Of a stretch of 46,285 nucleotides of DNA, positions 1 to 46,285 are shown one piece after another. Positions within the stretch are counted from its first letter, which is position 1. Every line of letters starts with the position of its first letter. The notes under the pieces are model-generated. The model worked only from the letters and a program-made list of their open reading frames with translations. It did no database searches and was not told the origin of the DNA. The stretch lies in IMG/VR virus record IMGVR_UViG_3300027499_000009, positions 1 through 46,285 of that record; one strand, 5' to 3'. Made by a program: the position numbers and the translations under genes. Source of the DNA: a virus.

Positions 1-105
1 GACGTGGGCCGCAAGTTGGCAGAGGAGAGCGACGTTGTGCCGAAGGTCGCCAAGAACCTCGGCCTCAAACACACGCCGCCCAAGGAAGGCGGCACCCGCT
101 TCTGA
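1..105 (+). CDS. C-terminal end of an unidentified protein (partial)
   Basis: The frame is open from the first base to a TGA at 103-105 and gives 34 residues ending in GGTRF. Codon use (AAG, GAG, CTC) matches the other genes. The start lies outside the window. No domain can be recognised from this short Lys/Glu-rich tail. It converges on the minus-strand gene that ends at 118. Confidence 0.6.
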   Translation, partial: DVGRKLAEESDVVPKVAKNLGLKHTPPKEGGTRF

Positions 106-117
106 CCCGTGGCGGGC

Positions 118-582
118 CTAACAGGCCCGCAGGGCGAGCCTCTCGGCCATGTCGGCGGGGTCTTCCCCGTCCTCAAGGTACGCAAGGCCCGACACCACGT
201 TGGCGCGCTCGGCGGTGAGGCGCGTCCACTCGGGACGGGCGTAGTTCACGAGGTAGCGGTTGGCGACCGCCACCACATGCTTGCACGCCCCCACCCGCCC
301 GTGGTCGGGGCACGAGCACATGAAGCCCGCGCCGATAACCACCTGCACGCGGTACTCCTCGTTGCCCACGCAGCGGGCGACGAGGCGGGTGCCACCGTCG
401 CGGACAACCGCCTCGACTACGTTCACCGACGCCGCACGGGCGTAGCGGGAGCGGTTCGCCCCGTCGAGGAGGTGGCGCACCGCCACCCCGCGCTCGCGGA
501 GGGTGGCGAGGGCCGCGTCGAGCGCGGCGAGTTCGGCGGTGGCGGCGGCGAGGTCTGCGTTGAGGGCGGCGAGGGTGAGCAT
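118..582 (-). CDS. SWIM zinc-finger protein
   Basis: This is a 154-residue protein. The N-terminal 45 residues are an Ala/Leu-rich helix, probably a coiled coil. The C-terminal half carries the SWIM signature C89-x-C91-x8-C100-x-H102, a zinc-binding motif used for DNA or protein contacts. The start at 582 is chosen because AAGGAG lies 8 bases upstream; an in-frame start at 693 would overlap the neighbouring gene. It is preceded by its own copy of the two-part promoter element (602-634). A second SWIM motif occurs in the 676-residue protein at 23908. The cellular role is unknown; a DNA-binding early protein is an inference. Confidence 0.8.
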   Translation of the reverse strand: MLTLAALNADLAAATAELAALDAALATLRERGVAVRHLLDGANRSRYARAASVNVVEAVVRDGGTRLVARCVGNEEYRVQVVIGAGFMCSCPDHGRVGACKHVVAVANRYLVNYARPEWTRLTAERANVVSGLAYLEDGEDPADMAERLALRAC

Positions 583-601
583 GTTCGTTCTCCTTGTGAG
601 A

Positions 602-634
602 GGAGTACGGGCCACCCCTTCACCGCGAAAGCCC
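602..634 (-). promoter_or_regulatory. Two-part promoter element, copy A
   Basis: On the minus strand this reads GGGCTTTCGC, 15 bases, then CGTACTCC. It ends 20 bases before the start codon at 582 and is followed by AAGGAG. The spacing of exactly 15 is shared with the copies near 1565, 33159, 33733, 35254 and 44479. It overlaps the 3' end of the HNH gene. Confidence 0.65.
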
Positions 635-1054
635 CTCCACAAAGGAAATGTCGAGCGCCCACTCGTGCCTCGACCGCTCCTTCCATTCGGCACGGGCCGC
701 GTCGAGGTAGTCCGCGCACTCCTGCTCCGACCACCCGTTCACTTTGCGGAGGTGCTTCACGGCTTGCACTCCCCGCCCTACGGCGAACGCACGCCCAATG
801 TGCTTGACCTCGTGGCAAGACGGGCAGAGGGCTATCAGCCCCACGAGCCGTTGCACCCGTGCTTGGTCGTCGTACTCCCACCGCTCGTGCGCCTCTACGG
901 GCCACTTGCGGCCCTTGCCCCCGCAGACCTCGCACTTGTCCCCCGCCGCCTCGTAGCAAGCGTGGCGCAGCCGGTCCCATTCCTTCCTCGGAAGGCGGGA
1001 CCGGAGGTTGTCGCCCCATTGGCTCGCGGGCACGAGGTCTACCGTGAGCCTCAC
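620..1054 (-). CDS. HNH endonuclease-like protein
   Basis: This 144-residue protein has a treble-clef HNH arrangement: CEVCG near residue 41, an AHERW motif near residue 54 that holds the first catalytic-type His, and CPSCHEVKH near residue 77. The second zinc pair and terminal His are therefore present. A Trp/Glu-rich helical tail follows. Translation probably starts at GTG 1054, overlapping the stop of the upstream gene (GTGA), so the two are translationally coupled. HNH proteins in phages act as homing, packaging or recombination nucleases. The position in a small-gene operon away from the terminase makes a homing or accessory nuclease more likely, but this is inference. Confidence 0.8.
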   Translation of the reverse strand: MRLTVDLVPASQWGDNLRSRLPRKEWDRLRHACYEAAGDKCEVCGGKGRKWPVEAHERWEYDDQARVQRLVGLIALCPSCHEVKHIGRAFAVGRGVQAVKHLRKVNGWSEQECADYLDAARAEWKERSRHEWALDISFVEGLSR

Positions 1055-1503
1055 GCCGCGCTCCGGTCAGCCCAATCCCGAAGCAGGGCCGCATGAATGT
1101 GGGTGAGCGGGTAGGTGTGCTCCACCATGCGCCGCGCCTTGACATGCGCGGCCTTGTCCCCGGCGTCGAACGCCGCCATGCGCCGACGATAGTGGGGCGT
1201 GCCGACCTTGACGTAGGCTTCCTTGGCGGCGCGAACCGCCTCCAAGGTCGGGTAGACCTCCATCCAAATGTGGGCTACGAGGGCGTCCTGCACGACTTCG
1301 TGCAGGGTGTCGAGGGTGGCCGTGCCCCGCTTCATGTTGTCGAGGGTGCGCTCGATGGCACTCCATGCGTCCATGCTGAACCCTGCCGTGAGGCAGGTGC
1401 CGGGGGCCGAGAGCGCCCCCTCGGCGTAGGACGCAGCGCGGTGCGGCTGCTCGCGCAGCATCGTCCAAACCTGTCGCATGATGGTGAGTCCGTGAGCGGC
1501 CAT
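1051..1503 (-). CDS. Hypothetical 150-residue protein
   Basis: I do not recognise this family. The protein is mostly helical, with several Trp and His residues (MRQVWTMLREQ near the start, HIHAALLRDW at the end). The start at 1503 is supported by AAGGAGG 6 bases upstream; a longer start at 1572 would begin inside the promoter element. The stop overlaps the GTG of the HNH gene. It is the first gene of the operon driven by element B and has a hairpin leader (1516-1528). Confidence 0.7.
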   Translation of the reverse strand: MAAHGLTIMRQVWTMLREQPHRAASYAEGALSAPGTCLTAGFSMDAWSAIERTLDNMKRGTATLDTLHEVVQDALVAHIWMEVYPTLEAVRAAKEAYVKVGTPHYRRRMAAFDAGDKAAHVKARRMVEHTYPLTHIHAALLRDWADRSAA

Positions 1504-1515
1504 GTGGCCTCCTTG

Positions 1516-1528
1516 CCCGCGTAGCGGG
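1516..1528 (-). promoter_or_regulatory. 5' leader hairpin just before a ribosome binding site
   Basis: CCCGC-TAC-GCGGG forms a 5-bp stem a few bases before AAGGAG. The same block, CGCTACGCGGGCAAGGAG, is found at the matching place before the 270-residue gene (44429-44441). It may stabilise the mRNA or set ribosome access. Confidence 0.45.
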
Positions 1529-1548
1529 GCGAGTGTCGGGGTGGTGTA

Positions 1549-1582
1549 GGATGTACGCATGACCCGCACCATGCGAAAGCCC
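1549..1582 (-). promoter_or_regulatory. Two-part promoter element, copy B
   Basis: On the minus strand: GGGCTTTCGC, 15 bases, then CGTACATCC. The second box has one extra base compared with copies A, C and D. It lies 46 bases before the start at 1503, with the hairpin leader in between. It sits in the divergent gap between the minus operon and the giant plus-strand gene at 1652. Confidence 0.65.
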
Positions 1583-1651
1583 CTCCTCGCAGAAGCAGGC
1601 GCGCAGCGGTGGCGAGCCTATGCCCGCAGCGGGGCAAGGTGAACTACGTCC

Positions 1652-4600
1652 ATGCTTCGTCGTGCCGACACCCCCAAGAAGTACGAGCATATCGACTTCA
1701 CTCCTCCCAAGTCGGTGGCGAACGCCGCCGAGAAGGGCTTGGAGTACCGGGAGAAGGCGTCCCCCTCTAACAAGGGCGGGTTGACCGTCTCCGAGGCAAG
1801 CAAGCAGGGCATCGGGTCGGGCGTGCAGCGTGCGGTGAACTTGAAGAACCGCAACACCCTCTCGCCTGATACCATCAAGCAAATGCACGGGTTCTTCTCC
1901 CGGCACGAGAAGAACAAGGGTGTGGCCCCCGAACACAAGTCCGAGCCGTGGAACGACAAGGGGAACGTGGCTTGGCTGTTGTGGGGCGGCGACCCCGGAC
2001 AAGCGTGGGCCGCGAAGGTGCTCGGACAGATGGAAGCCGCCGACGAGAAGGAAAAGGCCGTCAAGAAGGCTGCTATGGGCTTCGCCCGTGGCCGCACGGC
2101 TTCCACCCCGCCCACGCTTTACCACCTCACGACCCTTGCGGCTCTCCGCAAAATCATGCGGTCTAACCGGCTTCATACTGGCGCATTTCGCGCCGTGTCG
2201 TTCACCGAAGACCCTTCCCTGTTCGGGCAAGACTTTCAGTACGGTAACGACTTTGGGAACTCTACGGTTCGGATTGTGGTGGATGGTGCGAAACTTTCCC
2301 GAGATTATCCGGTCGAACCCCATGTTGATGGGCAGTCCGATAGGTTCCGTCGTGAGAAAGAGTGGCGGGTTCCGGGGCAGTCCGTTGATGAGTTGAGCCG
2401 GTATGTGAAGTGTGTGGAGGTTCTATCGCGGAGGCCCCACGACGAAACCGACCATTATTGGAAGCGGGTGGGTCTTGGGTGGGATCCGAAAAGAAAGGTT
2501 GATTTGCGGCAGAAAGTGTTGGATGAAGTCGTGAGCCTTGGGGAAAGCACCGGGTTCCGTGTTGTTGTGTCCCCCAAGCCCGGCGGTCGGGGGTGTGTGT
2601 CCTCGGACCTCGCCCGTGGCCGCACGGCTTCCGTGAACGGTGATGGTTCGTCGGTTGGGTTCTTCATCCCCCTGTCGGCGGAACTTGCCTCGCAGTACGA
2701 GGTGAAGCCCGAGGACACCTCGCCTCCGCATGTGACCTTCCTCTATGTGGGCAATGTCGCACCCGAGCAAGTGTCCACGTTCTTGCGGGTGGCACGCGGG
2801 GTGTTGCAGGACGCGCCCCCCGTGTTCGGGGTTCTGAACGGCGTGGACTCCTTCGTGCAGAAGGACAAGAACCAACGGGTGTTGTACAGCCGCGTGTCGT
2901 TCTCCCACGACCTCAAACCGTTGCGCGACCGCTTGTGGGCGGCGCTCACCGAGGCGGGCTTCAAGGTTGAGCAAGCGTTTCCCGCCTTCACCCCGCACGT
3001 CACCATTGAGTACCGGGACGGGTTGAACGACGCCGTTCTCGACCAAGCCGCCCCTTTGGGGTCTTGGGACTGTAAGACCATTGAGGTGTGGGGGCTCCCC
3101 AAGAAATACACCCTTCCCCTTGGTGGAAGGGGTGGCAAGCAAGCGCGCACGGCTTCCGGTATGTCCCTGTCGTTGGACGACCTCGGATACGGGAGCCTCA
3201 CGACGGACGAGGAAGCCTTGTTGCTCGCACCTTCGACGGCGTTCCCGGCAGAGGTTCTTGCCCTCATTCCGCAGGTGCCGTGCCCCGAGAACTCCTCCGA
3301 GGAGACGAGGCGCGAACTCGCCTACCTGCTTCGGTTGCAGCAGACGGCACGGCCCTATCTTGCCCAACAAGTAGTTGGGACCGACGAGAACGCTACGTCC
3401 ACCTTGGAGGCGTACTGTGCCAAACACGGGTTGGACGCAAGCGGTGTCCTCCCCGTAGTGCGTGCTGCCCGTTCGGTGCTTCTGCAAGTCAAGCGGCTCT
3501 ACAACCGCCCGCGCCCGTACCAACTGGCCGAGTACTTGGAGCCGGGGTTCCACCCCATGCCGTCTACGACGGCGCACACCCCGTCGTATCCGAGCGGGCA
3601 CTCGGCACAGGCGGTGCTCGTGGCCCTGCTCTTGTCGGGCCTCTACCCCGAACACCGGGAAGCGTTCATGGCTCTCGCCAAGGAGGTGGGGCAGCACCGC
3701 ATGATCGGCGGCTACCACTTCCCTTCGGACGTAGCCTACGGGGAGCAAATCGGGCGTGTGCTCTACGAGAGCATGGCCCGTGCTTCCGTGCGTACCGCCG
3801 CTGCCAAGTACAAGGACAAGAAGCAAGTCCCGAAGGCGGACGGGTCGGGCAAGACCACCGTGTACGTCTACTCCGAGCGGCAGGTGGCGAACCGGCACCG
3901 GGAGAAGGCCGAGCGGTTGGAGGACTTCAAGCCCGCGCTCGCGGAACTTCGCGCACAGGTCAAGAAAGACCTCGACAGCGACGACCCGAAGAAGAACTTG
4001 GTTGCCCTCGCCGTGGGGCTCATTGACGCGACCTATGAGCGGGTCGGCAACGACGAGAGCGCAGACAACGGGCACTACGGGGTCACCGGGTGGCTCCGTA
4101 AGCATGTCACGTTCAAGGGCAAGCGGGCCGTCATTCGGTACACGGGCAAGTCGGGCGTCAAGCACGAGAAGTCGGTGGACGACGAGGCCCTTGTTGGGGC
4201 CTTGAAGAAGTGCTGCGGCGACAAGGACGGGGAGGAGCAAGTGCTCTCCCTCGGGAAGCACGCGGTCACGTCGGGGGACGTGAACAAGTACCTCAAACCC
4301 TATGGCATCACCGCGAAAGACCTACGCGGGCTGCACGCGAACCGAGAAATGCAGGAACGCCTGCGGGCTATCCGTAGTAAGGGGCCGAAACTGCCCCGGC
4401 TCCGCAAGGAGCGCGACCCCATTCTCAAAGAGGAGTTCAAGCAGGCGTTGGAAGGTGCTGCCGAGGCCGTGGGGCATGAGCCCTCGACCCTGCGGAAGCA
4501 GTACCTTGTCCCCGGCATTGAGGACGCCTACATGAAGGACGGCACGGTGCCGCGTGACCTCACGGCGAGCACTCGCCGTGTCGCGGCCCTCTACTTGCGG

Positions 4601-6265
4601 GCCGCGAAGTCTGACGCCGAGCGTGAGGACGAGGAAGCCGAACGGCTTGTCAAGCCGGAACCCAAGTACAAGCCGCCCCGTGGTGACTTGCGCCGCCGTC
4701 GTGTTGATACGGAGCGGGACGACGACCCCGACAAGAAGCAGGACGACAAGGACAGGTCGCAGAACTACAAGGACGCTTCCGTTCGCGCCGTGGTTCAGCG
4801 TGTTGCTGCCGCGTGGTTGTTCAAGGTCGGGCAGGGCAACCCTTTGATGGAGCGGGCCAAGAAGGAGTTTGAGGCTTACGAAAAGAAGCACCCGGACACA
4901 GAACTTGATGTCAACACGTTCCTTGAACGGCTGGCACAACGCTCAAAGACCACTTCCGAGGGCTCAAACACGGACGCCGAAACCAAGGCCGACGCGGCGC
5001 ACTACGCCCAACAAGAACGGAAAGTCAAAACCGAGCGGGTGCAGAAACTTGTGGACAAGGTGAGCGCCGAGTGGGCCGAGTTGGAGAACTCGCTCCCTCT
5101 GACGAGCGAGAACCGTAAACGTATTTCGTCCTCCATTGAGTCGTACACCCCCAAACAGCGGGAGGAGTTCGCGAAGGCGTTCGCTTCTGCCCGTGAAGCG
5201 CATGTTCGCAAGTACTCCGACGAGGGTTACGACCCTGACGCGGTGAGCACCGCCCTTTTGGACATGGACGCCAAGTTCACGAAGGCCGACCCAAAGAGGG
5301 TCGCGGAACATGCCGTGGAGGTTATCTTCACCGACCGGGTGCTATTGAACCCCATGCTGCTCACGCCGGACGACCCTCTCTCTGACGACGAGGGCAAGGG
5401 CACGGCGGACCCAAAGAAGTCCGCTGCTCGGGTCAGTCAGTCTATTCAGCGGTTCTCCCGTGCCTCCAAGCGCGAGCGCGCAGAAATGTCCAAGCGCCTT
5501 GACGCGGCTATCCGTGAGGCTCCCGAAGGAACTGCAAAGCAAGAGGAGTTGCTTGCCGTCAGGTTCGGGCTTACCGCCGCAGAAGCACTTCACCCTATCA
5601 AAGAGGACGGGGACGACGAGGGCAAGGCAGACCAAGACCCCAAGCCTCCCAAGGGCATGTCAAAGGTCGAGTTCGGCCTCCTGCAACACCTCGCGGACGA
5701 CTCCGAAAAGTCCAGCGAACTGCTTGGGTTGTCCTTCCGTGCAAGCCGCAAGGACAAGTCCGCACAAGAGGACACGCGGAAGTTCGTCCGCGAAGCCACC
5801 CGCTCCATGAAGCCCGAGCAGATAAACAACCTGCTCCCCGAGGAAATGCAGTCCGCGTCATTGGCCGTTCGCAGCCTGCTCAAAGAAATGGCGTCTGACC
5901 GTGCTTCCTTCCGCAAGTCGAAGGGTAAGTCCACCGCCAAAGAGGACGCCGCTATCTCCGAGTACGAAGCCGAAATGGACGCCCTTGGCGACATGCTTGG
6001 GGAACGCCTCTCGGACCTCGTGGCGGACAGCGTGGGCCGGAAAGTCCAGCCCGAAGACGATGAGGTGGGTTCCGTCTACAAGAACATGGTGAAGAACCGC
6101 CCGAAGTTGAACGGCGGCAAGCCACCGTCCAAGAAGGACTTTGGTGCTTTCTTAGACGACCTTATGAAGTCTTTTCGCAAGTTGCTTGGGAACAAGGGCG
6201 TTACCGCCCACCTCCACCTTGCAGAACCGCCCCGTGTCTCGGTAGGGGGTCTATACCACTTCTAA
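1652..6265 (+). CDS. Giant polyvalent protein: ART-like, 2H phosphoesterase, PAP2 phosphatase, topoisomerase IB
   Basis: This 1537-residue protein has these domains in order. Residues about 35-130 form a domain I cannot name with certainty (FFSRHEKNK, WLLWGGD). Residues 155-245 look like an ADP-ribosyltransferase (YHLT, VSFTED, EKEWRV). Residues 330-485 are a 2H phosphoesterase of the LigT type, with HVT at 360 and 449. Residues 600-705 form a PAP2 phosphatase with all three motifs: K614-x6-RP, PSGH at 647-650, and H682-R-x5-H689-x3-D693. Residues 735-965 are a topoisomerase IB with the full catalytic set R797, K833, R892, H942 and Y951. The rest is a charged helical tail of about 560 residues. 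RTAS-like linkers mark the boundaries. Such multi-enzyme phage proteins are usually thought to be injected with the DNA; that role is inferred. The start ATG has AAGGTG upstream. Confidence 0.85.
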   Translation: MLRRADTPKKYEHIDFTPPKSVANAAEKGLEYREKASPSNKGGLTVSEASKQGIGSGVQRAVNLKNRNTLSPDTIKQMHGFFSRHEKNKGVAPEHKSEPWNDKGNVAWLLWGGDPGQAWAAKVLGQMEAADEKEKAVKKAAMGFARGRTASTPPTLYHLTTLAALRKIMRSNRLHTGAFRAVSFTEDPSLFGQDFQYGNDFGNSTVRIVVDGAKLSRDYPVEPHVDGQSDRFRREKEWRVPGQSVDELSRYVKCVEVLSRRPHDETDHYWKRVGLGWDPKRKVDLRQKVLDEVVSLGESTGFRVVVSPKPGGRGCVSSDLARGRTASVNGDGSSVGFFIPLSAELASQYEVKPEDTSPPHVTFLYVGNVAPEQVSTFLRVARGVLQDAPPVFGVLNGVDSFVQKDKNQRVLYSRVSFSHDLKPLRDRLWAALTEAGFKVEQAFPAFTPHVTIEYRDGLNDAVLDQAAPLGSWDCKTIEVWGLPKKYTLPLGGRGGKQARTASGMSLSLDDLGYGSLTTDEEALLLAPSTAFPAEVLALIPQVPCPENSSEETRRELAYLLRLQQTARPYLAQQVVGTDENATSTLEAYCAKHGLDASGVLPVVRAARSVLLQVKRLYNRPRPYQLAEYLEPGFHPMPSTTAHTPSYPSGHSAQAVLVALLLSGLYPEHREAFMALAKEVGQHRMIGGYHFPSDVAYGEQIGRVLYESMARASVRTAAAKYKDKKQVPKADGSGKTTVYVYSERQVANRHREKAERLEDFKPALAELRAQVKKDLDSDDPKKNLVALAVGLIDATYERVGNDESADNGHYGVTGWLRKHVTFKGKRAVIRYTGKSGVKHEKSVDDEALVGALKKCCGDKDGEEQVLSLGKHAVTSGDVNKYLKPYGITAKDLRGLHANREMQERLRAIRSKGPKLPRLRKERDPILKEEFKQALEGAAEAVGHEPSTLRKQYLVPGIEDAYMKDGTVPRDLTASTRRVAALYLRAAKSDAEREDEEAERLVKPEPKYKPPRGDLRRRRVDTERDDDPDKKQDDKDRSQNYKDASVRAVVQRVAAAWLFKVGQGNPLMERAKKEFEAYEKKHPDTELDVNTFLERLAQRSKTTSEGSNTDAETKADAAHYAQQERKVKTERVQKLVDKVSAEWAELENSLPLTSENRKRISSSIESYTPKQREEFAKAFASAREAHVRKYSDEGYDPDAVSTALLDMDAKFTKADPKRVAEHAVEVIFTDRVLLNPMLLTPDDPLSDDEGKGTADPKKSAARVSQSIQRFSRASKRERAEMSKRLDAAIREAPEGTAKQEELLAVRFGLTAAEALHPIKEDGDDEGKADQDPKPPKGMSKVEFGLLQHLADDSEKSSELLGLSFRASRKDKSAQEDTRKFVREATRSMKPEQINNLLPEEMQSASLAVRSLLKEMASDRASFRKSKGKSTAKEDAAISEYEAEMDALGDMLGERLSDLVADSVGRKVQPEDDEVGSVYKNMVKNRPKLNGGKPPSKKDFGAFLDDLMKSFRKLLGNKGVTAHLHLAEPPRVSVGGLYHF
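2082..2104 (+). repeat. 23-bp direct repeat, copy 1 (RGRTAS linker)
   Basis: The 23 bases coding for the ARGRTAS linker before the ADP-ribosyltransferase-like domain are repeated exactly at 2610-2632, before the 2H domain. Identity includes third codon positions, so the two linkers are recent copies or kept alike by recombination. Confidence 0.85.
2610..2632 (+). repeat. 23-bp direct repeat, copy 2 (RGRTAS linker)
   Basis: Exact copy of 2082-2104 at the next domain boundary of the giant protein, 528 bases downstream and in the same reading frame. Recombination between the copies would cleanly delete the ADP-ribosyltransferase-like domain. Confidence 0.85.
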
Positions 6266-6345
6266 ATGGTAGGCCCCTCCACGCCCTCCTCTTTGGGGGG
6301 AAGCAGTATAGCCAACCCTCCCCTCCGAACCGCAGGAGTCCTCCA

Positions 6346-7002
6346 ATGGCCCGTCTCACCCGCCAAGGGGCGCGCAACCTCACCGCTGCCCTCGACAACA
6401 TTGCCCAAGTCGTTCAGCACCGCGCTGCGATGCTCGGCCTCGACAAGCGCACGGCTACCGACTTCGCGTACCGCTGCGACCTCCTGTCGGACGCCATTGA
6501 GCGCACCGCCTCCGAGAACTTCCCCCTGCCCCGGCAGGCTGCGGAGAAGGGCAACGACGACGAGGGCATGAGTGTGGAGCACGGTGAGGGCGGGTTTGAC
6601 CCGAACCTCATTGGCGACGAGGTTCCCGGCCCGTTGGAGATTATCGAGCCCCCGAGCGAGCCGTGGATGGACGGGCACTTCACGCAGGAGAAGTACCACG
6701 TTCTTGGCGAGTTGCAGGAGGCGGGCGAACTTGGCCCGGTCCACCTCGCGTCCCTTCTGACCAAGGCTGCGGGCATCATTCTTGCCCAAGAGTCCGACAA
6801 GGAGGAGCAGGAGGAGGAGCAGCAGGAGGAGGTCAAGAAGCAGGCCAAGAAGGGCCAGCAGAAGGGCAAGGTTCCCCCGCAGTTCCTTGAGCAGCAGAAG
6901 AACAAGGCTGACGCCGAGGAGCAGCAGGAGGAGCAGCAGGAGAAGGGGGCCAAGAAGAAGGCTTCCGCCGCAAACGATTGGGGCTTCAACCTCTCTCGCT
7001 GA
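6346..7002 (+). CDS. Conserved phage protein with Glu/Gln-rich tail, head module
   Basis: This is a 218-residue protein. The first 70 residues are helical and include DFAYRCDLLSDAIE. The second half is very rich in Glu, Gln and Lys (runs of EEQQEE), and the protein ends in DWGFNLSR. The RBS GCAGGAG lies upstream of the ATG. It sits between the polyvalent gene and the head assembly genes and shares composition with the scaffold at 9297, so a virion or assembly role is likely. No enzymatic motif is visible. Confidence 0.65.
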   Translation: MARLTRQGARNLTAALDNIAQVVQHRAAMLGLDKRTATDFAYRCDLLSDAIERTASENFPLPRQAAEKGNDDEGMSVEHGEGGFDPNLIGDEVPGPLEIIEPPSEPWMDGHFTQEKYHVLGELQEAGELGPVHLASLLTKAAGIILAQESDKEEQEEEQQEEVKKQAKKGQQKGKVPPQFLEQQKNKADAEEQQEEQQEKGAKKKASAANDWGFNLSR

Positions 7003-7028
7003 AACCCCTCTTGCTGCGAGGCGTGCCC

Positions 7029-7835
7029 GTGAGCCGCACCACCCGTACCGCACAGAACTACGTCAACTACCAAGAGCGGGCCTCCGAGTTCGCTGTTGGT
7101 GATGTTGTCGTGCCCTTTGGTTACTTGCCGGGGGTCGCGGGACGGGTGGTGGCCTTGTGGCCCGCTATTGGCATGGCAGACGTTCAGTTCACGGGCGGGA
7201 CAAAGCGGTATCCCGTCGAAGAACTGCAACGCATTGACGCCAACGGTGACGCCAACCCCCCGCGCATGGAGAGCGTGCCGGGGGGCAAGGGCACGGTGCC
7301 CGTGCCCACGACCTCGCCCGCGCAAGACAAGAACACCGCTGACCTTGCGAGCAGGGTCGCGCACGGCTTCGTGCGGAACGCCCTCTATTGGTCGGCACCG
7401 GGCCGCAAGTACCGCCTCACGCGCTCCGAGCAGGACGCAGGCTGCTACAACTGCCCGAAGTGCGACGACTCCCCCCTGCGCCGTACCGTGTACAAGCGCA
7501 TGAACGGGGTGAGCGAACGCCTGCTTGGGTGCCCCGCGTGTCTCTTTCTCATCAAGGAAGGGGACATTCTCGGGCACGACCACGGGGACCGGGTTGGGGC
7601 TTGGCTCAACACCCCTCACGGCTTGGCCCCCACGGGGCCGTCCGAAGACACCGTGAAGTGGACCTCCGTTGAGGTCGAGAGCAAGGACGGCGGGCGTTCC
7701 TACTCCGTTTTTGCTTACGGCCTTCTTTCAGGGCGCGAGGTTCGCAGCGTGCGGGCTTTCGGGGTTAGGAGCCCTGACGCGGCCCGCAAACAAGCGGAGG
7801 TTCTTCGGCGCGAACTCCGTGTACGGGTTGGGTGA
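7029..7835 (+). CDS. Phage zinc-ribbon protein of unknown function
   Basis: This 268-residue protein is read from GTG 7029, which has GAGG about 9 bases upstream; a GTG at 7023 is also possible. The N-terminal part (GDVVVPFG, VAGRVVALWPAIGMADVQF) looks like a small beta-barrel of SH3/KOW type. The middle holds a four-Cys zinc site, CYNCPKC near residue 140 and CPAC near 170. The linker SRVAHGFVRNALYW resembles the basic linkers of other virion-type proteins here. It is packed tightly against the protease gene (3-base gap). The function is unknown. Confidence 0.65.
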   Translation: MSRTTRTAQNYVNYQERASEFAVGDVVVPFGYLPGVAGRVVALWPAIGMADVQFTGGTKRYPVEELQRIDANGDANPPRMESVPGGKGTVPVPTTSPAQDKNTADLASRVAHGFVRNALYWSAPGRKYRLTRSEQDAGCYNCPKCDDSPLRRTVYKRMNGVSERLLGCPACLFLIKEGDILGHDHGDRVGAWLNTPHGLAPTGPSEDTVKWTSVEVESKDGGRSYSVFAYGLLSGREVRSVRAFGVRSPDAARKQAEVLRRELRVRVG

Positions 7836-7838
7836 AGC

Positions 7839-9293
7839 ATGGCGTTCATGAAGTATGCCCGCGCACAGGTCATGCACCCCCGTATCACCGGGGCCGCGTG
7901 GCAGGGCATTCGCAAGCAAGCGTCGTCTGCCCCCACCGCGTCCAAGAACCTCGTCGCGCAGGCAGGCGAAATCCTCGGGGAGCAGTTCACCCCCGACCGC
8001 TACCTCCTTACGCATTGTTCGATTGTGGCGAGTGTGGACGTAGACACCGTGCCGAACGTGAAGTTGGGCACGGAGAAGGTCGGCTCTCGCACCGTCACCC
8101 GCAAGTGGGCTGACTACTACATCAAGCCCGAGTGCGCGCAGTTCGTGAACAACAACGGCGACTCGTGGTCCCGTGAAGTGCTCTTGAAGTCGTTCCGCAC
8201 CTTCATTGGGGCGCACAACTTCTTGGAGCATGTGCAGATTGAGGAGCAGTCGAAGGGGCGCATTATCGACGCCGTGGCCCGCGACATTGGCCCCTCGGTC
8301 TATGTGGACATTCTCGTTGCGACCGACCGCAAGCACGCGCAGTTGGTGCAGGACATTGAGAGCGGCAAGATGGGCACGCTCTCTATGGGCTGCTCCTGCG
8401 AGTTCACGCTCTGCTCTCAATGTGGCAACGTCGCGGTGGACGAGACGGACCTCTGCGAGCATGTCAAGTACTCCAAGTTGAACACCTTCTTCGACGCCCG
8501 TGGGCAGCGCCGGGTCATTGCCGAACTCTGCGGCCACTCCTCGCACGGCGAGACGGGCGGCGTCCACTTCATTGAGGCGTCGTGGGTCGCGGTTCCCGCC
8601 TTTGCAGGGGCGGTGATGCGGAACATTCTCGACCCGGCTTCCGTTACGCCCGAGAAGGCGAAGCAGTTCTCCGAGGTGCTCTCTGCTCCCCCTGCCGAGT
8701 GGGGAACGAACATTCTGCGTGCGGCTTCCGAGCACCGTGTCGCGCAGCAGTTTGACTTCGGGGACATGGGCGACGACGAAGGCGGTGAGGGTGAGGGGGA
8801 GGCCGACGCTGCGGCTCCCGAGAAGCCCGCAAGCCCGTTCGCAGAAATCGAGGACGACCTCTACAACGCGGTCAAGACCCGTGTGAAGGACCGCTTGGAG
8901 AAGGAACTCCGCGAGCAAAACATTGAGAAGGCTCTTGCGACCCCCACGGCTCCCAACGATAGCATTATCAAGGAAGCAACGGCGAAGTTCGCACGCCAAG
9001 CCTACGCAAACACGGTCAACACGCTCGTGCGGGTAGCGTCTTCGGACGCGGCCCTCGTCAATGGGCTTGCAGAAATCGACCGTTCTTTTGGGCTTCGCGT
9101 TCCACAGTCTGTCTATCGCACCGCCCTTATGGTAGGTGCGACGGACAGGTATTCGTCTTTTGACGAATACCTCCGGGCTTGCCACAAGCAGGCACGGAGA
9201 GTTCTCACCCCTTCCGAACTTCGGGTCGCATACCGAATCGGCAACTTGCTCACCCGAAAGGGGAGCGTTCAACCCCCGCAACCGAGGAAATAA
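7839..9293 (+). CDS. Prohead maturation protease with an inserted zinc knuckle
   Basis: This 484-residue protein has a core (residues 45-260) that fits the herpesvirus-assemblin-like prohead proteases. It has a GAHNFLEH segment with candidate His126/His131, then VYVDILVATD, then GTLSMG with the likely nucleophile Ser182. Directly after Ser182 comes a Cys cluster (C185, C187, C192, C195, C206, H208) that probably binds zinc. Residues 290-484 are acidic then helical and could be a scaffold-like delta region removed on maturation. The gene lies immediately upstream of the scaffold and two genes before the major capsid protein, the usual order. The exact catalytic triad is inferred. Confidence 0.78.
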   Translation: MAFMKYARAQVMHPRITGAAWQGIRKQASSAPTASKNLVAQAGEILGEQFTPDRYLLTHCSIVASVDVDTVPNVKLGTEKVGSRTVTRKWADYYIKPECAQFVNNNGDSWSREVLLKSFRTFIGAHNFLEHVQIEEQSKGRIIDAVARDIGPSVYVDILVATDRKHAQLVQDIESGKMGTLSMGCSCEFTLCSQCGNVAVDETDLCEHVKYSKLNTFFDARGQRRVIAELCGHSSHGETGGVHFIEASWVAVPAFAGAVMRNILDPASVTPEKAKQFSEVLSAPPAEWGTNILRAASEHRVAQQFDFGDMGDDEGGEGEGEADAAAPEKPASPFAEIEDDLYNAVKTRVKDRLEKELREQNIEKALATPTAPNDSIIKEATAKFARQAYANTVNTLVRVASSDAALVNGLAEIDRSFGLRVPQSVYRTALMVGATDRYSSFDEYLRACHKQARRVLTPSELRVAYRIGNLLTRKGSVQPPQPRK

Positions 9294-9296
9294 GCC

Positions 9297-10805
9297 ATGC
9301 GTGAGCGTCTGACTTGGAAGCGCGGCGGGGCAACCAATGCTCCCGCTCGGCGTGCCTCTGCCCACCCCGCCTACCCTGACGAGGGTGCGGCCAACCCCGC
9401 GTACCAGCCTGACCCCGAGGCCGACGCCTACGAGAACGGTGACCCGTCCTCTTGGGCCGAAGACCCGCACCCCGGCCCGTACCCGCAGTCGGCCCACCCG
9501 GCGTACCCCGACGAGGGGCCTGCCTCCCCGGCTTACATTGCCAAGCAGGGCTCCGTTGCCTTTGCCTTGGAGCGCAAGGCCGCGAAGTGCGTGCGTTTGG
9601 CTTCCGCCATGCTCGGCCCGAACGCTTCGCAGCACGAGGTCGAGAACCAAGCCCTCGCGTTCATGGACATGAGCGAGCGCGCCCTCCGAGCCTCCCTCTC
9701 CCGCCTCGCCGCACAGGACGAGGGCGATGAGAGCGACGAGCATGAGCAGGAGGAGAAGGAGAAGGCCAAGAAGGCTGCTTACCTCCGTCGCCGCGCCCAA
9801 CAAGAGAAGAAGGACGAGGGTGAGGACGAGGGCACCGAGGAGGAGCAGCAGGAGGTCAAGGGTGGCAAGAAGGCCGCTCTCGCCAAGGCCGCTTACCTTC
9901 GCCGCCTCGCGCAGCAGATTGAGGAAGAAGTCGAGGAAGACGAGGGTGAGGACGAGGACGAGGGTGAGGAGGAGGAGCAGCAGGAGGTCAAGGGTGGCAA
10001 GAAGGCTTCCGCCCTCGACGCCCGCCTTGCTCGCATTGAGCGCCTTCTGACCGCTGGCCTTCCCATGTCCTACATGCAGGAAGAAGCCATGTCTCCCGAG
10101 GAAGCCATGCTGGAAGCCATGCTCAACGAGGAGCAGGGTGCCGAGCATGAGGCACAGTCCTTGGAGGAAATGCTGCTTGAAGAAATGCAGCATGAGGCGC
10201 AGCAGCAGGCCGTGGCCGAGCCGTTCGGCATGATGGCGCAGCAACTTGCCATGCAGGGTGACGCTTCCGGCCCGCAGATTGGCAAGCCTGCCATGCAGGG
10301 CATGAAGGCGCAGCAGCACATGAGCCCCGAGGCGCAGCAGGCCGAGGCGCAGTTGGCCGAAATGCTCCAAGAGGAAGGCATGGGTGGAGTGCTTGGTGCC
10401 GAGTACCAAGACGCTGCCGAGGCCATGCTCATTGACCCGAGCGGGGACAACTACGTTGACCCCGTTTCCGGCATGGTCGTTGACCCGAGCGGTGACGACT
10501 ACGACGACGGCATGATGAGCGACCCGATGGGCCTCATGGACGGTGGCATGGGCGACGACGACGCCCTTCTTGCCTCCCTCTTTGGCGACGAGTCCATGAA
10601 GTACGCCAAGCAGGCCCCCGCCGACGCCGAGGAGCAGGAGGAGGAGCCGAAGAAGGCGCAGCAGAAGTCCGCGTCCCTTCGCCCGCAGCCCAAGAAGGCA
10701 ACCACGGGTGCCACTCGCCTTGGGGGCATCACGAAGGAAGCCGCCGAGGTCAGCGACCTGTCGAAGTTGTGGGAGTCGGCTCCCGATGTGAGCAAGTACT
10801 TCTAA
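9297..10805 (+). CDS. Scaffold / prohead core protein
   Basis: This 502-residue, very acidic, low-complexity protein is rich in Glu, Gln, Met and Ala. It has internal repeats: HPAYPDEG twice (near residues 22 and 70), KAAYLRRxAQQ twice, EEQQEVKGGKKA twice, and VDPSGD-type units near 380-400. It ends in a short ordered motif, LSKLWESAPDVSKYF, probably the capsid-binding tip. GAGGAAA precedes the ATG. The position between the protease and the capsid genes, the helical composition and the C-terminal tip all suit a scaffold. A strong terminator follows. Confidence 0.72.
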   Translation: MRERLTWKRGGATNAPARRASAHPAYPDEGAANPAYQPDPEADAYENGDPSSWAEDPHPGPYPQSAHPAYPDEGPASPAYIAKQGSVAFALERKAAKCVRLASAMLGPNASQHEVENQALAFMDMSERALRASLSRLAAQDEGDESDEHEQEEKEKAKKAAYLRRRAQQEKKDEGEDEGTEEEQQEVKGGKKAALAKAAYLRRLAQQIEEEVEEDEGEDEDEGEEEEQQEVKGGKKASALDARLARIERLLTAGLPMSYMQEEAMSPEEAMLEAMLNEEQGAEHEAQSLEEMLLEEMQHEAQQQAVAEPFGMMAQQLAMQGDASGPQIGKPAMQGMKAQQHMSPEAQQAEAQLAEMLQEEGMGGVLGAEYQDAAEAMLIDPSGDNYVDPVSGMVVDPSGDDYDDGMMSDPMGLMDGGMGDDDALLASLFGDESMKYAKQAPADAEEQEEEPKKAQQKSASLRPQPKKATTGATRLGGITKEAAEVSDLSKLWESAPDVSKYF

Positions 10806-10836
10806 CCCCTTGACCGGGGGGCGAAGCCCTTGACGG

Positions 10837-10873
10837 GGGCGAGAGGCGAAACCTCTCGCCCCCGTGTCTTTTT
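10837..10873 (+). terminator. Rho-independent terminator after the scaffold gene
   Basis: An 11-bp GC-rich stem (GGGGCGAGAGG paired with CCTCTCGCCCC) with loop CGAAA is followed by a run of five T. It closes the head-assembly unit, so the capsid genes probably have their own promoter in 10874-11041. Confidence 0.85.
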
Positions 10874-11005
10874 CTCTGTCCGCTTTCCAATAGAGAGTGC
10901 ATAGCGACCCGAATAGGTACAGCCTCACTTGTCCCGCTGTGGAACGGGTGGGGTTGCGGGTTGGTGGGCAGTCCCGCACACCACTCTGACTTCGGCAACA
11001 CTCCA

Positions 11006-11021
11006 TCCCTGTGAACAGGGA
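11006..11021 (+). promoter_or_regulatory. Leader hairpin upstream of the capsid genes
   Basis: TCCCTGT-GA-ACAGGGA is a near-perfect inverted repeat 20 bases before the ATG at 11042, just ahead of the AGAGG ribosome binding site. The rest of the 236-base gap 10806-11041 holds the terminator at 10837; I see no clear promoter. Confidence 0.4.
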
Positions 11022-11041
11022 GCAACGCCAAGAGGTAAATC

Positions 11042-11752
11042 ATGGCTATGCTTGGACAGGCGAGTGGTGGGTTTACGGAGTCGTCGTCGGCTCTGCGTTT
11101 GCTCCATGTGGGTATCCGCAACACGAACGCTGTGCTGACGCTCGATTCCTTCACCCAAACCAACCCGCCCATCATCACCACCGCCGGTACTATCAGCGCG
11201 AACGTGGACACTTCTGTTCTCGGCGTGCTGTCCGGCTCCGTCGCCATTTCCCGTCCCGACGAGGGCTCCAACTACGTTGGCGGCCCCGGCTCCTCGACGC
11301 TCATTGCGGCGAGCGGCGGCGGCACGGCGAGCACGGCTTCCGCGACGAGCCTCCCGCAAGGCTACGTCCCGCTCGGCCTGTTCATCAACAACGCCGTTGG
11401 CAACGCCTACGAGAACACCCCCGGCCCCGCTTCGGGCCTCGGCCCCTACGTCTCTGCAATGGGCACCTACGCCTCGCAGTTGTTTGAGACGGAGGCGTTC
11501 GTTGCCGTGGGCGCACTCGCGCAGGGCGACGACCTCTCGTACATTCCCGGTGTCCCCCTCATCACCTCGCTGAACGGCTACCTCATGCCGTCCCGCGTGT
11601 GGACGGGTGCCGCCAACGCCTCCTACGACCTTGTGACGACCGCGCTGCAAAGCGCCGTCCTCAACTCGGCAGGCGTTTCCACCACCGTCGCGATTCTTCG
11701 GATGCCTGCGGACAGCACGCAGCCCGAAATCGTGTTCGACCAGCGCATCTGA
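11042..11752 (+). CDS. Probable capsid-associated (decoration) protein
   Basis: This 236-residue protein is rich in Gly, Ala, Ser and Thr with predicted beta structure and no signal peptide. AGAGG lies upstream of the ATG. It is the first gene of a two-gene unit with the major capsid protein and is separated from it by only 16 bases, so both are likely made in large amounts. The composition resembles the structural proteins at 21395 and 27327. A head decoration or minor capsid role is inferred from position and composition; I recognise no family. Confidence 0.6.
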   Translation: MAMLGQASGGFTESSSALRLLHVGIRNTNAVLTLDSFTQTNPPIITTAGTISANVDTSVLGVLSGSVAISRPDEGSNYVGGPGSSTLIAASGGGTASTASATSLPQGYVPLGLFINNAVGNAYENTPGPASGLGPYVSAMGTYASQLFETEAFVAVGALAQGDDLSYIPGVPLITSLNGYLMPSRVWTGAANASYDLVTTALQSAVLNSAGVSTTVAILRMPADSTQPEIVFDQRI

Positions 11753-11768
11753 CGGGAGGGCACGAACA

Positions 11769-12644
11769 ATGTCTGTCGCAAACAGCGTCAAGCAGAAGAT
11801 GATCTCGGAGTACATCAACACTCCGCAGGGTCGTGCCAAGTTGGCCGCGTCCATGACGCAGCCGCTTCGTCTGCGCCGTGACTACATGGCGGTCGGTCGC
11901 AAGACCTTCCTCGTGGAGCAACTGCCGGACGGCGCGCTGCCGATTTACGACAAGGATCCCGACGTGACCGCGTTCGTGGTCGGTGAGGAAGGCGAGAACA
12001 TCGTCGCAATCACCAAGCCGCGCCGCGTCATTTTCCCGCTCTTTGAGATTGCGTCCAACCCCGAGATCCCGCTCACGCAAATCAAGGAGCGTCGTTTCGA
12101 CCTCATTGAGCGCGCACAGGACTTGGCTCGGGCGCAAATCCAAGCAGCCGAGGACGAGCGGGTGTTCTCCGTTCTCGACGCCATCGCCACCAACGGGTTC
12201 GACTCGGTTTCGAGGCAGTTCAACCCCGACATTCCGGTTGTCGCCCCCATCAGCGGCGCGGTGCTCGCGGACGCCTACGCGGAGATTGAGCGCAACGACC
12301 TCCGGGTTGCTCGCGTGTTCATGAACGCTCGGGACTACGCGGACCTCCGCAAGTTCGGTCGTGACATTCTCGACATCGAGAGCCAGCGCGAACTTCTCAA
12401 GACGGGCCTCATGGGCACGCTTTGGGGCGCGCAAATCATCGTGTCGCGTCTCGTCCCGGTCGGCACCGTGTACGTCTGCTGCGAGCCCGAGATGTTCGGT
12501 CGGATGCCCGTCCGTACCGAGTTGACCGTGCTCTCTGCCGACGACCCGAAGGCCCGCACCATCGGCTTCTCGGTGTTTGAGAATATCGGTATCGGGGCCT
12601 ACAACCCCAAGGGCCTCACGCGCTTGACCATCACGCGCGCGTAA
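11769..12644 (+). CDS. Major capsid protein, HK97 fold
   Basis: This 291-residue protein resembles short HK97-fold capsid proteins. Features include the N-terminal helix with REYINTPQG-type sequence, RPRRVIFPLFEIASNPEI, the helix LIERAQDLARAQIQAAEDERVF, the late segment LWGAQIIVSRLVPVGTVYVC, and the typical end FSVFENIGIGAYNPKGLTRLTITRA. The N-terminus is short, which fits a separate scaffold. The terminator at 12667-12705 follows directly. Its last seven residues, RLTITRA, recur at the end of the downstream LAGLIDADG gene. Confidence 0.88.
   Translation: MSVANSVKQKMISEYINTPQGRAKLAASMTQPLRLRRDYMAVGRKTFLVEQLPDGALPIYDKDPDVTAFVVGEEGENIVAITKPRRVIFPLFEIASNPEIPLTQIKERRFDLIERAQDLARAQIQAAEDERVFSVLDAIATNGFDSVSRQFNPDIPVVAPISGAVLADAYAEIERNDLRVARVFMNARDYADLRKFGRDILDIESQRELLKTGLMGTLWGAQIIVSRLVPVGTVYVCCEPEMFGRMPVRTELTVLSADDPKARTIGFSVFENIGIGAYNPKGLTRLTITRA
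12621..12644 (+). repeat. 3' end of capsid gene, mimicked at 13697-13720
   Basis: These 24 bases code for RLTITRA and the stop. They match 13697-13720 at 19 of 24 positions, and every difference is synonymous (four third positions plus TAA versus TGA). Confidence 0.8.
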
Positions 12645-12666
12645 GCCTCCTACCGGGGTTTTCAGC

Positions 12667-12705
12667 AAGGCCGCACACCGCAAGGTGTGCGGCCTTCGCA
12701 CTTTT
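12667..12705 (+). terminator. Terminator after the major capsid gene
   Basis: A perfect 13-bp stem (AAGGCCGCACACC with GGTGTGCGGCCTT) has a GCAA tetraloop and is followed by CGCACTTTT. Confidence 0.88.
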
Positions 12706-12757
12706 AGGGTGGACACCGTGGAGCATTTACGGTACGTTTTCGGAAACGTAGGTGCCC

Positions 12758-13720
12758 ATGCGAGCCGTACCGTGTCCCGTGTCCCCCGAAACCCTGCGCG
12801 ACCTCTACGCCGTGCAGAAGCAGACCGACCAAGAGATAGTCGAGCACCTGTGCGCGCAAGGCCACGATGCGACCTTGAAGCGGGTGCGCGCATGGCGACA
12901 ACGGTTCGGCATTGACACCGTGCCACGGTGGGCACGGCACGAAGTCACCCCTATCGAGGGCACGCTACGGTCGTTGCTCGTAGGCTCCATGCTCGGTGAC
13001 GGGAGGCTCGTCCACCGCACCAAGGCTACGCACTACGAGGAGTCGCACGCAGGGAACCAACTCGACTACTTGAAGTGGAAGGCCGAGGTGTGGGGGTCGG
13101 CATGGGTACGGGACTTACGCGAGGTGCCCGACACACGGGGGTTTCGCACCTACCGCATGTGGACGCACGCCCATGCTTCGCTGAACGAGTGGCAATCCCT
13201 GTTCTACGCGAGCCGGGAGAAAGGGTGGAAGCGGTTCTTGCCCGAGGTGGCAGACCTCGTTGACCCCTTTGCTCTCGCGGTGTGGTTCCTTGACGACGGG
13301 CACGCGGGGTGGTGGCCCGAGTTCGCGTTCGGGGCTGACGAGCCTTCTCGGCAGGTTGCACTCGCAGCCCTCGACAGGTTCGGGCTGCACCCCCGGTGGC
13401 TCCCCCGCAAGGGAAACACGGGGGTGTTCATCCTTGAAGGTGAGGCCCAAGCAGAGCACTTCCTCGCGCTTGTCCGTCCCTTCGTGCCCGCGTGCATGAC
13501 CTACAAACTCGACTTTGGGTTCCTTGGGCGGGGCTATCAGATGCGACAGGTCATGGACGAAGCCGTGCTGCGTCGGTTGGCGGGAGCGGGTGTGCCTTTG
13601 CGAGACATGGCCCGCCGACTTGGAGTGGGGGCGTCCACGGTGTCCCGGTGGCTCCGTGCTCTCGGCGTCGAGCATCCCCGCAAGGTAGGACGGCCCCGCC
13701 TGACGATCACCCGCGCTTGA
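12758..13720 (+). CDS. LAGLIDADG homing endonuclease with helix-turn-helix ends
   Basis: This protein of about 320 residues has two LAGLIDADG helices: LLVGSMLGDG near residue 75 and ALAVWFLDDG near residue 175, each with an Asp at the catalytic place. The segment between them (HYEESHAGNQLDYLKWK) is typical of the LAGLIDADG_2 type. Helix-turn-helix-like segments lie at the N-terminus (residues 10-50) and the C-terminus (MARRLGVGASTVSRWLRALGV). The start is ATG 12758, with GTG 12752 as an alternative; no strong RBS is visible. It is free-standing between two terminators, right after the capsid gene, and ends in RLTITRA exactly as the capsid protein does. Its likely role is to cut a capsid-gene allele lacking it. 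Confidence 0.85.
   Translation: MRAVPCPVSPETLRDLYAVQKQTDQEIVEHLCAQGHDATLKRVRAWRQRFGIDTVPRWARHEVTPIEGTLRSLLVGSMLGDGRLVHRTKATHYEESHAGNQLDYLKWKAEVWGSAWVRDLREVPDTRGFRTYRMWTHAHASLNEWQSLFYASREKGWKRFLPEVADLVDPFALAVWFLDDGHAGWWPEFAFGADEPSRQVALAALDRFGLHPRWLPRKGNTGVFILEGEAQAEHFLALVRPFVPACMTYKLDFGFLGRGYQMRQVMDEAVLRRLAGAGVPLRDMARRLGVGASTVSRWLRALGVEHPRKVGRPRLTITRA
13697..13720 (+). repeat. Capsid-like 3' end fused to the homing endonuclease
   Basis: It codes for RLTITRA plus stop, in frame with the endonuclease, and is the diverged partner of 12621-12644. The upstream flank (HPRKVGRP) no longer matches the capsid gene. Confidence 0.8.
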
Positions 13721-13748
13721 TAGCGTAGGGTGGCCGCAAGGGTCACTT

Positions 13749-13791
13749 GAACCCCCGCCGAGGGCAACCCCGGCGGGGGTTCTCGCTTTTT
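13749..13791 (+). terminator. Terminator after the LAGLIDADG gene
   Basis: A stem of about 12 bp, AACCCCCGCCG with CGGCGGGGGTT, has a loop of about ten bases. TCTCGC and a run of five T follow. Confidence 0.85.
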
Positions 13792-13807
13792 GGGCTTGGC
13801 TCGGAGG

Positions 13808-13826
13808 ACGGTAGCCCGTCAATACC
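13808..13826 (+). promoter_or_regulatory. Candidate late promoter motif, copy 1
   Basis: ACGGTAGCCCGTCAATACC lies 43 bases before the ATG at 13870 and just after a terminator. It matches 27257-27275 at 18 of 19 bases. It contains the half-palindrome ACGG-N4-CCGT. Promoter function is inferred from repetition and placement. Confidence 0.45.
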
Positions 13827-13869
13827 CGCAGAGGGGGGTACACACCTCCTTGTCGAGTAGGTTTCTACC

Positions 13870-15171
13870 ATGAAGCGCACCCGCACAGCGGCAGACGAAG
13901 TTCGCCTTGTCGCCTACTTCGGCAAGACCCCTGACCTCACGCCCTCTGCCAAGTCTCGCTATGAGTGGGAACTTGCCGGGGACGACGCGCTCACCCCCGC
14001 TGCCGAGGCGGCGCTTGTGGACAACCTGCGGAAGCGTATCTTTGGGCCAAAGACCGTAGGGCTCGTGGTTCGCATCCCCTTGTTCGGCAAGTCGCCCGTC
14101 TCGTTCTCGGGCGTGAGCCTGCAAGACCTCCCGAAGAAGTTGCAGGGTGAGGTTGCGAGCGTCGTGGTCCCCTCGGGGGGCTCACACACCATTAGTCACC
14201 CCAACCCCACGAACATGCCCGAGGCACCGCAAGGCACCATGCTCCGCGAGTTCTCCACACCCGCTCCTGACCCTGACGGCCTCACTTCCCGCACCACGAA
14301 GTTGGCGGCGAGCCTTCCGCACGGCTCTCCCTTGCGGCGGTTCCTTGTGGCGACCGTGAAGGAGGCGTGTCCCGGTCACCTTGGGAACCCCATGCAAGCC
14401 CCTCCCGGCTTGTCCGTGGCGAGCGCACCCGGCATGTCCTGTGGTTCTTGCACCTTCTTCTGCCCGACCCGCAACGTCTGCAAGGCGTTCGGGGACTACC
14501 CCGTGTCTGCCGACATGGTGTGCTCCGCATGGGAGGGTGAGGGCGAACTCTCCGAGTTCGGGTCGCTCGTGGCTTCGGTAAGGGTGGCGAAGGGCACCCC
14601 GCGCTCCATGTTGGAGCAGAACCCGACCGCGCAGGTCGAGGTGATGCCCGACGCGGGCATCACCGTCATTCGCTACAACGGGGCCAAGACGGGCAAGCCC
14701 GCCGCCGCCGTCTACTCGGGCCGTAGTGACAAGCCCTTGTGGGACTACTTCTTTGGAAGCACGTTGGCGCGGGAGCAGTACATTGACGACCAAGTGGAAA
14801 AGAGCAAGGCTGCTATGTCCGCTCGGCAAGAGCGGGCGCAGGCCAAGCGGGACTTCCAACACGGCTTGAAGGACGGCGACATTCTCTACTCGTCGTGGGG
14901 CTACGACCAAACGAACATCAACTTCTACGAAGTGGTGGGCGTCGTCGGCAAGCAAGTCTTTATCCGCGAGGTCGAGTCCAAGGTCGTTCGCTCCGAGCGC
15001 GGGTCCGACTATGTGGTGGCCGTACCCGGTCGCTACACGGGCGCAATCTTGAAGAAGGTTCCGCAGAGGGGCTACCGGGGCGAGCCGTATGTGAAGGTGA
15101 ACGACTCGCAGAATGCTTACCCGTGGGACGGCAAGCCCAAGTACGAGACGGCGGGTGGCTTCGGCCACTAA
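13870..15171 (+). CDS. Conserved phage protein with a Cys cluster and a SWGYDQTN domain
   Basis: This is a 433-residue protein. The N-terminus carries the basic motif RTRTAADEVRLVAYFG, like the linkers in the polyvalent protein. Residues about 190-220 hold a five-Cys cluster (CGSCTFFCPTRNVC, later VC) that may bind zinc or an iron-sulphur centre. The C-terminal 120 residues contain DILYSSWGYDQTNINFYEVV, a domain I recall as shared by phage and plasmid proteins of unknown role. Residues 295-330 are coiled coil. A virion or injected role is possible. It follows the candidate late promoter. Confidence 0.65.
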   Translation: MKRTRTAADEVRLVAYFGKTPDLTPSAKSRYEWELAGDDALTPAAEAALVDNLRKRIFGPKTVGLVVRIPLFGKSPVSFSGVSLQDLPKKLQGEVASVVVPSGGSHTISHPNPTNMPEAPQGTMLREFSTPAPDPDGLTSRTTKLAASLPHGSPLRRFLVATVKEACPGHLGNPMQAPPGLSVASAPGMSCGSCTFFCPTRNVCKAFGDYPVSADMVCSAWEGEGELSEFGSLVASVRVAKGTPRSMLEQNPTAQVEVMPDAGITVIRYNGAKTGKPAAAVYSGRSDKPLWDYFFGSTLAREQYIDDQVEKSKAAMSARQERAQAKRDFQHGLKDGDILYSSWGYDQTNINFYEVVGVVGKQVFIREVESKVVRSERGSDYVVAVPGRYTGAILKKVPQRGYRGEPYVKVNDSQNAYPWDGKPKYETAGGFGH

Positions 15172-15234
15172 GCCACCCTACTTTTCTCGTGCAGGGTGTG
15201 TGGGTACGGTGAACCGTAGCCTACGGGGTCGCTC

Positions 15235-15831
15235 TTGCTCATCGCAGTTTCGGGAAACATTGGGGCTGGAAAGTCTACTCTTGCCAAGTCTCTCTGTGAG
15301 CGCGGGGGGCTCCACCTCGTTCCCGAGCCGGTCGAGGACAACCCCTACCTCGCAGACTTCTACGCGGACCCTGTGAGGTGGGCGTACCACGCGCAGACGT
15401 TCATCATGTCCGTGCGGCACGAGCAGCAGAAGCGAGCGCACGAACTCTCCCGTTCGGGCACCTCCTGTTTGCTCGACAGGTGCTTGCACGAGGACCGTAT
15501 TTTCGCAGCCGTGGCGAGGGACAAGGGGTTCCTCGCTCCCCGTGAGTGGAACACCTACGCGACCCTGCACCGGGCCTTGCTCGCGTCGGCCCCTCCCCCC
15601 GAGGTGGTGGTCTATCTCCGCACCACCCCCGAGGTCGCGCAGTCCCGCATTTCGCTTCGGGGGCGGGACGCGGAGGCAAGCATTCCGCTCGACTACCTCG
15701 CGGCCCTACACGCAGAGTACGAGCAATGGGCCGAAAGCATGGAACTCACGACCCGTGTGCTTGTCGTGGACGCCACGAAGAACTTTGCTGACCCCGACGC
15801 CGTGTGGGCTGCGGTTCAAGCCTTCCGGTAG
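15235..15831 (+). CDS. Deoxynucleoside kinase
   Basis: This 198-residue protein phosphorylates deoxynucleosides to monophosphates for the dNTP salvage pathway. It has the P-loop SGNIGAGKST at residues 6-15, the substrate motif EPVEDNPYL followed by a YHAQTFIMSVR helix, the base-binding LLDRCLHED (DRS-type motif), and an Arg-rich lid RISLRGRDAEASIPLDYL. The length is normal for the dGK/dAK/dCK-like family. The only possible start is TTG 15235, because an in-frame stop lies at 15217. The 3' end overlaps the convergent minus gene by 16 bases. It is one of two nucleotide-salvage genes here, with the dCMP deaminase at 33197. Confidence 0.9.
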   Translation: MLIAVSGNIGAGKSTLAKSLCERGGLHLVPEPVEDNPYLADFYADPVRWAYHAQTFIMSVRHEQQKRAHELSRSGTSCLLDRCLHEDRIFAAVARDKGFLAPREWNTYATLHRALLASAPPPEVVVYLRTTPEVAQSRISLRGRDAEASIPLDYLAALHAEYEQWAESMELTTRVLVVDATKNFADPDAVWAAVQAFR

Positions 15832-16367
15832 CGGGCGAGCAAAGCACGCACGGTTTCTTCGTTGGGGGCGTTCTCAATAGCATCTGCAATGTCGTCGTCG
15901 GGGTCAATGTCGTCGCCTTCGGGGTCAGAGGCGGTGTCCCCTTCGTCCTCGTACTGCTCGTCCCCCTCGTCCTCGTACTGCTCGTCCCCCTCGTCCTCGT
16001 ACTGCTCGTCCTCGTGGTTGTAGACTTCGGACCCACTCATTTCGTGGGCCGACATGGGTTGGGCCGGGACAGGTGCGGCTTGGGGCTTCACGACGACGGC
16101 TGCTTGCTCTGCCTTCATGCGCTCAATGAGGTGTCGCAGCGCGTCAACCTTCCCGGCAAGGAAGTCGGCGCGGGACTGCACCTGACGGCGCAACTTCTCC
16201 AACTCGTCGCCTGCGGCCTTTACCTTGCCCGCAGCCTCGCTTTGGATTTCGCTTACCACGGTGTCGTGTTGCTCTTTCAACTTTTCGTACTGTGCAGGAA
16301 GCCCGTTGCGTTCCCGCAAGCAAGCCTCGACTTGTTCTTCCAAGTGCCGCAGAAGTTCGCTGTCCAT
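15816..16367 (-). CDS. Coiled-coil protein with acidic tandem repeats
   Basis: This is a 183-residue protein. Residues 1-95 form a long charged coiled coil (LLRHLEEQVEACLRERN onward). Residues 115-140 contain three copies of EQYEDEGD, coded by 24-base tandem repeats. The tail is helical (NEETVRALLARYRKA). The start ATG 16367 lies two bases after the stop of the upstream gene, so it is the third cistron of a minus-strand operon. The function is unknown. A structural or chaperone role beside the Ig-like protein of the same operon is possible. Confidence 0.65.
   Translation of the reverse strand: MDSELLRHLEEQVEACLRERNGLPAQYEKLKEQHDTVVSEIQSEAAGKVKAAGDELEKLRRQVQSRADFLAGKVDALRHLIERMKAEQAAVVVKPQAAPVPAQPMSAHEMSGSEVYNHEDEQYEDEGDEQYEDEGDEQYEDEGDTASDPEGDDIDPDDDIADAIENAPNEETVRALLARYRKA
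15938..16010. repeat. Three 24-bp tandem repeats
   Basis: The unit, on the plus strand CTCGTCCTCGTACTGCTCGT plus four bases, occurs three times with one or two differences in the first copy. It encodes EQYEDEGD on the minus strand. Copy number may vary between related phages by slippage. Confidence 0.85.
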
Positions 16368-16369
16368 GC

Positions 16370-16741
16370 CTAACAGGCCCCCGGTTTCACAAACGATACC
16401 CGCAGCCCCCCGCAAGAGGTTCCGCCCCCACCGCTACGGAACAGGTCTACTTCTTGCTCCGTGGTGACCGTGAGCGAGGTGGACGGGTCGGTGCATTCCA
16501 TGACGCCGTACACGACCACGCTTTCCGAGAGCGACGAAGGAATGGTCGCCGTGTAGGCGTACCTCCCCGTGTCTCCCGCCACCGCAGTCATGGGGGTTCC
16601 CGCAGCGACAAGCACCTGCTTGACCCCGTTCACGAAGTAGAAAACGTAGATGCTCGGGTCGGCGGGCACAATAGGGTTGCCCGACGCATCGAGAAACAAC
16701 GCCGTGAACGTGAACGGTTGCCCGATGATTGCCTTCGCCAC
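16370..16741 (-). CDS. Small Ig-like structural protein
   Basis: This 123-residue beta-rich protein runs from GQPFTFTALFLDASGNPI to GRYAYTATIPSSLSESVVVYG. That pattern of a strand, a GxP turn and a D-T-G-R-Y strand is common in small phage Ig-like or head-tail accessory proteins. The N-extein protein at 28365 has the same kind of fold. Translation starts at GTG 16741, with AAGGAG lying inside the end of the upstream gene. It is the middle gene of the minus operon. The role in the virion is inferred. Confidence 0.6.
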   Translation of the reverse strand: MAKAIIGQPFTFTALFLDASGNPIVPADPSIYVFYFVNGVKQVLVAAGTPMTAVAGDTGRYAYTATIPSSLSESVVVYGVMECTDPSTSLTVTTEQEVDLFRSGGGGTSCGGLRVSFVKPGAC

Positions 16742-16744
16742 GGG

Positions 16745-16912
16745 TCACTTCTCCTTGTGGCGGGCTTCCCACACGGGCTTTGGAACCCAAGTCGTGCCGT
16801 CCCACACCATGCCGTCACGCTCCTCGCCCACGGACACAGCGGGCGACAGGGCGTTCGGGGTGTGGGCGGGCTTCGGTGTGGTGACAGCAACGCTGCGCTT
16901 CAAGAAAGCCAT
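16745..16912 (-). CDS. Small 55-residue protein
   Basis: It reads from ATG 16912 (AGGAG 8 bases upstream) to TGA 16745. The sequence is MAFLKRSVAVTTP at the start and GMVWDGTTWVPKPVWEARH near the end; the W-D-G-T-T-W-V motif is often seen in small phage tail-tip or fibre-related proteins. It is the first gene of the minus operon, and its 3' end carries the RBS of the next gene. No function can be assigned. Confidence 0.6.
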   Translation of the reverse strand: MAFLKRSVAVTTPKPAHTPNALSPAVSVGEERDGMVWDGTTWVPKPVWEARHKEK

Positions 16913-16966
16913 GTGGTGCTCCTGTCTACGGTGTTGGCATAGTGCCTCTACCGCTGCAAATATGTT

Positions 16967-16985
16967 ACGGTGGGCCGTTTATCCC
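16967..16985 (+). promoter_or_regulatory. Candidate late promoter motif, weaker copy
   Basis: ACGGTGGGCCGTTTATCCC agrees with the motif at 13808 at 14 of 19 bases. It lies in the 202-base divergent gap 16913-17114 between the minus operon and the large fibre gene, 129 bases before the ATG at 17115. Facing the other way, GGTAGAGGCACTAT on the minus strand resembles its right part. Confidence 0.3.
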
Positions 16986-17114
16986 GACCCGTAGGGGTAG
17001 GACGTGCCCCCACCTCGGAAGGTAGCCGTGCGCTGCCCATGAGCCGAGCACCCCCCGTCGCGCTTTCCTTCGGGCTTTCGGCTTCACCAACCCCCTCTAT
17101 TACGAGGTCTACTC

Positions 17115-20100
17115 ATGGCTACGCAGGACAAGAACTTGCTCGTGCTGAATGCCGGGCAAATCGAGAAGGCAGCGGCTACGGACACCATCCGTATCCACAG
17201 CCTCGCCGTTGACGCAGGCGTTGCAATCACGGGCGACACCTCCATTGACGGTGACCTTTCCGTTACCGGAACCATCGTCTCCAAGAACGTCGATAGCCTC
17301 GTCGTTCGCGACCCGTTCATCGACTTGGGCCTCGGCAACACCACCGCGACCCCGCAGGCGGGTGGTTTCTCCGTCTCCATGAACCGCCTCTCGTCCTTCA
17401 CGGCAGAGACGGTCACGGACTTCGTGGCGGGCGTGCCCTCCACCTCTGCTCCGACCTTCACCGTGTCGGGCGGTTCTTCGGCCCTCGCGGCGGGCGACAT
17501 TGTTGCCATTGTCAATGCCTCCGACGTGAACAACGACGGTCTGTACGTCGTTGCGAGCGTTGCGGCTGGCGTCGTGACCATCAAGGGCGTGGGCGGTTCG
17601 TCCCCGAGCGGTTCCGTCCCCTTCGTGCAGAACCAGTTCACGGCGGGCACCTCGCAGAACGCGACCGCCTACAAGGTTGAGGTTGTCGCTGCGGCCTTCG
17701 CGGACGGCACCACCTCCTTCAAGGACGGCGGCGGTGTGGCATGGGCCAAGGGCCTGTTCGTCACGACGGCGCAGCCGTGGTCCACCGAGGCCGAGTTCAA
17801 CGCCAACGGTGCTTACGACACCGCCGCGCAGACCTCCTTGCAGGAGGCTTACGTCACCGGCAACACCATCACCACCTCGGCTGGCGAGGGTGACGTTGTT
17901 ATCGCTGGCGATCAGAAGTTGGACGTGTCCGCCACGGGCGGCGTGGCTATCGCGGCCACCCTCGACCTCAACGGCGCAATGGACGCCGACGTTACCACCT
18001 ACGACGTGAACGCCTCTGGCGCTTACAACGTCTTGGCGGGTGCGGCTTCGTCCATCGCCACTTCTGCGGGGGACTTGACCCTCGACGCGCAGGCCGCGAG
18101 CCTCATCCTCGACGGCGGCGAAGCCGCTGCCGACGCGGTGCGTATCGTTGCCTCCGCTGCGGGCGGCGGTATCGACATTGACGCCGGGACGGGTGGCATT
18201 GCTGCCGACTCCACCGGGGCTATCAGCCTCGGTGCGGCGGCGGCCTCGGACTTCACGGTGGCGGGCAACCTCACCTTGGAGACGACCGGCGCAGGCATCA
18301 CCGAGGTCAAGTCCGCAGCCGAGGTGCAGGTCACCACGCTGCTGCTCGACGTGAACGCCACGGGCGCTGTGGAAATCGACGCCGCTGCCGCGTCGAACTT
18401 CACGGTTGCAGGTGCGGGCCTCACCCTGTCCACCACGACCTCGGGCAACATTGTCGTCAGCGCCGCTGCGGCCCTCGACATGGACGCCGTTGGGGCCGCT
18501 ACGCTTGACGCTGCGGGCATCAGCCTCGACAGCGCCGGGGTGGCCTCCAACTTCACCGTGGCGAGCACGGGTGACGCGCAGGACTTGACCCTCGCCGTCA
18601 CGGGTGCGACGAACTCCTCGGTTCTCGTCGCCTCGTCCGGTACGGGTGCGGACGCCATTGGTCTGACCGCTTCGGCGGGCGGCATCACGGTGGACGCGGC
18701 GGGCGCTCTGTCGCTCGATTCGACCGGCACGGCCTCCAACCTGACCCTCTCGGCCAATGACGCGGGCACCGCCACGCTGACCATTGCCGCGACCAACACG
18801 GGTGCGGGCGCTGCCGACCTCGACATTGACGCGGACGGCGCGGTTACCATTGACGGTGCCTCGTTCAGCATTGACGCCACGAGCGCGTCGAACATGACCG
18901 TGACGGGTGGCAACCTCACCCTGTCCACGGTCACGAGCGGCGTCCTCGCGGTTACGTCGGCGGGCAACCTCGACATGGACGCGGTGGGCACCGTCACCAT
19001 CGACTCGTCCGGTGCGGCCATCAGCATCGGCAGCAACGCCGACGCCTACGGCATCAACATCGGCACGGGTGCTGCGGCCCGTACCATCACGGTCGGTAAC
19101 ACGACGGGGGCCACCGCCCTCGACGTGAACCTCGGCACGGGTGGCATGACCGTTGACACGCAGTCCGGCGGGGCCATCAGCCTCGACGCGGTGGGTGCGG
19201 CCTCCAACTTCACGGTTGACGGCGGCGACCTCACCCTGTCCACGCTGACGAGCGGCAACCTCGTGTTGGCCTCGGCGGGCAACATCGACGCGGACGGCGC
19301 GATTGTCACCGTGGACGCCACGGCGGGCATCAGCCTCGACGCGGCGACCGCCTCCAACTTCACCGTCACGGGTTCGGGTCAGAACCTCTCGATTGGTGTT
19401 GCGGGCGGCGGCGCGCAGCAGTTGATCCTCGGCTCGGCGGGTACGGGTGCGGACGCCGTTCGCCTCGTTGCTTCGGCGGGCGGTATCGACGCTGACGCGG
19501 CGGGGGCCATCAGCCTCGTGTCCACGGCTCTCGCCTCGGACTTCACGCTCAATGCGAACAGCGGGTCGAACAGCACCCTCACCATTGAGTCGAAGAACGC
19601 GGGTGCGGGTCAGGCCATCCTGTCCTTGAAGGCCGAGAACACCATTGTCATTGGTGACAACTCGACCTACCCGAGCGCCTTCATTTCCGTCAACCACTTC
19701 GCGGCCTTCGCGGGTGCTGCCGGTTATGACGCGGAGGCCGGTGAGGCCCTTGTGGTCGGCAACGCCGTCGTCGCCAAGTGGGACGCGGGTGCGGGCAAGG
19801 TTCGCTACTTCAAGGCGGCGAACGACGCGGTGGGCGACGTGTCGCGCAACGTCCACGGCATCGTGGGCTCCCCGGCGGGTGCGGCGGGCAACATGTTCCG
19901 CTTGCAGTCCGTCGCGGGCTTGCGCGTCACGACGGCCCTCACGGGCCTCGCGGACTCCGACACCGCCAAGCCCGTGTTCCTCGGCACGGCGGGTGCTCTG
20001 ACCCTGACCCCGCCGACCACCTCGGGCTCCTCGGTGTTCCGCGTCGGGTTCATTGTCTCCCACAACGGTGGCCCGGCCTCGACGGCGGTTGTGCAGTACC

Positions 20101-20129
20101 AGCCGCAGTTCATCGCCAAGATCCTCTGA
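17115..20129 (+). CDS. Large repetitive fibre protein
   Basis: This is a 1004-residue protein of Gly, Ala, Ser, Thr and Asp with almost no Cys or Trp. Residues about 30-260 are an anchor-like region (SIDGDLSVTGTIVSKNVDSLVVRDPFIDLG). Residues about 290-850 contain around eight units of roughly 50 residues, each beginning with SNFTV or a variant and including LTLST.TSGN and GISLD; this suggests a beta-helix. The C-terminal 150 residues form a separate beta domain (KPVFLGTAGALTLTPP) like the small decoration-type protein at 21395. A tail or head fibre that binds the host surface is the likely role. A terminator follows. Confidence 0.75.
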   Translation: MATQDKNLLVLNAGQIEKAAATDTIRIHSLAVDAGVAITGDTSIDGDLSVTGTIVSKNVDSLVVRDPFIDLGLGNTTATPQAGGFSVSMNRLSSFTAETVTDFVAGVPSTSAPTFTVSGGSSALAAGDIVAIVNASDVNNDGLYVVASVAAGVVTIKGVGGSSPSGSVPFVQNQFTAGTSQNATAYKVEVVAAAFADGTTSFKDGGGVAWAKGLFVTTAQPWSTEAEFNANGAYDTAAQTSLQEAYVTGNTITTSAGEGDVVIAGDQKLDVSATGGVAIAATLDLNGAMDADVTTYDVNASGAYNVLAGAASSIATSAGDLTLDAQAASLILDGGEAAADAVRIVASAAGGGIDIDAGTGGIAADSTGAISLGAAAASDFTVAGNLTLETTGAGITEVKSAAEVQVTTLLLDVNATGAVEIDAAAASNFTVAGAGLTLSTTTSGNIVVSAAAALDMDAVGAATLDAAGISLDSAGVASNFTVASTGDAQDLTLAVTGATNSSVLVASSGTGADAIGLTASAGGITVDAAGALSLDSTGTASNLTLSANDAGTATLTIAATNTGAGAADLDIDADGAVTIDGASFSIDATSASNMTVTGGNLTLSTVTSGVLAVTSAGNLDMDAVGTVTIDSSGAAISIGSNADAYGINIGTGAAARTITVGNTTGATALDVNLGTGGMTVDTQSGGAISLDAVGAASNFTVDGGDLTLSTLTSGNLVLASAGNIDADGAIVTVDATAGISLDAATASNFTVTGSGQNLSIGVAGGGAQQLILGSAGTGADAVRLVASAGGIDADAAGAISLVSTALASDFTLNANSGSNSTLTIESKNAGAGQAILSLKAENTIVIGDNSTYPSAFISVNHFAAFAGAAGYDAEAGEALVVGNAVVAKWDAGAGKVRYFKAANDAVGDVSRNVHGIVGSPAGAAGNMFRLQSVAGLRVTTALTGLADSDTAKPVFLGTAGALTLTPPTTSGSSVFRVGFIVSHNGGPASTAVVQYQPQFIAKIL

Positions 20130-20151
20130 TAGAGGTCCGGTGAAATGAACA

Positions 20152-20190
20152 GGGGGGTGGGGGCTTTACGGCCCTCACCCCCTTCGTGTC
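20152..20190 (+). terminator. Terminator after the fibre gene
   Basis: GGGGGTGGGG pairs with CCTCACCCCC (one G-T wobble) across a GC-containing loop. TTCGTGTCTTA follows; the T-tract is weak. Confidence 0.65.
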
Positions 20191-20221
20191 TTATTATGGG
20201 TATGGTTCTTTGGAGGCTCAC

Positions 20222-20710
20222 ATGGCAAACTCTCCCCAACCCATCGCCAACAAGCAAATGCGCGTCGGCCTCGGAGAAGCCTTGCAGCGACTTCTTCGTG
20301 TCGAAGCCCGTCTTATGAACGGTTTTGCCGCCGTAGAGGAGGAAGACCTCGCACAGCGGCAACTCATTCTTGACGCGCTGAACCTGACGCAACTTGACCT
20401 CGGGTTCGACTGCGACGACGACGACGTTCCCGACACGGTGGACATTTTCGAGAAGGCCGCGCAGACTTCGTGCTGCCGCATTGTCCCCGACGCCCCCAAG
20501 CCGAAGAAGGCACGGGGCAAGTCCCGCGCTGCGACCGAGGAGAAGGCCCCGCCTCTCTTGGAAGTGGTGCTCCCCACGCCCGAGCCCGCACCGCCGGTTG
20601 TTGCGGCGTCCCCCGAGCCCGTCCCCGGCGAAGCCGCCACACCCTCCAAGAAGCCGTCCAAGAAGTCCAAGGGCTTCTTCGGCACCCTGTTTGGCAGTTC
20701 TGACGAATGA
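20222..20710 (+). CDS. Conserved phage protein, DCDDDDVPDTV motif
   Basis: This is a 162-residue protein. The N-terminal 60 residues are helical. The middle carries the acidic run FDCDDDDVPDTVDIFEKA followed by TSCCRI, with three Cys in all. The C-terminal half is Pro/Ala-rich, then Lys-rich (KKPSKKSKGFFGTLFG), which could be a membrane- or DNA-contacting tail. The start ATG 20222 has TTTGGAGG 7 bases upstream; an earlier in-frame start at 20186 lacks an RBS. The function is unknown. Confidence 0.65.
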   Translation: MANSPQPIANKQMRVGLGEALQRLLRVEARLMNGFAAVEEEDLAQRQLILDALNLTQLDLGFDCDDDDVPDTVDIFEKAAQTSCCRIVPDAPKPKKARGKSRAATEEKAPPLLEVVLPTPEPAPPVVAASPEPVPGEAATPSKKPSKKSKGFFGTLFGSSDE

Positions 20711-20718
20711 GGTGACCC

Positions 20719-21057
20719 GTGCCGACTTTTCTGTTCTTGCTTGCAGCCTACGGTGTCTGCTTCGGCCTCATGAACGACAAGGCACCCTTCGTGCCCTCGT
20801 TGCGTAAGTTGCCGTTGTTCCCTGACACGGAGGGGCGGAACTTCTTCTCCCGCATGTTCGCCTGCCCTTACTGCACGGGGTTCCATGCAGGGTGGTTGGT
20901 GTGGCTTGTGTTGCGGCTCCCCCTGCACCTTGGGGCAGGGGGGGTGGTGAACCTCCCACTCGTTCTTGGGGAAGCACTTGCTCATGCCTTTGCGGCAAGT
21001 GCCTTCTGCTACCTCGCGGACATTGCTGCGGAGTGGGTCGAAGGGGCTTCGCAGTAG
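20719..21057 (+). CDS. DUF1360-type small membrane protein
   Basis: This is a 112-residue protein from GTG 20719, with GAGGT just upstream. There is a hydrophobic N-terminus (TFLFLLAAYGVCFGL), then the diagnostic motif FACPYCTGFHAGW at the start of a second membrane segment, then a third hydrophobic helix near the C-terminus. The CPYCTGF motif matches the DUF1360 family found in phages and Gram-positive bacteria. The two Cys may bind metal or form a disulphide. It is probably in the host inner membrane. The role is unknown. Confidence 0.7.
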   Translation: MPTFLFLLAAYGVCFGLMNDKAPFVPSLRKLPLFPDTEGRNFFSRMFACPYCTGFHAGWLVWLVLRLPLHLGAGGVVNLPLVLGEALAHAFAASAFCYLADIAAEWVEGASQ

Positions 21058-21090
21058 CCCCCTCTCCCCCTTCTCCCTCACGGGTGGTGC

Positions 21091-21393
21091 ATGTCCCGTC
21101 CTATCGACCACAGGACAATGGTTCGGTGCGAAGTCTCAATGGGTGCCGAGAACCCTTTCGGCACCTACGCCAACGCTTTTCGGATTGTCCCCGACAACGA
21201 CCGCGAAGTGTTCTTGGACTTCTGCATCTACTCCGCTCGCACCAACACCGCGCAAGTGGTGTCGCGGGTGCGGGTGGCCGTGGAGTTCCTTGCCACCGTG
21301 CAGGAGCGCATTGCGCGGGACGTGGGTTCCACCCCCGTGTCCAAGAACACCATTTTCCTTATGAACCTGCCGGGAAGTGGGGAGGAGAACTGA
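21091..21393 (+). CDS. DUF3467-like small protein
   Basis: This is a 100-residue protein. The core (YANAFRIVPDNDREVFLDFCIY, then VVSRVRVAVEFL and a C-terminal helix) follows the DUF3467 pattern of an EFxLDF strand and an R-containing helix. The best start is ATG 21091; ATG 21118 with AGGA upstream is an alternative. It ends one base before the next gene's ATG. The function of DUF3467 is not known; many phages carry it near structural genes. Confidence 0.6.
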   Translation: MSRPIDHRTMVRCEVSMGAENPFGTYANAFRIVPDNDREVFLDFCIYSARTNTAQVVSRVRVAVEFLATVQERIARDVGSTPVSKNTIFLMNLPGSGEEN

Positions 21394-21394
21394 C

Positions 21395-21811
21395 ATGCCC
21401 ATTGGTCGTGCCACCAATGCCATCGGCACCGGGGCCTTCGTCACACCCCCCAACGTGCTTGCCTCGGAGCCGTTGACTGCGGGCCTTGCCGTGGGGCTGA
21501 ACCCCTCGGGAGGGGTTTCCCTCTGCTCCGCGTCCACCCTTGGCTACACCTTCCTCGGCTTCATGTTGGCAAGCGCGGTGACGGGCTCACCCGTCTCCAT
21601 TGTCTCCATGCGCGGGTCGGCAGTCGTTCCCGTGGTCGAAGGGGGAGGCCCCCTCACCCCCGGCGAGAAGGTGTTCCTTTCGGGGACTTTGGGCGAGGTG
21701 ACGCACACGCCCCCCACGGGCGCGGGCTTCACCTCCGTCCAAGTAGGTGTGGCGACCTCTGCCACGCAGATAGTGCTGCTCACCGACCAGCGGGTGTTGC
21801 TGCTCGGGTGA
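21395..21811 (+). CDS. Small beta-rich structural protein, decoration-like
   Basis: This is a 138-residue protein from ATG 21395, with GGAGGAG upstream. The pattern GLAVGLNPSGGVSLCSASTLGYTFLGF, then GSPVSIVSMRGSAVVPVVEG, GEKVFLSGTLGEVTHTPP and QVGVATSATQIVLL is that of short phage capsid-decoration or fibre-tip domains of the DUF2190 type. The C-terminal domain of the fibre at 17115 shows the same pattern. It is translationally linked to the preceding gene. A virion surface protein is likely but not proven. Confidence 0.6.
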   Translation: MPIGRATNAIGTGAFVTPPNVLASEPLTAGLAVGLNPSGGVSLCSASTLGYTFLGFMLASAVTGSPVSIVSMRGSAVVPVVEGGGPLTPGEKVFLSGTLGEVTHTPPTGAGFTSVQVGVATSATQIVLLTDQRVLLLG

Positions 21812-21862
21812 GGCGGGTACGGTTTCGCGTCCCCTTCGTCCGTTTTCAGTCAGGAGAACTTC

Positions 21863-22918
21863 ATGCAGACCGACACCGCGTTCCGTGCCTACCGCGCCAT
21901 CTACAAGATCCATGTGGGAGGCTTGGAGCGCGACATTCTCAAAGACGACGTGGTTCACTTCGACGGGACGAGCATGAAGGTGGGCGAGAAGTCGGTGGAA
22001 GCCCCCACCCTCACCGCCGCCATCAAGGTCGGGTGGCTCGTCCCTCTCGACCAACAGGGCGGCGAGTACAAGCCCGCGCCCGCGAACGTGCAGATGCACA
22101 AGGCGGCTCCCACCGGCCCCGAGCGCAAGCCCATTGCCAAGACCGTCGTGCATGACGAGGAGCGGGATGTCGGGCACTTGTCCCGTGTCCGTGGCGCGAA
22201 CGCCCCCGACACGCACACCGCGAAGAACGCGGGCTTGACGCACAAGGCGGCGAGCGCGAAGGAGGACGCGGGTTCCGTGGAGGACGGTGTGGTAGTCGGG
22301 CGGTTCAAGACGCCCGCGAAGGCCGGTGCCATTGAGGTCGGCAAGGACGACCAACGGGTGCTCCGCGACCTCGACCCGCTCACGGGTCGCAAGTTGGGCA
22401 CAGTCGTTGTCAGGACGGCCACGGGCGACGTGAAGGAGCCGCTTGTGGGCGACACGCTTGACGACATTCTGCCCGACGCGGCTTCGTCACAGGTGCCCGA
22501 GCCGGGGACGACCGACCCCGACACCCGCGCTCGCAACTACTCCGACCTCCGAGTGCGCGACCCCGACACCCGTGCGAAGATTGCCGTGGGCAGTTCTTCT
22601 GTCGGCGGTATGGAGGAGGGCACCGTGGTCGGCAAGGTCGGCGCGGTCAAGGCCGCAGTCGCAGAAGCCCCCGCCCCCGAGAAGCAGGAGGAAGCGGTGG
22701 TGGACGAGGTGCCGCCCGAGGCTATCGTCCAAGCCAAGATTGAAATGATCCAGCAGTTCGTGCCGGGGTTCTCTTGGGACATGAAGGAGAACTGGATGGT
22801 GCGGGCCAAGACCGCCCTCGACAAGTACAAGGGCAACATGCCCGTACTGAACGCCATTCTCTCCATTGAGACGCCGCCCGTCCGCAAGCGCATCATGAAG
22901 GCTCTCTACGGCGAGTAG
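21863..22918 (+). CDS. Conserved phage virion-type protein
   Basis: This is a 351-residue protein with AGGAG before the ATG. Residues 10-65 form a small beta domain (DDVVHFDGTSMKVGEKS, IKVGWLVPLD). A disordered middle follows, with the repeated phrase DPDTRAR/DPDTRAK (near residues 215 and 232) and THKAASAKEDAG. The C-terminal 60 residues (FSWDMKENWMVRAKTALDKY) form a compact helical domain. I recall similar end domains in large phages next to capsid genes, but no function. It has no enzymatic motif. Confidence 0.65.
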   Translation: MQTDTAFRAYRAIYKIHVGGLERDILKDDVVHFDGTSMKVGEKSVEAPTLTAAIKVGWLVPLDQQGGEYKPAPANVQMHKAAPTGPERKPIAKTVVHDEERDVGHLSRVRGANAPDTHTAKNAGLTHKAASAKEDAGSVEDGVVVGRFKTPAKAGAIEVGKDDQRVLRDLDPLTGRKLGTVVVRTATGDVKEPLVGDTLDDILPDAASSQVPEPGTTDPDTRARNYSDLRVRDPDTRAKIAVGSSSVGGMEEGTVVGKVGAVKAAVAEAPAPEKQEEAVVDEVPPEAIVQAKIEMIQQFVPGFSWDMKENWMVRAKTALDKYKGNMPVLNAILSIETPPVRKRIMKALYGE

Positions 22919-22969
22919 GCTTCTTCGGTGGCGCGGCTATCCTCTCCCCCGTGGCAGGAGGCGGTAGCC

Positions 22970-23920
22970 GTGCCCCGTAAGTCCGCAAGCACAGGTGTTC
23001 CTCTCGCGTGGTCGCTCCTTACCGAAGGGGCGACCAACGCTTCGTTGGAGGCACACCGCCTGCGGCAAATGGTGAACCGGCTGCTCGTGCTCGTGGAGGC
23101 TTCCGAGAAGCGCGACCACCTGTACGAAGTGGCCGGGGACATTATCGTGGACTTCCCCCGCCACTTGCAGCACCTTGAACGGCACCTCGACCGGCTCAAC
23201 TACGCCCTTGCCTCGGTGGGGCAGAAGCAGTACCGCGACCGTATCCCCCTTACCGACAGGTACAAGGTGGACTACGCCATGCAGGAGGCGCGGTTCCCAC
23301 TCGTTTCCGACGAGGGGCAGAGCCCGTTCCCCCCGACCAAGCCCAAGACCGTGGCGCAGCGGGTGGCACAGCGGTACGCCATGCAGCGTGAGGCCGACCT
23401 TTCGCCGCCCCTTGGTGTCCCCGGTGGCCCCTGCCATGTCATGCAGCGCATTGAGAACCGGGTGCGGAACCCCAAGGTGCGCGAAGAACTCATTGAGGAC
23501 GTGGAGAGCGGGGGTGACCTCGACAACCAAGAAGCGTCGAAGGTCTACTCTCTTGAAGGGGAGAAGGGTGTCGAAGGCACCCCGTTCAAGAGCCTCGTGC
23601 TCACCGCCCATGTGCAGTTCCGCATGGACCAACGCGCCGTGTCCGTTGGCAACGTGCAAGCCGCGCTGCACAAGTTCCACGAGGCTTACAGCAAGGAGAA
23701 GTCCACCAACTCTCCCCTCTACAAGCGGTGGGAGCAAGACCTCGACCGGGGCGAGGCTATCCGGTGGGACTCGCCCACGGGCCTGACCGTGGTGTTCACC
23801 ACCCGCGCAGTCGGGGTGGACAACAAGGGCCGCAAGTTGCGGCAGGCTACGCTCGTGACGACGTATTGGACGGGCAAGCCCAACCCTCGCCCCATCCCGG
23901 CGGAATCGTGCGCCCTCTGA
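22970..23920 (+). CDS. Phage protein with a DUF4258-like C-terminal domain
   Basis: This is a 316-residue protein from GTG 22970, chosen because AGGAGG lies 9 bases upstream; the earlier GTG 22928 has no RBS. Residues 25-90 are helical. Near residue 130 is the basic motif TVAQRVAQRYAM, followed by CHVMQRIENRVRN and a conserved helical block. The C-terminal 110 residues (LTAHVQFRMDQRAVSVGNVQAAL and TTYWTGKPNPRP) look like a DUF4258/RelE-like small domain. This could be an RNA-binding or toxin-like fold, which is inference. It overlaps the next gene by 13 bases. Confidence 0.6.
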   Translation: MPRKSASTGVPLAWSLLTEGATNASLEAHRLRQMVNRLLVLVEASEKRDHLYEVAGDIIVDFPRHLQHLERHLDRLNYALASVGQKQYRDRIPLTDRYKVDYAMQEARFPLVSDEGQSPFPPTKPKTVAQRVAQRYAMQREADLSPPLGVPGGPCHVMQRIENRVRNPKVREELIEDVESGGDLDNQEASKVYSLEGEKGVEGTPFKSLVLTAHVQFRMDQRAVSVGNVQAALHKFHEAYSKEKSTNSPLYKRWEQDLDRGEAIRWDSPTGLTVVFTTRAVGVDNKGRKLRQATLVTTYWTGKPNPRPIPAESCAL

Positions 23921-25938
23921 AAGTCGCAGCCTCCGTCGTGCCGGGGGTGCAAACCTTCGTCTCGGACAAGTCGAAACTCGACCTTCCGACTGACATTGAC
24001 CGGGAGAAGGAAAGCGTACTTCCCCCCGGCTCGGCGCACCCCGGCAGCGGGGGGCGTGACATTCGGCAGCGGTTTGAGTTCAATGTCCCCGACAACGACA
24101 TTGACAAGCGCCCTCGCACGAAGGGTGTGGACGGCGACCAATACGGGAACCCGTCGAAGGACGACACGGCGGGGGTCACCCGTCGCACCATGACCGCCAC
24201 CTTGGACAAGACGGCGTTCATGGACCTTGTGGCCCGCGTGGTGGAAGCCTACGAGCGTCGGCGTGGGCGCACCCGTAGGCAGCGGGGCAGAGCACGCGCC
24301 AAGTCGCGGCAGTACTACATGCGGAACCGCACGAAAATCAAAATGCGGAACCGCGCATGGCGCAGGCGGAACAAGAACAACCCGCAGCACAAGGCGAACG
24401 TCCGGCACTATCGGAAGCACCCGGCACAACACCGTCGTCTTGCGTTTGAGACGACCACGACGCAGCCGACGTTTCAGCACAAGCAGAACCCGCAGCAAAG
24501 GCGTAAGGACAACCGCTACTACAAGTCCAAGCGCAAGGTGAAGTTGAAGAAGTCGCTGCGGCGGTACTACACGTTCTGCGTCCACAACTCCAAATGCCAA
24601 AAGCAGCGGGAGAACCAACGCGAGCACCCCAAGCGGTACAAGCGGCGTCCGCAACTCACGCACGAGAAGAAGTTGGAACTGCGCCGCGAGCGTGAGCAGG
24701 AGAAGCGTGACGCCGAGAAGAAGGCGTCCGGCTCCCTCGCAGTCGGGCAGAACATTGGGTTCTCCCTCGCCCCCGATATGGACGCGGCCTATGTGAACAA
24801 CCTCAACCCCGAGACAGGGGAGGTGACCTTCACCTACGAGGTGGAGGACGCAACGGAGCCGCCCGAGCAGGACACGCTGCCCCTGCCCGTGTTCTTGGAG
24901 GCGGCGGTCTTCTATGACGACGAGGGCGAGGACGCCTTCTTCGACCTCATTGACGCAACGCTTGGGGTCGAAGCCTACGACGAGTTGGACGAGGCGACCG
25001 TGCAGGCGTGCGCGGTGCTGTTTGACCACGACCCCGACGCCCCCGAGTTCAAGTCCCGGTGCCGCCGTCTGTTGGAGGAAGGGGAACTTGCGAAGGCCGA
25101 CCCCGGCGAACTTCGCAGCGTGCTTGACCTTGTGGTGAAGTCCCCCCACGGTGAGGACGTACTGCACACCATTTCTCGGGTGGCTCGCCGCAAGCAAGCG
25201 GGCGACATTATCCTTTACGACAAGGAGAACCCGAAGCGGGAGACGGAGCAGCCGGGGGCTGACACGCAGTATTCGGCGGTAGGGCCGGGAACGTATCAGC
25301 GCAAGCCCGACGAGAAGGAGGGTGTGCCCACGGGCAGTCAAATGCCCGATACGCACACCGACAACGTGCCCGCAGGTTCGTCCCGTGTCGTCCCCAACGG
25401 CGAAGGGCGCATGTGGTCGGGAGACGCGACTTACCTGCAAGCCTCTCTCCCCTCGGAGCGGCAGAAGGTGGCCGCGACCATTGCGGAACTGCTTTCGGGC
25501 ACGGCTCCCGACGTAGTGCAACGGGGCCGGGGGATAAAGCCCTCCCTCAAACGGGCGGACCCCGCGAATGGCATGTGGACGTTCATTGTCCCCGGCAGCA
25601 AGGGGGACAAATACACCGTGAAGGTCAAGGCCATTGTGAAGGGGGCGACCAAGTACATTGAGAAGGGGCAGGTGAAGGTGTCCTGCACCTGCGACTTCTT
25701 CCGGTGGCAAGGCCCCGAGCATTGGGCCAAGGTCGAGAAGTACCTCTACGGGAAGCCCGTGGGAACGGCGAGCAAGCCCGTGGTGAAAGACCCCGATGCA
25801 CGTCACCGGGTCTGCAAGCACGTTGCGGGGGTGTTGGAGTTCACCCGCAAGTACAAGTACCGCGTGGCCTCGCAGGACTTCCTTCCGGCATGGGTGTTCG
25901 ACGTTGAGTGGTTGCCCGTGCCGGACGCGGGGGAATAA
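23908..25938 (+). CDS. Large basic protein with a C-terminal SWIM zinc finger
   Basis: This is a 676-residue protein from GTG 23908, overlapping the previous stop. Residues 1-95 form a conserved-looking region with LPPGSAHPGSGG and RFEFNVPDN. Residues about 115-270 are extremely rich in Arg, Lys, Gln and Tyr (RRRGRTRRQRGRARAK and following), a strong candidate nucleic-acid-binding region. Residues 290-430 are acidic. The basic linker ISRVARRKQAGD follows near 430. The C-terminus holds a SWIM motif, CTC then CKH, with an insertion of about 40 residues that includes WQGPEHW and YLYGKP. A virion protein that condenses or escorts DNA is plausible; the SWIM domain suggests DNA or protein recognition. 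Confidence 0.68.
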   Translation: MRPLKVAASVVPGVQTFVSDKSKLDLPTDIDREKESVLPPGSAHPGSGGRDIRQRFEFNVPDNDIDKRPRTKGVDGDQYGNPSKDDTAGVTRRTMTATLDKTAFMDLVARVVEAYERRRGRTRRQRGRARAKSRQYYMRNRTKIKMRNRAWRRRNKNNPQHKANVRHYRKHPAQHRRLAFETTTTQPTFQHKQNPQQRRKDNRYYKSKRKVKLKKSLRRYYTFCVHNSKCQKQRENQREHPKRYKRRPQLTHEKKLELRREREQEKRDAEKKASGSLAVGQNIGFSLAPDMDAAYVNNLNPETGEVTFTYEVEDATEPPEQDTLPLPVFLEAAVFYDDEGEDAFFDLIDATLGVEAYDELDEATVQACAVLFDHDPDAPEFKSRCRRLLEEGELAKADPGELRSVLDLVVKSPHGEDVLHTISRVARRKQAGDIILYDKENPKRETEQPGADTQYSAVGPGTYQRKPDEKEGVPTGSQMPDTHTDNVPAGSSRVVPNGEGRMWSGDATYLQASLPSERQKVAATIAELLSGTAPDVVQRGRGIKPSLKRADPANGMWTFIVPGSKGDKYTVKVKAIVKGATKYIEKGQVKVSCTCDFFRWQGPEHWAKVEKYLYGKPVGTASKPVVKDPDARHRVCKHVAGVLEFTRKYKYRVASQDFLPAWVFDVEWLPVPDAGE

Positions 25939-25965
25939 CCACGCCCGTGCGGGTACAGGTAGGGC

Positions 25966-26076
25966 ATGTTCACCTTCGCAATGGGCTTCTTCTGCGGGCT
26001 CACCTCTACTGTTATCGTTGCCCTGCTCGGCTACTTCCTGTTCGACAGGGCTGTTCGACCTCCAAGCGGCGGGTAG
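25966..26076 (+). CDS. 36-residue single-pass membrane peptide
   Basis: ATG 25966 to TAG 26076 with AGGTAGGG just upstream. One hydrophobic segment (FFCGLTSTVIVALLGYFLF) is followed by a short positive tail, so the C-terminus would face the cytoplasm. The codon use is coding-like. It could be a small lysis or membrane accessory protein; nothing more can be said. Confidence 0.5.
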   Translation: MFTFAMGFFCGLTSTVIVALLGYFLFDRAVRPPSGG

Positions 26077-26107
26077 GGTTTGCCCGTCCCTGCTGACGGA
26101 GTACCCC

Positions 26108-26485
26108 GTGCCTATCTACGCCTACGCTTGTCCCGCGTGCGAGCATGAGTTCGACCGTATGCTCTCCATTTCACGGTACGACGAGCCGCAGAACTGCCCC
26201 GAGTGCAGCACCGTGGCAAAGAAGCGCATCACAGCCCCCATGTTCAACCTTGTCGGGGACGATTGGCCGGGGAAGGCCAACCGCGTCAACAACCAAATGG
26301 CCGAGAAGAACAAGCGGCTCTCGGCCCGTCAGGCGGCGAACCACGGCGCACCGGCACGCCTCGTCCCAAACGTAGAGGGCGAACGCACCGGGTCGTGGTC
26401 GGACGCTGCCAAATTGGCGAAGGACAAGGGCAAGGACACGAGTGGCTACGAGCGCATGGCGGCGACGGAGAAGAAGTCCGTGTGA
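26108..26485 (+). CDS. FmdB-family zinc-ribbon protein, copy 1
   Basis: This is a 125-residue protein from GTG 26108 with CGGAG upstream. The N-terminal 40 residues are a classic FmdB zinc ribbon: PIYAYACPAC, then NCPEC after an 18-residue loop, then a KKRITAPMF strand. The tail is Lys/Asn-rich and probably disordered. A second member is at 44557. FmdB-like ribbons are common beside phage structural genes; they are annotated as regulators, but their phage role is unknown. Confidence 0.8.
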   Translation: MPIYAYACPACEHEFDRMLSISRYDEPQNCPECSTVAKKRITAPMFNLVGDDWPGKANRVNNQMAEKNKRLSARQAANHGAPARLVPNVEGERTGSWSDAAKLAKDKGKDTSGYERMAATEKKSV

Positions 26486-26532
26486 GCCGGTAGGCGGTCT
26501 ATCTCCCGAGAGAGTGCGGAGGTACACGCCCC

Positions 26533-27240
26533 GTGGAACCCTGCCCTCTGCTTATCGAGCGCAAACCCGGCATTGTGAACCTCGCGGTTCGCTCGACGCC
26601 GGGTGCGAAGTCGTATTCGTTCGGGGCGGCGTTGTCCCTCGATGCGGCATTCGCGGGCGTGACGACCATGTTTGAGGTGCCCGCGAACGGCACCTTCTCG
26701 TCCCCCACCCTTCGCAAGTCGAAGGTCAACGCCGTCTATGAGAACAACCGTGGGCTGACCCGCGTGCAGTTCACCCCGGTAGACTACGCCTCGGCCACCA
26801 TCCCCGGCGACACCTACACGACCTTCGTGCGCGTGCAGGAGCGCAACGCTGCGGGCACGCTGCTTGCTCCCGGCCCCATCCTCGTGGTGCCCCCCGGCGA
26901 CTTCTTTTGGTCGAACCGCCGCAGCCTCGTGCTCAACGGCACGGCCCCAAGTGTGGCGGGCGCGGGGTTCAACAACTACCCCCCGCCGGGGGTCATGCGC
27001 TTCGTGCTGCCGCAGTTCGCGGACCAACTGCAAGTCATGAACACGGGCACGACCAACACCCTGTATGTGTCCTTCGGGCAGGGGTTGCAGGAGACGCCCA
27101 TTCCACCTACGGGCGTGGGCGCACCCATCGTATCGGTGCCTTTTTGGCAGGCAGGGTCGGCTGAACTGTTCATTCGTGCCGAGGGCGGCACGACGACTTT
27201 CACCGTCATTGCCGCTATCGTCAATGGCCTCCACGCCTAA
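26533..27240 (+). CDS. Beta-rich virion-type protein
   Basis: This is a 235-residue protein from GTG 26533. It is beta-rich with a central Pro/Gly segment (GPILVVPPGDFFWSNRRSLVLNG) and ends in FTVIAAIVNGLHA. There are no Cys beyond residue 4 and no catalytic motif. A GGAGG-like RBS overlaps the promoter-like GGTAGGCGGTCTAT at 26491. It lies between the zinc-ribbon gene and another structural-type gene and is followed by the candidate late promoter at 27257. A minor head or tail protein is likely. Confidence 0.6.
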   Translation: MEPCPLLIERKPGIVNLAVRSTPGAKSYSFGAALSLDAAFAGVTTMFEVPANGTFSSPTLRKSKVNAVYENNRGLTRVQFTPVDYASATIPGDTYTTFVRVQERNAAGTLLAPGPILVVPPGDFFWSNRRSLVLNGTAPSVAGAGFNNYPPPGVMRFVLPQFADQLQVMNTGTTNTLYVSFGQGLQETPIPPTGVGAPIVSVPFWQAGSAELFIRAEGGTTTFTVIAAIVNGLHA

Positions 27241-27256
27241 CACCCCCCGTACTTGC

Positions 27257-27275
27257 ACGGTAGTCCGTCAATACC
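27257..27275 (+). promoter_or_regulatory. Candidate late promoter motif, copy 2
   Basis: ACGGTAGTCCGTCAATACC differs at one base from 13808-13826. It lies in an 86-base gap, 51 bases before the ATG at 27327, and is followed by GTAGGAAGCC. Confidence 0.45.
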
Positions 27276-27326
27276 GGGCCACCTTGTAGGAAGCCCCCTC
27301 TACCTCTTTCTTTGGAGAACTCCCCC

Positions 27327-27983
27327 ATGCCGTTTATCGCCATGCGCCGCACGGACATCCCCAATGGTGTCCTGCAAGTCCTCGACCTCGTTCCGAACAC
27401 CTCGCTGCGGAACCAAATCTACGACCCCATCGGTCAGACCAAGTACATCAACCGCTTCACCACGGACACGCTCGCGGCCCTGTCCGCGAACGCGACGGTT
27501 GCCGAGTACTCGGGCCTCGCCGCCTACCTGCTCGACCATGTGATCGACGCGGTGAGCAACGTGACCATCACGGTGGCCGTGGCGAACGCAGCCGCGAACG
27601 CTATCACCGCCCTCTTGAACGCGGGCAGCGCGGTCACCGTGGCTGCGGTCAACACCGCCCTCACGGCGAACGGCGTGGCGAACGCGGGCGCGGGCACGGG
27701 GTTGGCTTCCGCACCGTCTGACGGTGCCATCACGGACATTCTGCAAATCCTCGCGGGTGGGCAGTACGTCCTTCCGGCGGGCTCCGTGGTTGGTGCCCTC
27801 GCGGCTCCTGCGGGCCTCGGCTCCTTCACGAGCGGCGTGTACCTGCCGACCTACGACACGGGCGCGTTCCAAATCTCCCTCGGGAGCGGGCAACTCGCCG
27901 TGTTCACCTCCTCCGCGTTCGACTACCTCGGCACGACGGGCGCGGCCCTCGCCGTCTACAACGACGACGGCACGCTCGCGTAG
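27327..27983 (+). CDS. Ala/Gly/Val-rich structural protein
   Basis: This is a 218-residue protein from ATG 27327, with GGAGA 9 bases upstream. The N-terminus PFIAMRRTDIPNGVLQVLDLVPNTS is ordered. The middle (residues 75-125) is a long Ala/Val/Thr run (VTITVAVANAAANAITALL). The C-terminal 90 residues are beta-rich (YDTGAFQISLGSGQLAVF). The composition resembles the capsid-associated protein at 11042. It has its own candidate late promoter, which suggests a high-copy virion protein. The identity is unknown. Confidence 0.6.
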   Translation: MPFIAMRRTDIPNGVLQVLDLVPNTSLRNQIYDPIGQTKYINRFTTDTLAALSANATVAEYSGLAAYLLDHVIDAVSNVTITVAVANAAANAITALLNAGSAVTVAAVNTALTANGVANAGAGTGLASAPSDGAITDILQILAGGQYVLPAGSVVGALAAPAGLGSFTSGVYLPTYDTGAFQISLGSGQLAVFTSSAFDYLGTTGAALAVYNDDGTLA

Positions 27984-28020
27984 CCGCACTTCTCCACCCT
28001 TCGGGGTTGGGGTCTTCCTC

Positions 28021-28059
28021 GGGCCTCGTTGGGTAGCGTTCAGCAACCCAACGAGGCCC
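28021..28059 (+). terminator. Long hairpin before the DUF5659-like gene
   Basis: A perfect 14-bp stem, GGGCCTCGTTGGGT with ACCCAACGAGGCCC, spans an 11-base loop. Only a weak T-rich stretch follows (GCTTACTTC). The right arm contains the GAGG that is the best RBS for the ATG at 28069, so the hairpin may hide the RBS as well as terminate. Confidence 0.6.
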
Positions 28060-28068
28060 GCTTACTTC

Positions 28069-28326
28069 ATGGCCGAAGAACCCTACAAGACCACCGACCT
28101 GTACTACGCCGCCTACTTGAAGGTGGCGGGTGTTCCATTTCGGGGCACGGAGCGAGAAGGGGGGCGCGTGACGTTTCTCTTTGAGGACCAAGGCTCGCTT
28201 GTCATGCGGGACTTGCGGACGGCGTACTTCACCGACGCTGCCAAAGTGGCCCCCCTCATGTTCGTCCAAGCAATCAAAACCATGAAGTCGTTGACGTTCA
28301 ATGACCGGGGCGAACGGTCGTCCTAA
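28069..28326 (+). CDS. DUF5659-like small protein
   Basis: This is an 85-residue protein. The order of elements (YKTTDLYYAAYLKVAGVPF, GRVTFLFED, LVMRDLRTAYF, FVQAIKTMKSLTF) follows the DUF5659 pattern of small proteins common in phages: a DLYxAAYL helix and two short strands. The function of the family is unknown. The RBS lies in the right arm of the preceding hairpin. Confidence 0.6.
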   Translation: MAEEPYKTTDLYYAAYLKVAGVPFRGTEREGGRVTFLFEDQGSLVMRDLRTAYFTDAAKVAPLMFVQAIKTMKSLTFNDRGERSS

Positions 28327-28364
28327 CCCCGCTCCTACACCCAAAGAAAGTCAGGGGGTGCCGC

Positions 28365-28877
28365 ATGGCTATCGTCTACCAACAGGGGCAAACCCTCGGG
28401 CGTGGGGACTTGGACATTTACCTCACGAACGCAGAGGGCAACCCTGCGAACGCCTACACTATCTCCTACGGCATTTACTACGTTGATCCCACCTCCTGCG
28501 CCGAAGTTCTCATTGGGCCGTCCGACCGCACGCCCGTGAACCCTGCGGTGGGCGAGTACTACGCGGCTCTGCAAGTACCGGGGACGGCTGCGCCGGGGAC
28601 GTACCGTATCCGGTGGCTCGTGCAGGAAACCTCTGCCACGCCGCAGACCGGGGCGGTGCAGGAGTTCGGCGTCGTGTCCTCGCAAGTGGCGACCACCGCG
28701 AACACCATGACAACTTGCATGGCCGACCTCGTGCGGAAGATGCGCGTGCTCACGCGGGACAACTGCTTGGGCGAAGAAACCGAGGTGTTGCTTTCCGTGG
28801 CAGGGGAGCCTGTGGTGGTGTCCTTGGGGGACTTGTACGAAGCCCTTCATGACCTGTCCCCACCCCCGCCTCGGTGA
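28365..28877 (+). CDS. Split structural gene, 5' half: N-extein plus 37-residue N-intein
   Basis: This is a 170-residue protein. Residues 1-133 are the N-extein: an Ig-like beta domain (DLDIYLTNAEGNP, GEYYAALQVPGTAAPGTYRIRW), then a helical linker ending VRKMRVLTRDN. Residues 134-170 form an N-intein: block A CLGEETEVLL with catalytic Cys134, then VVVSLGDLYEAL, and a Pro-rich end followed by TGA. The remainder of the intein and the C-extein are encoded at 29845. In trans, Cys134 would make the thioester and the halves would ligate at N133-S135 of the other part. A 37-residue N-intein fits the atypically split (near block A) class. The stop is followed, in the same frame, by the endonuclease gene. 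Confidence 0.88.
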   Translation: MAIVYQQGQTLGRGDLDIYLTNAEGNPANAYTISYGIYYVDPTSCAEVLIGPSDRTPVNPAVGEYYAALQVPGTAAPGTYRIRWLVQETSATPQTGAVQEFGVVSSQVATTANTMTTCMADLVRKMRVLTRDNCLGEETEVLLSVAGEPVVVSLGDLYEALHDLSPPPPR

Positions 28878-28892
28878 AGTGGTAGTTTCGTT

Positions 28893-29858
28893 ATGGGGCA
28901 GGGTAAGGTGAAACGCGGGACGCCCCTCCTCATGCCTCCCACACCCCAAGACCCACACCCTCTACTCACACCCCTCTTGACAGAGTATGGGGTGTCTTAT
29001 GCCGACTTTCGCAAGGTAGGGCGCGTGCCCCGAGGTCTTGTGGAAGTGCGCTCGGCTATTGTGACGCGGCTACATGAGTCGGGGATGGCGTGGGCCGCTA
29101 TGGTGGAGGTCACAGGGTTGTCCAACGGCTCCATTCAACGGCTCACCCGTGCCAAAGGGTGCCCCGCAGCCAAGAAGAACCGTGCGGAAAACGCCGCCCG
29201 CGTAGGACATGCGTGCAAGGGTAAAGCCAAGCCCGCCTTGTCGGCGTCCCTCAAATCGCGGTGGGCACGGGGAGACTTCAACCACCTTCGGGGAAGGGTT
29301 CGCACCCCCGAGGAACGCTCCCGACTGCAATCCACTTGGACACCCGAGCGCAGGCAACACCACTCCGAGATACGCAGGTTGTTGTGGGCCACCCCGGCAT
29401 ACCGGAACGGCTTGGTGTCTTTCCACCGCTCACCCGAGCAGCGTGTGTTGCGTTCCCATGCACAGTCGGCGCGCATGTTGAGTGACCCCGAGAAATGGAC
29501 TTGGGGCCGGGGGGCAAGCATTACGGGTGCAAAGCACCAAGGCCCTTCGACTTTTTGGGTGCGGAGCAGCCACGAGGTAGCCGCCGTGCGGGTGTTGGAA
29601 GCAGACCCCGAAGTGGTTGCCTACTTGTATGAGCCGAGGTTTACGCTCGCGGACGGAACTTTCGCCATGCCTGACTTCAAGGTGTTCCTACGGGACGGCA
29701 CCGCCAAGTTGGTGGAGGTCAAGGCCGCATGGGTGTTGTCGCTCCCTACAAGCCACAGGAAGGCTATACGCCTCGCCGTGTATCGTGAACTCGCCCAAGC
29801 GGAAGGGCTTCCGTTTGAGGTGTGGACGGAGAAGGACGCACTACATGGCTATCTCTGA
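28893..29858 (+). CDS. Free-standing PD-(D/E)xK homing endonuclease inside the split intein locus
   Basis: This is a 321-residue protein. Residues 60-90 contain a helix-turn-helix-like segment (WAAMVEVTGLSNGSIQRLTRAKG spread over two helices). Residues 100-200 are basic and probably touch DNA. The nuclease core lies at 221-310: FWVRSSHE with Glu228, then MPD with Asp261, then VEVK with Glu275 and Lys277. This is a PD-(D/E)xK/Vsr-like active site. It lies in the same frame as the preceding N-intein gene, with only a TGA and five codons between, and its end overlaps the start of the C-intein gene by 14 bases. It probably cuts intein-free alleles and spreads the locus. No strong RBS is seen. Confidence 0.82.
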   Translation: MGQGKVKRGTPLLMPPTPQDPHPLLTPLLTEYGVSYADFRKVGRVPRGLVEVRSAIVTRLHESGMAWAAMVEVTGLSNGSIQRLTRAKGCPAAKKNRAENAARVGHACKGKAKPALSASLKSRWARGDFNHLRGRVRTPEERSRLQSTWTPERRQHHSEIRRLLWATPAYRNGLVSFHRSPEQRVLRSHAQSARMLSDPEKWTWGRGASITGAKHQGPSTFWVRSSHEVAAVRVLEADPEVVAYLYEPRFTLADGTFAMPDFKVFLRDGTAKLVEVKAAWVLSLPTSHRKAIRLAVYRELAQAEGLPFEVWTEKDALHGYL

Positions 29859-30744
29859 AAGTCTCCGTGAACGACTGCGGGACGCCTTCATGCAGGGCAC
29901 CCTGCTTGCCCACTCCGTTGGGCCTACGGGCGAAACGGCATGGCAACCCGTGCAAGGGGTTCACCGTGCCGAAGTTTCGTGGGAGAGCGTGGTCGAAGTC
30001 ACGACCCCCCACGGGAGCATGGTGTTGACCGGGGGACACCGCGTCTACACGGCCCCTACGGAAAAGGTCGAAGCAGAAGGCTTGCAAGTGGGGCAGCGGG
30101 TGCTCTCTATCGGTGCCGGGGGTGTTGCTACTCTTGTTCCTGTCGTGGGCCTCGCGGTGCTGCCGCCCCGTCAGTTCATGTACGACTTGACCGTGGCCGA
30201 ATGGCACAACTTCCTTGTCTACCGTCCCGCCGTGGTTGTGAGTAACTCGCCCGACCGCAACTACCGCTTCCGGCCTCCCGAGAGCGAGGCGACCATCGGG
30301 TGCTACAACCAAGTGTTCGGCTATGTGTGGACGGACGAGGAGTTCGCGGACTACCTCACCATCGCCCTCGACAAGTGGAACCTTCACCCGCCCGAGACGG
30401 AAGAACTTCGGACGGTGGACATGGTGTGTCAGCAGAAGCCCGCGTGGCGTGCTGCGCTCTTGTGGGGGGCGTTGGTGAACGCTGCCCAAGCCCTCGCCTA
30501 CAACTGGACGGTGAACGAGTTCTCGTACTCCATTGGGGGTATCTCTCTCGACATTCAGCGCACTTCTTCCTACATGGACTTGAAGCGCAACGCCGAGGAG
30601 CAATGGGACAAAATGACCGAAGCCAAGTCGAGAACCGTAAAATATGTCCGTGGCTTGCAACAGCCCCGCTTCGGAAGGGGCGTTAGAAGCGCATTCGGCC
30701 CTTATGTCGGAAAGGGGGTTCTCTCCCCCCGAAACTTCGTGTAG
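29845..30744 (+). CDS. Split structural gene, 3' half: 134-residue C-intein plus C-extein
   Basis: This is a 299-residue protein from ATG 29845. Residues 1-134 are the C-intein: a helical start, block B SMVLTGGHRVYT with His65, GLQVGQRVLSI, block F FMYDLTVAEWHNFLV with His121, and block G VVVSN ending in Asn134. Ser135 is the +1 residue. The penultimate residue is Ser instead of the usual His. Residues 135-299 are the C-extein, starting PDRNYRFRPP and continuing with VFGYVWTDEEFADYLTIAL, a sequence I recall as one contiguous domain with RDNxPDRNYRF in other large phages. Splicing would give a 298-residue structural protein. Confidence 0.88.
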   Translation: MAISESLRERLRDAFMQGTLLAHSVGPTGETAWQPVQGVHRAEVSWESVVEVTTPHGSMVLTGGHRVYTAPTEKVEAEGLQVGQRVLSIGAGGVATLVPVVGLAVLPPRQFMYDLTVAEWHNFLVYRPAVVVSNSPDRNYRFRPPESEATIGCYNQVFGYVWTDEEFADYLTIALDKWNLHPPETEELRTVDMVCQQKPAWRAALLWGALVNAAQALAYNWTVNEFSYSIGGISLDIQRTSSYMDLKRNAEEQWDKMTEAKSRTVKYVRGLQQPRFGRGVRSAFGPYVGKGVLSPRNFV

Positions 30745-30806
30745 CACGGTTTTTTAGACTTTACATGGGGAACGGAGTGGGCTAACCTCCAAGCAAGGAG
30801 GCACCC

Positions 30807-32309
30807 ATGCCCGTAGTCTGTCCTCATTGCTCTCACACCTTTGGTGGGAGCAAGGTTTCACCCCGGCACATAGCGAACTGCCCGAGTTGGCCCCGCACTC
30901 TCACGGAGCCGTGCCTGTGCGGCTTTCGGGGGGAGAGCGACAACAAACTGAAAGCCCACAAGCGGGCTTGCCCCTCATGGCAGGGACGGGACAAGAAGGC
31001 CGTTCGTGCTGAACGCTTGCGGGAGAACTCCCTCGCCAAGCACGGCGTCGAGAACCCCATGCGCTCGCCCGAGGCTGACCGAAAGCGCGCTGAAACCAAC
31101 CTTGCCCGCTACGGGGCCGAGAACCCGTTCGCCCGTGGGGCGAGCACCTACGAGAAGGTGCAGGCTTCGTTAGAGGGCAAGCGACCCGTGCTTCGGGGAG
31201 AGCAGAACCCCTTCGCCCGCCCCGAGGTGCAAGAGAAAATCCGCGACACCATGCGGGAACGCTACGGGGCCGAGAACCCGCAGCAAGTTCCCGACATTCG
31301 TGCGCGTACCACCGCGACCTCCCAAGAACGCTACGGGGGAGTTCTTCTCTCGTCTCCCGTGCTTGCAGAGAAAGCCCGTGAGACGAACCTCGCCCGCTAC
31401 GGTGAAGCGTTCCCGCAGCGCACCGAGGAGGTAAAGGCCAAGCAGCAAGAGACGAACCTTGCTCGCTACGGTGTGCCTTGGACGAGCATGAACCCCGAGG
31501 TGCGGGCGAAGCAGTTGGAGGCCCACCACGCGAAGTGGGGGTCGCACTACTTCGCCTCCGACGAGGGCAAGGCGCACCTTCGGGCGGCTCTCGTGGAGCG
31601 TTTCGGGGTCGAGTTCCCCGGTGCTATCGAGGGTCATTGGGAGAAGGCCGTGCAGACCTTCAAGGAGCGGTACGGGGTCGAACACCCGCTGCAACTCGCA
31701 GAGTTCCTCGACAAGCGCACCGACACGACCTTGGCGAAGTACGGGGTCGAGAATGTCATGCAAGATGCGGAGGTCATGGCGCGGTCGCAGGAAACCAACA
31801 GGGAACGCTATGGCTCACCTTTCTTTGTCTGCTCCGACGCCTTCAAGGCATGGAGCCAAAGCCTGTATGGGACAGACCACCCCATGCAGAACCCCGAGTA
31901 TGCCCGTCAGCACTTGGAGAAGATGTCTCCCTCACGAGGTGGGCCGAACGGGCTTGAACGCAAGGTCATGTCACTTGCTCCCGAAGGGTCGCTCCTGTTC
32001 ACGGGGGACTTCTCTTTTTGGCGGTGGCTCCCGGCTCTCGCTCGGCACAAGAACCCCGACTTCATTGCTCCCGGCCCCGACGCGACGAACCCGAAGAAGG
32101 GTGTCACCCGCGTGGTCGAGGCGTTCGGGGACTTTTGGCACTCGCGCATGTTCACCGGGAAAGTCCCGTGGGAGCATGAGCAGGAACTCATTGCCGCCTA
32201 CGCGGAGGTGGGCATCGAGTGCTTGGTTCTGTGGGAGTCCGAAGTCCTCTCCGCGCCCGACGAGGTGCGCGCACGGCTCGCGGATTTTCTTGCGCCATGC
32301 CCCCCGTGA
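30807..32309 (+). CDS. Vsr-like homing endonuclease with zinc fingers and RYG repeats
   Basis: This 500-residue protein has AGGAGG before the ATG. The N-terminal 50 residues hold two zinc-finger-like units (CPHCSHTF with HIANC, then CLCGF with HKRAC). Residues 70-385 contain about a dozen 20-30-residue repeats built on RYGxENP..xPE, of the kind found in phage homing-type nucleases (DUF7487-like). The C-terminal domain has KNPDFI, then VVEAFGDFWHSR and CLVLWESEVL, which is the Vsr/EDxHD nuclease layout. It lies just downstream of the split-intein locus with a T-rich, promoter-like gap (30745-30806). It probably targets a nearby conserved gene or tRNA region. Confidence 0.75.
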   Translation: MPVVCPHCSHTFGGSKVSPRHIANCPSWPRTLTEPCLCGFRGESDNKLKAHKRACPSWQGRDKKAVRAERLRENSLAKHGVENPMRSPEADRKRAETNLARYGAENPFARGASTYEKVQASLEGKRPVLRGEQNPFARPEVQEKIRDTMRERYGAENPQQVPDIRARTTATSQERYGGVLLSSPVLAEKARETNLARYGEAFPQRTEEVKAKQQETNLARYGVPWTSMNPEVRAKQLEAHHAKWGSHYFASDEGKAHLRAALVERFGVEFPGAIEGHWEKAVQTFKERYGVEHPLQLAEFLDKRTDTTLAKYGVENVMQDAEVMARSQETNRERYGSPFFVCSDAFKAWSQSLYGTDHPMQNPEYARQHLEKMSPSRGGPNGLERKVMSLAPEGSLLFTGDFSFWRWLPALARHKNPDFIAPGPDATNPKKGVTRVVEAFGDFWHSRMFTGKVPWEHEQELIAAYAEVGIECLVLWESEVLSAPDEVRARLADFLAPCPP

Positions 32310-32352
32310 CCTCCCTTCGCGGTAAGCCCGCTATGGGTATCGTGCTTCGTAT

Positions 32353-32429
32353 TCCCGAGTAGCGCAGTTGGTTAGCGCAACGGACTGTTAATCCGTGGGC
32401 CGCTGGTTCGAGTCCAGCCTCGGGAGCCA
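32353..32429 (+). tRNA. tRNA-Asn (GTT)
   Basis: Acceptor stem TCCCGAG/CTCGGGA, D-loop AGTTGGTTAGCGC, anticodon loop CTGTTAA giving anticodon GTT, T-loop GTTCGAG, discriminator G and an encoded CCA. It is 77 bases long and complete. Confidence 0.95.
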
Positions 32430-32438
32430 TTTCCGTGG

Positions 32439-32528
32439 GGTGAGGTGGCCGAGTGGTCTATGGCGCACGCTTGGAAAGCGTGTGTGCTCTCAAAGGCACC
32501 GTGGGTTCAAATCCCACCCTCACCGCCA
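32439..32528 (+). tRNA. tRNA-Ser (GGA)
   Basis: Acceptor stem GGTGAGG/CCTCACC, a long variable arm (GTGTGCTCTCAAAGGCACC), anticodon loop with GGA, T-loop GTTCAAAT, discriminator G and an encoded CCA. It is 90 bases long. TCC, its best codon, is frequent in the structural genes here. Confidence 0.95.
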
Positions 32529-32576
32529 CCCCCTTCTTTCCCTATCCCGCGTGCGTGAGCACGAGGACACGAACGC

Positions 32577-32912
32577 ATGGCGGCAACACCTACGGCAACG
32601 AGTGAACTCCGCACGGTGGTAGCGGAGGGCAAGGAGCACGGCGTTCCGGTGCTCGTGGACTTTTGGGCACCGTGGTGCGGGCCGTGCCGCGCCCTCGCTC
32701 CGCACTTGGAGTCACTTGCCCGTGAGCATGGCAAGAACCTGCTCATTCTCAAAGTGGACGTAGACGCCCACCCCGACGCAGCGCAAGCCTACTCCGTCAC
32801 GGCCCTCCCTACGCTCGTCCTGTTCCGCGACGGCGAGGAGGCCAAGCGGCACGTTGGCGCGGCTTCCCTCAAAGTTCTCCAAGACTTCGTGGCACGGCCC
32901 CCGGCGTCGTGA
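32577..32912 (+). CDS. Thioredoxin
   Basis: This is a 111-residue thioredoxin with the active site WCGPC at residues 33-37, preceded by VLVDFWAP. The cis-Pro lies in [10 protein letters not shown]. The length is typical and there is no signal peptide, so it works in the cytoplasm, reducing disulphides, for example for ribonucleotide reductase or as a polymerase or assembly partner. It lies right after the tRNAs and ends in a hairpin shared with the convergent gene. The start ATG 32577 has GAGGA about 11 bases upstream. Confidence 0.92.
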
Positions 32913-32924
32913 GCCGGGGGCCGT
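32894..32924. terminator. Hairpin between convergent genes
   Basis: A perfect 12-bp stem, ACGGCCCCCGGC with GCCGGGGGCCGT, has a 7-base loop that holds the thioredoxin stop. There is no T-run, so intrinsic termination is uncertain. The gene facing it ends at 32932. Confidence 0.5.
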
Positions 32925-32931
32925 CACACCG

Positions 32932-33123
32932 TCACACCTTGTATGTGGCCGTGCGGCCCACCACGTCCGCTTTCATGAAGGTGAGTTCATACTCACCTTC
33001 GTCCTCCCATTGACGGAGGATTAGGTAACCGCCCACAAAGGTGTAGTTAATCTCCGTGTCGCTAATCATGGCCCGCGCCGCTTCAATGACGCAGGCGGGA
33101 AGGGTGTCGTCGATGCGGGTCAT
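32932..33123 (-). CDS. Hypothetical 63-residue protein
   Basis: From ATG 33123, with AAGGAG 8 bases upstream, directly behind promoter element C. The sequence has one helix (CVIEAARAMI) and a beta sheet (YTFVGGYLILRQ, YELTFMKADVV). No family is recognised. It is probably an early small protein. Confidence 0.65.
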   Translation of the reverse strand: MTRIDDTLPACVIEAARAMISDTEINYTFVGGYLILRQWEDEGEYELTFMKADVVGRTATYKV

Positions 33124-33142
33124 GGTCGTGCTCCTTGTGCTT

Positions 33143-33175
33143 GGAGTACGCATGGCCCTCTCGGGGCGAAAGCCC
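33143..33175 (-). promoter_or_regulatory. Two-part promoter element, copy C
   Basis: Minus strand: GGGCTTTCGC, 15 bases, then CGTACTCC. It ends 20 bases before the start at 33123. The order element, ACAAGGAG, ATG is nearly the same as in copy A. Confidence 0.68.
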
Positions 33176-33196
33176 TTCCGCTATGATTTTGAGGGT

Positions 33197-33700
33197 TTAG
33201 GTCAACTCGTAGGGGCTCTCGGTAGACAAGCGGGGGTCACGCGGGCCTTCACGGTAGGCGACCGTGACCCCGTGCCGCACCAAGTAGTCGGTGCCGTCCT
33301 TGCCCCCGGCGTAGCCCCCGCGCACGACCACGACTTGCGCGACCCCGGCGTGGTGCAGGAGTTTCGCGCACATGAGGCACGGCTCGCCCGTGACCACAAG
33401 CACGGCCCCTCGTGTGGAGGTGCCGTTGGCTGCGGCGTTGCAAAGAACATTCGCCTCGGCATGGTGGCACCCGACCTCCATGCGCGTGCCCGACGCGACC
33501 CCAAGCCTGTCCCGCTCGCATACGGTGTCGGTGCCGCACAGGTGCGCGCCACCGCGAGGTGCGCCGTTGTAGCCGTCTGCGAGAACCACGTTGCGGGTGG
33601 GGTCGAGAAGCATGGCCCCGAACTTGCGGCGGGGGCAGTTGCTTGCCTCCGCGAGAACGAGGCATTGACGGATGCGTAGGTCGAGGTGCTTCGGGTTCAC
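33197..33700 (-). CDS. dCMP deaminase
   Basis: This is a 167-residue cytidine/deoxycytidylate deaminase. Zinc ligands and catalytic residues are visible: HAE at 80-82 and PCLMC at 107-111, with the usual YNGAPRG substrate segment at 44-50. The enzyme converts dCMP to dUMP for dTTP synthesis. The start is GTG 33700 with GGGAG upstream; a longer start at 33799 would cross promoter element E. It complements the deoxynucleoside kinase at 15235. No copy of the two-part element faces it. Confidence 0.9.
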   Translation of the reverse strand: MNPKHLDLRIRQCLVLAEASNCPRRKFGAMLLDPTRNVVLADGYNGAPRGGAHLCGTDTVCERDRLGVASGTRMEVGCHHAEANVLCNAAANGTSTRGAVLVVTGEPCLMCAKLLHHAGVAQVVVVRGGYAGGKDGTDYLVRHGVTVAYREGPRDPRLSTESPYELT

Positions 33701-33715
33701 GAAAATCTCCCGTGG

Positions 33716-33750
33716 GGGCTTTCGCCGTGGGCGGGTCAAGCGTACCCTCC
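33716..33750 (+). promoter_or_regulatory. Two-part promoter element, copy E (plus strand)
   Basis: GGGCTTTCGC, 15 bases, then CGTACCCTCC. It faces the plus-strand gene at 33778 (GGAGAGG and ATG follow), which shows that the orientation follows the gene and not the strand. Confidence 0.65.
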
Positions 33751-33777
33751 CGTACTCGTATGGAGAGGATACACCCC

Positions 33778-34287
33778 ATGAGCGTGGACTTCGGCGCACT
33801 CACCGGCACCCACACCTCCTACGAGCGGGTGCCCTGCTCGTCCCCCTCTATGGGGCTCACCTGCACCGCCGAGGAGCGGTGCGGCTACTGCGACGACGGG
33901 TTCATTGAGGAACCCGTCTACGAGGACGGGGCCGAGCCCGTGAATGTGGCGAATGCCACGGCACGGGTGGTGCTCGACCTCCTTGGGTTGGAGTCCGAAG
34001 AAGGGCTTTACGGGTCGGTTCCCGCCGAGCGCGTGCCGTTCCTCTTGCAGCGGGTCATGGTCGTGCTCGCCAAGGAAGGGGTGCGTGCCCCCTACTTGGA
34101 CGAGGGCGGCGAACTCCCCCGCACCACCCGCGTCGTGGAGGGCGAGGACGGCCTTCCGACCATCACCTCGGGGCCGCGTGTGTTCATGGGGGCCATGAGC
34201 GACGAGCGTGTGGTCCGCGTCGTGGAGCGGGTGCGGGATTTGCTCTCCACCTGCGCCCAACGCGGTTGGGGGGTGTCGTGGGGCTGA
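33778..34287 (+). CDS. Hypothetical 169-residue protein with CGYC motif
   Basis: From ATG 33778 with GGAGAGG 11 bases upstream. The N-terminus has four Cys (CSS, LTCTAEERCGYCDDGF) that may bind zinc. The middle is helical (ARVVLDLLGL, FLLQRVMVVLAKEG) and the C-terminus has ERVVRVVERVRDLLS. No family is recognised. It is the first of four small genes in tandem that run under element E. Confidence 0.65.
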   Translation: MSVDFGALTGTHTSYERVPCSSPSMGLTCTAEERCGYCDDGFIEEPVYEDGAEPVNVANATARVVLDLLGLESEEGLYGSVPAERVPFLLQRVMVVLAKEGVRAPYLDEGGELPRTTRVVEGEDGLPTITSGPRVFMGAMSDERVVRVVERVRDLLSTCAQRGWGVSWG

Positions 34288-34306
34288 CCGCCCGCGTACC
34301 CTCTCC
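34270..34306 (+). promoter_or_regulatory. Two-part promoter element, degenerate copy G
   Basis: GGGGTGTCGT, 15 bases, then CGTACCCTCTCC. The first box agrees with the consensus at 7 of 10 bases, and the spacing of 15 is kept. It overlaps the end of the 169-residue gene and precedes the ATG at 34331. Confidence 0.35.
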
Positions 34307-34330
34307 CACGCCTTACAGGAGAGGTGCAAC

Positions 34331-34651
34331 ATGGGTGTTCGGGAGTTCGCTGTGGGCGAGGTCTGCATTCACAATGGCTTCATCTGCCGGGTGGACGCCG
34401 TAGAGCGGCGAATCACCGGGCAGAACGAACCGTCCCGCGCCTACATGGGCGTTCCTGACGGGACGGAGTTCAACCCGACCCTTACCATGACGCCCCTGTA
34501 CGGGCCGGACGGGGAGCCGGTCAAGAAGGCCAAGCCCCGGAAAGACGCTTCGGGGGCTGTGGAACGGGCTTCTGACATGGTGGCCCACATGGAAACCGAG
34601 ATTGCACTATTGCAAAAGCGCATTTCGCTCTTGAAGGGGTTGGCCCAATGA
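34331..34651 (+). CDS. Hypothetical 106-residue protein
   Basis: From ATG 34331 with AGGAGAGG upstream. A beta-rich first half (FAVGEVCIHNGFICRVDAVERR) is followed by a Lys/Pro linker and a C-terminal coiled coil (MVAHMETEIALLQKRISLLKG), which suggests an oligomer. The stop overlaps the next start (ATGA). No family is recognised. Confidence 0.65.
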   Translation: MGVREFAVGEVCIHNGFICRVDAVERRITGQNEPSRAYMGVPDGTEFNPTLTMTPLYGPDGEPVKKAKPRKDASGAVERASDMVAHMETEIALLQKRISLLKGLAQ

Positions 34652-35055
34652 CCCACGACGAACTCTGCGAACGCCTCCTTCGGCTCGGGGGCAAGGAGTA
34701 CCCCGACCGCACGAAGTCCGCCGGGACGCGCTGCTTCGGCATGAGGTGGCTCGTGGGTGCGCCCAAGTGCGCGTGCAACGACAAGCCGCCGTCGCTGCAT
34801 GTGAATACCTACGCGGACTTTCGGCACCCCTCGACGGGACAGGTGTTCCCCGGTGGTGTCGAGTTTGAGGTAGCGGGCGAGGCCGGGGACGGACGGTGGC
34901 TCAAAGCCCTTATCTACTCGGTGAAGCGCGAGGAGGTCGAGGAACTTCTGCCCTCGGTCGAAGCAGCAGCCTTCGCCGTGTGGGGCGCGTTCGTGGACGC
35001 CATGAAGTCCCGCGAGCACTTGTCGTCGCGCCACCAAGAAGGGGAGAGCGAGTGA
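34648..35055 (+). CDS. Hypothetical 135-residue protein
   Basis: The start ATG 34648 overlaps the previous stop by four bases, so translation is coupled. The protein has a mixed fold with two Cys in KCACND and a C-terminal helix (EAAAFAVWGAFVDAM). No family is recognised. It also overlaps the next GTG. Confidence 0.65.
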   Translation: MTHDELCERLLRLGGKEYPDRTKSAGTRCFGMRWLVGAPKCACNDKPPSLHVNTYADFRHPSTGQVFPGGVEFEVAGEAGDGRWLKALIYSVKREEVEELLPSVEAAAFAVWGAFVDAMKSREHLSSRHQEGESE

Positions 35056-35225
35056 ACCTGCCCCGCTTGCTCGGGAGACTACCCGAGCGGTTCCAATGGA
35101 CATTGCACAACATCATCGCGCACCCCTTTTCGGAACTTCTGTTCCAAGCGGGGCTGCGTCGGTGGTCGGACAAGGTGCATGACCTCACCGTGCCCGAGCA
35201 CGAGCCGGGCACGGGACGCGGATAA
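35052..35225 (+). CDS. Small 57-residue phage protein, WTLHNIIAHP motif
   Basis: From GTG 35052, overlapping the previous stop (GTGA). The core FQWTLHNIIAHPFSELLF and WSDKVHDLTVP recall a small conserved phage family of unknown function. It is the last gene of the four-gene run; promoter element F follows. Confidence 0.65.
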   Translation: MNLPRLLGRLPERFQWTLHNIIAHPFSELLFQAGLRRWSDKVHDLTVPEHEPGTGRG

Positions 35226-35237
35226 ATCTCGTTGTAG

Positions 35238-35270
35238 GTACTTTCGCGGGGTGAGGGCCATGCGTGCTCC
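35238..35270 (+). promoter_or_regulatory. Two-part promoter element, copy F
   Basis: TACTTTCGC, 15 bases, then CGTGCTCC. Seven bases of the first box (CTTTCGC) are intact and the spacing is 15. AGAAGGAG and the ATG at 35288 follow, just as in copies A and C. Confidence 0.62.
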
Positions 35271-35287
35271 TGTCAGAAGGAGACGAC

Positions 35288-35767
35288 ATGCCCCGCTTCA
35301 AGTTCGTTGCGACTTCCTACACCCTGCGCCTTCCACTCGCGGTCCCCGCCAACCGCGAGCACTTCAAGGTCATCGTCTACAAGACGGGCCTTGTGTCGGT
35401 TCGGGTCCATGCCGAGCGCGTGGACATGGGGACCAACGCCCCCACGGGTGAGAGGGAATGGTACTCCCTCTCGGACTACGATAAAAACTTCACGGTGGTC
35501 GAGGTGGAGGGTGGTTTCACCGTGGAGTACTACGGGAACCCCTACCTCTACAACCTCCCCGACAACAAGGGGGGTCGGTCCTGCTCCTGCCCCGTGGTGC
35601 GGGTGAAGGGCGTCCACAAGACCGCCAAGGACGCTGTGTTCGCGGGGCTTTGTGCTCGTGCCGAGGACGAGCGGGTTGTACGGGAGCGTGTGGCCCTTGT
35701 GCCCGGCGCACTCCCCTCAACCCCGGTGCGTTCGCTTTACGGCGACCCGCTTCGCATGGACGCCTGA
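35288..35767 (+). CDS. Hypothetical 159-residue protein
   Basis: From ATG 35288 with AAGGAG upstream. It is beta-rich (FKFVATSYTLRLPLAV, FKVIVYKTGLVSVRVHAER), with CSCP near residue 97 and a basic C-terminus. No family is recognised. It converges on the next minus gene with a 3-base gap. Confidence 0.65.
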   Translation: MPRFKFVATSYTLRLPLAVPANREHFKVIVYKTGLVSVRVHAERVDMGTNAPTGEREWYSLSDYDKNFTVVEVEGGFTVEYYGNPYLYNLPDNKGGRSCSCPVVRVKGVHKTAKDAVFAGLCARAEDERVVRERVALVPGALPSTPVRSLYGDPLRMDA

Positions 35768-35770
35768 CGC

Positions 35771-35989
35771 CTACCGCTTCAAGAACGAGGCGGCAGCGGT
35801 GAACCCCTTCGCGGAGACGCGGAGGGGTTTCGCCTTGGTGAGCCACCCCTTGTCGAACGCGCACTTCACATACGGGTTGCTCGTGTCCGCGTCGAAGTCG
35901 AGGGCAAGGCCCCGCACGCAGCGGTCGGCCCACCCGACGAGAAGGCTGCGGGCGTATTCTTCTACGAAGTCGGCTTCGGCTTGTGTCAT
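35771..35989 (-). CDS. Hypothetical 72-residue protein
   Basis: From ATG 35989 with AAGGAG upstream. It is helical (EADFVEEYARSLLVGWADRCVRG), with an acidic loop and a basic end. It stands alone on the minus strand, before the tail operon. No clear two-part element precedes it. Confidence 0.6.
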   Translation of the reverse strand: MTQAEADFVEEYARSLLVGWADRCVRGLALDFDADTSNPYVKCAFDKGWLTKAKPLRVSAKGFTAAASFLKR

Positions 35990-36081
35990 GGGGGCTCCTT
36001 CGTTGACCCTTCTATACCTACGCAAGTGAAGGACGGTTTACGCCCCCCGCTTCCCTTCCCGGCTCCAAGGAGACTTCACCC

Positions 36082-36957
36082 ATGTCCGACACCGTGCTTC
36101 GTCAACGGCTCATTCGTGTCGCTTCGCAGTTGCCGAAGGGCAGCGCGGAGCGCCGTCAAGTCCTCGCCCTCCTCATGCCCGACACCTTGCGGAGCAAGGT
36201 CGCCGCCAACCAAGAGACGCAGGACTTCGTGGAGTGGGTTGTGAACACGACCCCCAACCCCATGACCGAAGCCGAAGTCGCCAAGTTCTTGAAGAACACG
36301 CTTCGCATGGAGATTCAGCCGCCGAAGCCGCCGAAGCCGCCCGGCACCGCTCGTTTCGCCGTTGGCGACCGTGTGAAGATCAAGAAGGACAAGCACAAGG
36401 ACGAGGCGACTTCCGGCCCGTACATTGAGTTCAATGGCAAGATTGGCACCGTTACGGCGGTGGTCAAGAACGAGCAGGGTGCCAAGTACGACGACGCCCT
36501 CGTGAAGTTGGACAGCGGCCCGAGCGAGCCCGTTCGCTTCCCGCTTGCGCTCAAAGCCACCGGGGTGGGCATTGGCAAGTACACCCCCCCTTACGTCATT
36601 GAGGGCTCCGTGCAGGTAGAAATGATCTACTACCGCACCGAGGGTGCCCCCGTGCGGGACGAGCAGCAACTTGTGGTCGAGCAGTACATGGGCCGCGCCC
36701 GTCAGGGTGAGCGGCGCTCCATGAACTACTACTCGGGCCACTTGTTCGGCGCGGCTCTCAACAAGGAAGGCGAACTGTACTTCTCGATGAACCCGCAGCA
36801 GCGCATGTCGATTGACCCCGAGGAGGGGTACGAGTTCCGCTCCTTCAACCCCAAGACCGGGAAGGTGCTCTACATTGGTCGAATGAAGACCGACCGCCCG
36901 CAGGGTTGGGACAAGGAGTTGGAGAAGATGCGCGCAGCGGCGGGCATCCCCGAGTAG
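36082..36957 (+). CDS. Virion-type protein with a KOW/SH3-like domain
   Basis: This is a 291-residue protein. The N-terminus LRQRLIRVASQLPKGSAERRQVLALL is the basic helical type that recurs at domain edges in this window. After a Pro-rich linker (near residue 80), residues 88-160 contain FAVGDRVKIKKDK and GKIGTVTAVVKNEQG, typical of a KOW/SH3 barrel. The C-terminal half has YFSMNPQQRMS and a closing helix. AAGGAG lies upstream of the ATG. It is the first gene of the neck/tail operon; an internal or ejected protein is possible. Confidence 0.6.
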   Translation: MSDTVLRQRLIRVASQLPKGSAERRQVLALLMPDTLRSKVAANQETQDFVEWVVNTTPNPMTEAEVAKFLKNTLRMEIQPPKPPKPPGTARFAVGDRVKIKKDKHKDEATSGPYIEFNGKIGTVTAVVKNEQGAKYDDALVKLDSGPSEPVRFPLALKATGVGIGKYTPPYVIEGSVQVEMIYYRTEGAPVRDEQQLVVEQYMGRARQGERRSMNYYSGHLFGAALNKEGELYFSMNPQQRMSIDPEEGYEFRSFNPKTGKVLYIGRMKTDRPQGWDKELEKMRAAAGIPE

Positions 36958-36990
36958 TACGGGTAGCGTGTCCGGCAGGAGAAGAACCCC

Positions 36991-37263
36991 ATGTCGGACA
37001 CGCCCTCGACCTACGGCCAAGTTGACCCCAAGGTGCTCAACGCCGTCTCGCGGCTCAAAGCACGGGTTCGCGACCTCACCTCCGAGGTTGGCCGCGTCGA
37101 AGTCCACAAGTCGCGTCTCATTGCAGAAATCGAGCACATTGACGCAGAGGCGGCGCGGCTTCTCTCCGAGGAGGCCCGCCGCCTTGGTGTTCCAGAGAAC
37201 ACCCCTTGGCGTATTGGTGAGGGGGGCCGTGCAGAGGCGGTGCCACAACCCACAGGAGGCTGA
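36991..37263 (+). CDS. 90-residue coiled-coil protein
   Basis: From ATG 36991 with AGGAGAAG upstream. Residues 12-65 form one long coiled coil (VLNAVSRLKARVRDLTSEV onward), followed by a short Gly/Pro tail. Three bases separate it from the next gene. It is probably a small structural or assembly factor of the neck. Confidence 0.65.
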   Translation: MSDTPSTYGQVDPKVLNAVSRLKARVRDLTSEVGRVEVHKSRLIAEIEHIDAEAARLLSEEARRLGVPENTPWRIGEGGRAEAVPQPTGG

Positions 37264-37266
37264 ACC

Positions 37267-39399
37267 ATGACGGCGACAGGGTGGACGCCTACGGCGGGGG
37301 AGTTCCCCTACGCGCCTGCAAATGGCACCGTCATGTCGGCGTTCGTGAGCGGCACCTACGACATTCGGTGGGACGACCCTTCAACGCTGAACACGGGGCC
37401 TGCCACGCCGAGCACGCGGGCTACGTCTGCTATCACGGTGTCCGGCACCCCCGCTGTACTTCGCGCAGCCACGGCCACTCTAACCGTGGGCCTCGTGCCC
37501 GTTGCAGTAGGGGACACCGTAACCATTGGGGGTCAAGTCCTCACCTCCGTGGCAGGTGCCCCCGGCGTGGACCAGTTCAACGGTGCTTTGGCTACACCTG
37601 ACTTGGTGGCCGCGTCCCTCCTCACGGCTATCAACACCGGCAGCGTAGGTACTTGGGGCATAGCCACCGCCACCCGGTCAGGGGCGACCCTTACGCTGAC
37701 GGCGGGTGTGGCAGGCACCGGGGGCAACTCCACCACACTCTCCACGACTTCAAGCGTGGTGCTGTTGTCGGGGTGTCTGTTCACGGGAGGTTCCGCAGCG
37801 GACGTACTTGTGCTTGGGGGTCAGGTTCTATCCGCTGTGGTCACACGCACCTCCGGGGGCATGAACTTCGCGGTCGGTCCCACGAACTTCGATACGGCGC
37901 AGTCTATTGCCGCCGCTATCGCTGACCCTGCGAACACCTTGGGCTTTGTCACCGCTACCGTTTCGGGAGACACGGTGGTGCTCGCAGCCGTCATGGACGG
38001 CGCAATGGGCAACGGCATCACCCTGTCCACCTCCAACCCCACCGCGCTCACGCTTTCAAGTTCTTCCACGAACGGCGGGTACGGCGTGCCATGTCCCGGC
38101 AAGTCGAACTCCCGGTGGAACATCATTGGGGTCAATGTCTACCGCTCGGACACGGGGGACAGGGGGCCTTACTTCCGCGTCAACAAAGTCCCGCTCGGGA
38201 GTGAGTTCTTCCGCGACCGCACCGACATTGTGCTCGTGGAGAACGAGGTCGTGGATTGGGCGTCGGGATGGGTCTACAAGGGAGACGCCCCGAACATGAA
38301 CCTGTGGCGACTCCGCACCCGTTACCGCACCGTCGTGAAGGAAGCCGGGAATGCCGTCCCGGCGAACTCGCCCGCTGACGTAGTGGTGACGGTGGACGGT
38401 CGTGTGGCCCCCGTCTCGCGGGTCTTGGGGCAGTCGGGGGAGATTGACCTCGACACCGACCCTGTGTGGAACCCCGCGACGGAAACCTACGTCTACCCCC
38501 CGCTGCCAAAGACGGACGGCACCTCCATCGTGACGGTGACCTACCGCTACGCCCGACAGCAAGTGGTCACGGCACTCGACGCGAACTCCAAGATTTTCTA
38601 CCGTCTCACGACGGTGGCGGTTGACCCTACGGGCACTTCGCCTTCGGGCTTGGTCGAGACACCTCTTGGATACTCGGAGCCGTTGCCCGCGCTCGACAGC
38701 GAGAAGACCGACTACATTTGGACGGAGGCCATTCGCCGGAACCGCTGGATTTTGGAGCAGGGTGGCGAGCGCGTCAAACTGTTCATCCGGCGCGTCACGG
38801 GCGTTCCGTGCCCCTGCCAATGGGACGTAGCGGTGTTCGCGTTCGCCAAGCAACCCTACAACTACTGCTCGTGTTGCTACGGCACGGGGTTCTTGGGCGG
38901 CTACGAAGGCCCCATTGACATTATCGTGGCCCCCGACGAGAGCGAACGGCGGGTCACGCAGACGCCAATGGGCCGACGCTTGGAGAACACCTACGAGGTG
39001 TGGACCGGCCCGCGCCCCATGCTCTCGCAGCGCGACTTCATTGTGAAGCAGAACGGCGAGCGGTTCAGCGTAGGCCCCGTGCGCCGCACACAGGTGCGCG
39101 GCTACACCTTGCAGCAGGCGTTTTCTATCGGGAACCTTGACGAGAAGGACATTCGCTACTGCGTCCCGCTCGTCGGGCTTGAAACCTTGCCGTGGCCGCA
39201 GACCCGCTACACCCGCCCGCAGGACGTTTACGAGCGGCCCGAAAGCCCGTGCGCCGAGGGCGACCCGTTCCCGGTCGGCTTCGACTACCAAGCCACGCCG
39301 ATGGGTTCCGACGTTCCTCGCATCCCCGAGGGCCGCCAACTGCGCGGGCGCACGCCTGTGTGGGCGAACATCATGTATGGTGGGAAGGGGTCGTCATGA
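37267..39399 (+). CDS. Large neck/tail protein with two inserted repeat domains
   Basis: This is a 710-residue protein. After about 60 N-terminal residues come two tandem beta domains (about 65-170 and 170-265), each with a GGQVLxxV strand, a helix that begins with A (AASLLTAIN, AQSIAAAIAD) and a GN.xTLSTx strand. The conserved part continues with GVNVYRSDTGDRGPYFRVNKVP. It contains a four-Cys site (CPCQW, then YCSCCYGTGFLGGYEGP) near residues 518-550 that probably binds zinc. It then has a head-closure-like end, RDFIVKQNGERFSVGPVRR. The stop overlaps the next ATG. A neck or head-completion role is inferred. Confidence 0.62.
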   Translation: MTATGWTPTAGEFPYAPANGTVMSAFVSGTYDIRWDDPSTLNTGPATPSTRATSAITVSGTPAVLRAATATLTVGLVPVAVGDTVTIGGQVLTSVAGAPGVDQFNGALATPDLVAASLLTAINTGSVGTWGIATATRSGATLTLTAGVAGTGGNSTTLSTTSSVVLLSGCLFTGGSAADVLVLGGQVLSAVVTRTSGGMNFAVGPTNFDTAQSIAAAIADPANTLGFVTATVSGDTVVLAAVMDGAMGNGITLSTSNPTALTLSSSSTNGGYGVPCPGKSNSRWNIIGVNVYRSDTGDRGPYFRVNKVPLGSEFFRDRTDIVLVENEVVDWASGWVYKGDAPNMNLWRLRTRYRTVVKEAGNAVPANSPADVVVTVDGRVAPVSRVLGQSGEIDLDTDPVWNPATETYVYPPLPKTDGTSIVTVTYRYARQQVVTALDANSKIFYRLTTVAVDPTGTSPSGLVETPLGYSEPLPALDSEKTDYIWTEAIRRNRWILEQGGERVKLFIRRVTGVPCPCQWDVAVFAFAKQPYNYCSCCYGTGFLGGYEGPIDIIVAPDESERRVTQTPMGRRLENTYEVWTGPRPMLSQRDFIVKQNGERFSVGPVRRTQVRGYTLQQAFSIGNLDEKDIRYCVPLVGLETLPWPQTRYTRPQDVYERPESPCAEGDPFPVGFDYQATPMGSDVPRIPEGRQLRGRTPVWANIMYGGKGSS

Positions 39400-40013
39400 G
39401 CGTCACGTTCAAGGGCAAGACCCGGCGCGTGTATGGCAAGCCCCTGTCCAAGTACGCGGGCGAAGGTTCGGAGTTCGACATTCCCAAGGAAGTCTTGGAA
39501 GAAATCGCGAAGGTCATGCTCGACAGCGTGAAGCGCGAAGCCAACGTCGAGATTGCCAAGCATGTCAACAAGCCCACCCGCGACGGAGGTGGGGACGTTC
39601 CGGCGTACATTCGGAACACCAAGGCGTTCCTTGCCATGCTCAAAGCCCGCGTGAGCGGCAAGAGCAGCGTAGAGGTCTACGTCTCCGAGGGCAAACGCAA
39701 GAAGCAAGTCGGCAACCGCGTGTTCACCGTTCACCCCTACCACTCTCGCTTTTTGAGCGATGACCCGAAAGACCACGAGCCATTTCCTATGGACTCCTTG
39801 AAGTCGAAGGTTGGCAAGACGGTGCCGCTTGTAGAACTTGACGGCGAAGTAGTGTTCCGCGTCGTGCTGCCCAACAGCAAGTGGGTACACCCCGGCTTCT
39901 TGAAGTACACCTTCTTGGAGCGGGGCATTGAGAAGGGCCGCGAGAAGGCCATTGCGCTCATCCGAGAGAAGGTCGTTGTCCCTCTACTTGCCACCTCGGA
40001 CTTCTTCTCATGA
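39396..40013 (+). CDS. Tail-completion-like protein
   Basis: This is a 205-residue protein starting at ATG 39396, overlapping the previous stop. The pattern of a helix rich in Lys and Glu (IPKEVLEEIAKVMLDSVKREA), a YHSRFL segment, and PNSKWVHPGFLKYTFLERGIEKG near the end resembles phage tail-completion proteins of the HK97 gp10 kind, where a HPG turn is typical. The next gene also overlaps by four bases. The identification is moderate. Confidence 0.6.
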   Translation: MSVTFKGKTRRVYGKPLSKYAGEGSEFDIPKEVLEEIAKVMLDSVKREANVEIAKHVNKPTRDGGGDVPAYIRNTKAFLAMLKARVSGKSSVEVYVSEGKRKKQVGNRVFTVHPYHSRFLSDDPKDHEPFPMDSLKSKVGKTVPLVELDGEVVFRVVLPNSKWVHPGFLKYTFLERGIEKGREKAIALIREKVVVPLLATSDFFS

Positions 40014-40651
40014 CTGAACTCCGCATCGAGTGCCTTGCCCTGCGCGCCGACGCCCCTGACCTTGGGCTTGCCCTTCGTCGGGGTGAAGTGGCGTGGCTCC
40101 CCTTGGGGAGCCTCGACACGTCCGCGTGCCTTCGTGCGCTGAAAAACATGGGCGCGGTATCGGTAGTGTCTGCACAGAGGTGCGCCACCATGCGAAATCC
40201 TGCTCCCCCCGCCTCCCGCCTGACGCGGAAGCCGCCAATCAAGCGCATCCCCGCCGCAGCCCCCGTAGCCCCTCTTGCGCCACAAGACATTGACGCCCGC
40301 ATTCAGCAAGCCGTGGACGGGGCCGTGGACCGTCTTGCGGAACGCCTCTTTGCCGCTCTCGGGAACGCCCCGTCCCCCAAGGCCGCATTGGACGAAGAAG
40401 CAATCTCGCGGGCCGTGTCCTCTGCCGTGTCCTCCGTGTTGGCCCAACAAGGGGCGGGTGGCACGGTTGCAGGCTCTACGCCTCGTGTCGCGGGGCCTGC
40501 CGACCCCGTGTATATCCCAACGGGTATTGTCTCTGATACACCCGTAGACTTTCAAGTTGCAGCGCAAGCCGCCGACGCGGGCGACCTCGCAGGAGCAGCC
40601 TCGGCACTACGCAAGACCCGCACCCGCAAGACCACAGGAACCACCGAATGA
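40010..40651 (+). CDS. Hypothetical structural-operon protein
   Basis: This is a 213-residue protein. Residues 1-60 form a small domain (LGLALRRGEVAWLPLG, GAVSVVSAQRC). A helical Ala/Pro linker follows (residues 85-150) and then a C-terminal helix with RKTRTRKTT. The first part has the pattern of a short domain that I recall in large phages next to tail genes. It is translationally coupled at both ends (ATGA). The role is unknown. Confidence 0.6.
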   Translation: MTELRIECLALRADAPDLGLALRRGEVAWLPLGSLDTSACLRALKNMGAVSVVSAQRCATMRNPAPPASRLTRKPPIKRIPAAAPVAPLAPQDIDARIQQAVDGAVDRLAERLFAALGNAPSPKAALDEEAISRAVSSAVSSVLAQQGAGGTVAGSTPRVAGPADPVYIPTGIVSDTPVDFQVAAQAADAGDLAGAASALRKTRTRKTTGTTE

Positions 40652-41661
40652 GCACCGACAAGAACGCCAAGCCCAACCGTGGAACGGGCCTCGACCTCGG
40701 CACCATGAACATCGTCTCTGCCCGCAGCAAGGCGGGCAAGGTCGAGTTCTCCCGTGTCCGTGACGCCTTCCTCGACCTCGACGTTGGGGCAAAGAAAATG
40801 CTCAAACTGTCGGGCGTGTCTTACGTCGAGCGCGGCGAGAGCATTGTTGTCATTGGTGACGCCGCTATGGAAATGGCGAACGTCTTTGGCCGGGAGGCCC
40901 GTCGCCCCCTCTCTCGCGGCTTGGTTGCCGCCGGGGAGTTGGAAGCCCTTGAAGTGCTCGGGGTCATGGTGAAGAACGTCCTCGGCCCGCCCGTGGAGCC
41001 GAACGAGGTCTGTTACTTCTGCATCCCCGCTGCGCCCGTGGACGAGGACCGGGACGTGGTGTACCACCGGGGAGTGTTTGAGCGCATTGTTACCGAGTGC
41101 GGCTACAAGGCCATTGCGTCCAACGAGGCAATGGCAATCATCTACTCGGAGACGGCGAACGACGGCTTCTCGGGCCTCGCTATCTCCTTCGGCAGCGGCA
41201 TGTGTAACGTCGCCCTCGCCGTCAATGGCATTGAGGGCTTCGCGTTCTCCGTGGCCCGTGGGGGAGATTGGATTGACGAGGGTGCGGCGAGGGCGGTGGG
41301 CAGCACCCGCTCCCGCATTTGTGCCTTGAAGGAGAAGGGTTTCGACCTCATGGCCCCGGTGGGGCGGGAGCAGGAAGCCCTCGCGCTTTATTACAAGGCG
41401 CTCATTGAGTATTGCTTGGAGAGCACGGCCCGCGAGTTCCTCCGCATCAAGGACAAGTTCTCGCTTCCGAAGGCTATCCCCTTCGTGGTGTCGGGGGGTA
41501 CGAGCCTCCCGACGAACTTCATCCCCTTCCTCACCTCGGTCTTTGACCGCATGAAGAAGAAGTTTCCGTTGGATGTCAGCGAGGTTCGCCACGCTTCCGA
41601 CCCTATGAACGCCGTGGCGCGTGGGCTGCTCATTCAAGCCCTGCAAGAGTACGACGACTGA
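40648..41661 (+). CDS. Actin-fold ATPase (ParM/MreB-like)
   Basis: This is a 337-residue protein with the actin/Hsp70 superfamily motifs: phosphate-1 GLDLGTMNIVSA near residue 13; the connector NEAMAIIYSE near 160; phosphate-2 LAISFGSGMCNVALAVNG near 177; GGDWIDEGAARAV near 208; and the adenosine motif PFVVSGGTSLP near 280. It is well within the length of ParM or FtsA-like proteins. It lies inside the tail operon (ATGA overlap with the gene before), unlike plasmid or cell-shape actins. It could form filaments that position virions or DNA, or act as an assembly ATPase. Confidence 0.85.
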   Translation: MSTDKNAKPNRGTGLDLGTMNIVSARSKAGKVEFSRVRDAFLDLDVGAKKMLKLSGVSYVERGESIVVIGDAAMEMANVFGREARRPLSRGLVAAGELEALEVLGVMVKNVLGPPVEPNEVCYFCIPAAPVDEDRDVVYHRGVFERIVTECGYKAIASNEAMAIIYSETANDGFSGLAISFGSGMCNVALAVNGIEGFAFSVARGGDWIDEGAARAVGSTRSRICALKEKGFDLMAPVGREQEALALYYKALIEYCLESTAREFLRIKDKFSLPKAIPFVVSGGTSLPTNFIPFLTSVFDRMKKKFPLDVSEVRHASDPMNAVARGLLIQALQEYDD

Positions 41662-41691
41662 ACCTGCGCCCTCCGAGGAGGTACAACCCCC

Positions 41692-42939
41692 GTGTTTGCG
41701 AACCTCACGGAAGCCATGAAGCGGCGTCTCCTCATGGAGTTGCGCCGCTTTTGGTCGTATGACCCGAAGTACCGTGACGTGCTCGTGGACAACATACAGG
41801 GGAAGTACGCCTTCTCGGAACGTCCGCAGATGGGGATTATCCTCAAAGGGTCGTCTGCAAACCAAATGCCCCTGTCTGCCGACAACTTCCAAGCCACGGT
41901 TGTCTCATACTGCCACCTCGCCAAAGTGTTCGGCAAGCCGGGGTTGAGCATCGAATGGGTGCGCGAGGACGCCCGCGCCATTCAGAAGAACAACGGGGTG
42001 TTCCCCTCACCTCGGGGCATTTACTTCATTGAGGTCCGGTTGGAGGACACGGGCACGACAGACCCGAACTGCCCGACCCCCATGAACGGCGAGCAGTTGG
42101 TGTTCTACGTTGACCCCCTGCTTGACGTTATTGACGAGCAGCCCGCACGGCTCTCTCCACTCGTCTACGAAGTATCGCAAGAGCAGTTCTACGACGGCTC
42201 TTTGCGGGTCTACCAAATGCCGGGGAACGTGCCCTTCACGTTGGGGCGGGACTACACGGCTGACCCTGCCACGGGGACCATAACGCTTGTCCGCCCCCTC
42301 CCCGTATCGGACTTCCTCTCCGTGGACTACCGCTACGCCGGGGAGAGTGTCGGCCCCTTCCCGGTGCCGCAGGACGGGTCGAACAACACGGCCATTCCCG
42401 GCGTCGTGCTTGCCTTTGGGCGGCGCTCCGAGGACGGCGACATTATGACGGTCGTGGTCGGGGACGTGCGCGAGCCGTCCGCTCGGGAGTACGGCGGGCG
42501 GTGGGAAATGTCCTTCGACATGGACATCATGGCTCGTGACACGGCGGCGCAGCAGGAAATCACCGACCGTACCCTCATGTTCCTCTACGCCATTGCCCGC
42601 AACCGGCTCTCGGAGGAGGGCATTGAGATTACGCAGGTGGGCATGGGCGGGGAGGCCGAAGAAGTCTACGACGAGACGGGCGACGACTACTACTTCACCG
42701 CGAGCATCAACCTCACGGTGCTCACGGATTGGTGCATTCACGTTCCGCTCGACCACGCCTTCACGCGGGTCATCCCGGTCGCGCTCTCTGCGGAGCAAGC
42801 GGTCACGGGTCTGACGGACGACCAACTTGCGGCGGCGGGTTCTCCAACGGGCCTGTACGCGACACAGGACTTGCGCTTCCTGTCTCCGACAGACCCGTTC
42901 TTTCGTGACCGGACGCGGGACTACGAGTTGGTCCGATAG
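41692..42939 (+). CDS. Conserved tail/neck structural protein
   Basis: This is a 415-residue protein from GTG 41692 with GAGGAGG 10 bases upstream. The N-terminal part has RPQMGIILKGSSANQMPLSADNF and SIEWVREDARAI, then an inserted beta domain with DYTADPATGTITLVRPLP (residues about 195-215). The C-terminal part has GRWEMSFDMDIMARDTAAQQEITDR and a beta sheet with FTASINLTVLTDW. I recall this domain order in myophages next to the sheath gene, without a proven role. Its last 137 bases overlap the convergent minus gene. Confidence 0.65.
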   Translation: MFANLTEAMKRRLLMELRRFWSYDPKYRDVLVDNIQGKYAFSERPQMGIILKGSSANQMPLSADNFQATVVSYCHLAKVFGKPGLSIEWVREDARAIQKNNGVFPSPRGIYFIEVRLEDTGTTDPNCPTPMNGEQLVFYVDPLLDVIDEQPARLSPLVYEVSQEQFYDGSLRVYQMPGNVPFTLGRDYTADPATGTITLVRPLPVSDFLSVDYRYAGESVGPFPVPQDGSNNTAIPGVVLAFGRRSEDGDIMTVVVGDVREPSAREYGGRWEMSFDMDIMARDTAAQQEITDRTLMFLYAIARNRLSEEGIEITQVGMGGEAEEVYDETGDDYYFTASINLTVLTDWCIHVPLDHAFTRVIPVALSAEQAVTGLTDDQLAAAGSPTGLYATQDLRFLSPTDPFFRDRTRDYELVR

Positions 42940-43300
42940 ACCGCTTGCGCTGCTTGTCGCGGCGCACAATGCGCTGCTCCCGGTGGGGCACCTTCTCCTG
43001 TCCCGCCACAGGCCCACGCCGACCAATGCGCTTGCGCTCGCCCGAGCCAATCTCGCGGAGTTCCACGAGCACACCCTGCTCGTTCACGACCCCCGAAAAC
43101 CGCACGGTGTTCGACGGCTGTGTAGACTTCTTTGGCTGCGGCTCCTTCGTTGCAGCGCGGCCCCTCTCTTTGCCACGGAACAGGTGGGCCACTTCGCCTG
43201 TCTTGGGGTGGACCTTGGTGTGGTAGTAGAGTTCTTGGACGACCCGGCCCTGCTTGTGCAGCAAGACGCGGGCCGTAGCCACGAGTGCGTCCACGTTCAT
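42803..43300 (-). CDS. Basic hypothetical protein overlapping the tail gene
   Basis: This is a 165-residue ORF from ATG 43300 with GAGGGGG upstream. The first 75 residues look real (ARVLLHKQGRVVQELYYHTKV, TGEVAHLFRGKERG). The last 47 residues are read through the antisense of the tail gene and look like low-complexity shadow sequence. The protein is rich in Arg and Lys. It is the last gene of a minus-strand island. Either the long convergent overlap is real or an upstream frame change has removed an earlier stop. Confidence 0.5.
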   Translation of the reverse strand: MNVDALVATARVLLHKQGRVVQELYYHTKVHPKTGEVAHLFRGKERGRAATKEPQPKKSTQPSNTVRFSGVVNEQGVLVELREIGSGERKRIGRRGPVAGQEKVPHREQRIVRRDKQRKRSIGPTRSPASGHERTGLSETGSASPVSRTGPLENPPPQVGRPSDP

Positions 43301-43315
43301 TGTCCGGTGCCCCCT

Positions 43316-43525
43316 CTACATGCCGTGGCGCGTGGAGCGACACGGGCGGCACCACGATTGGTTGCGAACCACGTCCTCTCCGTTCGGCCCCGCGTGCTTC
43401 ATGCGCCGCAGCCCAAACTCATTGAGGGGCTTCGTGACCCCGCACTTCGGGCACTTTCGCTGAACTTCTCCTGTGAGCATGTTCATTTCGCCCTGCACCA
43501 CCACTACGTCGCGCCGCATGGTCAT
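43316..43525 (-). CDS. Small zinc-finger protein (recombination endonuclease VII-like)
   Basis: This is a 69-residue protein from ATG 43525 (or ATG 43519). It has KCPKCGVTKPLNEFGLRRM and, 17 residues later, WCRPCRS, which is the four-Cys zinc layout of endonuclease VII/HNH-type proteins. The catalytic part is missing, so it may be only a zinc-binding remnant or DNA-binding protein. AAGGGGTG lies upstream. It follows the hairpin at 43555. Confidence 0.6.
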   Translation of the reverse strand: MTMRRDVVVVQGEMNMLTGEVQRKCPKCGVTKPLNEFGLRRMKHAGPNGEDVVRNQSWCRPCRSTRHGM

Positions 43526-43554
43526 GGTCCGACACCCCTTGCAGAAGCATACGC

Positions 43555-43582
43555 GGGGAGGGGGCGTTTCCACCCCCTCCCC
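43555..43582 (-). terminator. Hairpin after the 270-residue gene
   Basis: A perfect 10-bp G/C stem, GGGGAGGGGG with CCCCCTCCCC, has an 8-base loop. There is no T-run on the minus strand, so termination may be partial and could attenuate the two downstream genes. Confidence 0.5.
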
Positions 43583-43602
43583 CCACCCGTCAAGAGCCGG
43601 GC

Positions 43603-44415
43603 TTACGCCGGGTAGGCGCTCTTGTCGCTCCACCGCAGGAGCACCTTGCCCGTGTCGGGGCAAAGGAGGCTGCGCCCGCTGACCACCTCCCCGTCCACGC
43701 TCTCGCCCATGTACTCCATGTTGGAGTGGGCGACCCACTTTGTCCACCGTTGGCCGAGGACGTACTCGCGGCCCTCAAAGGTGATGCGCTCGCCTTCGCG
43801 CTTCCACGAACCCCCCGAGGCGTCCCAAGAGGCGACGAGCCGCTCACGTTCAGCCCGAGCCTGCACGCCCTTGACCGTCTCGGCGCAAGCCGCCACGAAG
43901 TCCCCCTCCCACCGCTCTCCGACAATGTACGTCCGCAGGGACGGGGCGGTGGCGAGGAACGCCTCGCACTCGGCGCGGAGCGCGACGGCGCGCTCGTGGA
44001 GGGCAACCGCCGTCTCCACCGTGAGGTTGGAGTGACGGGCCGACCGCACTTCGCGGACGGCGGCGCGGAGGCGCTCGCGCTCGACCGCCTCGGGCGGGAG
44101 AGCGAAGTGCGGGGGCCGGGGCCACCCAAGGCCGACGAGGGCGGGGGCCGCGTTCGGGCCGTGCCCGACAATGCGGGTGACGGGCTTGACGTACCCGAGG
44201 CGAGGCCCGCCCCCAATCTGATAGTCGAATCCCGTCGTGCGGGCGACGAGGTCGCCCACCTTGATGTTCCCGCGTGCCTTGCGGGCGACGGAGTAGGAGG
44301 TGCTACGCACCTCCTTCACGCAGCACTCGCAGCCCTTGCAGCCCACGGCGCGGCCCTCGCAAGAGGGCTCGTCGTAGTCGTAGTCGCAGTAGTCGTTGTG
44401 GTTGTAGCGGCTCAT
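43603..44415 (-). CDS. Hypothetical 270-residue Cys-rich protein
   Basis: From ATG 44415 with AAGGAG upstream. The N-terminal 35 residues are Tyr/Asp/Cys-rich (NDYCDYDYDEPSC, CKGCECC). Then comes a beta domain (IKVGDLVARTTGF, GPRLGYVKPVTRIVGH), a helical middle of about 90 residues, and a C-terminal beta part (REYVLGQRWTKWVAHSNMEYMGE). No family is recognised. It is the first gene behind element D, with the same hairpin leader as the 150-residue gene at 1051. Confidence 0.68.
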   Translation of the reverse strand: MSRYNHNDYCDYDYDEPSCEGRAVGCKGCECCVKEVRSTSYSVARKARGNIKVGDLVARTTGFDYQIGGGPRLGYVKPVTRIVGHGPNAAPALVGLGWPRPPHFALPPEAVERERLRAAVREVRSARHSNLTVETAVALHERAVALRAECEAFLATAPSLRTYIVGERWEGDFVAACAETVKGVQARAERERLVASWDASGGSWKREGERITFEGREYVLGQRWTKWVAHSNMEYMGESVDGEVVSGRSLLCPDTGKVLLRWSDKSAYPA

Positions 44416-44428
44416 GTGAGGCTCCTTG

Positions 44429-44441
44429 CCCGCGTAGCGGG
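44429..44441 (-). promoter_or_regulatory. 5' leader hairpin, second copy
   Basis: CCCGC-TAC-GCGGG before AAGGAG; the surrounding 18 bases are the same as at 1516-1528. Confidence 0.45.
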
Positions 44442-44462
44442 ACGGGAACGGGGTGTGTACTT

Positions 44463-44495
44463 GGAGTACGCAGCAGCCCCAAGTAGCGAAAGCCC
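44463..44495 (-). promoter_or_regulatory. Two-part promoter element, copy D
   Basis: Minus strand: GGGCTTTCGC, 15 bases, then CGTACTCC. It lies 48 bases before the start at 44415, with the hairpin leader in between. It sits in a 141-base divergent gap; the plus-strand side holds a T7 run and GCTTATAGAG before the gene at 44557. Confidence 0.68.
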
Positions 44496-44556
44496 TTCGG
44501 GTAGAGTTTTTTTATTCACCCATCTTCTCACGCGCTTATAGAGCAGGAGCAGGGTC

Positions 44557-45039
44557 ATGCCCGTCTACGAGTTCACCTGCCATTCTTGCGGCCTTCGGTT
44601 CGACAAGTTGTTCCGGCGCATGGAGAGCACCGACGCACTCTCGGAAACCCCGTGCAGTTCTTGTGGGGAGCCCGCTTACCGACAGGTGACGGCGGCGGCA
44701 TTCAAGTTCTCCCACGCCCCTTCCCAAGTGCGGGGCGCGGCTCCCCCGAATACGGGCACGAGCGACGATTGGAACTACGACAAGGCTATCGGGCGAGACG
44801 CCGAGCAGAAATGGAAGGTGGTCGAGAAGCGGGACGCCGAGAAGGCGAGGGTCATTCGGCAGGAGCGGGAGAACGGGGTTGTGCTCAACAAGGGACAACT
44901 CGTGCGCTCGCAAGAAGATGGCTCATACCGGGCTATCACGGAGCCGGAACGACAAGTGGTGAACGAGCGGCGCACCACGGCGTTCCAAGTGGCCCAAGCA
45001 GCGAAGCAGCAGGGGAAGAAGCCTCCCGAGGGCGGTTGA
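44557..45039 (+). CDS. FmdB-family zinc-ribbon protein, copy 2
   Basis: This is a 160-residue protein from ATG 44557 with AGGAG upstream. It has the zinc ribbon PVYEFTCHSCG, then PCSSCGEPAYRQVTAAAFKF. The C-terminal two thirds are charged and helical (KWKVVEKRDAEKARVIRQE), longer than in copy 1. Both copies lie next to virion genes, and this one directly precedes the sheath. Confidence 0.8.
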   Translation: MPVYEFTCHSCGLRFDKLFRRMESTDALSETPCSSCGEPAYRQVTAAAFKFSHAPSQVRGAAPPNTGTSDDWNYDKAIGRDAEQKWKVVEKRDAEKARVIRQERENGVVLNKGQLVRSQEDGSYRAITEPERQVVNERRTTAFQVAQAAKQQGKKPPEGG

Positions 45040-45157
45040 TAGCGTCCCTATATGAACAACAAGGGTGACCTACCTCCCTCCCCGTGGGGGACGGCTCTAC
45101 TGTCGGGCTTGCACTTCCGGCCTGCTCACGCGGGCTCGCTAAACAACGAGGTTCACC

Positions 45158-46285
45158 GTGGCTTTTCCGGGCAACGTCTACGCCGCTCCGGGCGTATACA
45201 CGCAAACCAACTTTGAGTCCCCCGTTCAAGGCATTGCGGCGAACCTTCGTGTTCCCGTGTTCATTGGGACCGGCAACGAAATCCTCGCGCAGTCCAACCT
45301 TGAAGTCGTGCGCGGTTCTTCCGCGAGCGTGGACCAACGGGTTGTTGAGGAGGACGAGACGGGGCGTGCAGTCACGTTCGTTTCCCCGAGCGGGTCGGTG
45401 ACCCTCGGTGCCTTCAACGGCACCTACGACCGGGTGCAGGTGCGACACTTCCCCATTGTGACCGGCAACGGCACGGGCACCACGGCGACGGACACTTCTG
45501 CGGTCAGCGTGACGGTGAACGGCGACCCCGTGGTTGTCCTGTCCATGAACGCGGCCTTGGGCATTCTCAAGTTGAGCGTGGCCCCGGCGGCGACGGACAC
45601 GGTGCGCGTCACCTACTACTTCGACCGCACCGACACCCTCATCACCGACGACCTCTCCGAGCAAGTGGCTCCCGAGGCTCCCGTGCTCTACGGGGCCGTG
45701 GGGCAGAACTACACGGTCACGACGGGTAGCAACGACACCCTTACCGTGACGGTGGACGACGCGGACGAGGTGACCGTCACCATTTCTGCCTCTCCGAGCG
45801 GCGGGTGGACGGCGGCACAGGTGGCGGCGTTCATCAACAGCGCGGCGACGGGCACGAGCCTCGTTGCGGGCACGGCGACCAACAACTTCGGGCAGGTGGT
45901 GCTCACGCTCACGGCTGACCGCGACGTGGAGATTGGCAACGGCACGGCGAACACGACCCTTGGCTTCTCTTTTGGGGCCACGACGGCGCGCAACAAGGTG
46001 TTCTACACCTTCCAGCAGCCCATTGTGGACGGCACGGGCGGCGGCGTCACCACGACGGACCCTTCCAATGTGACGGTCAAGGTGGACGGCGTGCAAGTCA
46101 TTCCCACGGCGGTGGACGGGCAGTCCGGTGCTGTGACCTTGCCCTTCGCCCCCGAGGTCGGTGCCACCGTCACGGTGCAGTACTACTTCAACTCGTGGCA
46201 AGACACCTTCGACTACTTGGCGAACCGCAACATCACGGACATTACGCTCTGCGGCGTTGCCCCCGACCGTTCCGACTATGTGGAC
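45158..46285 (+). CDS. Contractile tail sheath protein (partial)
   Basis: The frame is open from GTG 45158 (GAGG 6 bases upstream) to the window edge, giving 376 residues without a stop. The N-terminus VAFPGNVYAAPGVYTQTNFES is the classic sheath start (APGVY). The middle holds inserted beta domains: one with NDTLTVTVDDADEVTV, TAAQVAAFINSA and NTTLGFSFG, then one with VDGVQVIPTAVDG. The sequence returns to a sheath-like NRNITDITLCGV near the edge. It shows that the phage has a contractile tail. The C-terminal conserved sheath domain should lie beyond 46285. Confidence 0.88.
   Translation, partial: MAFPGNVYAAPGVYTQTNFESPVQGIAANLRVPVFIGTGNEILAQSNLEVVRGSSASVDQRVVEEDETGRAVTFVSPSGSVTLGAFNGTYDRVQVRHFPIVTGNGTGTTATDTSAVSVTVNGDPVVVLSMNAALGILKLSVAPAATDTVRVTYYFDRTDTLITDDLSEQVAPEAPVLYGAVGQNYTVTTGSNDTLTVTVDDADEVTVTISASPSGGWTAAQVAAFINSAATGTSLVAGTATNNFGQVVLTLTADRDVEIGNGTANTTLGFSFGATTARNKVFYTFQQPIVDGTGGGVTTTDPSNVTVKVDGVQVIPTAVDGQSGAVTLPFAPEVGATVTVQYYFNSWQDTFDYLANRNITDITLCGVAPDRSDYVD

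Follow-up and report, generated by a model that had tools for sequence, protein, structure and literature searches.

A multi-enzyme gene in the head cluster of a probable giant phage may encode a virion-cargo polyprotein built around a topoisomerase IB

The stretch of DNA analysed here (an IMG/VR virus record of 46,285 bases, hereafter the window) contains a real and intact gene, maintained under purifying selection, for a protein of 1537 residues in which a predicted topoisomerase IB is joined to several other enzyme modules. We hold it to be somewhat probable that the product is a virion-cargo polyprotein, composed of exchangeable enzyme cassettes that carry a short tag and are arranged around the topoisomerase; packaging, ejection, the function of the tag and the substrates are the parts of this proposal that we infer. 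It is supported by the position of the gene in the head cluster, the exchange of modules among relatives, the enrichment and placement of the tag, purifying selection, the predicted folds of the PAP2 and topoisomerase IB modules, and the flexible junction modelled between these two. Points against it are the lack of the strict tag in the window protein, the many short inter-module gaps that hold no tag, and the phages of the lineage without topoisomerase IB in this gene.

Table 1. Coordinates of the features discussed, with the evidence on which each assignment is based (aa, residues of the 1537-residue protein).
Feature	Position	Strand	Basis
Polyvalent, putative cargo gene, 1537 aa	1652..6265	+	open frame; fused relatives L002, L003; purifying selection
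N-terminal helical domain, aa 5-136, PHROG 2859-like	1664..2059	+	kept in 134 IMG/VR stretches; AlphaFold
Tag 1, ARGRTAS, R148, first 28-nt repeat copy	2077..2104	+	motif scan, repeat
Orphan module, aa ~152-318, putative ART fold (preliminary description)	2105..2604	+	no credible relatives; low pLDDT
Tag 2, ARGRTAS, R324, second repeat copy, 528 nt downstream, in frame	2605..2632	+	motif scan, repeat
2H phosphoesterase module, aa 326-498, H360 + H449	2627..3145	+	Pfam; L002 relative; separate 2H genes in L172, L164
Tag 3, RTAS, aa 499-502	3146..3157	+	motif scan
PAP2 phosphatase module, aa 505-706	3164..3769	+	Pfam; class A acid phosphatase fold match, Z ~17
Tag 4, RTAA, aa 714-717, PAP2-TopoIB junction	3791..3802	+	motif scan, model
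Topoisomerase IB module, aa 717-965; R797, K833, R892, H942, Y951	3800..4546	+	Pfam, alignment, fold
Tag 5, RRVAALYLR, aa 975-983	4574..4600	+	motif scan
Conserved charged element after topoisomerase, aa 984-1042 (~60 aa)	4601..4777	+	38 profile hits
Tag 6, RVAAAWL, aa 1050-1056	4799..4819	+	motif scan
C-terminal region, 330 aa, aa 1065-1394	4844..5833	+	conserved in relatives
Small conserved downstream gene	6346..7002	+	homolog fused to C-region in L004
Prohead (head maturation) protease	7839..9293	+	PHROG 18299, E 2.5e-13
Probable scaffold protein, tag-like segment KCVRLASAMLG	9297..10805	+	position, acidic composition; function inferred
Major capsid protein (MCP)	11769..12644	+	PHROG 2522, E 2.7e-52; relatives on contigs up to 618 kb

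Results

Integrity of the gene

The gene forms a single open frame from ATG to stop. A preliminary description of the window had already reported a multi-domain gene of this length, which was borne out by the intact frame and by the signature of purifying selection. Compared with its fused relatives L002 and L003, the protein is 63-65% identical overall and up to 93% identical in the topoisomerase. The dN/dS values in these comparisons were 0.09-0.14 for the N-terminal domain, the 2H module, the topoisomerase and the charged element, 0.16-0.27 for PAP2 and 0.29-0.37 for the C-terminal region. Separate genes for the modules do occur in some relatives; however, the concern raised in the preliminary description, that a chimeric assembly or a frameshift had fused separate genes, is refuted by the independent fused proteins with a common module order on the IMG/VR contigs L002 and L003 and by the low dN/dS of the modules (0.09-0.27).

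Three enzyme modules

The assignment of a 2H phosphoesterase was confirmed at the level of profiles and motifs. A LigT-like domain at residues ~344-466 matched the Pfam profiles 2_5_RNA_ligase2 (E 2.9e-12) and LigT (E 6.4e-9), and contains two HVT motifs of the H-x-[TS] type, headed by H360 and H449.

Likewise, the assignments of a soluble PAP2 phosphatase and of a topoisomerase IB with its five catalytic residues, both made in the preliminary description, were confirmed by profiles, motifs and an AlphaFold model of residues 501-985 (mean pLDDT 84), which was used for the fold comparisons. The PAP2 domain (residues 612-703) matched its Pfam profile with an E value of 3.3e-16 and the acid phosphatase 7f18 at E 3e-15 in a phmmer search of PDB sequences. 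The three PAP2 motifs are K-x6-RP at residue 614, PSGH at 647 and R-x5-H-x3-D at 683; in the third, the usual serine is replaced by histidine, while the arginine, histidine and aspartate are retained. All three motifs were found in nine of ten long PAP2 sequences. The predicted fold superimposed on soluble acid phosphatases with Z scores of 16.5-17.6 (rmsd ~3 over ~184 residues), and vanadium haloperoxidases matched it at similar Z. The module lies inside the polypeptide, as it mostly does in the relatives, rather than behind a signal peptide for secretion.

The catalytic core of the topoisomerase (residues 747-949) was detected with Pfam at E 4.7e-22, and the Deinococcus topoisomerase IB 2f4q was matched in the phmmer search of PDB sequences. 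Further, the five residues listed in Table 1 line up with the catalytic pentad of the vaccinia and variola enzymes and are invariant across a 15-row alignment. The modelled fold matched bacterial topoisomerase IB 3m4a with a Z score of 22.8 and an rmsd of 2.5 over 217 residues. The model gave residues 713-719, at the PAP2-topoisomerase junction, a pLDDT below 50, consistent with a flexible link.

Conserved regions outside the enzymes

Five features had been overlooked in the preliminary description: the N-terminal domain, the element that follows the topoisomerase, the C-terminal region, the junction motif and a 28-nt repeat. The N-terminal domain is predicted to be all-helical (AlphaFold pLDDT mostly 87-98), and phages of Vibrio and Synechococcus, among others, encode relatives of it in addition to those counted in Table 1. 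A whole-model search of the PDB, which included the unreliable orphan module, yielded nothing for it at E <= 0.001. Some of the profile hits of the charged element lie in proteins that lack a topoisomerase; also, some phages of the lineage have no topoisomerase IB in the putative cargo gene. One or the other of these two modules was present in 13 of the 13 records tested.

The charged element and the C-terminal region are the most constant non-enzymatic parts of the protein and adjoin the protease and the scaffold, and the C-terminal region diverges as structural filler would (44-45% identity to relatives). These observations would suit an inner-head core protein of structural or packaging type that remains in the virion or works while heads assemble; its topoisomerase would act on DNA while it is being packaged, and its other enzymes would be passengers with an assembly role or none. 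We regard this explanation as unlikely, as the supposed passengers (2H, PAP2, CCA-type and Ntn-like modules) are variable and enzymatic, with active sites kept intact under selection, a pattern that delivery to the host would explain better.

Module exchange among relatives

The cargo reading draws on the way in which the modules are exchanged among loci of the lineage. L003 has the order N-terminal domain, PAP2, topoisomerase IB, charged element and C-terminal region, and L002 has the same order with a CCA-adding-type nucleotidyltransferase and a 2H module between the N-terminal domain and PAP2. In L004, the N-terminal domain and PAP2 are followed by an Ntn-hydrolase-like module and the topoisomerase, and the protein stops in a tag just after the charged element; the C-terminal region, joined to the small gene, follows as a gene of its own, so that the arrangement of the window is split at the post-element tag. 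L005 combines PAP2, other sequence, the N-terminal domain and the topoisomerase, and both L021 and L028 combine a CCA-type module, PAP2 and the topoisomerase.

Modules are encoded as separate genes in L035, L012, L164 and L172. In L035, the N-terminal domain, the Ntn-like module, the topoisomerase IB and an element-bearing protein are four genes. On L172, from the 618-kb contig, a portal-like gene (called by eye) precedes a gene for the N-terminal domain, a 2H gene and a gene that joins the Ntn-like module, topoisomerase, charged element and C-terminal region; here a tag begins the N-terminal-domain gene and another ends the 2H gene.

About six distinct relatives (the window, L002, L003, L004, L005/L069 and L021-L023/L028) have PAP2 and topoisomerase IB in a single polypeptide, and their fusion is therefore a recurrent feature of the lineage. 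The polyvalent-protein reading of the preliminary description is upheld; the swapping and separation of the modules among relatives, and the tag at many junctions and ends, had gone unseen.

Position in the head gene cluster of a probable giant phage

Downstream of the putative cargo gene lie the small gene, in relatives a gene of ~190 residues, the protease, the probable scaffold and the MCP; about 40 loci, located by way of their MCP, share this order. Relatives of the MCP were encoded in 485 stretches, the best 80 of which were 87-99% identical and came from contigs of up to 618 kb. The nearest named relatives were those of LR745208.1 (485 kb, 85%), Tunturi_5 (309 kb, 48%) and Bacillus phage G (497 kb, 39%). 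These contigs make it very probable that the window derives from a giant phage, whose lineage is a distant relative of Bacillus phage G. Among metagenome-assembled bins, the MCP had no more than two matches, one of them labelled Actinomycetota, which is too little to assign a host.

The fixed position of the gene between portal-like and head genes in relatives also bears on a further explanation, namely a late cytoplasmic multi-enzyme protein, fused for co-expression and never present in the virion, in which the tag is no more than a short helix or a scar left by fusion. Giant phages often have long fusion proteins, and packaging is read here from genes; this explanation can draw upon both points. 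The conserved position speaks against it, as does the occurrence of the tag at the termini of proteins unrelated to this one, and we assign it a low probability.

Other genes of the window were also recorded. Directly after the MCP gene, a LAGLIDADG homing-endonuclease-like gene with a C-terminal HTH (12752-13720, +) ends in residues RLTITRA, which repeat the last residues of the MCP, as if it had been inserted there. Another homing-endonuclease-like gene (30807-32528, +) contains three DUF7487 stretches and is followed by tRNA-Asn and tRNA-Ser. Along its full length, the product of the gene at 40648-41661 (+) matches the actin-like Pfam family Volactin (PF25216, E 9.3e-74).

A short tag at module borders and protein ends

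Relaxed forms of a short motif, R[VT]A[AS], recur at the module borders of the window protein, with seven overlapping hits to the expression compared with 0.47 in shuffled versions; the strict form, R[VIL]AxR[YFW], was absent from this protein. We counted the strict form in 2282 non-redundant ORFs, taken from the lineage and from phages with the N-terminal domain by crude ORF calling, and found 44 copies vs. 3.3 in shuffled sequences, while permuted or substituted control motifs gave 2-17 copies in the same set. Of these 44, 20 were no more than 25 residues away from a protein end, where 5.7 would be expected. The extended consensus reads [SL][AP]xRVAxR[YFW]LxA.

Most topoisomerase IB modules have a tag, in its strict or a looser form, ahead of them, and most charged elements have one behind. 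Within proteins that carry modules, the density of the motif was 3.3 times as high outside the modules as within them (P 3e-5), although no more than 17 of 40 short inter-module gaps held it. As a small and weak control, stretches of Tunturi_5, phage G and Myrna had no tags vs. 0.02-0.12 expected. The probable scaffold has a conserved segment, KC[VI]R[LI]ASAMLG, which resembles the tag. A lineage-wide portable tag, RVAxR[YFW]L, borne at the ends of many proteins that are otherwise unlike one another, would load enzymes into the capsid or mark them for cutting there, with the cargo polyproteins as tagged cassettes around the topoisomerase; this would amount to a cargo-loading code of a tailed-phage head, an interpretation that we put forward tentatively, at somewhat below even chances.

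Two genes of the window start with tag-like sequences, MKRTRTAADEV (13870-15171, +) and RLIRVASQL (36082-36957, +), and are candidate cargo genes. On the 618-kb contig, a C39-like peptidase of 292 residues (L101:12641-13519, -) has a strict tag, RVARRFLEKK, at its C-terminus. A second, longer tag type suspected from single examples, RLAxxNPxLRxxLLPLL, was discarded, as a dedicated pattern matched nothing.

The orphan module, its flanking repeat and a possible RNA-repair role

The ART-like domain of the preliminary description was not confirmed. Residues 146-325 had no credible relative in phages, plasmids, IMG/VR, PDB sequences or the collected loci, and their best Pfam match, to Tpt1/KptA, was sub-threshold (E 0.16). 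Tpt1/KptA is a family of ART-fold RNA 2'-phosphotransferases. The AlphaFold model of this part, made without relatives, had a pLDDT of ~30-60 and was unusable; residues compatible with ART occur at the motif level only (YHLT - SFT - EKEW, for H-x-T / SFT / E-x-E), and the ART call amounts to a motif-level guess.

The module is bracketed by an in-frame direct repeat of 28 nt whose copies are identical at 26 positions and encode the tag ARGRTAS. As both copies are in frame, recombination between them would excise the module cleanly. No exact copies of the 22-nt core of the repeat were found elsewhere in IMG/VR. Long direct DNA repeats at tags were also considered as a general feature, which did not hold in long ORFs of the loci. 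Synonymous divergence varies among modules (dS 0.44-2.07), as expected of a mosaic.

The weak Tpt1 match is one of several hints at an RNA-repair kit that would be delivered by the virion and mend host-cut tRNAs at once, a proposal compatible with virion cargo. In it, the 2H module would open cyclic phosphate ends, a Tpt1-like ART would strip 2'-phosphates, the CCA-type enzyme found in relatives would rebuild tRNA ends and PAP2 would remove phosphates. CCA-type nucleotidyltransferases (Pfam PolyA_pol) in L002, L007 and L028, a match to the CPD type of fungal tRNA ligase in L052 and the two tRNA genes of the window are in line with such a kit. However, the Tpt1 match falls short of significance, the gene itself showed no module for an RNA ligase or kinase, and the PAP2 and Ntn-like modules fit poorly, which leaves this specific role rather improbable.

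Discussion

Our preferred reading remains that of a virion-cargo polyprotein, which we favour because of the position and conservation of the gene and of the precedents set by T4 targeting sequences, ejection proteins, polyvalent proteins and the vaccinia topoisomerase. In this model, topoisomerase IB, the charged element and the C-terminal region would form a near-constant core around which independent enzyme modules are strung. Expressed from the head gene cluster, the product would travel inside the particle and leave it together with the DNA. The modules would act as cassettes, each bordered by a short tag, and where cassettes are fused, as in the window, the junctions would keep the tag. 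The tag would most likely mark proteins for loading into the prohead, for cutting by the neighbouring prohead protease, or for both, and the present data fit either role. After ejection, the topoisomerase may ease torsional stress in the genome as it enters or is transcribed early; the targets of the 2H and PAP2 modules may be phosphate esters of host defence, such as cyclic or 2'-5' nucleotide signals or cleaved RNA ends. Relaxation of the incoming genome and clearance of nucleotides, as the preliminary description had suggested, are plausible functions, with delivery by the virion read from gene context.

Several known systems share parts of this arrangement. A possible parallel is offered by encapsulin cargo-loading peptides, short terminal peptides that load cargo into an HK97-fold shell; the tag of the window's lineage has N-terminal and internal copies too. 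The polyvalent proteins of phages and conjugative elements (Iyer et al. 2017, PMC5512222) are likewise long multi-domain proteins of portal/terminase phages, with mixed enzymes, including 2H, encoded near head genes. With at least two distinct domains in one phage polypeptide, the window protein fits this class in its composition and, judging by gene context, may likewise be delivered to the host; it differs in its PAP2 module, of which that paper makes no mention, its near-constant topoisomerase core and the tag repeated at junctions and termini, and no metallopeptidase domain was detected in it, unlike in polyvalent proteins. In T4, with its capsid targeting sequences and internal proteins, and in giant phages with ejection proteins (PMC5694885), short peptides direct proteins to the prohead, proteins are ejected with the DNA, and a prohead protease is encoded in the cluster, a set of likenesses that for the window is read from genes. 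The T4 capsid targeting sequence comprises 10-20 N-terminal residues that are removed by the protease, whereas the tag described here has another sequence and is also internal and C-terminal; it may still work alike.

The topoisomerase shares its catalytic pentad and fold with the IB enzymes of bacteria, poxviruses and the jumbo phages Lu11, NCTB, RSL1 and PaBG, the NCTB and Lu11 records matching at only ~26% identity. In contrast with the known enzymes, it resides in a head-cluster polyprotein and has a charged element of its own. Vaccinia topoisomerase I counts among the enzymes listed for the virion (PMC1540416); in a limited search of the open-licence literature, we found no paper on a topoisomerase IB ejected from a phage virion. 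The PAP2 module resembles the class A bacterial acid phosphatases (PhoN, PhoC, 7f18) in its predicted soluble fold and its three motifs, and departs from them in the serine-to-histidine replacement and in being embedded in a polyprotein of intracellular type.

Polyvalent proteins and jumbo-phage topoisomerases IB are already known (PMC5512222, PMC7824862). PAP2 is mentioned in neither of these papers, and the PAP2-topoisomerase combination looks undescribed. In a limited search of the open-licence literature, we found neither this fusion described, nor a topoisomerase core kept nearly constant within a head cluster, nor a tag that recurs at junctions and termini.

If the tag works as its placement suggests, giant-phage genomes could be searched for the proteins shipped with their DNA, which are otherwise learned only by proteomics, and the tag might provide a means of bringing proteins of choice into very large capsids. 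The polyprotein also suggests that, in some giant phages, a topoisomerase and phosphoesterases may be among the earliest enzymes to be put into the cell, and early counter-defence by virion enzymes would become directly testable.

Follow-up and report, generated by a model that had tools for sequence, protein, structure and literature searches.

The window analysed here (the whole 46,285-nt stretch of the IMG/VR virus record IMGVR_UViG_3300027499_000009) carries a gene for a LAGLIDADG homing endonuclease in the spacer behind a major capsid gene. The features of the locus are as follows.

11769-12644, + strand: major capsid gene, HK97-like (PHROG 2522 major head protein, E 2.7e-52).
12621-12644, + strand: proximal capsid end, RLTITRA and stop codon, the native one (22/24 bases shared with L004 and L003; ~90% with the terminator included).
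12665-12699, + strand: proximal hairpin terminator (fold -30.6 kcal/mol, z -7.1), homologous in L003, L004 and L008.
12739-13802, + strand: insert relative to L004 (blastn of the window against L004), comprising the nuclease gene, a capsid-end scrap and a second terminator.
12752-13720, + strand: LAGLIDADG homing endonuclease with a C-terminal helix-turn-helix (HTH) and a capsid-derived tail (PF03161, E 1.7e-15; HTH families).
13697-13790, + strand: scrap of another capsid allele (RLTITRA codons, stop codon and terminator), in frame with the nuclease.
13749-13782, + strand: distal hairpin terminator (fold -33.6 kcal/mol, z -4.3), homologous to the capsid terminator of L005.
13870-15171, + strand: next gene, colinear with L003, L004 and L005, where it directly follows the capsid spacer; no Pfam match.

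The capsid protein belongs to a family of huge-phage head proteins; tblastn relatives include Bacillus phage G and Mycobacterium phages, and 485 relatives were found in viral contigs, of which the best 80 were retained. The family has a conserved C-terminus, GL-x-R-L-T/V-I/V-T-R (159 loci, 46 distinct ends). The nuclease gene starts with GTG, an ATG following at 12758, and its product scores 57.8 bits against PF03161 (LAGLIDADG_2; cutoff 25), with the motifs LxGSMLGDGR and WxLDDG invariant in nine homologues. Like I-SceI, which is intron-encoded and, to our knowledge, has neither an HTH nor a capsid tail, it has a LAGLIDADG core with two motifs and their acidic residues. Its profile matches I-SceI (PDB 1r7m, 3ool and 5a0m) with E values of 4e-7 to 2e-7. 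The gene is free-standing: the capsid ORF is uninterrupted and the nuclease gene sits in the spacer, outside any intron or intein. An Rfam scan of the window at gathering score returned two tRNAs only and no intron. A group I intron completed by the tail was considered and ruled out, given this Rfam result and an ORF that reads straight into the tail.

The capsid ORF (...GLTRLTITRA) and the nuclease ORF, which reads ...KVGRPRLTITRA before its stop codon, share the C-terminus RLTITRA. Their 24 terminal bases (12621-12644 and 13697-13720) are identical at 19 positions, and all five differences are silent (capsid/nuclease TTG/CTG, ACC/ACG, ACG/ACC, GCG/GCT and, at the stop, TAA/TGA). The first-pass annotation of this DNA had reported the match and judged chance agreement very unlikely, and both statements hold in the window. 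On either strand, the next-best 24-mer matches the capsid end at 16 positions; none of 100 first-order Markov sequences of window length contained a 24-mer with five or fewer mismatches to it; and among 49,141 pairs drawn from the 314 open frames of at least 80 aa in the window, this is the single pair of C-termini sharing more than four residues. It had also placed a separate terminator behind each end, and the fold energies bear this out with a strong hairpin after both. A simple terminator scan flags only the distal hairpin, the proximal one being missed because its T run is weak.

At 13701-13790, the tail together with the terminator behind it matches the stretch of L005 that spans its capsid end and terminator (E 1e-15; 79% over 90 nt), and on this alignment the tail is capsid-gene DNA, its terminator included. 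The coding part of the tail is nearer to ends of the L009/L022 type than to that of L005: 25 of its 27 nt are identical to the capsid ends of L009 and L010, and its 18-mer for RLTITR is identical to those of L022, L034 and L038. Homologous nucleases end in ...GRP followed by a few unrelated residues, which rules out the tail as an old part of the nuclease. RLTITR-like tails were sought on these homologues and were found at none of 81 other loci, five of which (L083, L154, L155, L158 and L159) are clipped by contig ends so that their tails are unseen; likewise, no viral contig matched the GRPRLTITR codon pattern. The nuclease-tail junction is present in one record only, L083 stopping short of it.

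The search behind these 81 loci (E<1e-20) did not require a capsid gene, and this capsid gene lies upstream on the same strand in 79 of them (loci not deduplicated). The two exceptions are L083, a clipped piece whose capsid gene is L006 on the same contig, and L161, a second copy on the contig of L162; L165, a weak genome match (22%), falls outside the 81 because of the E value used. Across the 68 distinct loci with a nuclease start found within 2.5 kb, the distance from capsid stop to nuclease start has a median of 150 nt and is at most 250 nt in 50. The distribution is patchy, with a nuclease homologue within 2 kb at 69 of the 150 distinct capsid loci that have at least 1.5 kb downstream, and on a capsid tree with 149 leaves, 68 of which have the nuclease, there are at least 41 switches between presence and absence. 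Such repeated gain and loss, together with empty sites in close relatives, characterizes a free-standing homing endonuclease gene. Across huge phages, the LAGLIDADG family keeps to the end of a single essential gene, and public data hold many empty and filled alleles. Some loci carry more than one copy, with two tandem LAGLIDADG homologues behind one capsid gene in L066 (3968-5862) and three in L069 (4129-6661). In L084, L096, L097, L108, L160 and L164, the nuclease frame continues into a longer ORF, several of these sharing a tail resembling ...PLSNLNRR...EPILVW; a fusion of the nuclease to the next gene is possible in these six.

Twelve pairs of loci with and without the nuclease were compared, and in near-identical pairs the junction lies ~60-160 nt past the capsid stop. 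In the clean pairs (L295/L294, L144/L214, L145/L214, L148/L224 and L107/L284), the extra DNA lies ~70-160 nt past the stop codon and contains no capsid-end copy. L295 and L294, near-identical phages whose flanks agree at 99.9-100%, are set apart by a nuclease insert of exactly 1,350 bp, located 160 nt downstream of the capsid stop; they would suit a homing comparison. The remaining pairs show either rearrangement on the right or left-hand homology that stops near the stop codon (L059/L047 and L111/L274), so the position of insertion varies.

A further comparison, between the window and contig 3300014050_001406, bears on transfer of the nuclease itself. The nuclease genes differ at 13 of 882 bases (294 codons), 5 of these differences being silent, and the capsid genes at 49 of 876 (292 codons), 39 of them silent; for silent codons, nuclease against capsid, P is 2e-8. 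The last 249 nt of the capsid gene hold 3 of the 49 differences, the smallest share in 66 pairs (binomial P 1e-4), a signal weaker than its P value because the contig, which has an anomalous stretch of ~80 nt at the terminator, may be a chimera. The pattern looks like homing of the nuclease with co-conversion of the capsid 3' end, seen against a possibly chimeric contig. The capsid gene of L007 is identical to that of this contig and shows an equal 3' gradient; L007 ends just past the gene.

As for which of the two capsid ends is native, the proximal end and terminator are common to the window, L003 and L004 (~90% or more) and, more distantly, L008, and the nuclease is absent from all three relatives. 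Relative to the capsid stop, blastn homology between the window and L004 runs from -2900 to +94 and again from +1159. The insert hence starts 94 nt past the stop codon, beyond the terminator, and homology returns before the next gene. No switch of affinity relative to L004 occurs along the capsid gene of the window, which remains close to L004 all the way through. In L005, the sequence from the last codon onward is of the other terminator type. Since the proximal end and its terminator occur in L004 and L008, which lack the nuclease, this end is taken as native; given capsid-tree distances from the window of 0.06 for L004, 0.13 for L005 and 0.20 for L008, the proximal type is the parsimonious ancestral state. 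The tail is therefore a piece of another allele within the insert, not a displaced end of the phage's own gene.

This conclusion bears directly on the history proposed in the first-pass annotation, in which the element entered the very 3' end of its own host's capsid gene and supplied a recoded end and a terminator, the displaced end surviving as the nuclease tail. That the tail copies a capsid end through its terminator stands; the replacement itself we consider unlikely for the window. Both ends and both terminators are indeed present, and every difference between the ends is silent, as in the Glomus case in the accessible text of PMC3630166. The same layout recurs in L127, where a copy located beyond the nuclease begins 27 nt ahead of the stop codon's final base and extends through the terminator; this distal copy is L067-like (91% over 128 nt) and the proximal copy L073-like. 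L127 is an independent second case of the arrangement, and replacement fits it better than the window. Against replacement in the window stand the nuclease-free relatives, whose capsid 3' ends and terminators the annotation had proposed to compare: proximal end, terminator and spacer are all present in L004 and L008, where the nuclease is missing, so that the distal end is not the displaced native one. The capsid gene without a switch of affinity and the insert beginning at +94 in the spacer, rather than within the gene, argue in the same direction. Replacement may describe events in an earlier host.

The recoding that formed part of that proposal fares no better. Over the 18 nt encoding RLTITR, the two ends of the window differ at 3 positions, as is typical of pairs within the family (mode 4, 595 pairs); the tail 18-mer occurs unchanged in other capsid genes, and of the 24 terminal bases of the capsid gene, all but 2 are shared with L004, which lacks the nuclease. 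Special recoding is unsupported, the differences being ordinary divergence between alleles, and self-resistance through recoding is no more than a possibility. A true vestige of the nuclease in L004 and L008, both of which may have lost the gene, would favour replacement. The leader motif GTGGAGCATT was tried as such a vestige; it appeared promising at two mismatches and proved too weak under a tighter rule, being present at 7 of 52 loci that bear the nuclease (within 300 nt) and at 3 of 81 that lack it. A candidate remnant of the nuclease start in L005 (tblastn E 2e-4 on 372 nt; hhalign E 3.5e-5 for one pair) is suggestive only.

Second copies of a capsid end or terminator were detected downstream, on the + strand, at 10 of 164 distinct loci, and at none of the 164 on the - strand (E<1e-5). 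In L119, the scrap consists of 16 nt of capsid codons and a terminator. In L128 and L126, terminator scraps that start at +42 and +80 from the capsid stop abut the nuclease stop codon. The scraps with capsid codons (window, L127 and L119) all start at about -23 to -31, a span of ~8 nt suggestive of a cut site; a fixed site near -25 rests on these three cases, because the scraps of L126 and L128 start outside the capsid codons. Scrap boundaries would in this way predict the cut position of the enzyme. Second terminators with no nuclease between the copies also occur (L067/L166, L073/L171, L172 and L215), and the region therefore gains cargo in other ways as well. Beside terminator scraps, L119 (4496-4545) and L067 (4640-4690) contain loose copies of a nuclease 3' end (GASTVGRW codons), the rest of the gene being missing; these are possibly scars of older insertions.

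We regard it as probable that a free-standing, spacer-dwelling homing endonuclease gained an L005-type capsid-end scrap by imprecise repair in an earlier host. The nuclease would cleave genomes that lack the element, within the capsid 3' end or close to it. On the left side, a genome with the nuclease would serve as template for repair of the break, with recombination running through the capsid gene; on the right side, an illegitimate joint would once have formed between the end of the nuclease gene and the broken capsid end after slight resection, the host at that time being an earlier one whose capsid end was of the L005 type. The composite of nuclease, scrap and terminator would then have homed in the ordinary way into the spacer of the present lineage. 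End joining of this kind, occurring in some events, would place a variably resected capsid end either directly behind the stop codon of the nuclease gene or in frame with the nuclease as a fusion. The scrap would supply the nuclease with a stop codon and a terminator, and no further role for it is needed.

The same joint could have been made by random illegitimate recombination of the kind that underlies phage mosaicism, with the nuclease not causal and the joint kept for the stop codon and terminator that it supplies. The varied joints with terminator copies in this region, some of them with no nuclease in between (L067, L073, L172 and L215), are in line with such a process, but the nuclease end forms the joint in three separate cases (window, L126 and L128), and all scraps derive from the capsid gene, just behind which this nuclease family resides, which makes this explanation rather improbable. 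An assembly chimera or a convergent tail, for which the occurrence of the junction in a single record might speak, is hardly credible given that the nuclease stays in frame through the tail, that ends differing at 5 of 24 bases offer no shared k-mer for misjoining, that the right flank remains colinear with L004, and that convergence of the peptide fails to explain a homologous terminator.

Imprecise repair around a homing endonuclease also allows a broader and more tentative proposal, about which we have more doubt than confidence. Should this LAGLIDADG family cut ~25 nt upstream of the capsid stop codon, huge phages could have a dedicated, nuclease-driven exchange site at the 3' end of the capsid gene, where sloppy repair would repeatedly swap capsid ends and terminators, attach them to the nuclease gene and let cargo genes accumulate between terminator scraps. 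Were this true, the site would be a phage counterpart of the gene-end-swapping mobile ORFs of mitochondria.

Those mitochondrial elements, fungal mobile ORFs (mORFs) with duplicated gene ends, are the closest precedent in the sources as accessible to us: the Glomus mORFs with atp6, atp9, cox2 and nad3 hybrids (PMC3630166) and the Allomyces atp6 hybrid (Paquin et al. 1994, as cited in PMC3630166). As in the accessible part of that account, the window has a LAGLIDADG ORF adjoining the 3' end of an essential gene, with a copy of that gene's C-terminus on either side of the ORF; the two copies have diverged through silent differences, and the second lies beyond the nuclease, as it does independently in L127. 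The likeness ends with the direction of exchange. A proximal end that is foreign and a distal end that is native were not found in the window, given L004, L008 and a capsid gene with no hybrid signal; unlike the mORFs as described in that text, the window involves a phage capsid gene whose adjoining copy is native, the distal copy being a foreign scrap of eight codons and a terminator in frame with the nuclease, in an insert that lies past the first terminator. The sequence evidence nonetheless suggests that, like the fungal mobile ORFs, homing endonucleases that stand free in phage genomes can pick up pieces of the gene next to them.

Among phages, T-even genomes contain free-standing homing endonucleases that spread by intronless homing, namely, the seg and mob genes, with segD beside capsid gene 23 (PMC2988022). 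According to the portion of that source available, they resemble the present family in standing free between phage genes, in their patchy occurrence among relatives and in co-conversion of flanks (PMC2988022). The T-even examples covered there are mainly of the GIY-YIG and HNH types, whereas this family combines a LAGLIDADG core with a C-terminal HTH; it is also tied to one gene end, and a scrap of the target gene is not mentioned for T-even phages in that portion (PMC2988022). Phage nuclease genes are also described as clustering beside capsid and terminase genes and marking exchange boundaries (PMC10448857); the neighbourhood counts in the accessible text concern the T5orf172 and IPA-HNH families, and capsid-end duplication is absent from it. 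Our searches of the open-licence literature found no phage case of a nuclease bearing a duplicate of a capsid end.

Elsewhere in the window, the stretch 28365-30741 contains an ORF whose last part resembles the N-terminal half of an intein (CLGEETEVLL...), then an endonuclease-like ORF (28893-29858) and a Hint-like C-terminal half (PT-HINT E 0.003, below the cutoff). With its halves read by eye, it looks like a split-intein 'fractured gene', an arrangement that we take to be akin to published fractured genes. It is followed by an ORF with repeated ENP-type units (30807-32309; DUF7487, E 1.2e-43), directly after which lie tRNA genes at 32353 and 32439.

What the first reader, a model, noticed from the sequence alone, without database searches (positions are those of the whole stretch)
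28764..30246. Atypically split intein in a phage structural gene, with an endonuclease gene between the halves
The gene at 28365 ends in a 37-residue N-intein (block A CLGEETEVLL, Cys134). The gene at 29845 begins with a 134-residue C-intein (LTGGHRVYT; YDLTVAEWHNF; VVVSN followed by Ser). The flanks VLTRDN and SPDRNYRF read as one continuous phage domain once joined. The break lies between blocks A and B, as in the rare short-N split inteins, and a PD-(D/E)xK nuclease gene occupies the gap. 'Fractured genes' with split inteins are known for enzymes such as helicase and ribonucleotide reductase. I am not aware of this structural protein as a host.
Basis: partly seen in the sequence, partly recalled or inferred. 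Interest (0 to 1): 0.95.

Follow-up and report, generated by a model that had tools for sequence, protein, structure and literature searches.

The report
Split intein breaks phage virion gene
A huge-phage gene, probably for a head-tail connector, is broken into two genes whose protein products should stitch themselves together through a split intein, and a DNA-cutting gene that probably spreads the insertion lies between the halves; relatives show the same site empty, split, split without the nuclease, and rejoined.

Summary
The finding is confirmed to the base. Window 28764-30246 is a 1,483-bp insert holding a 37-aa IntN, a nuclease gene and a 134-aa IntC. Removing it gives a 298-aa protein colinear and gap-free with uninterrupted homologues (91%, 88%, 67% identical); the insert ends exactly at the Cys1 and Ser+1 codons.

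About 24 further carriers have it at the same site: 22 split, 2 contiguous. +1 is Ser or Cys in 21 of 21 carriers tested, against 1 of 95 empty alleles (p=3e-22). A profile of the joined intein matches solved inteins (2.6e-9); a modelled contiguous relative best matches the VidaL intein.

The middle gene is a TnsA-like PD-(D/E)XK nuclease with an invariant active site. It is eroded in six carriers and replaced by HNH in one. Presence is patchy (at least 20 changes for 24 carriers), as expected of a homing element.

A second site in the same gene carries a related intein with a Vsr-type nuclease; in six phages the gene is in three pieces. One contiguous intein keeps the fossil ribosome-binding site of a split ancestor.

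The kind ('fractured gene', short-N split intein) is known; host gene, nuclease and sampled life cycle appear new. Splicing is untested.

The parts
28365..28763 (+). N-extein, residues 1-133 of the host protein (Ig-like N-domain and start of the helical domain)
   Evidence: Aligns without gaps to L003, L004, L005 up to this base; domain layout from the L003 model
28764..28874 (+). IntN, 37 aa, block A CLGEETEVLL with Cys1; stop codon 28875-28877
   Evidence: Cys1 invariant in 20 aligned inteins; joined intein matches TIGR01445 intein_Nterm at 7e-4, below its cut-off
28893..29858 (+). TnsA-like PD-(D/E)XK nuclease gene, 321 aa; invariant E228, P260-D261, E275, K277
   Evidence: NCBIfam NF033179 at 3.5e-5, below its cut-off; PF08722 in 14 of 14 homologues, best 1.2e-9; alignment
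29828..29836 (+). Shine-Dalgarno-like GGAGAAGGA inside the nuclease 3' end, 8 nt before the C-half ATG
   Evidence: Sequence; the same arrangement in most carriers
29845..30246 (+). IntC, 134 aa: block B TGGHRVYT, block F YDLTVAEWHNF, block G VVVSN
   Evidence: block B Thr/His, block F Asp and terminal Asn invariant in 20 inteins
30247..30741 (+). C-extein, residues 134-298 of the host protein, beginning at Ser+1; stop codon 30742-30744
   Evidence: Matches uninterrupted genes at 77-95%

Best explanation
A mobile 'fractured gene'. An intein with Cys1 and Ser+1, split just after block A, sits between residues 133 and 134 of a phage virion-type (probably head-tail connector) gene. The two half-proteins are translated separately; the C-half uses a ribosome-binding site carried in the 3' end of the nuclease gene. 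IntN (37 aa) and IntC (134 aa) assemble into one Hint fold, Cys1 and Ser+1 run the acyl shifts, the terminal Asn cyclises, and the exteins are joined into the normal 298-aa protein. The TnsA-like nuclease is made separately, cuts the empty allele of co-infecting phages, and repair copies the whole 1.48-kb unit, including the Ser+1 codon, into it. Later the nuclease erodes, leaving a bare split intein or a re-fused contiguous one. Shown here: anatomy, exact insertion, recurrence, conserved catalytic residues, purifying selection, nuclease loss, a re-fusion scar. Inferred: splicing, DNA cleavage, homing, and the virion role of the host protein.
For: Exact gap-free extein continuity with 298-aa homologues. 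About 25 carriers at one site, all in this gene. +1 is Ser/Cys in 21/21 carriers versus 1/95 empties, p=3.4e-22; 20 of 21 of these codons are two or more changes from AAC/AAT. Block residues invariant. Intein profile matches solved inteins, best 2.6e-9; AlphaFold2 model of the contiguous L092 relative best matches VidaL and other inteins. Natural contiguous forms at the same site, L092 and L119. Nuclease active-site residues invariant in 14 copies, TnsA-like Pfam match in 14/14. dN/dS 0.06-0.31 on intein halves and nuclease. Patchy distribution, at least 20 changes for 24 carriers, nearest relatives of the window empty. Nuclease-deletion alleles and a re-fused intein with a fossil ribosome-binding site.
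Against: No protein or transcript data. The window's own intein scores below curated family cut-offs. Penultimate residue is Ser, not the usual His (shared with most members). The window's 37+134 complex was not modelled. The nuclease has no sequence-profile match to a solved structure. The PHROG connector family matches 8 of 49 host-family members but not the window copy. Presence/absence changes on the tree do not tell gain from loss.
Confidence: 0.9

Rival explanations
1. A self-splicing group I or II intron with an open reading frame interrupts the gene, and the intein-like ends are a misreading.
For: Phage genes are often interrupted by introns with nuclease genes, and looser relatives of this nuclease sit within or beside capsid genes.
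Against: No intron family reaches the Rfam gathering score in the window. Coding sequence conserved as protein under purifying selection runs from both exteins into the insert. L092 and L119 carry the same element as one uninterrupted in-frame protein. Block residues and the +1 nucleophile are conserved.
Confidence: 0.01
2. The gene is simply broken: a decayed or non-splicing insertion, with two half-proteins that either work unligated or are dead.
For: No product has been seen; some phage enzymes do work as two peptides split by a homing endonuclease gene (mentioned in PMC10448857).
Against: IntN and IntC are conserved between diverged carriers (dN/dS 0.06-0.29), also where the nuclease is lost; the catalytic residues and Ser/Cys+1 are kept in every carrier tested; the host protein is otherwise universally one chain in 95 empty alleles.
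Confidence: 0.05
3. The split intein is real, but the nuclease in the gap is an unrelated passenger and not the homing endonuclease of this site.
For: One carrier has an HNH gene in the gap instead (L116), several have none, and the related intein at site b has a Vsr-type nuclease.
Against: 16 of 23 split carriers keep a TnsA-like gene in this exact gap, relics of it remain in nuclease-less ones, and full-length relatives were found only there.
Confidence: 0.12

Closest known systems
Fractured genes with split inteins and free-standing endonucleases (Dassa et al. 2009, full text not held, so from memory and citations); jumbo-phage example MIJ3 PolB with an HNH gene (PMC6892783)
   Same: Conserved phage gene broken by a split intein with a nuclease gene between the halves
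   Different: Host is a probable virion protein rather than a DNA-metabolism enzyme; TnsA-like nuclease instead of HNH or Vsr-like; break after block A; nuclease-less, re-fused and three-piece states sampled at one gene
Atypically split (short IntN) inteins: AceL/GOS TerL, PolB16 OarG (PMC10189870), VidaL (6vgv)
   Same: Break close after block A, long IntC; nearest solved fold to the contiguous relative is VidaL
   Different: IntN is 29-37 aa here against about 15-25 aa reported (PMC11923092); different host gene and insertion sites; intervening nuclease gene
TnsA-like PD-(D/E)XK nucleases (PF08722, NF033179)
   Same: E...PD...ExK active-site pattern in the matching region
   Different: Long extra N-terminal region; lies inside a fractured gene with no transposase partner; member scores of the window copy are below family cut-offs

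Membership tests
Intein (Hint splicing domain) | In-frame element absent from uninterrupted homologues, with precise ends | tested here: met
   Gap-free 298-aa homologues L003, L004, L005
Intein (Hint splicing domain) | Nucleophile at residue 1 and at +1, block B TxxH, block F, terminal Asn | tested here: met
   penultimate His is replaced by Ser in the window and most members
Intein (Hint splicing domain) | Hint fold | tested here: met
   Profile to PDB inteins 2.6e-9; model of the contiguous relative matches inteins. Window's own two-chain complex not modelled
Intein (Hint splicing domain) | Protein splicing activity | not testable with these tools
   Needs co-expression and mass spectrometry
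Atypically split intein (short IntN) | Natural break between blocks A and B | tested here: met
   37-aa IntN ending before block B; 23 split carriers share the position
Fractured gene | Conserved gene split by a split intein with a free-standing endonuclease gene between the halves | tested here: met
TnsA-like PD-(D/E)XK nuclease | Conserved E, PD, ExK residues and family profile match | tested here: met
   Invariant E228, PD260-261, E275, K277; PF08722 in 14/14, best 1.2e-9, window copy alone 0.016
Homing endonuclease | Patchy distribution of the element among empty alleles | tested here: met
   At least 20 changes for 24 carriers; nearest relatives empty
Homing endonuclease | Cuts the empty allele and spares the occupied one | not testable with these tools
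   Biochemical assay needed
Head-tail connector (host protein) | Membership of a connector family or fold | tested here: inconclusive
   phrog_17327 matches 8/49 members, best 1.9e-5, not the window copy; no solved fold match
Group I/II intron | Conserved intron RNA core | tested here: not met
   Rfam gathering scan found only two tRNAs in the window

The most novel reading that the evidence does not exclude
One virion-type gene of huge phages is a hotspot for a homing split-intein family whose whole life cycle is visible: empty site, invasion as IntN + nuclease + IntC, loss of the nuclease by internal deletion, a bare split gene, and re-fusion into a contiguous intein (split to contiguous, the reverse of the usual model). 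Related inteins at two sites share one short-N split but carry different nucleases (TnsA-like and Vsr-like), so some phages must trans-splice one protein from three pieces.
Probability: 0.7. Interest if true: 0.78.

Novelty: new variant of a known kind. Interest (0 to 1): 0.68.

Why it matters
How split inteins arise and are lost is an open question; here many stages are sampled at one site, including a contiguous intein that keeps the ribosome-binding site of its split ancestor. It extends fractured genes from DNA-metabolism enzymes to a virion-type protein, adds a nuclease class to intein homing, and supplies about two dozen diverse natural short-N split inteins (plus pairs that act in one protein and are probably orthogonal), which are sought for protein ligation and labelling.

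Tried and rejected
Group I/II intron: rejected (and the contiguous relatives). Chance motif: rejected. Bacterial intein-like or toxin-type Hint domain (weak PT-HINT hit): rejected, because the element sits between exteins that are whole elsewhere. Flank co-conversion signature: Gln at -1 looked carrier-specific, but 24 of 95 empties have it too (p=0.06), so dropped. A single-sequence search for the intein in PDB gave nothing convincing; profiles were needed. The intein search of the prokaryote genome collection found none. The profile search of the nuclease against PDB found nothing. The host fold gave no solved match, only phage proteins of uncertain role.

Full report
Observation. The window is a 46,285-bp virus record. 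The N-half gene (28365-28877) ends in 37 residues beginning CLGEETEVLL; the C-half gene (29845-30744) begins with 134 residues ending VVVSN and followed by Ser. Cys1 is the codon at 28764 and Ser+1 the codon at 30247, 1,483 bp apart. Between them a 321-aa ORF (28893-29858) overlaps the C-half gene by 14 bp.

Extein test. Joining residues 1-133 to the C-half from Ser+1 gives 298 aa. Uninterrupted genes in L003, L004 and L005 align over the full length without a gap at 90.6, 87.6 and 66.9% identity. DNA of L003 matches the window up to 28763 and resumes at 30250, so the insertion is exact. In these relatives the residue at the insertion point is Asn (RDN/NPDRNY), where the window has Ser.

Recurrence. 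Scans of IMG/VR with the host protein, N-half, nuclease and intein and one phage record gave about 25 distinct carriers at the identical site, counting the window. These are capped retrievals, not a census. Sixteen are split with a TnsA-like nuclease of about 250 aa or more in the gap: window, LR745208.1 (L006), L087, L088, L091, L102, L109, L118, L123, L126, L133, L140, L149, L152, L188, L205. L116 is split with an HNH gene instead. Six are split with the nuclease eroded or gone: L093, L113, L114, L125, L190, L198. Two, L092 and L119, are contiguous in-frame inteins of 154 and 162 aa.

Splicing chemistry. Across 20 aligned inteins Cys1, block B Thr and His, block F Asp and the terminal Asn are invariant; block F His is kept in all but L102. 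The +1 residue is Ser or Cys in 21 of 21 carriers and in 1 of 95 empty alleles (p=3.4e-22; sequences are related, so the p-value overstates independence). Twenty of 21 of these codons are TCN or TGY, at least two changes from the AAC/AAT of empties, so the +1 codon most likely travels with the element. The penultimate residue is Ser in the window and most members instead of the usual His.

Fold. A profile of the joined inteins finds 15 PDB sequences at E<0.01, nearly all of them inteins, best MJ0781 (2jmz) at 2.6e-9. AlphaFold2 of the contiguous L092 protein (mean pLDDT 75) has as nearest solved structures VidaL (E 2.5e-5), then DnaB and RecA inteins. VidaL is itself an atypically split intein (my knowledge). 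The window's 37+134 complex could not be modelled with the tool.

Nuclease. All 14 aligned copies match PF08722 TnsA-like (best 1.2e-9; window copy alone 0.016); the window copy also matches the NCBIfam TnsA-like model at 3.5e-5. E228, P260-D261, E275 and K277 are invariant. The C-terminal W-T-E-K/E codons hold the Shine-Dalgarno-like sequence of the C-half gene. Looser relatives sit within or beside major capsid genes (L177, L178) or look like T4 gp4-type head-completion proteins (L182, L184, L185, my reading).

Selection and mobility. Between diverged carriers the intein halves have dN/dS 0.06-0.29 and the nuclease 0.18-0.31, including pairs in which a partner has lost the nuclease. On a tree of 113 exteins the site-a intein needs at least 20 changes for 24 carriers, and the two nearest relatives of the window are empty. 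Intein and extein identities correlate only partly (r=0.52). This is the pattern of a homing element with some vertical persistence; gain and loss cannot be separated by the count alone.

Nuclease decay. L198 matches L149 at 100% and 99.1% DNA identity on either side of a 771-bp internal deletion of the nuclease gene. L093 keeps a 33-aa ORF, MLEGLLTKFELTREQLNKKGRVSKEIVEKELGL, which a nuclease profile recognises (1.9e-6) and which reads as the start and end of the L126-type nuclease with the middle missing. L114 keeps MKSNQPHQKLLPLLKKYEVF, the counterpart of the L109 start (by eye).

Second site and re-fusion. Thirteen contigs are interrupted at DEF/YSIGG (site b), eight of them also at site a. 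The site-b inteins are homologous to site a (E 2e-21 to 5e-30) and split at the same place, but start with Ser and carry a Vsr/MTES_1575-type nuclease. In L093, L109, L114, L118, L188 and L190 both sites are split, so the protein is encoded in three pieces. In L123 the site-b intein is contiguous and reads ATAAAAGAGGAGCGTATGATGGAT, the end of the N-half gene running straight into the ribosome-binding site and start codons of the C-half gene seen in L093 and L160. This indicates that a split intein became contiguous by deletion. L091 has a third, contiguous intein near the C-terminus.

Host protein. The gene lies in a window that also holds a head maturation protease and a major head protein gene upstream. 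PHROG 'head-tail connector' matches 8 of 49 members, best 1.9e-5, but not the window copy; the Tunturi_5 homologue is annotated so. The L003 model has a beta-sandwich N-domain and a helical C-domain, with no solved match and matches to proteins of Bacillus phage G and other phages. Virion role likely, exact role open.

Known or new. Fractured genes with split inteins (Dassa et al. 2009, not held; MIJ3 PolB with an HNH gene, PMC6892783) and short-N split inteins (PMC10189870, PMC11923092) are known kinds. Inteins in phage TerL, including two in one gene, are reported (PMC7886860). Within the held papers I found no report of a split intein in a head-tail connector or other virion protein, nor of a TnsA-like nuclease in one; absence from that library is weak evidence. 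Verdict: a real, well-supported new variant of a known kind; splicing and homing remain to be shown.

Noticed in passing
window 30807-32309: A DUF7487 protein (1.2e-43; homing endonuclease PHROG), apparently ending in a Vsr/EDxHD-like nuclease domain, lies directly after the C-half gene; similar genes follow this host gene in L004, L006, L088, L113, L116 and L140, with or without the intein.
   Followed up: partly
window 12752-13720: LAGLIDADG homing endonuclease gene (Pfam 1.7e-15) directly after the major head protein gene 11769-12644.
   Followed up: no
window 40648-41661: Strong match to Volactin (PF25216, 9.3e-74), named after an archaeal actin homologue, in a phage contig.
   Followed up: no
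window 1652-6265: A 1,537-aa ORF fuses 2'-5' RNA ligase-like, PAP2 and eukaryote-type topoisomerase I domains.
   Followed up: no
L177 3470-4387; L178 3212-4741: Looser relatives of the TnsA-like nuclease lie within or beside major capsid protein genes, so the nuclease family may also serve introns or other insertions in structural genes.
   Followed up: partly
L091 3221-3694: A third, contiguous intein in the same host gene near its C-terminus (starts SVLGSTQ, ends ILSHN, followed by Ser).
   Followed up: partly
L057, site a: The only empty site-a allele with Ser at +1 (TCC codon): a possible scar of precise intein loss.
   Followed up: no
L214 5001-6831: Contig binned with a Candidatus Altiarchaeales MAG carries the host gene split at site b with a shortened Vsr-type nuclease.
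   Followed up: partly
window 32353-32525: Two adjacent tRNA genes.
   Followed up: no
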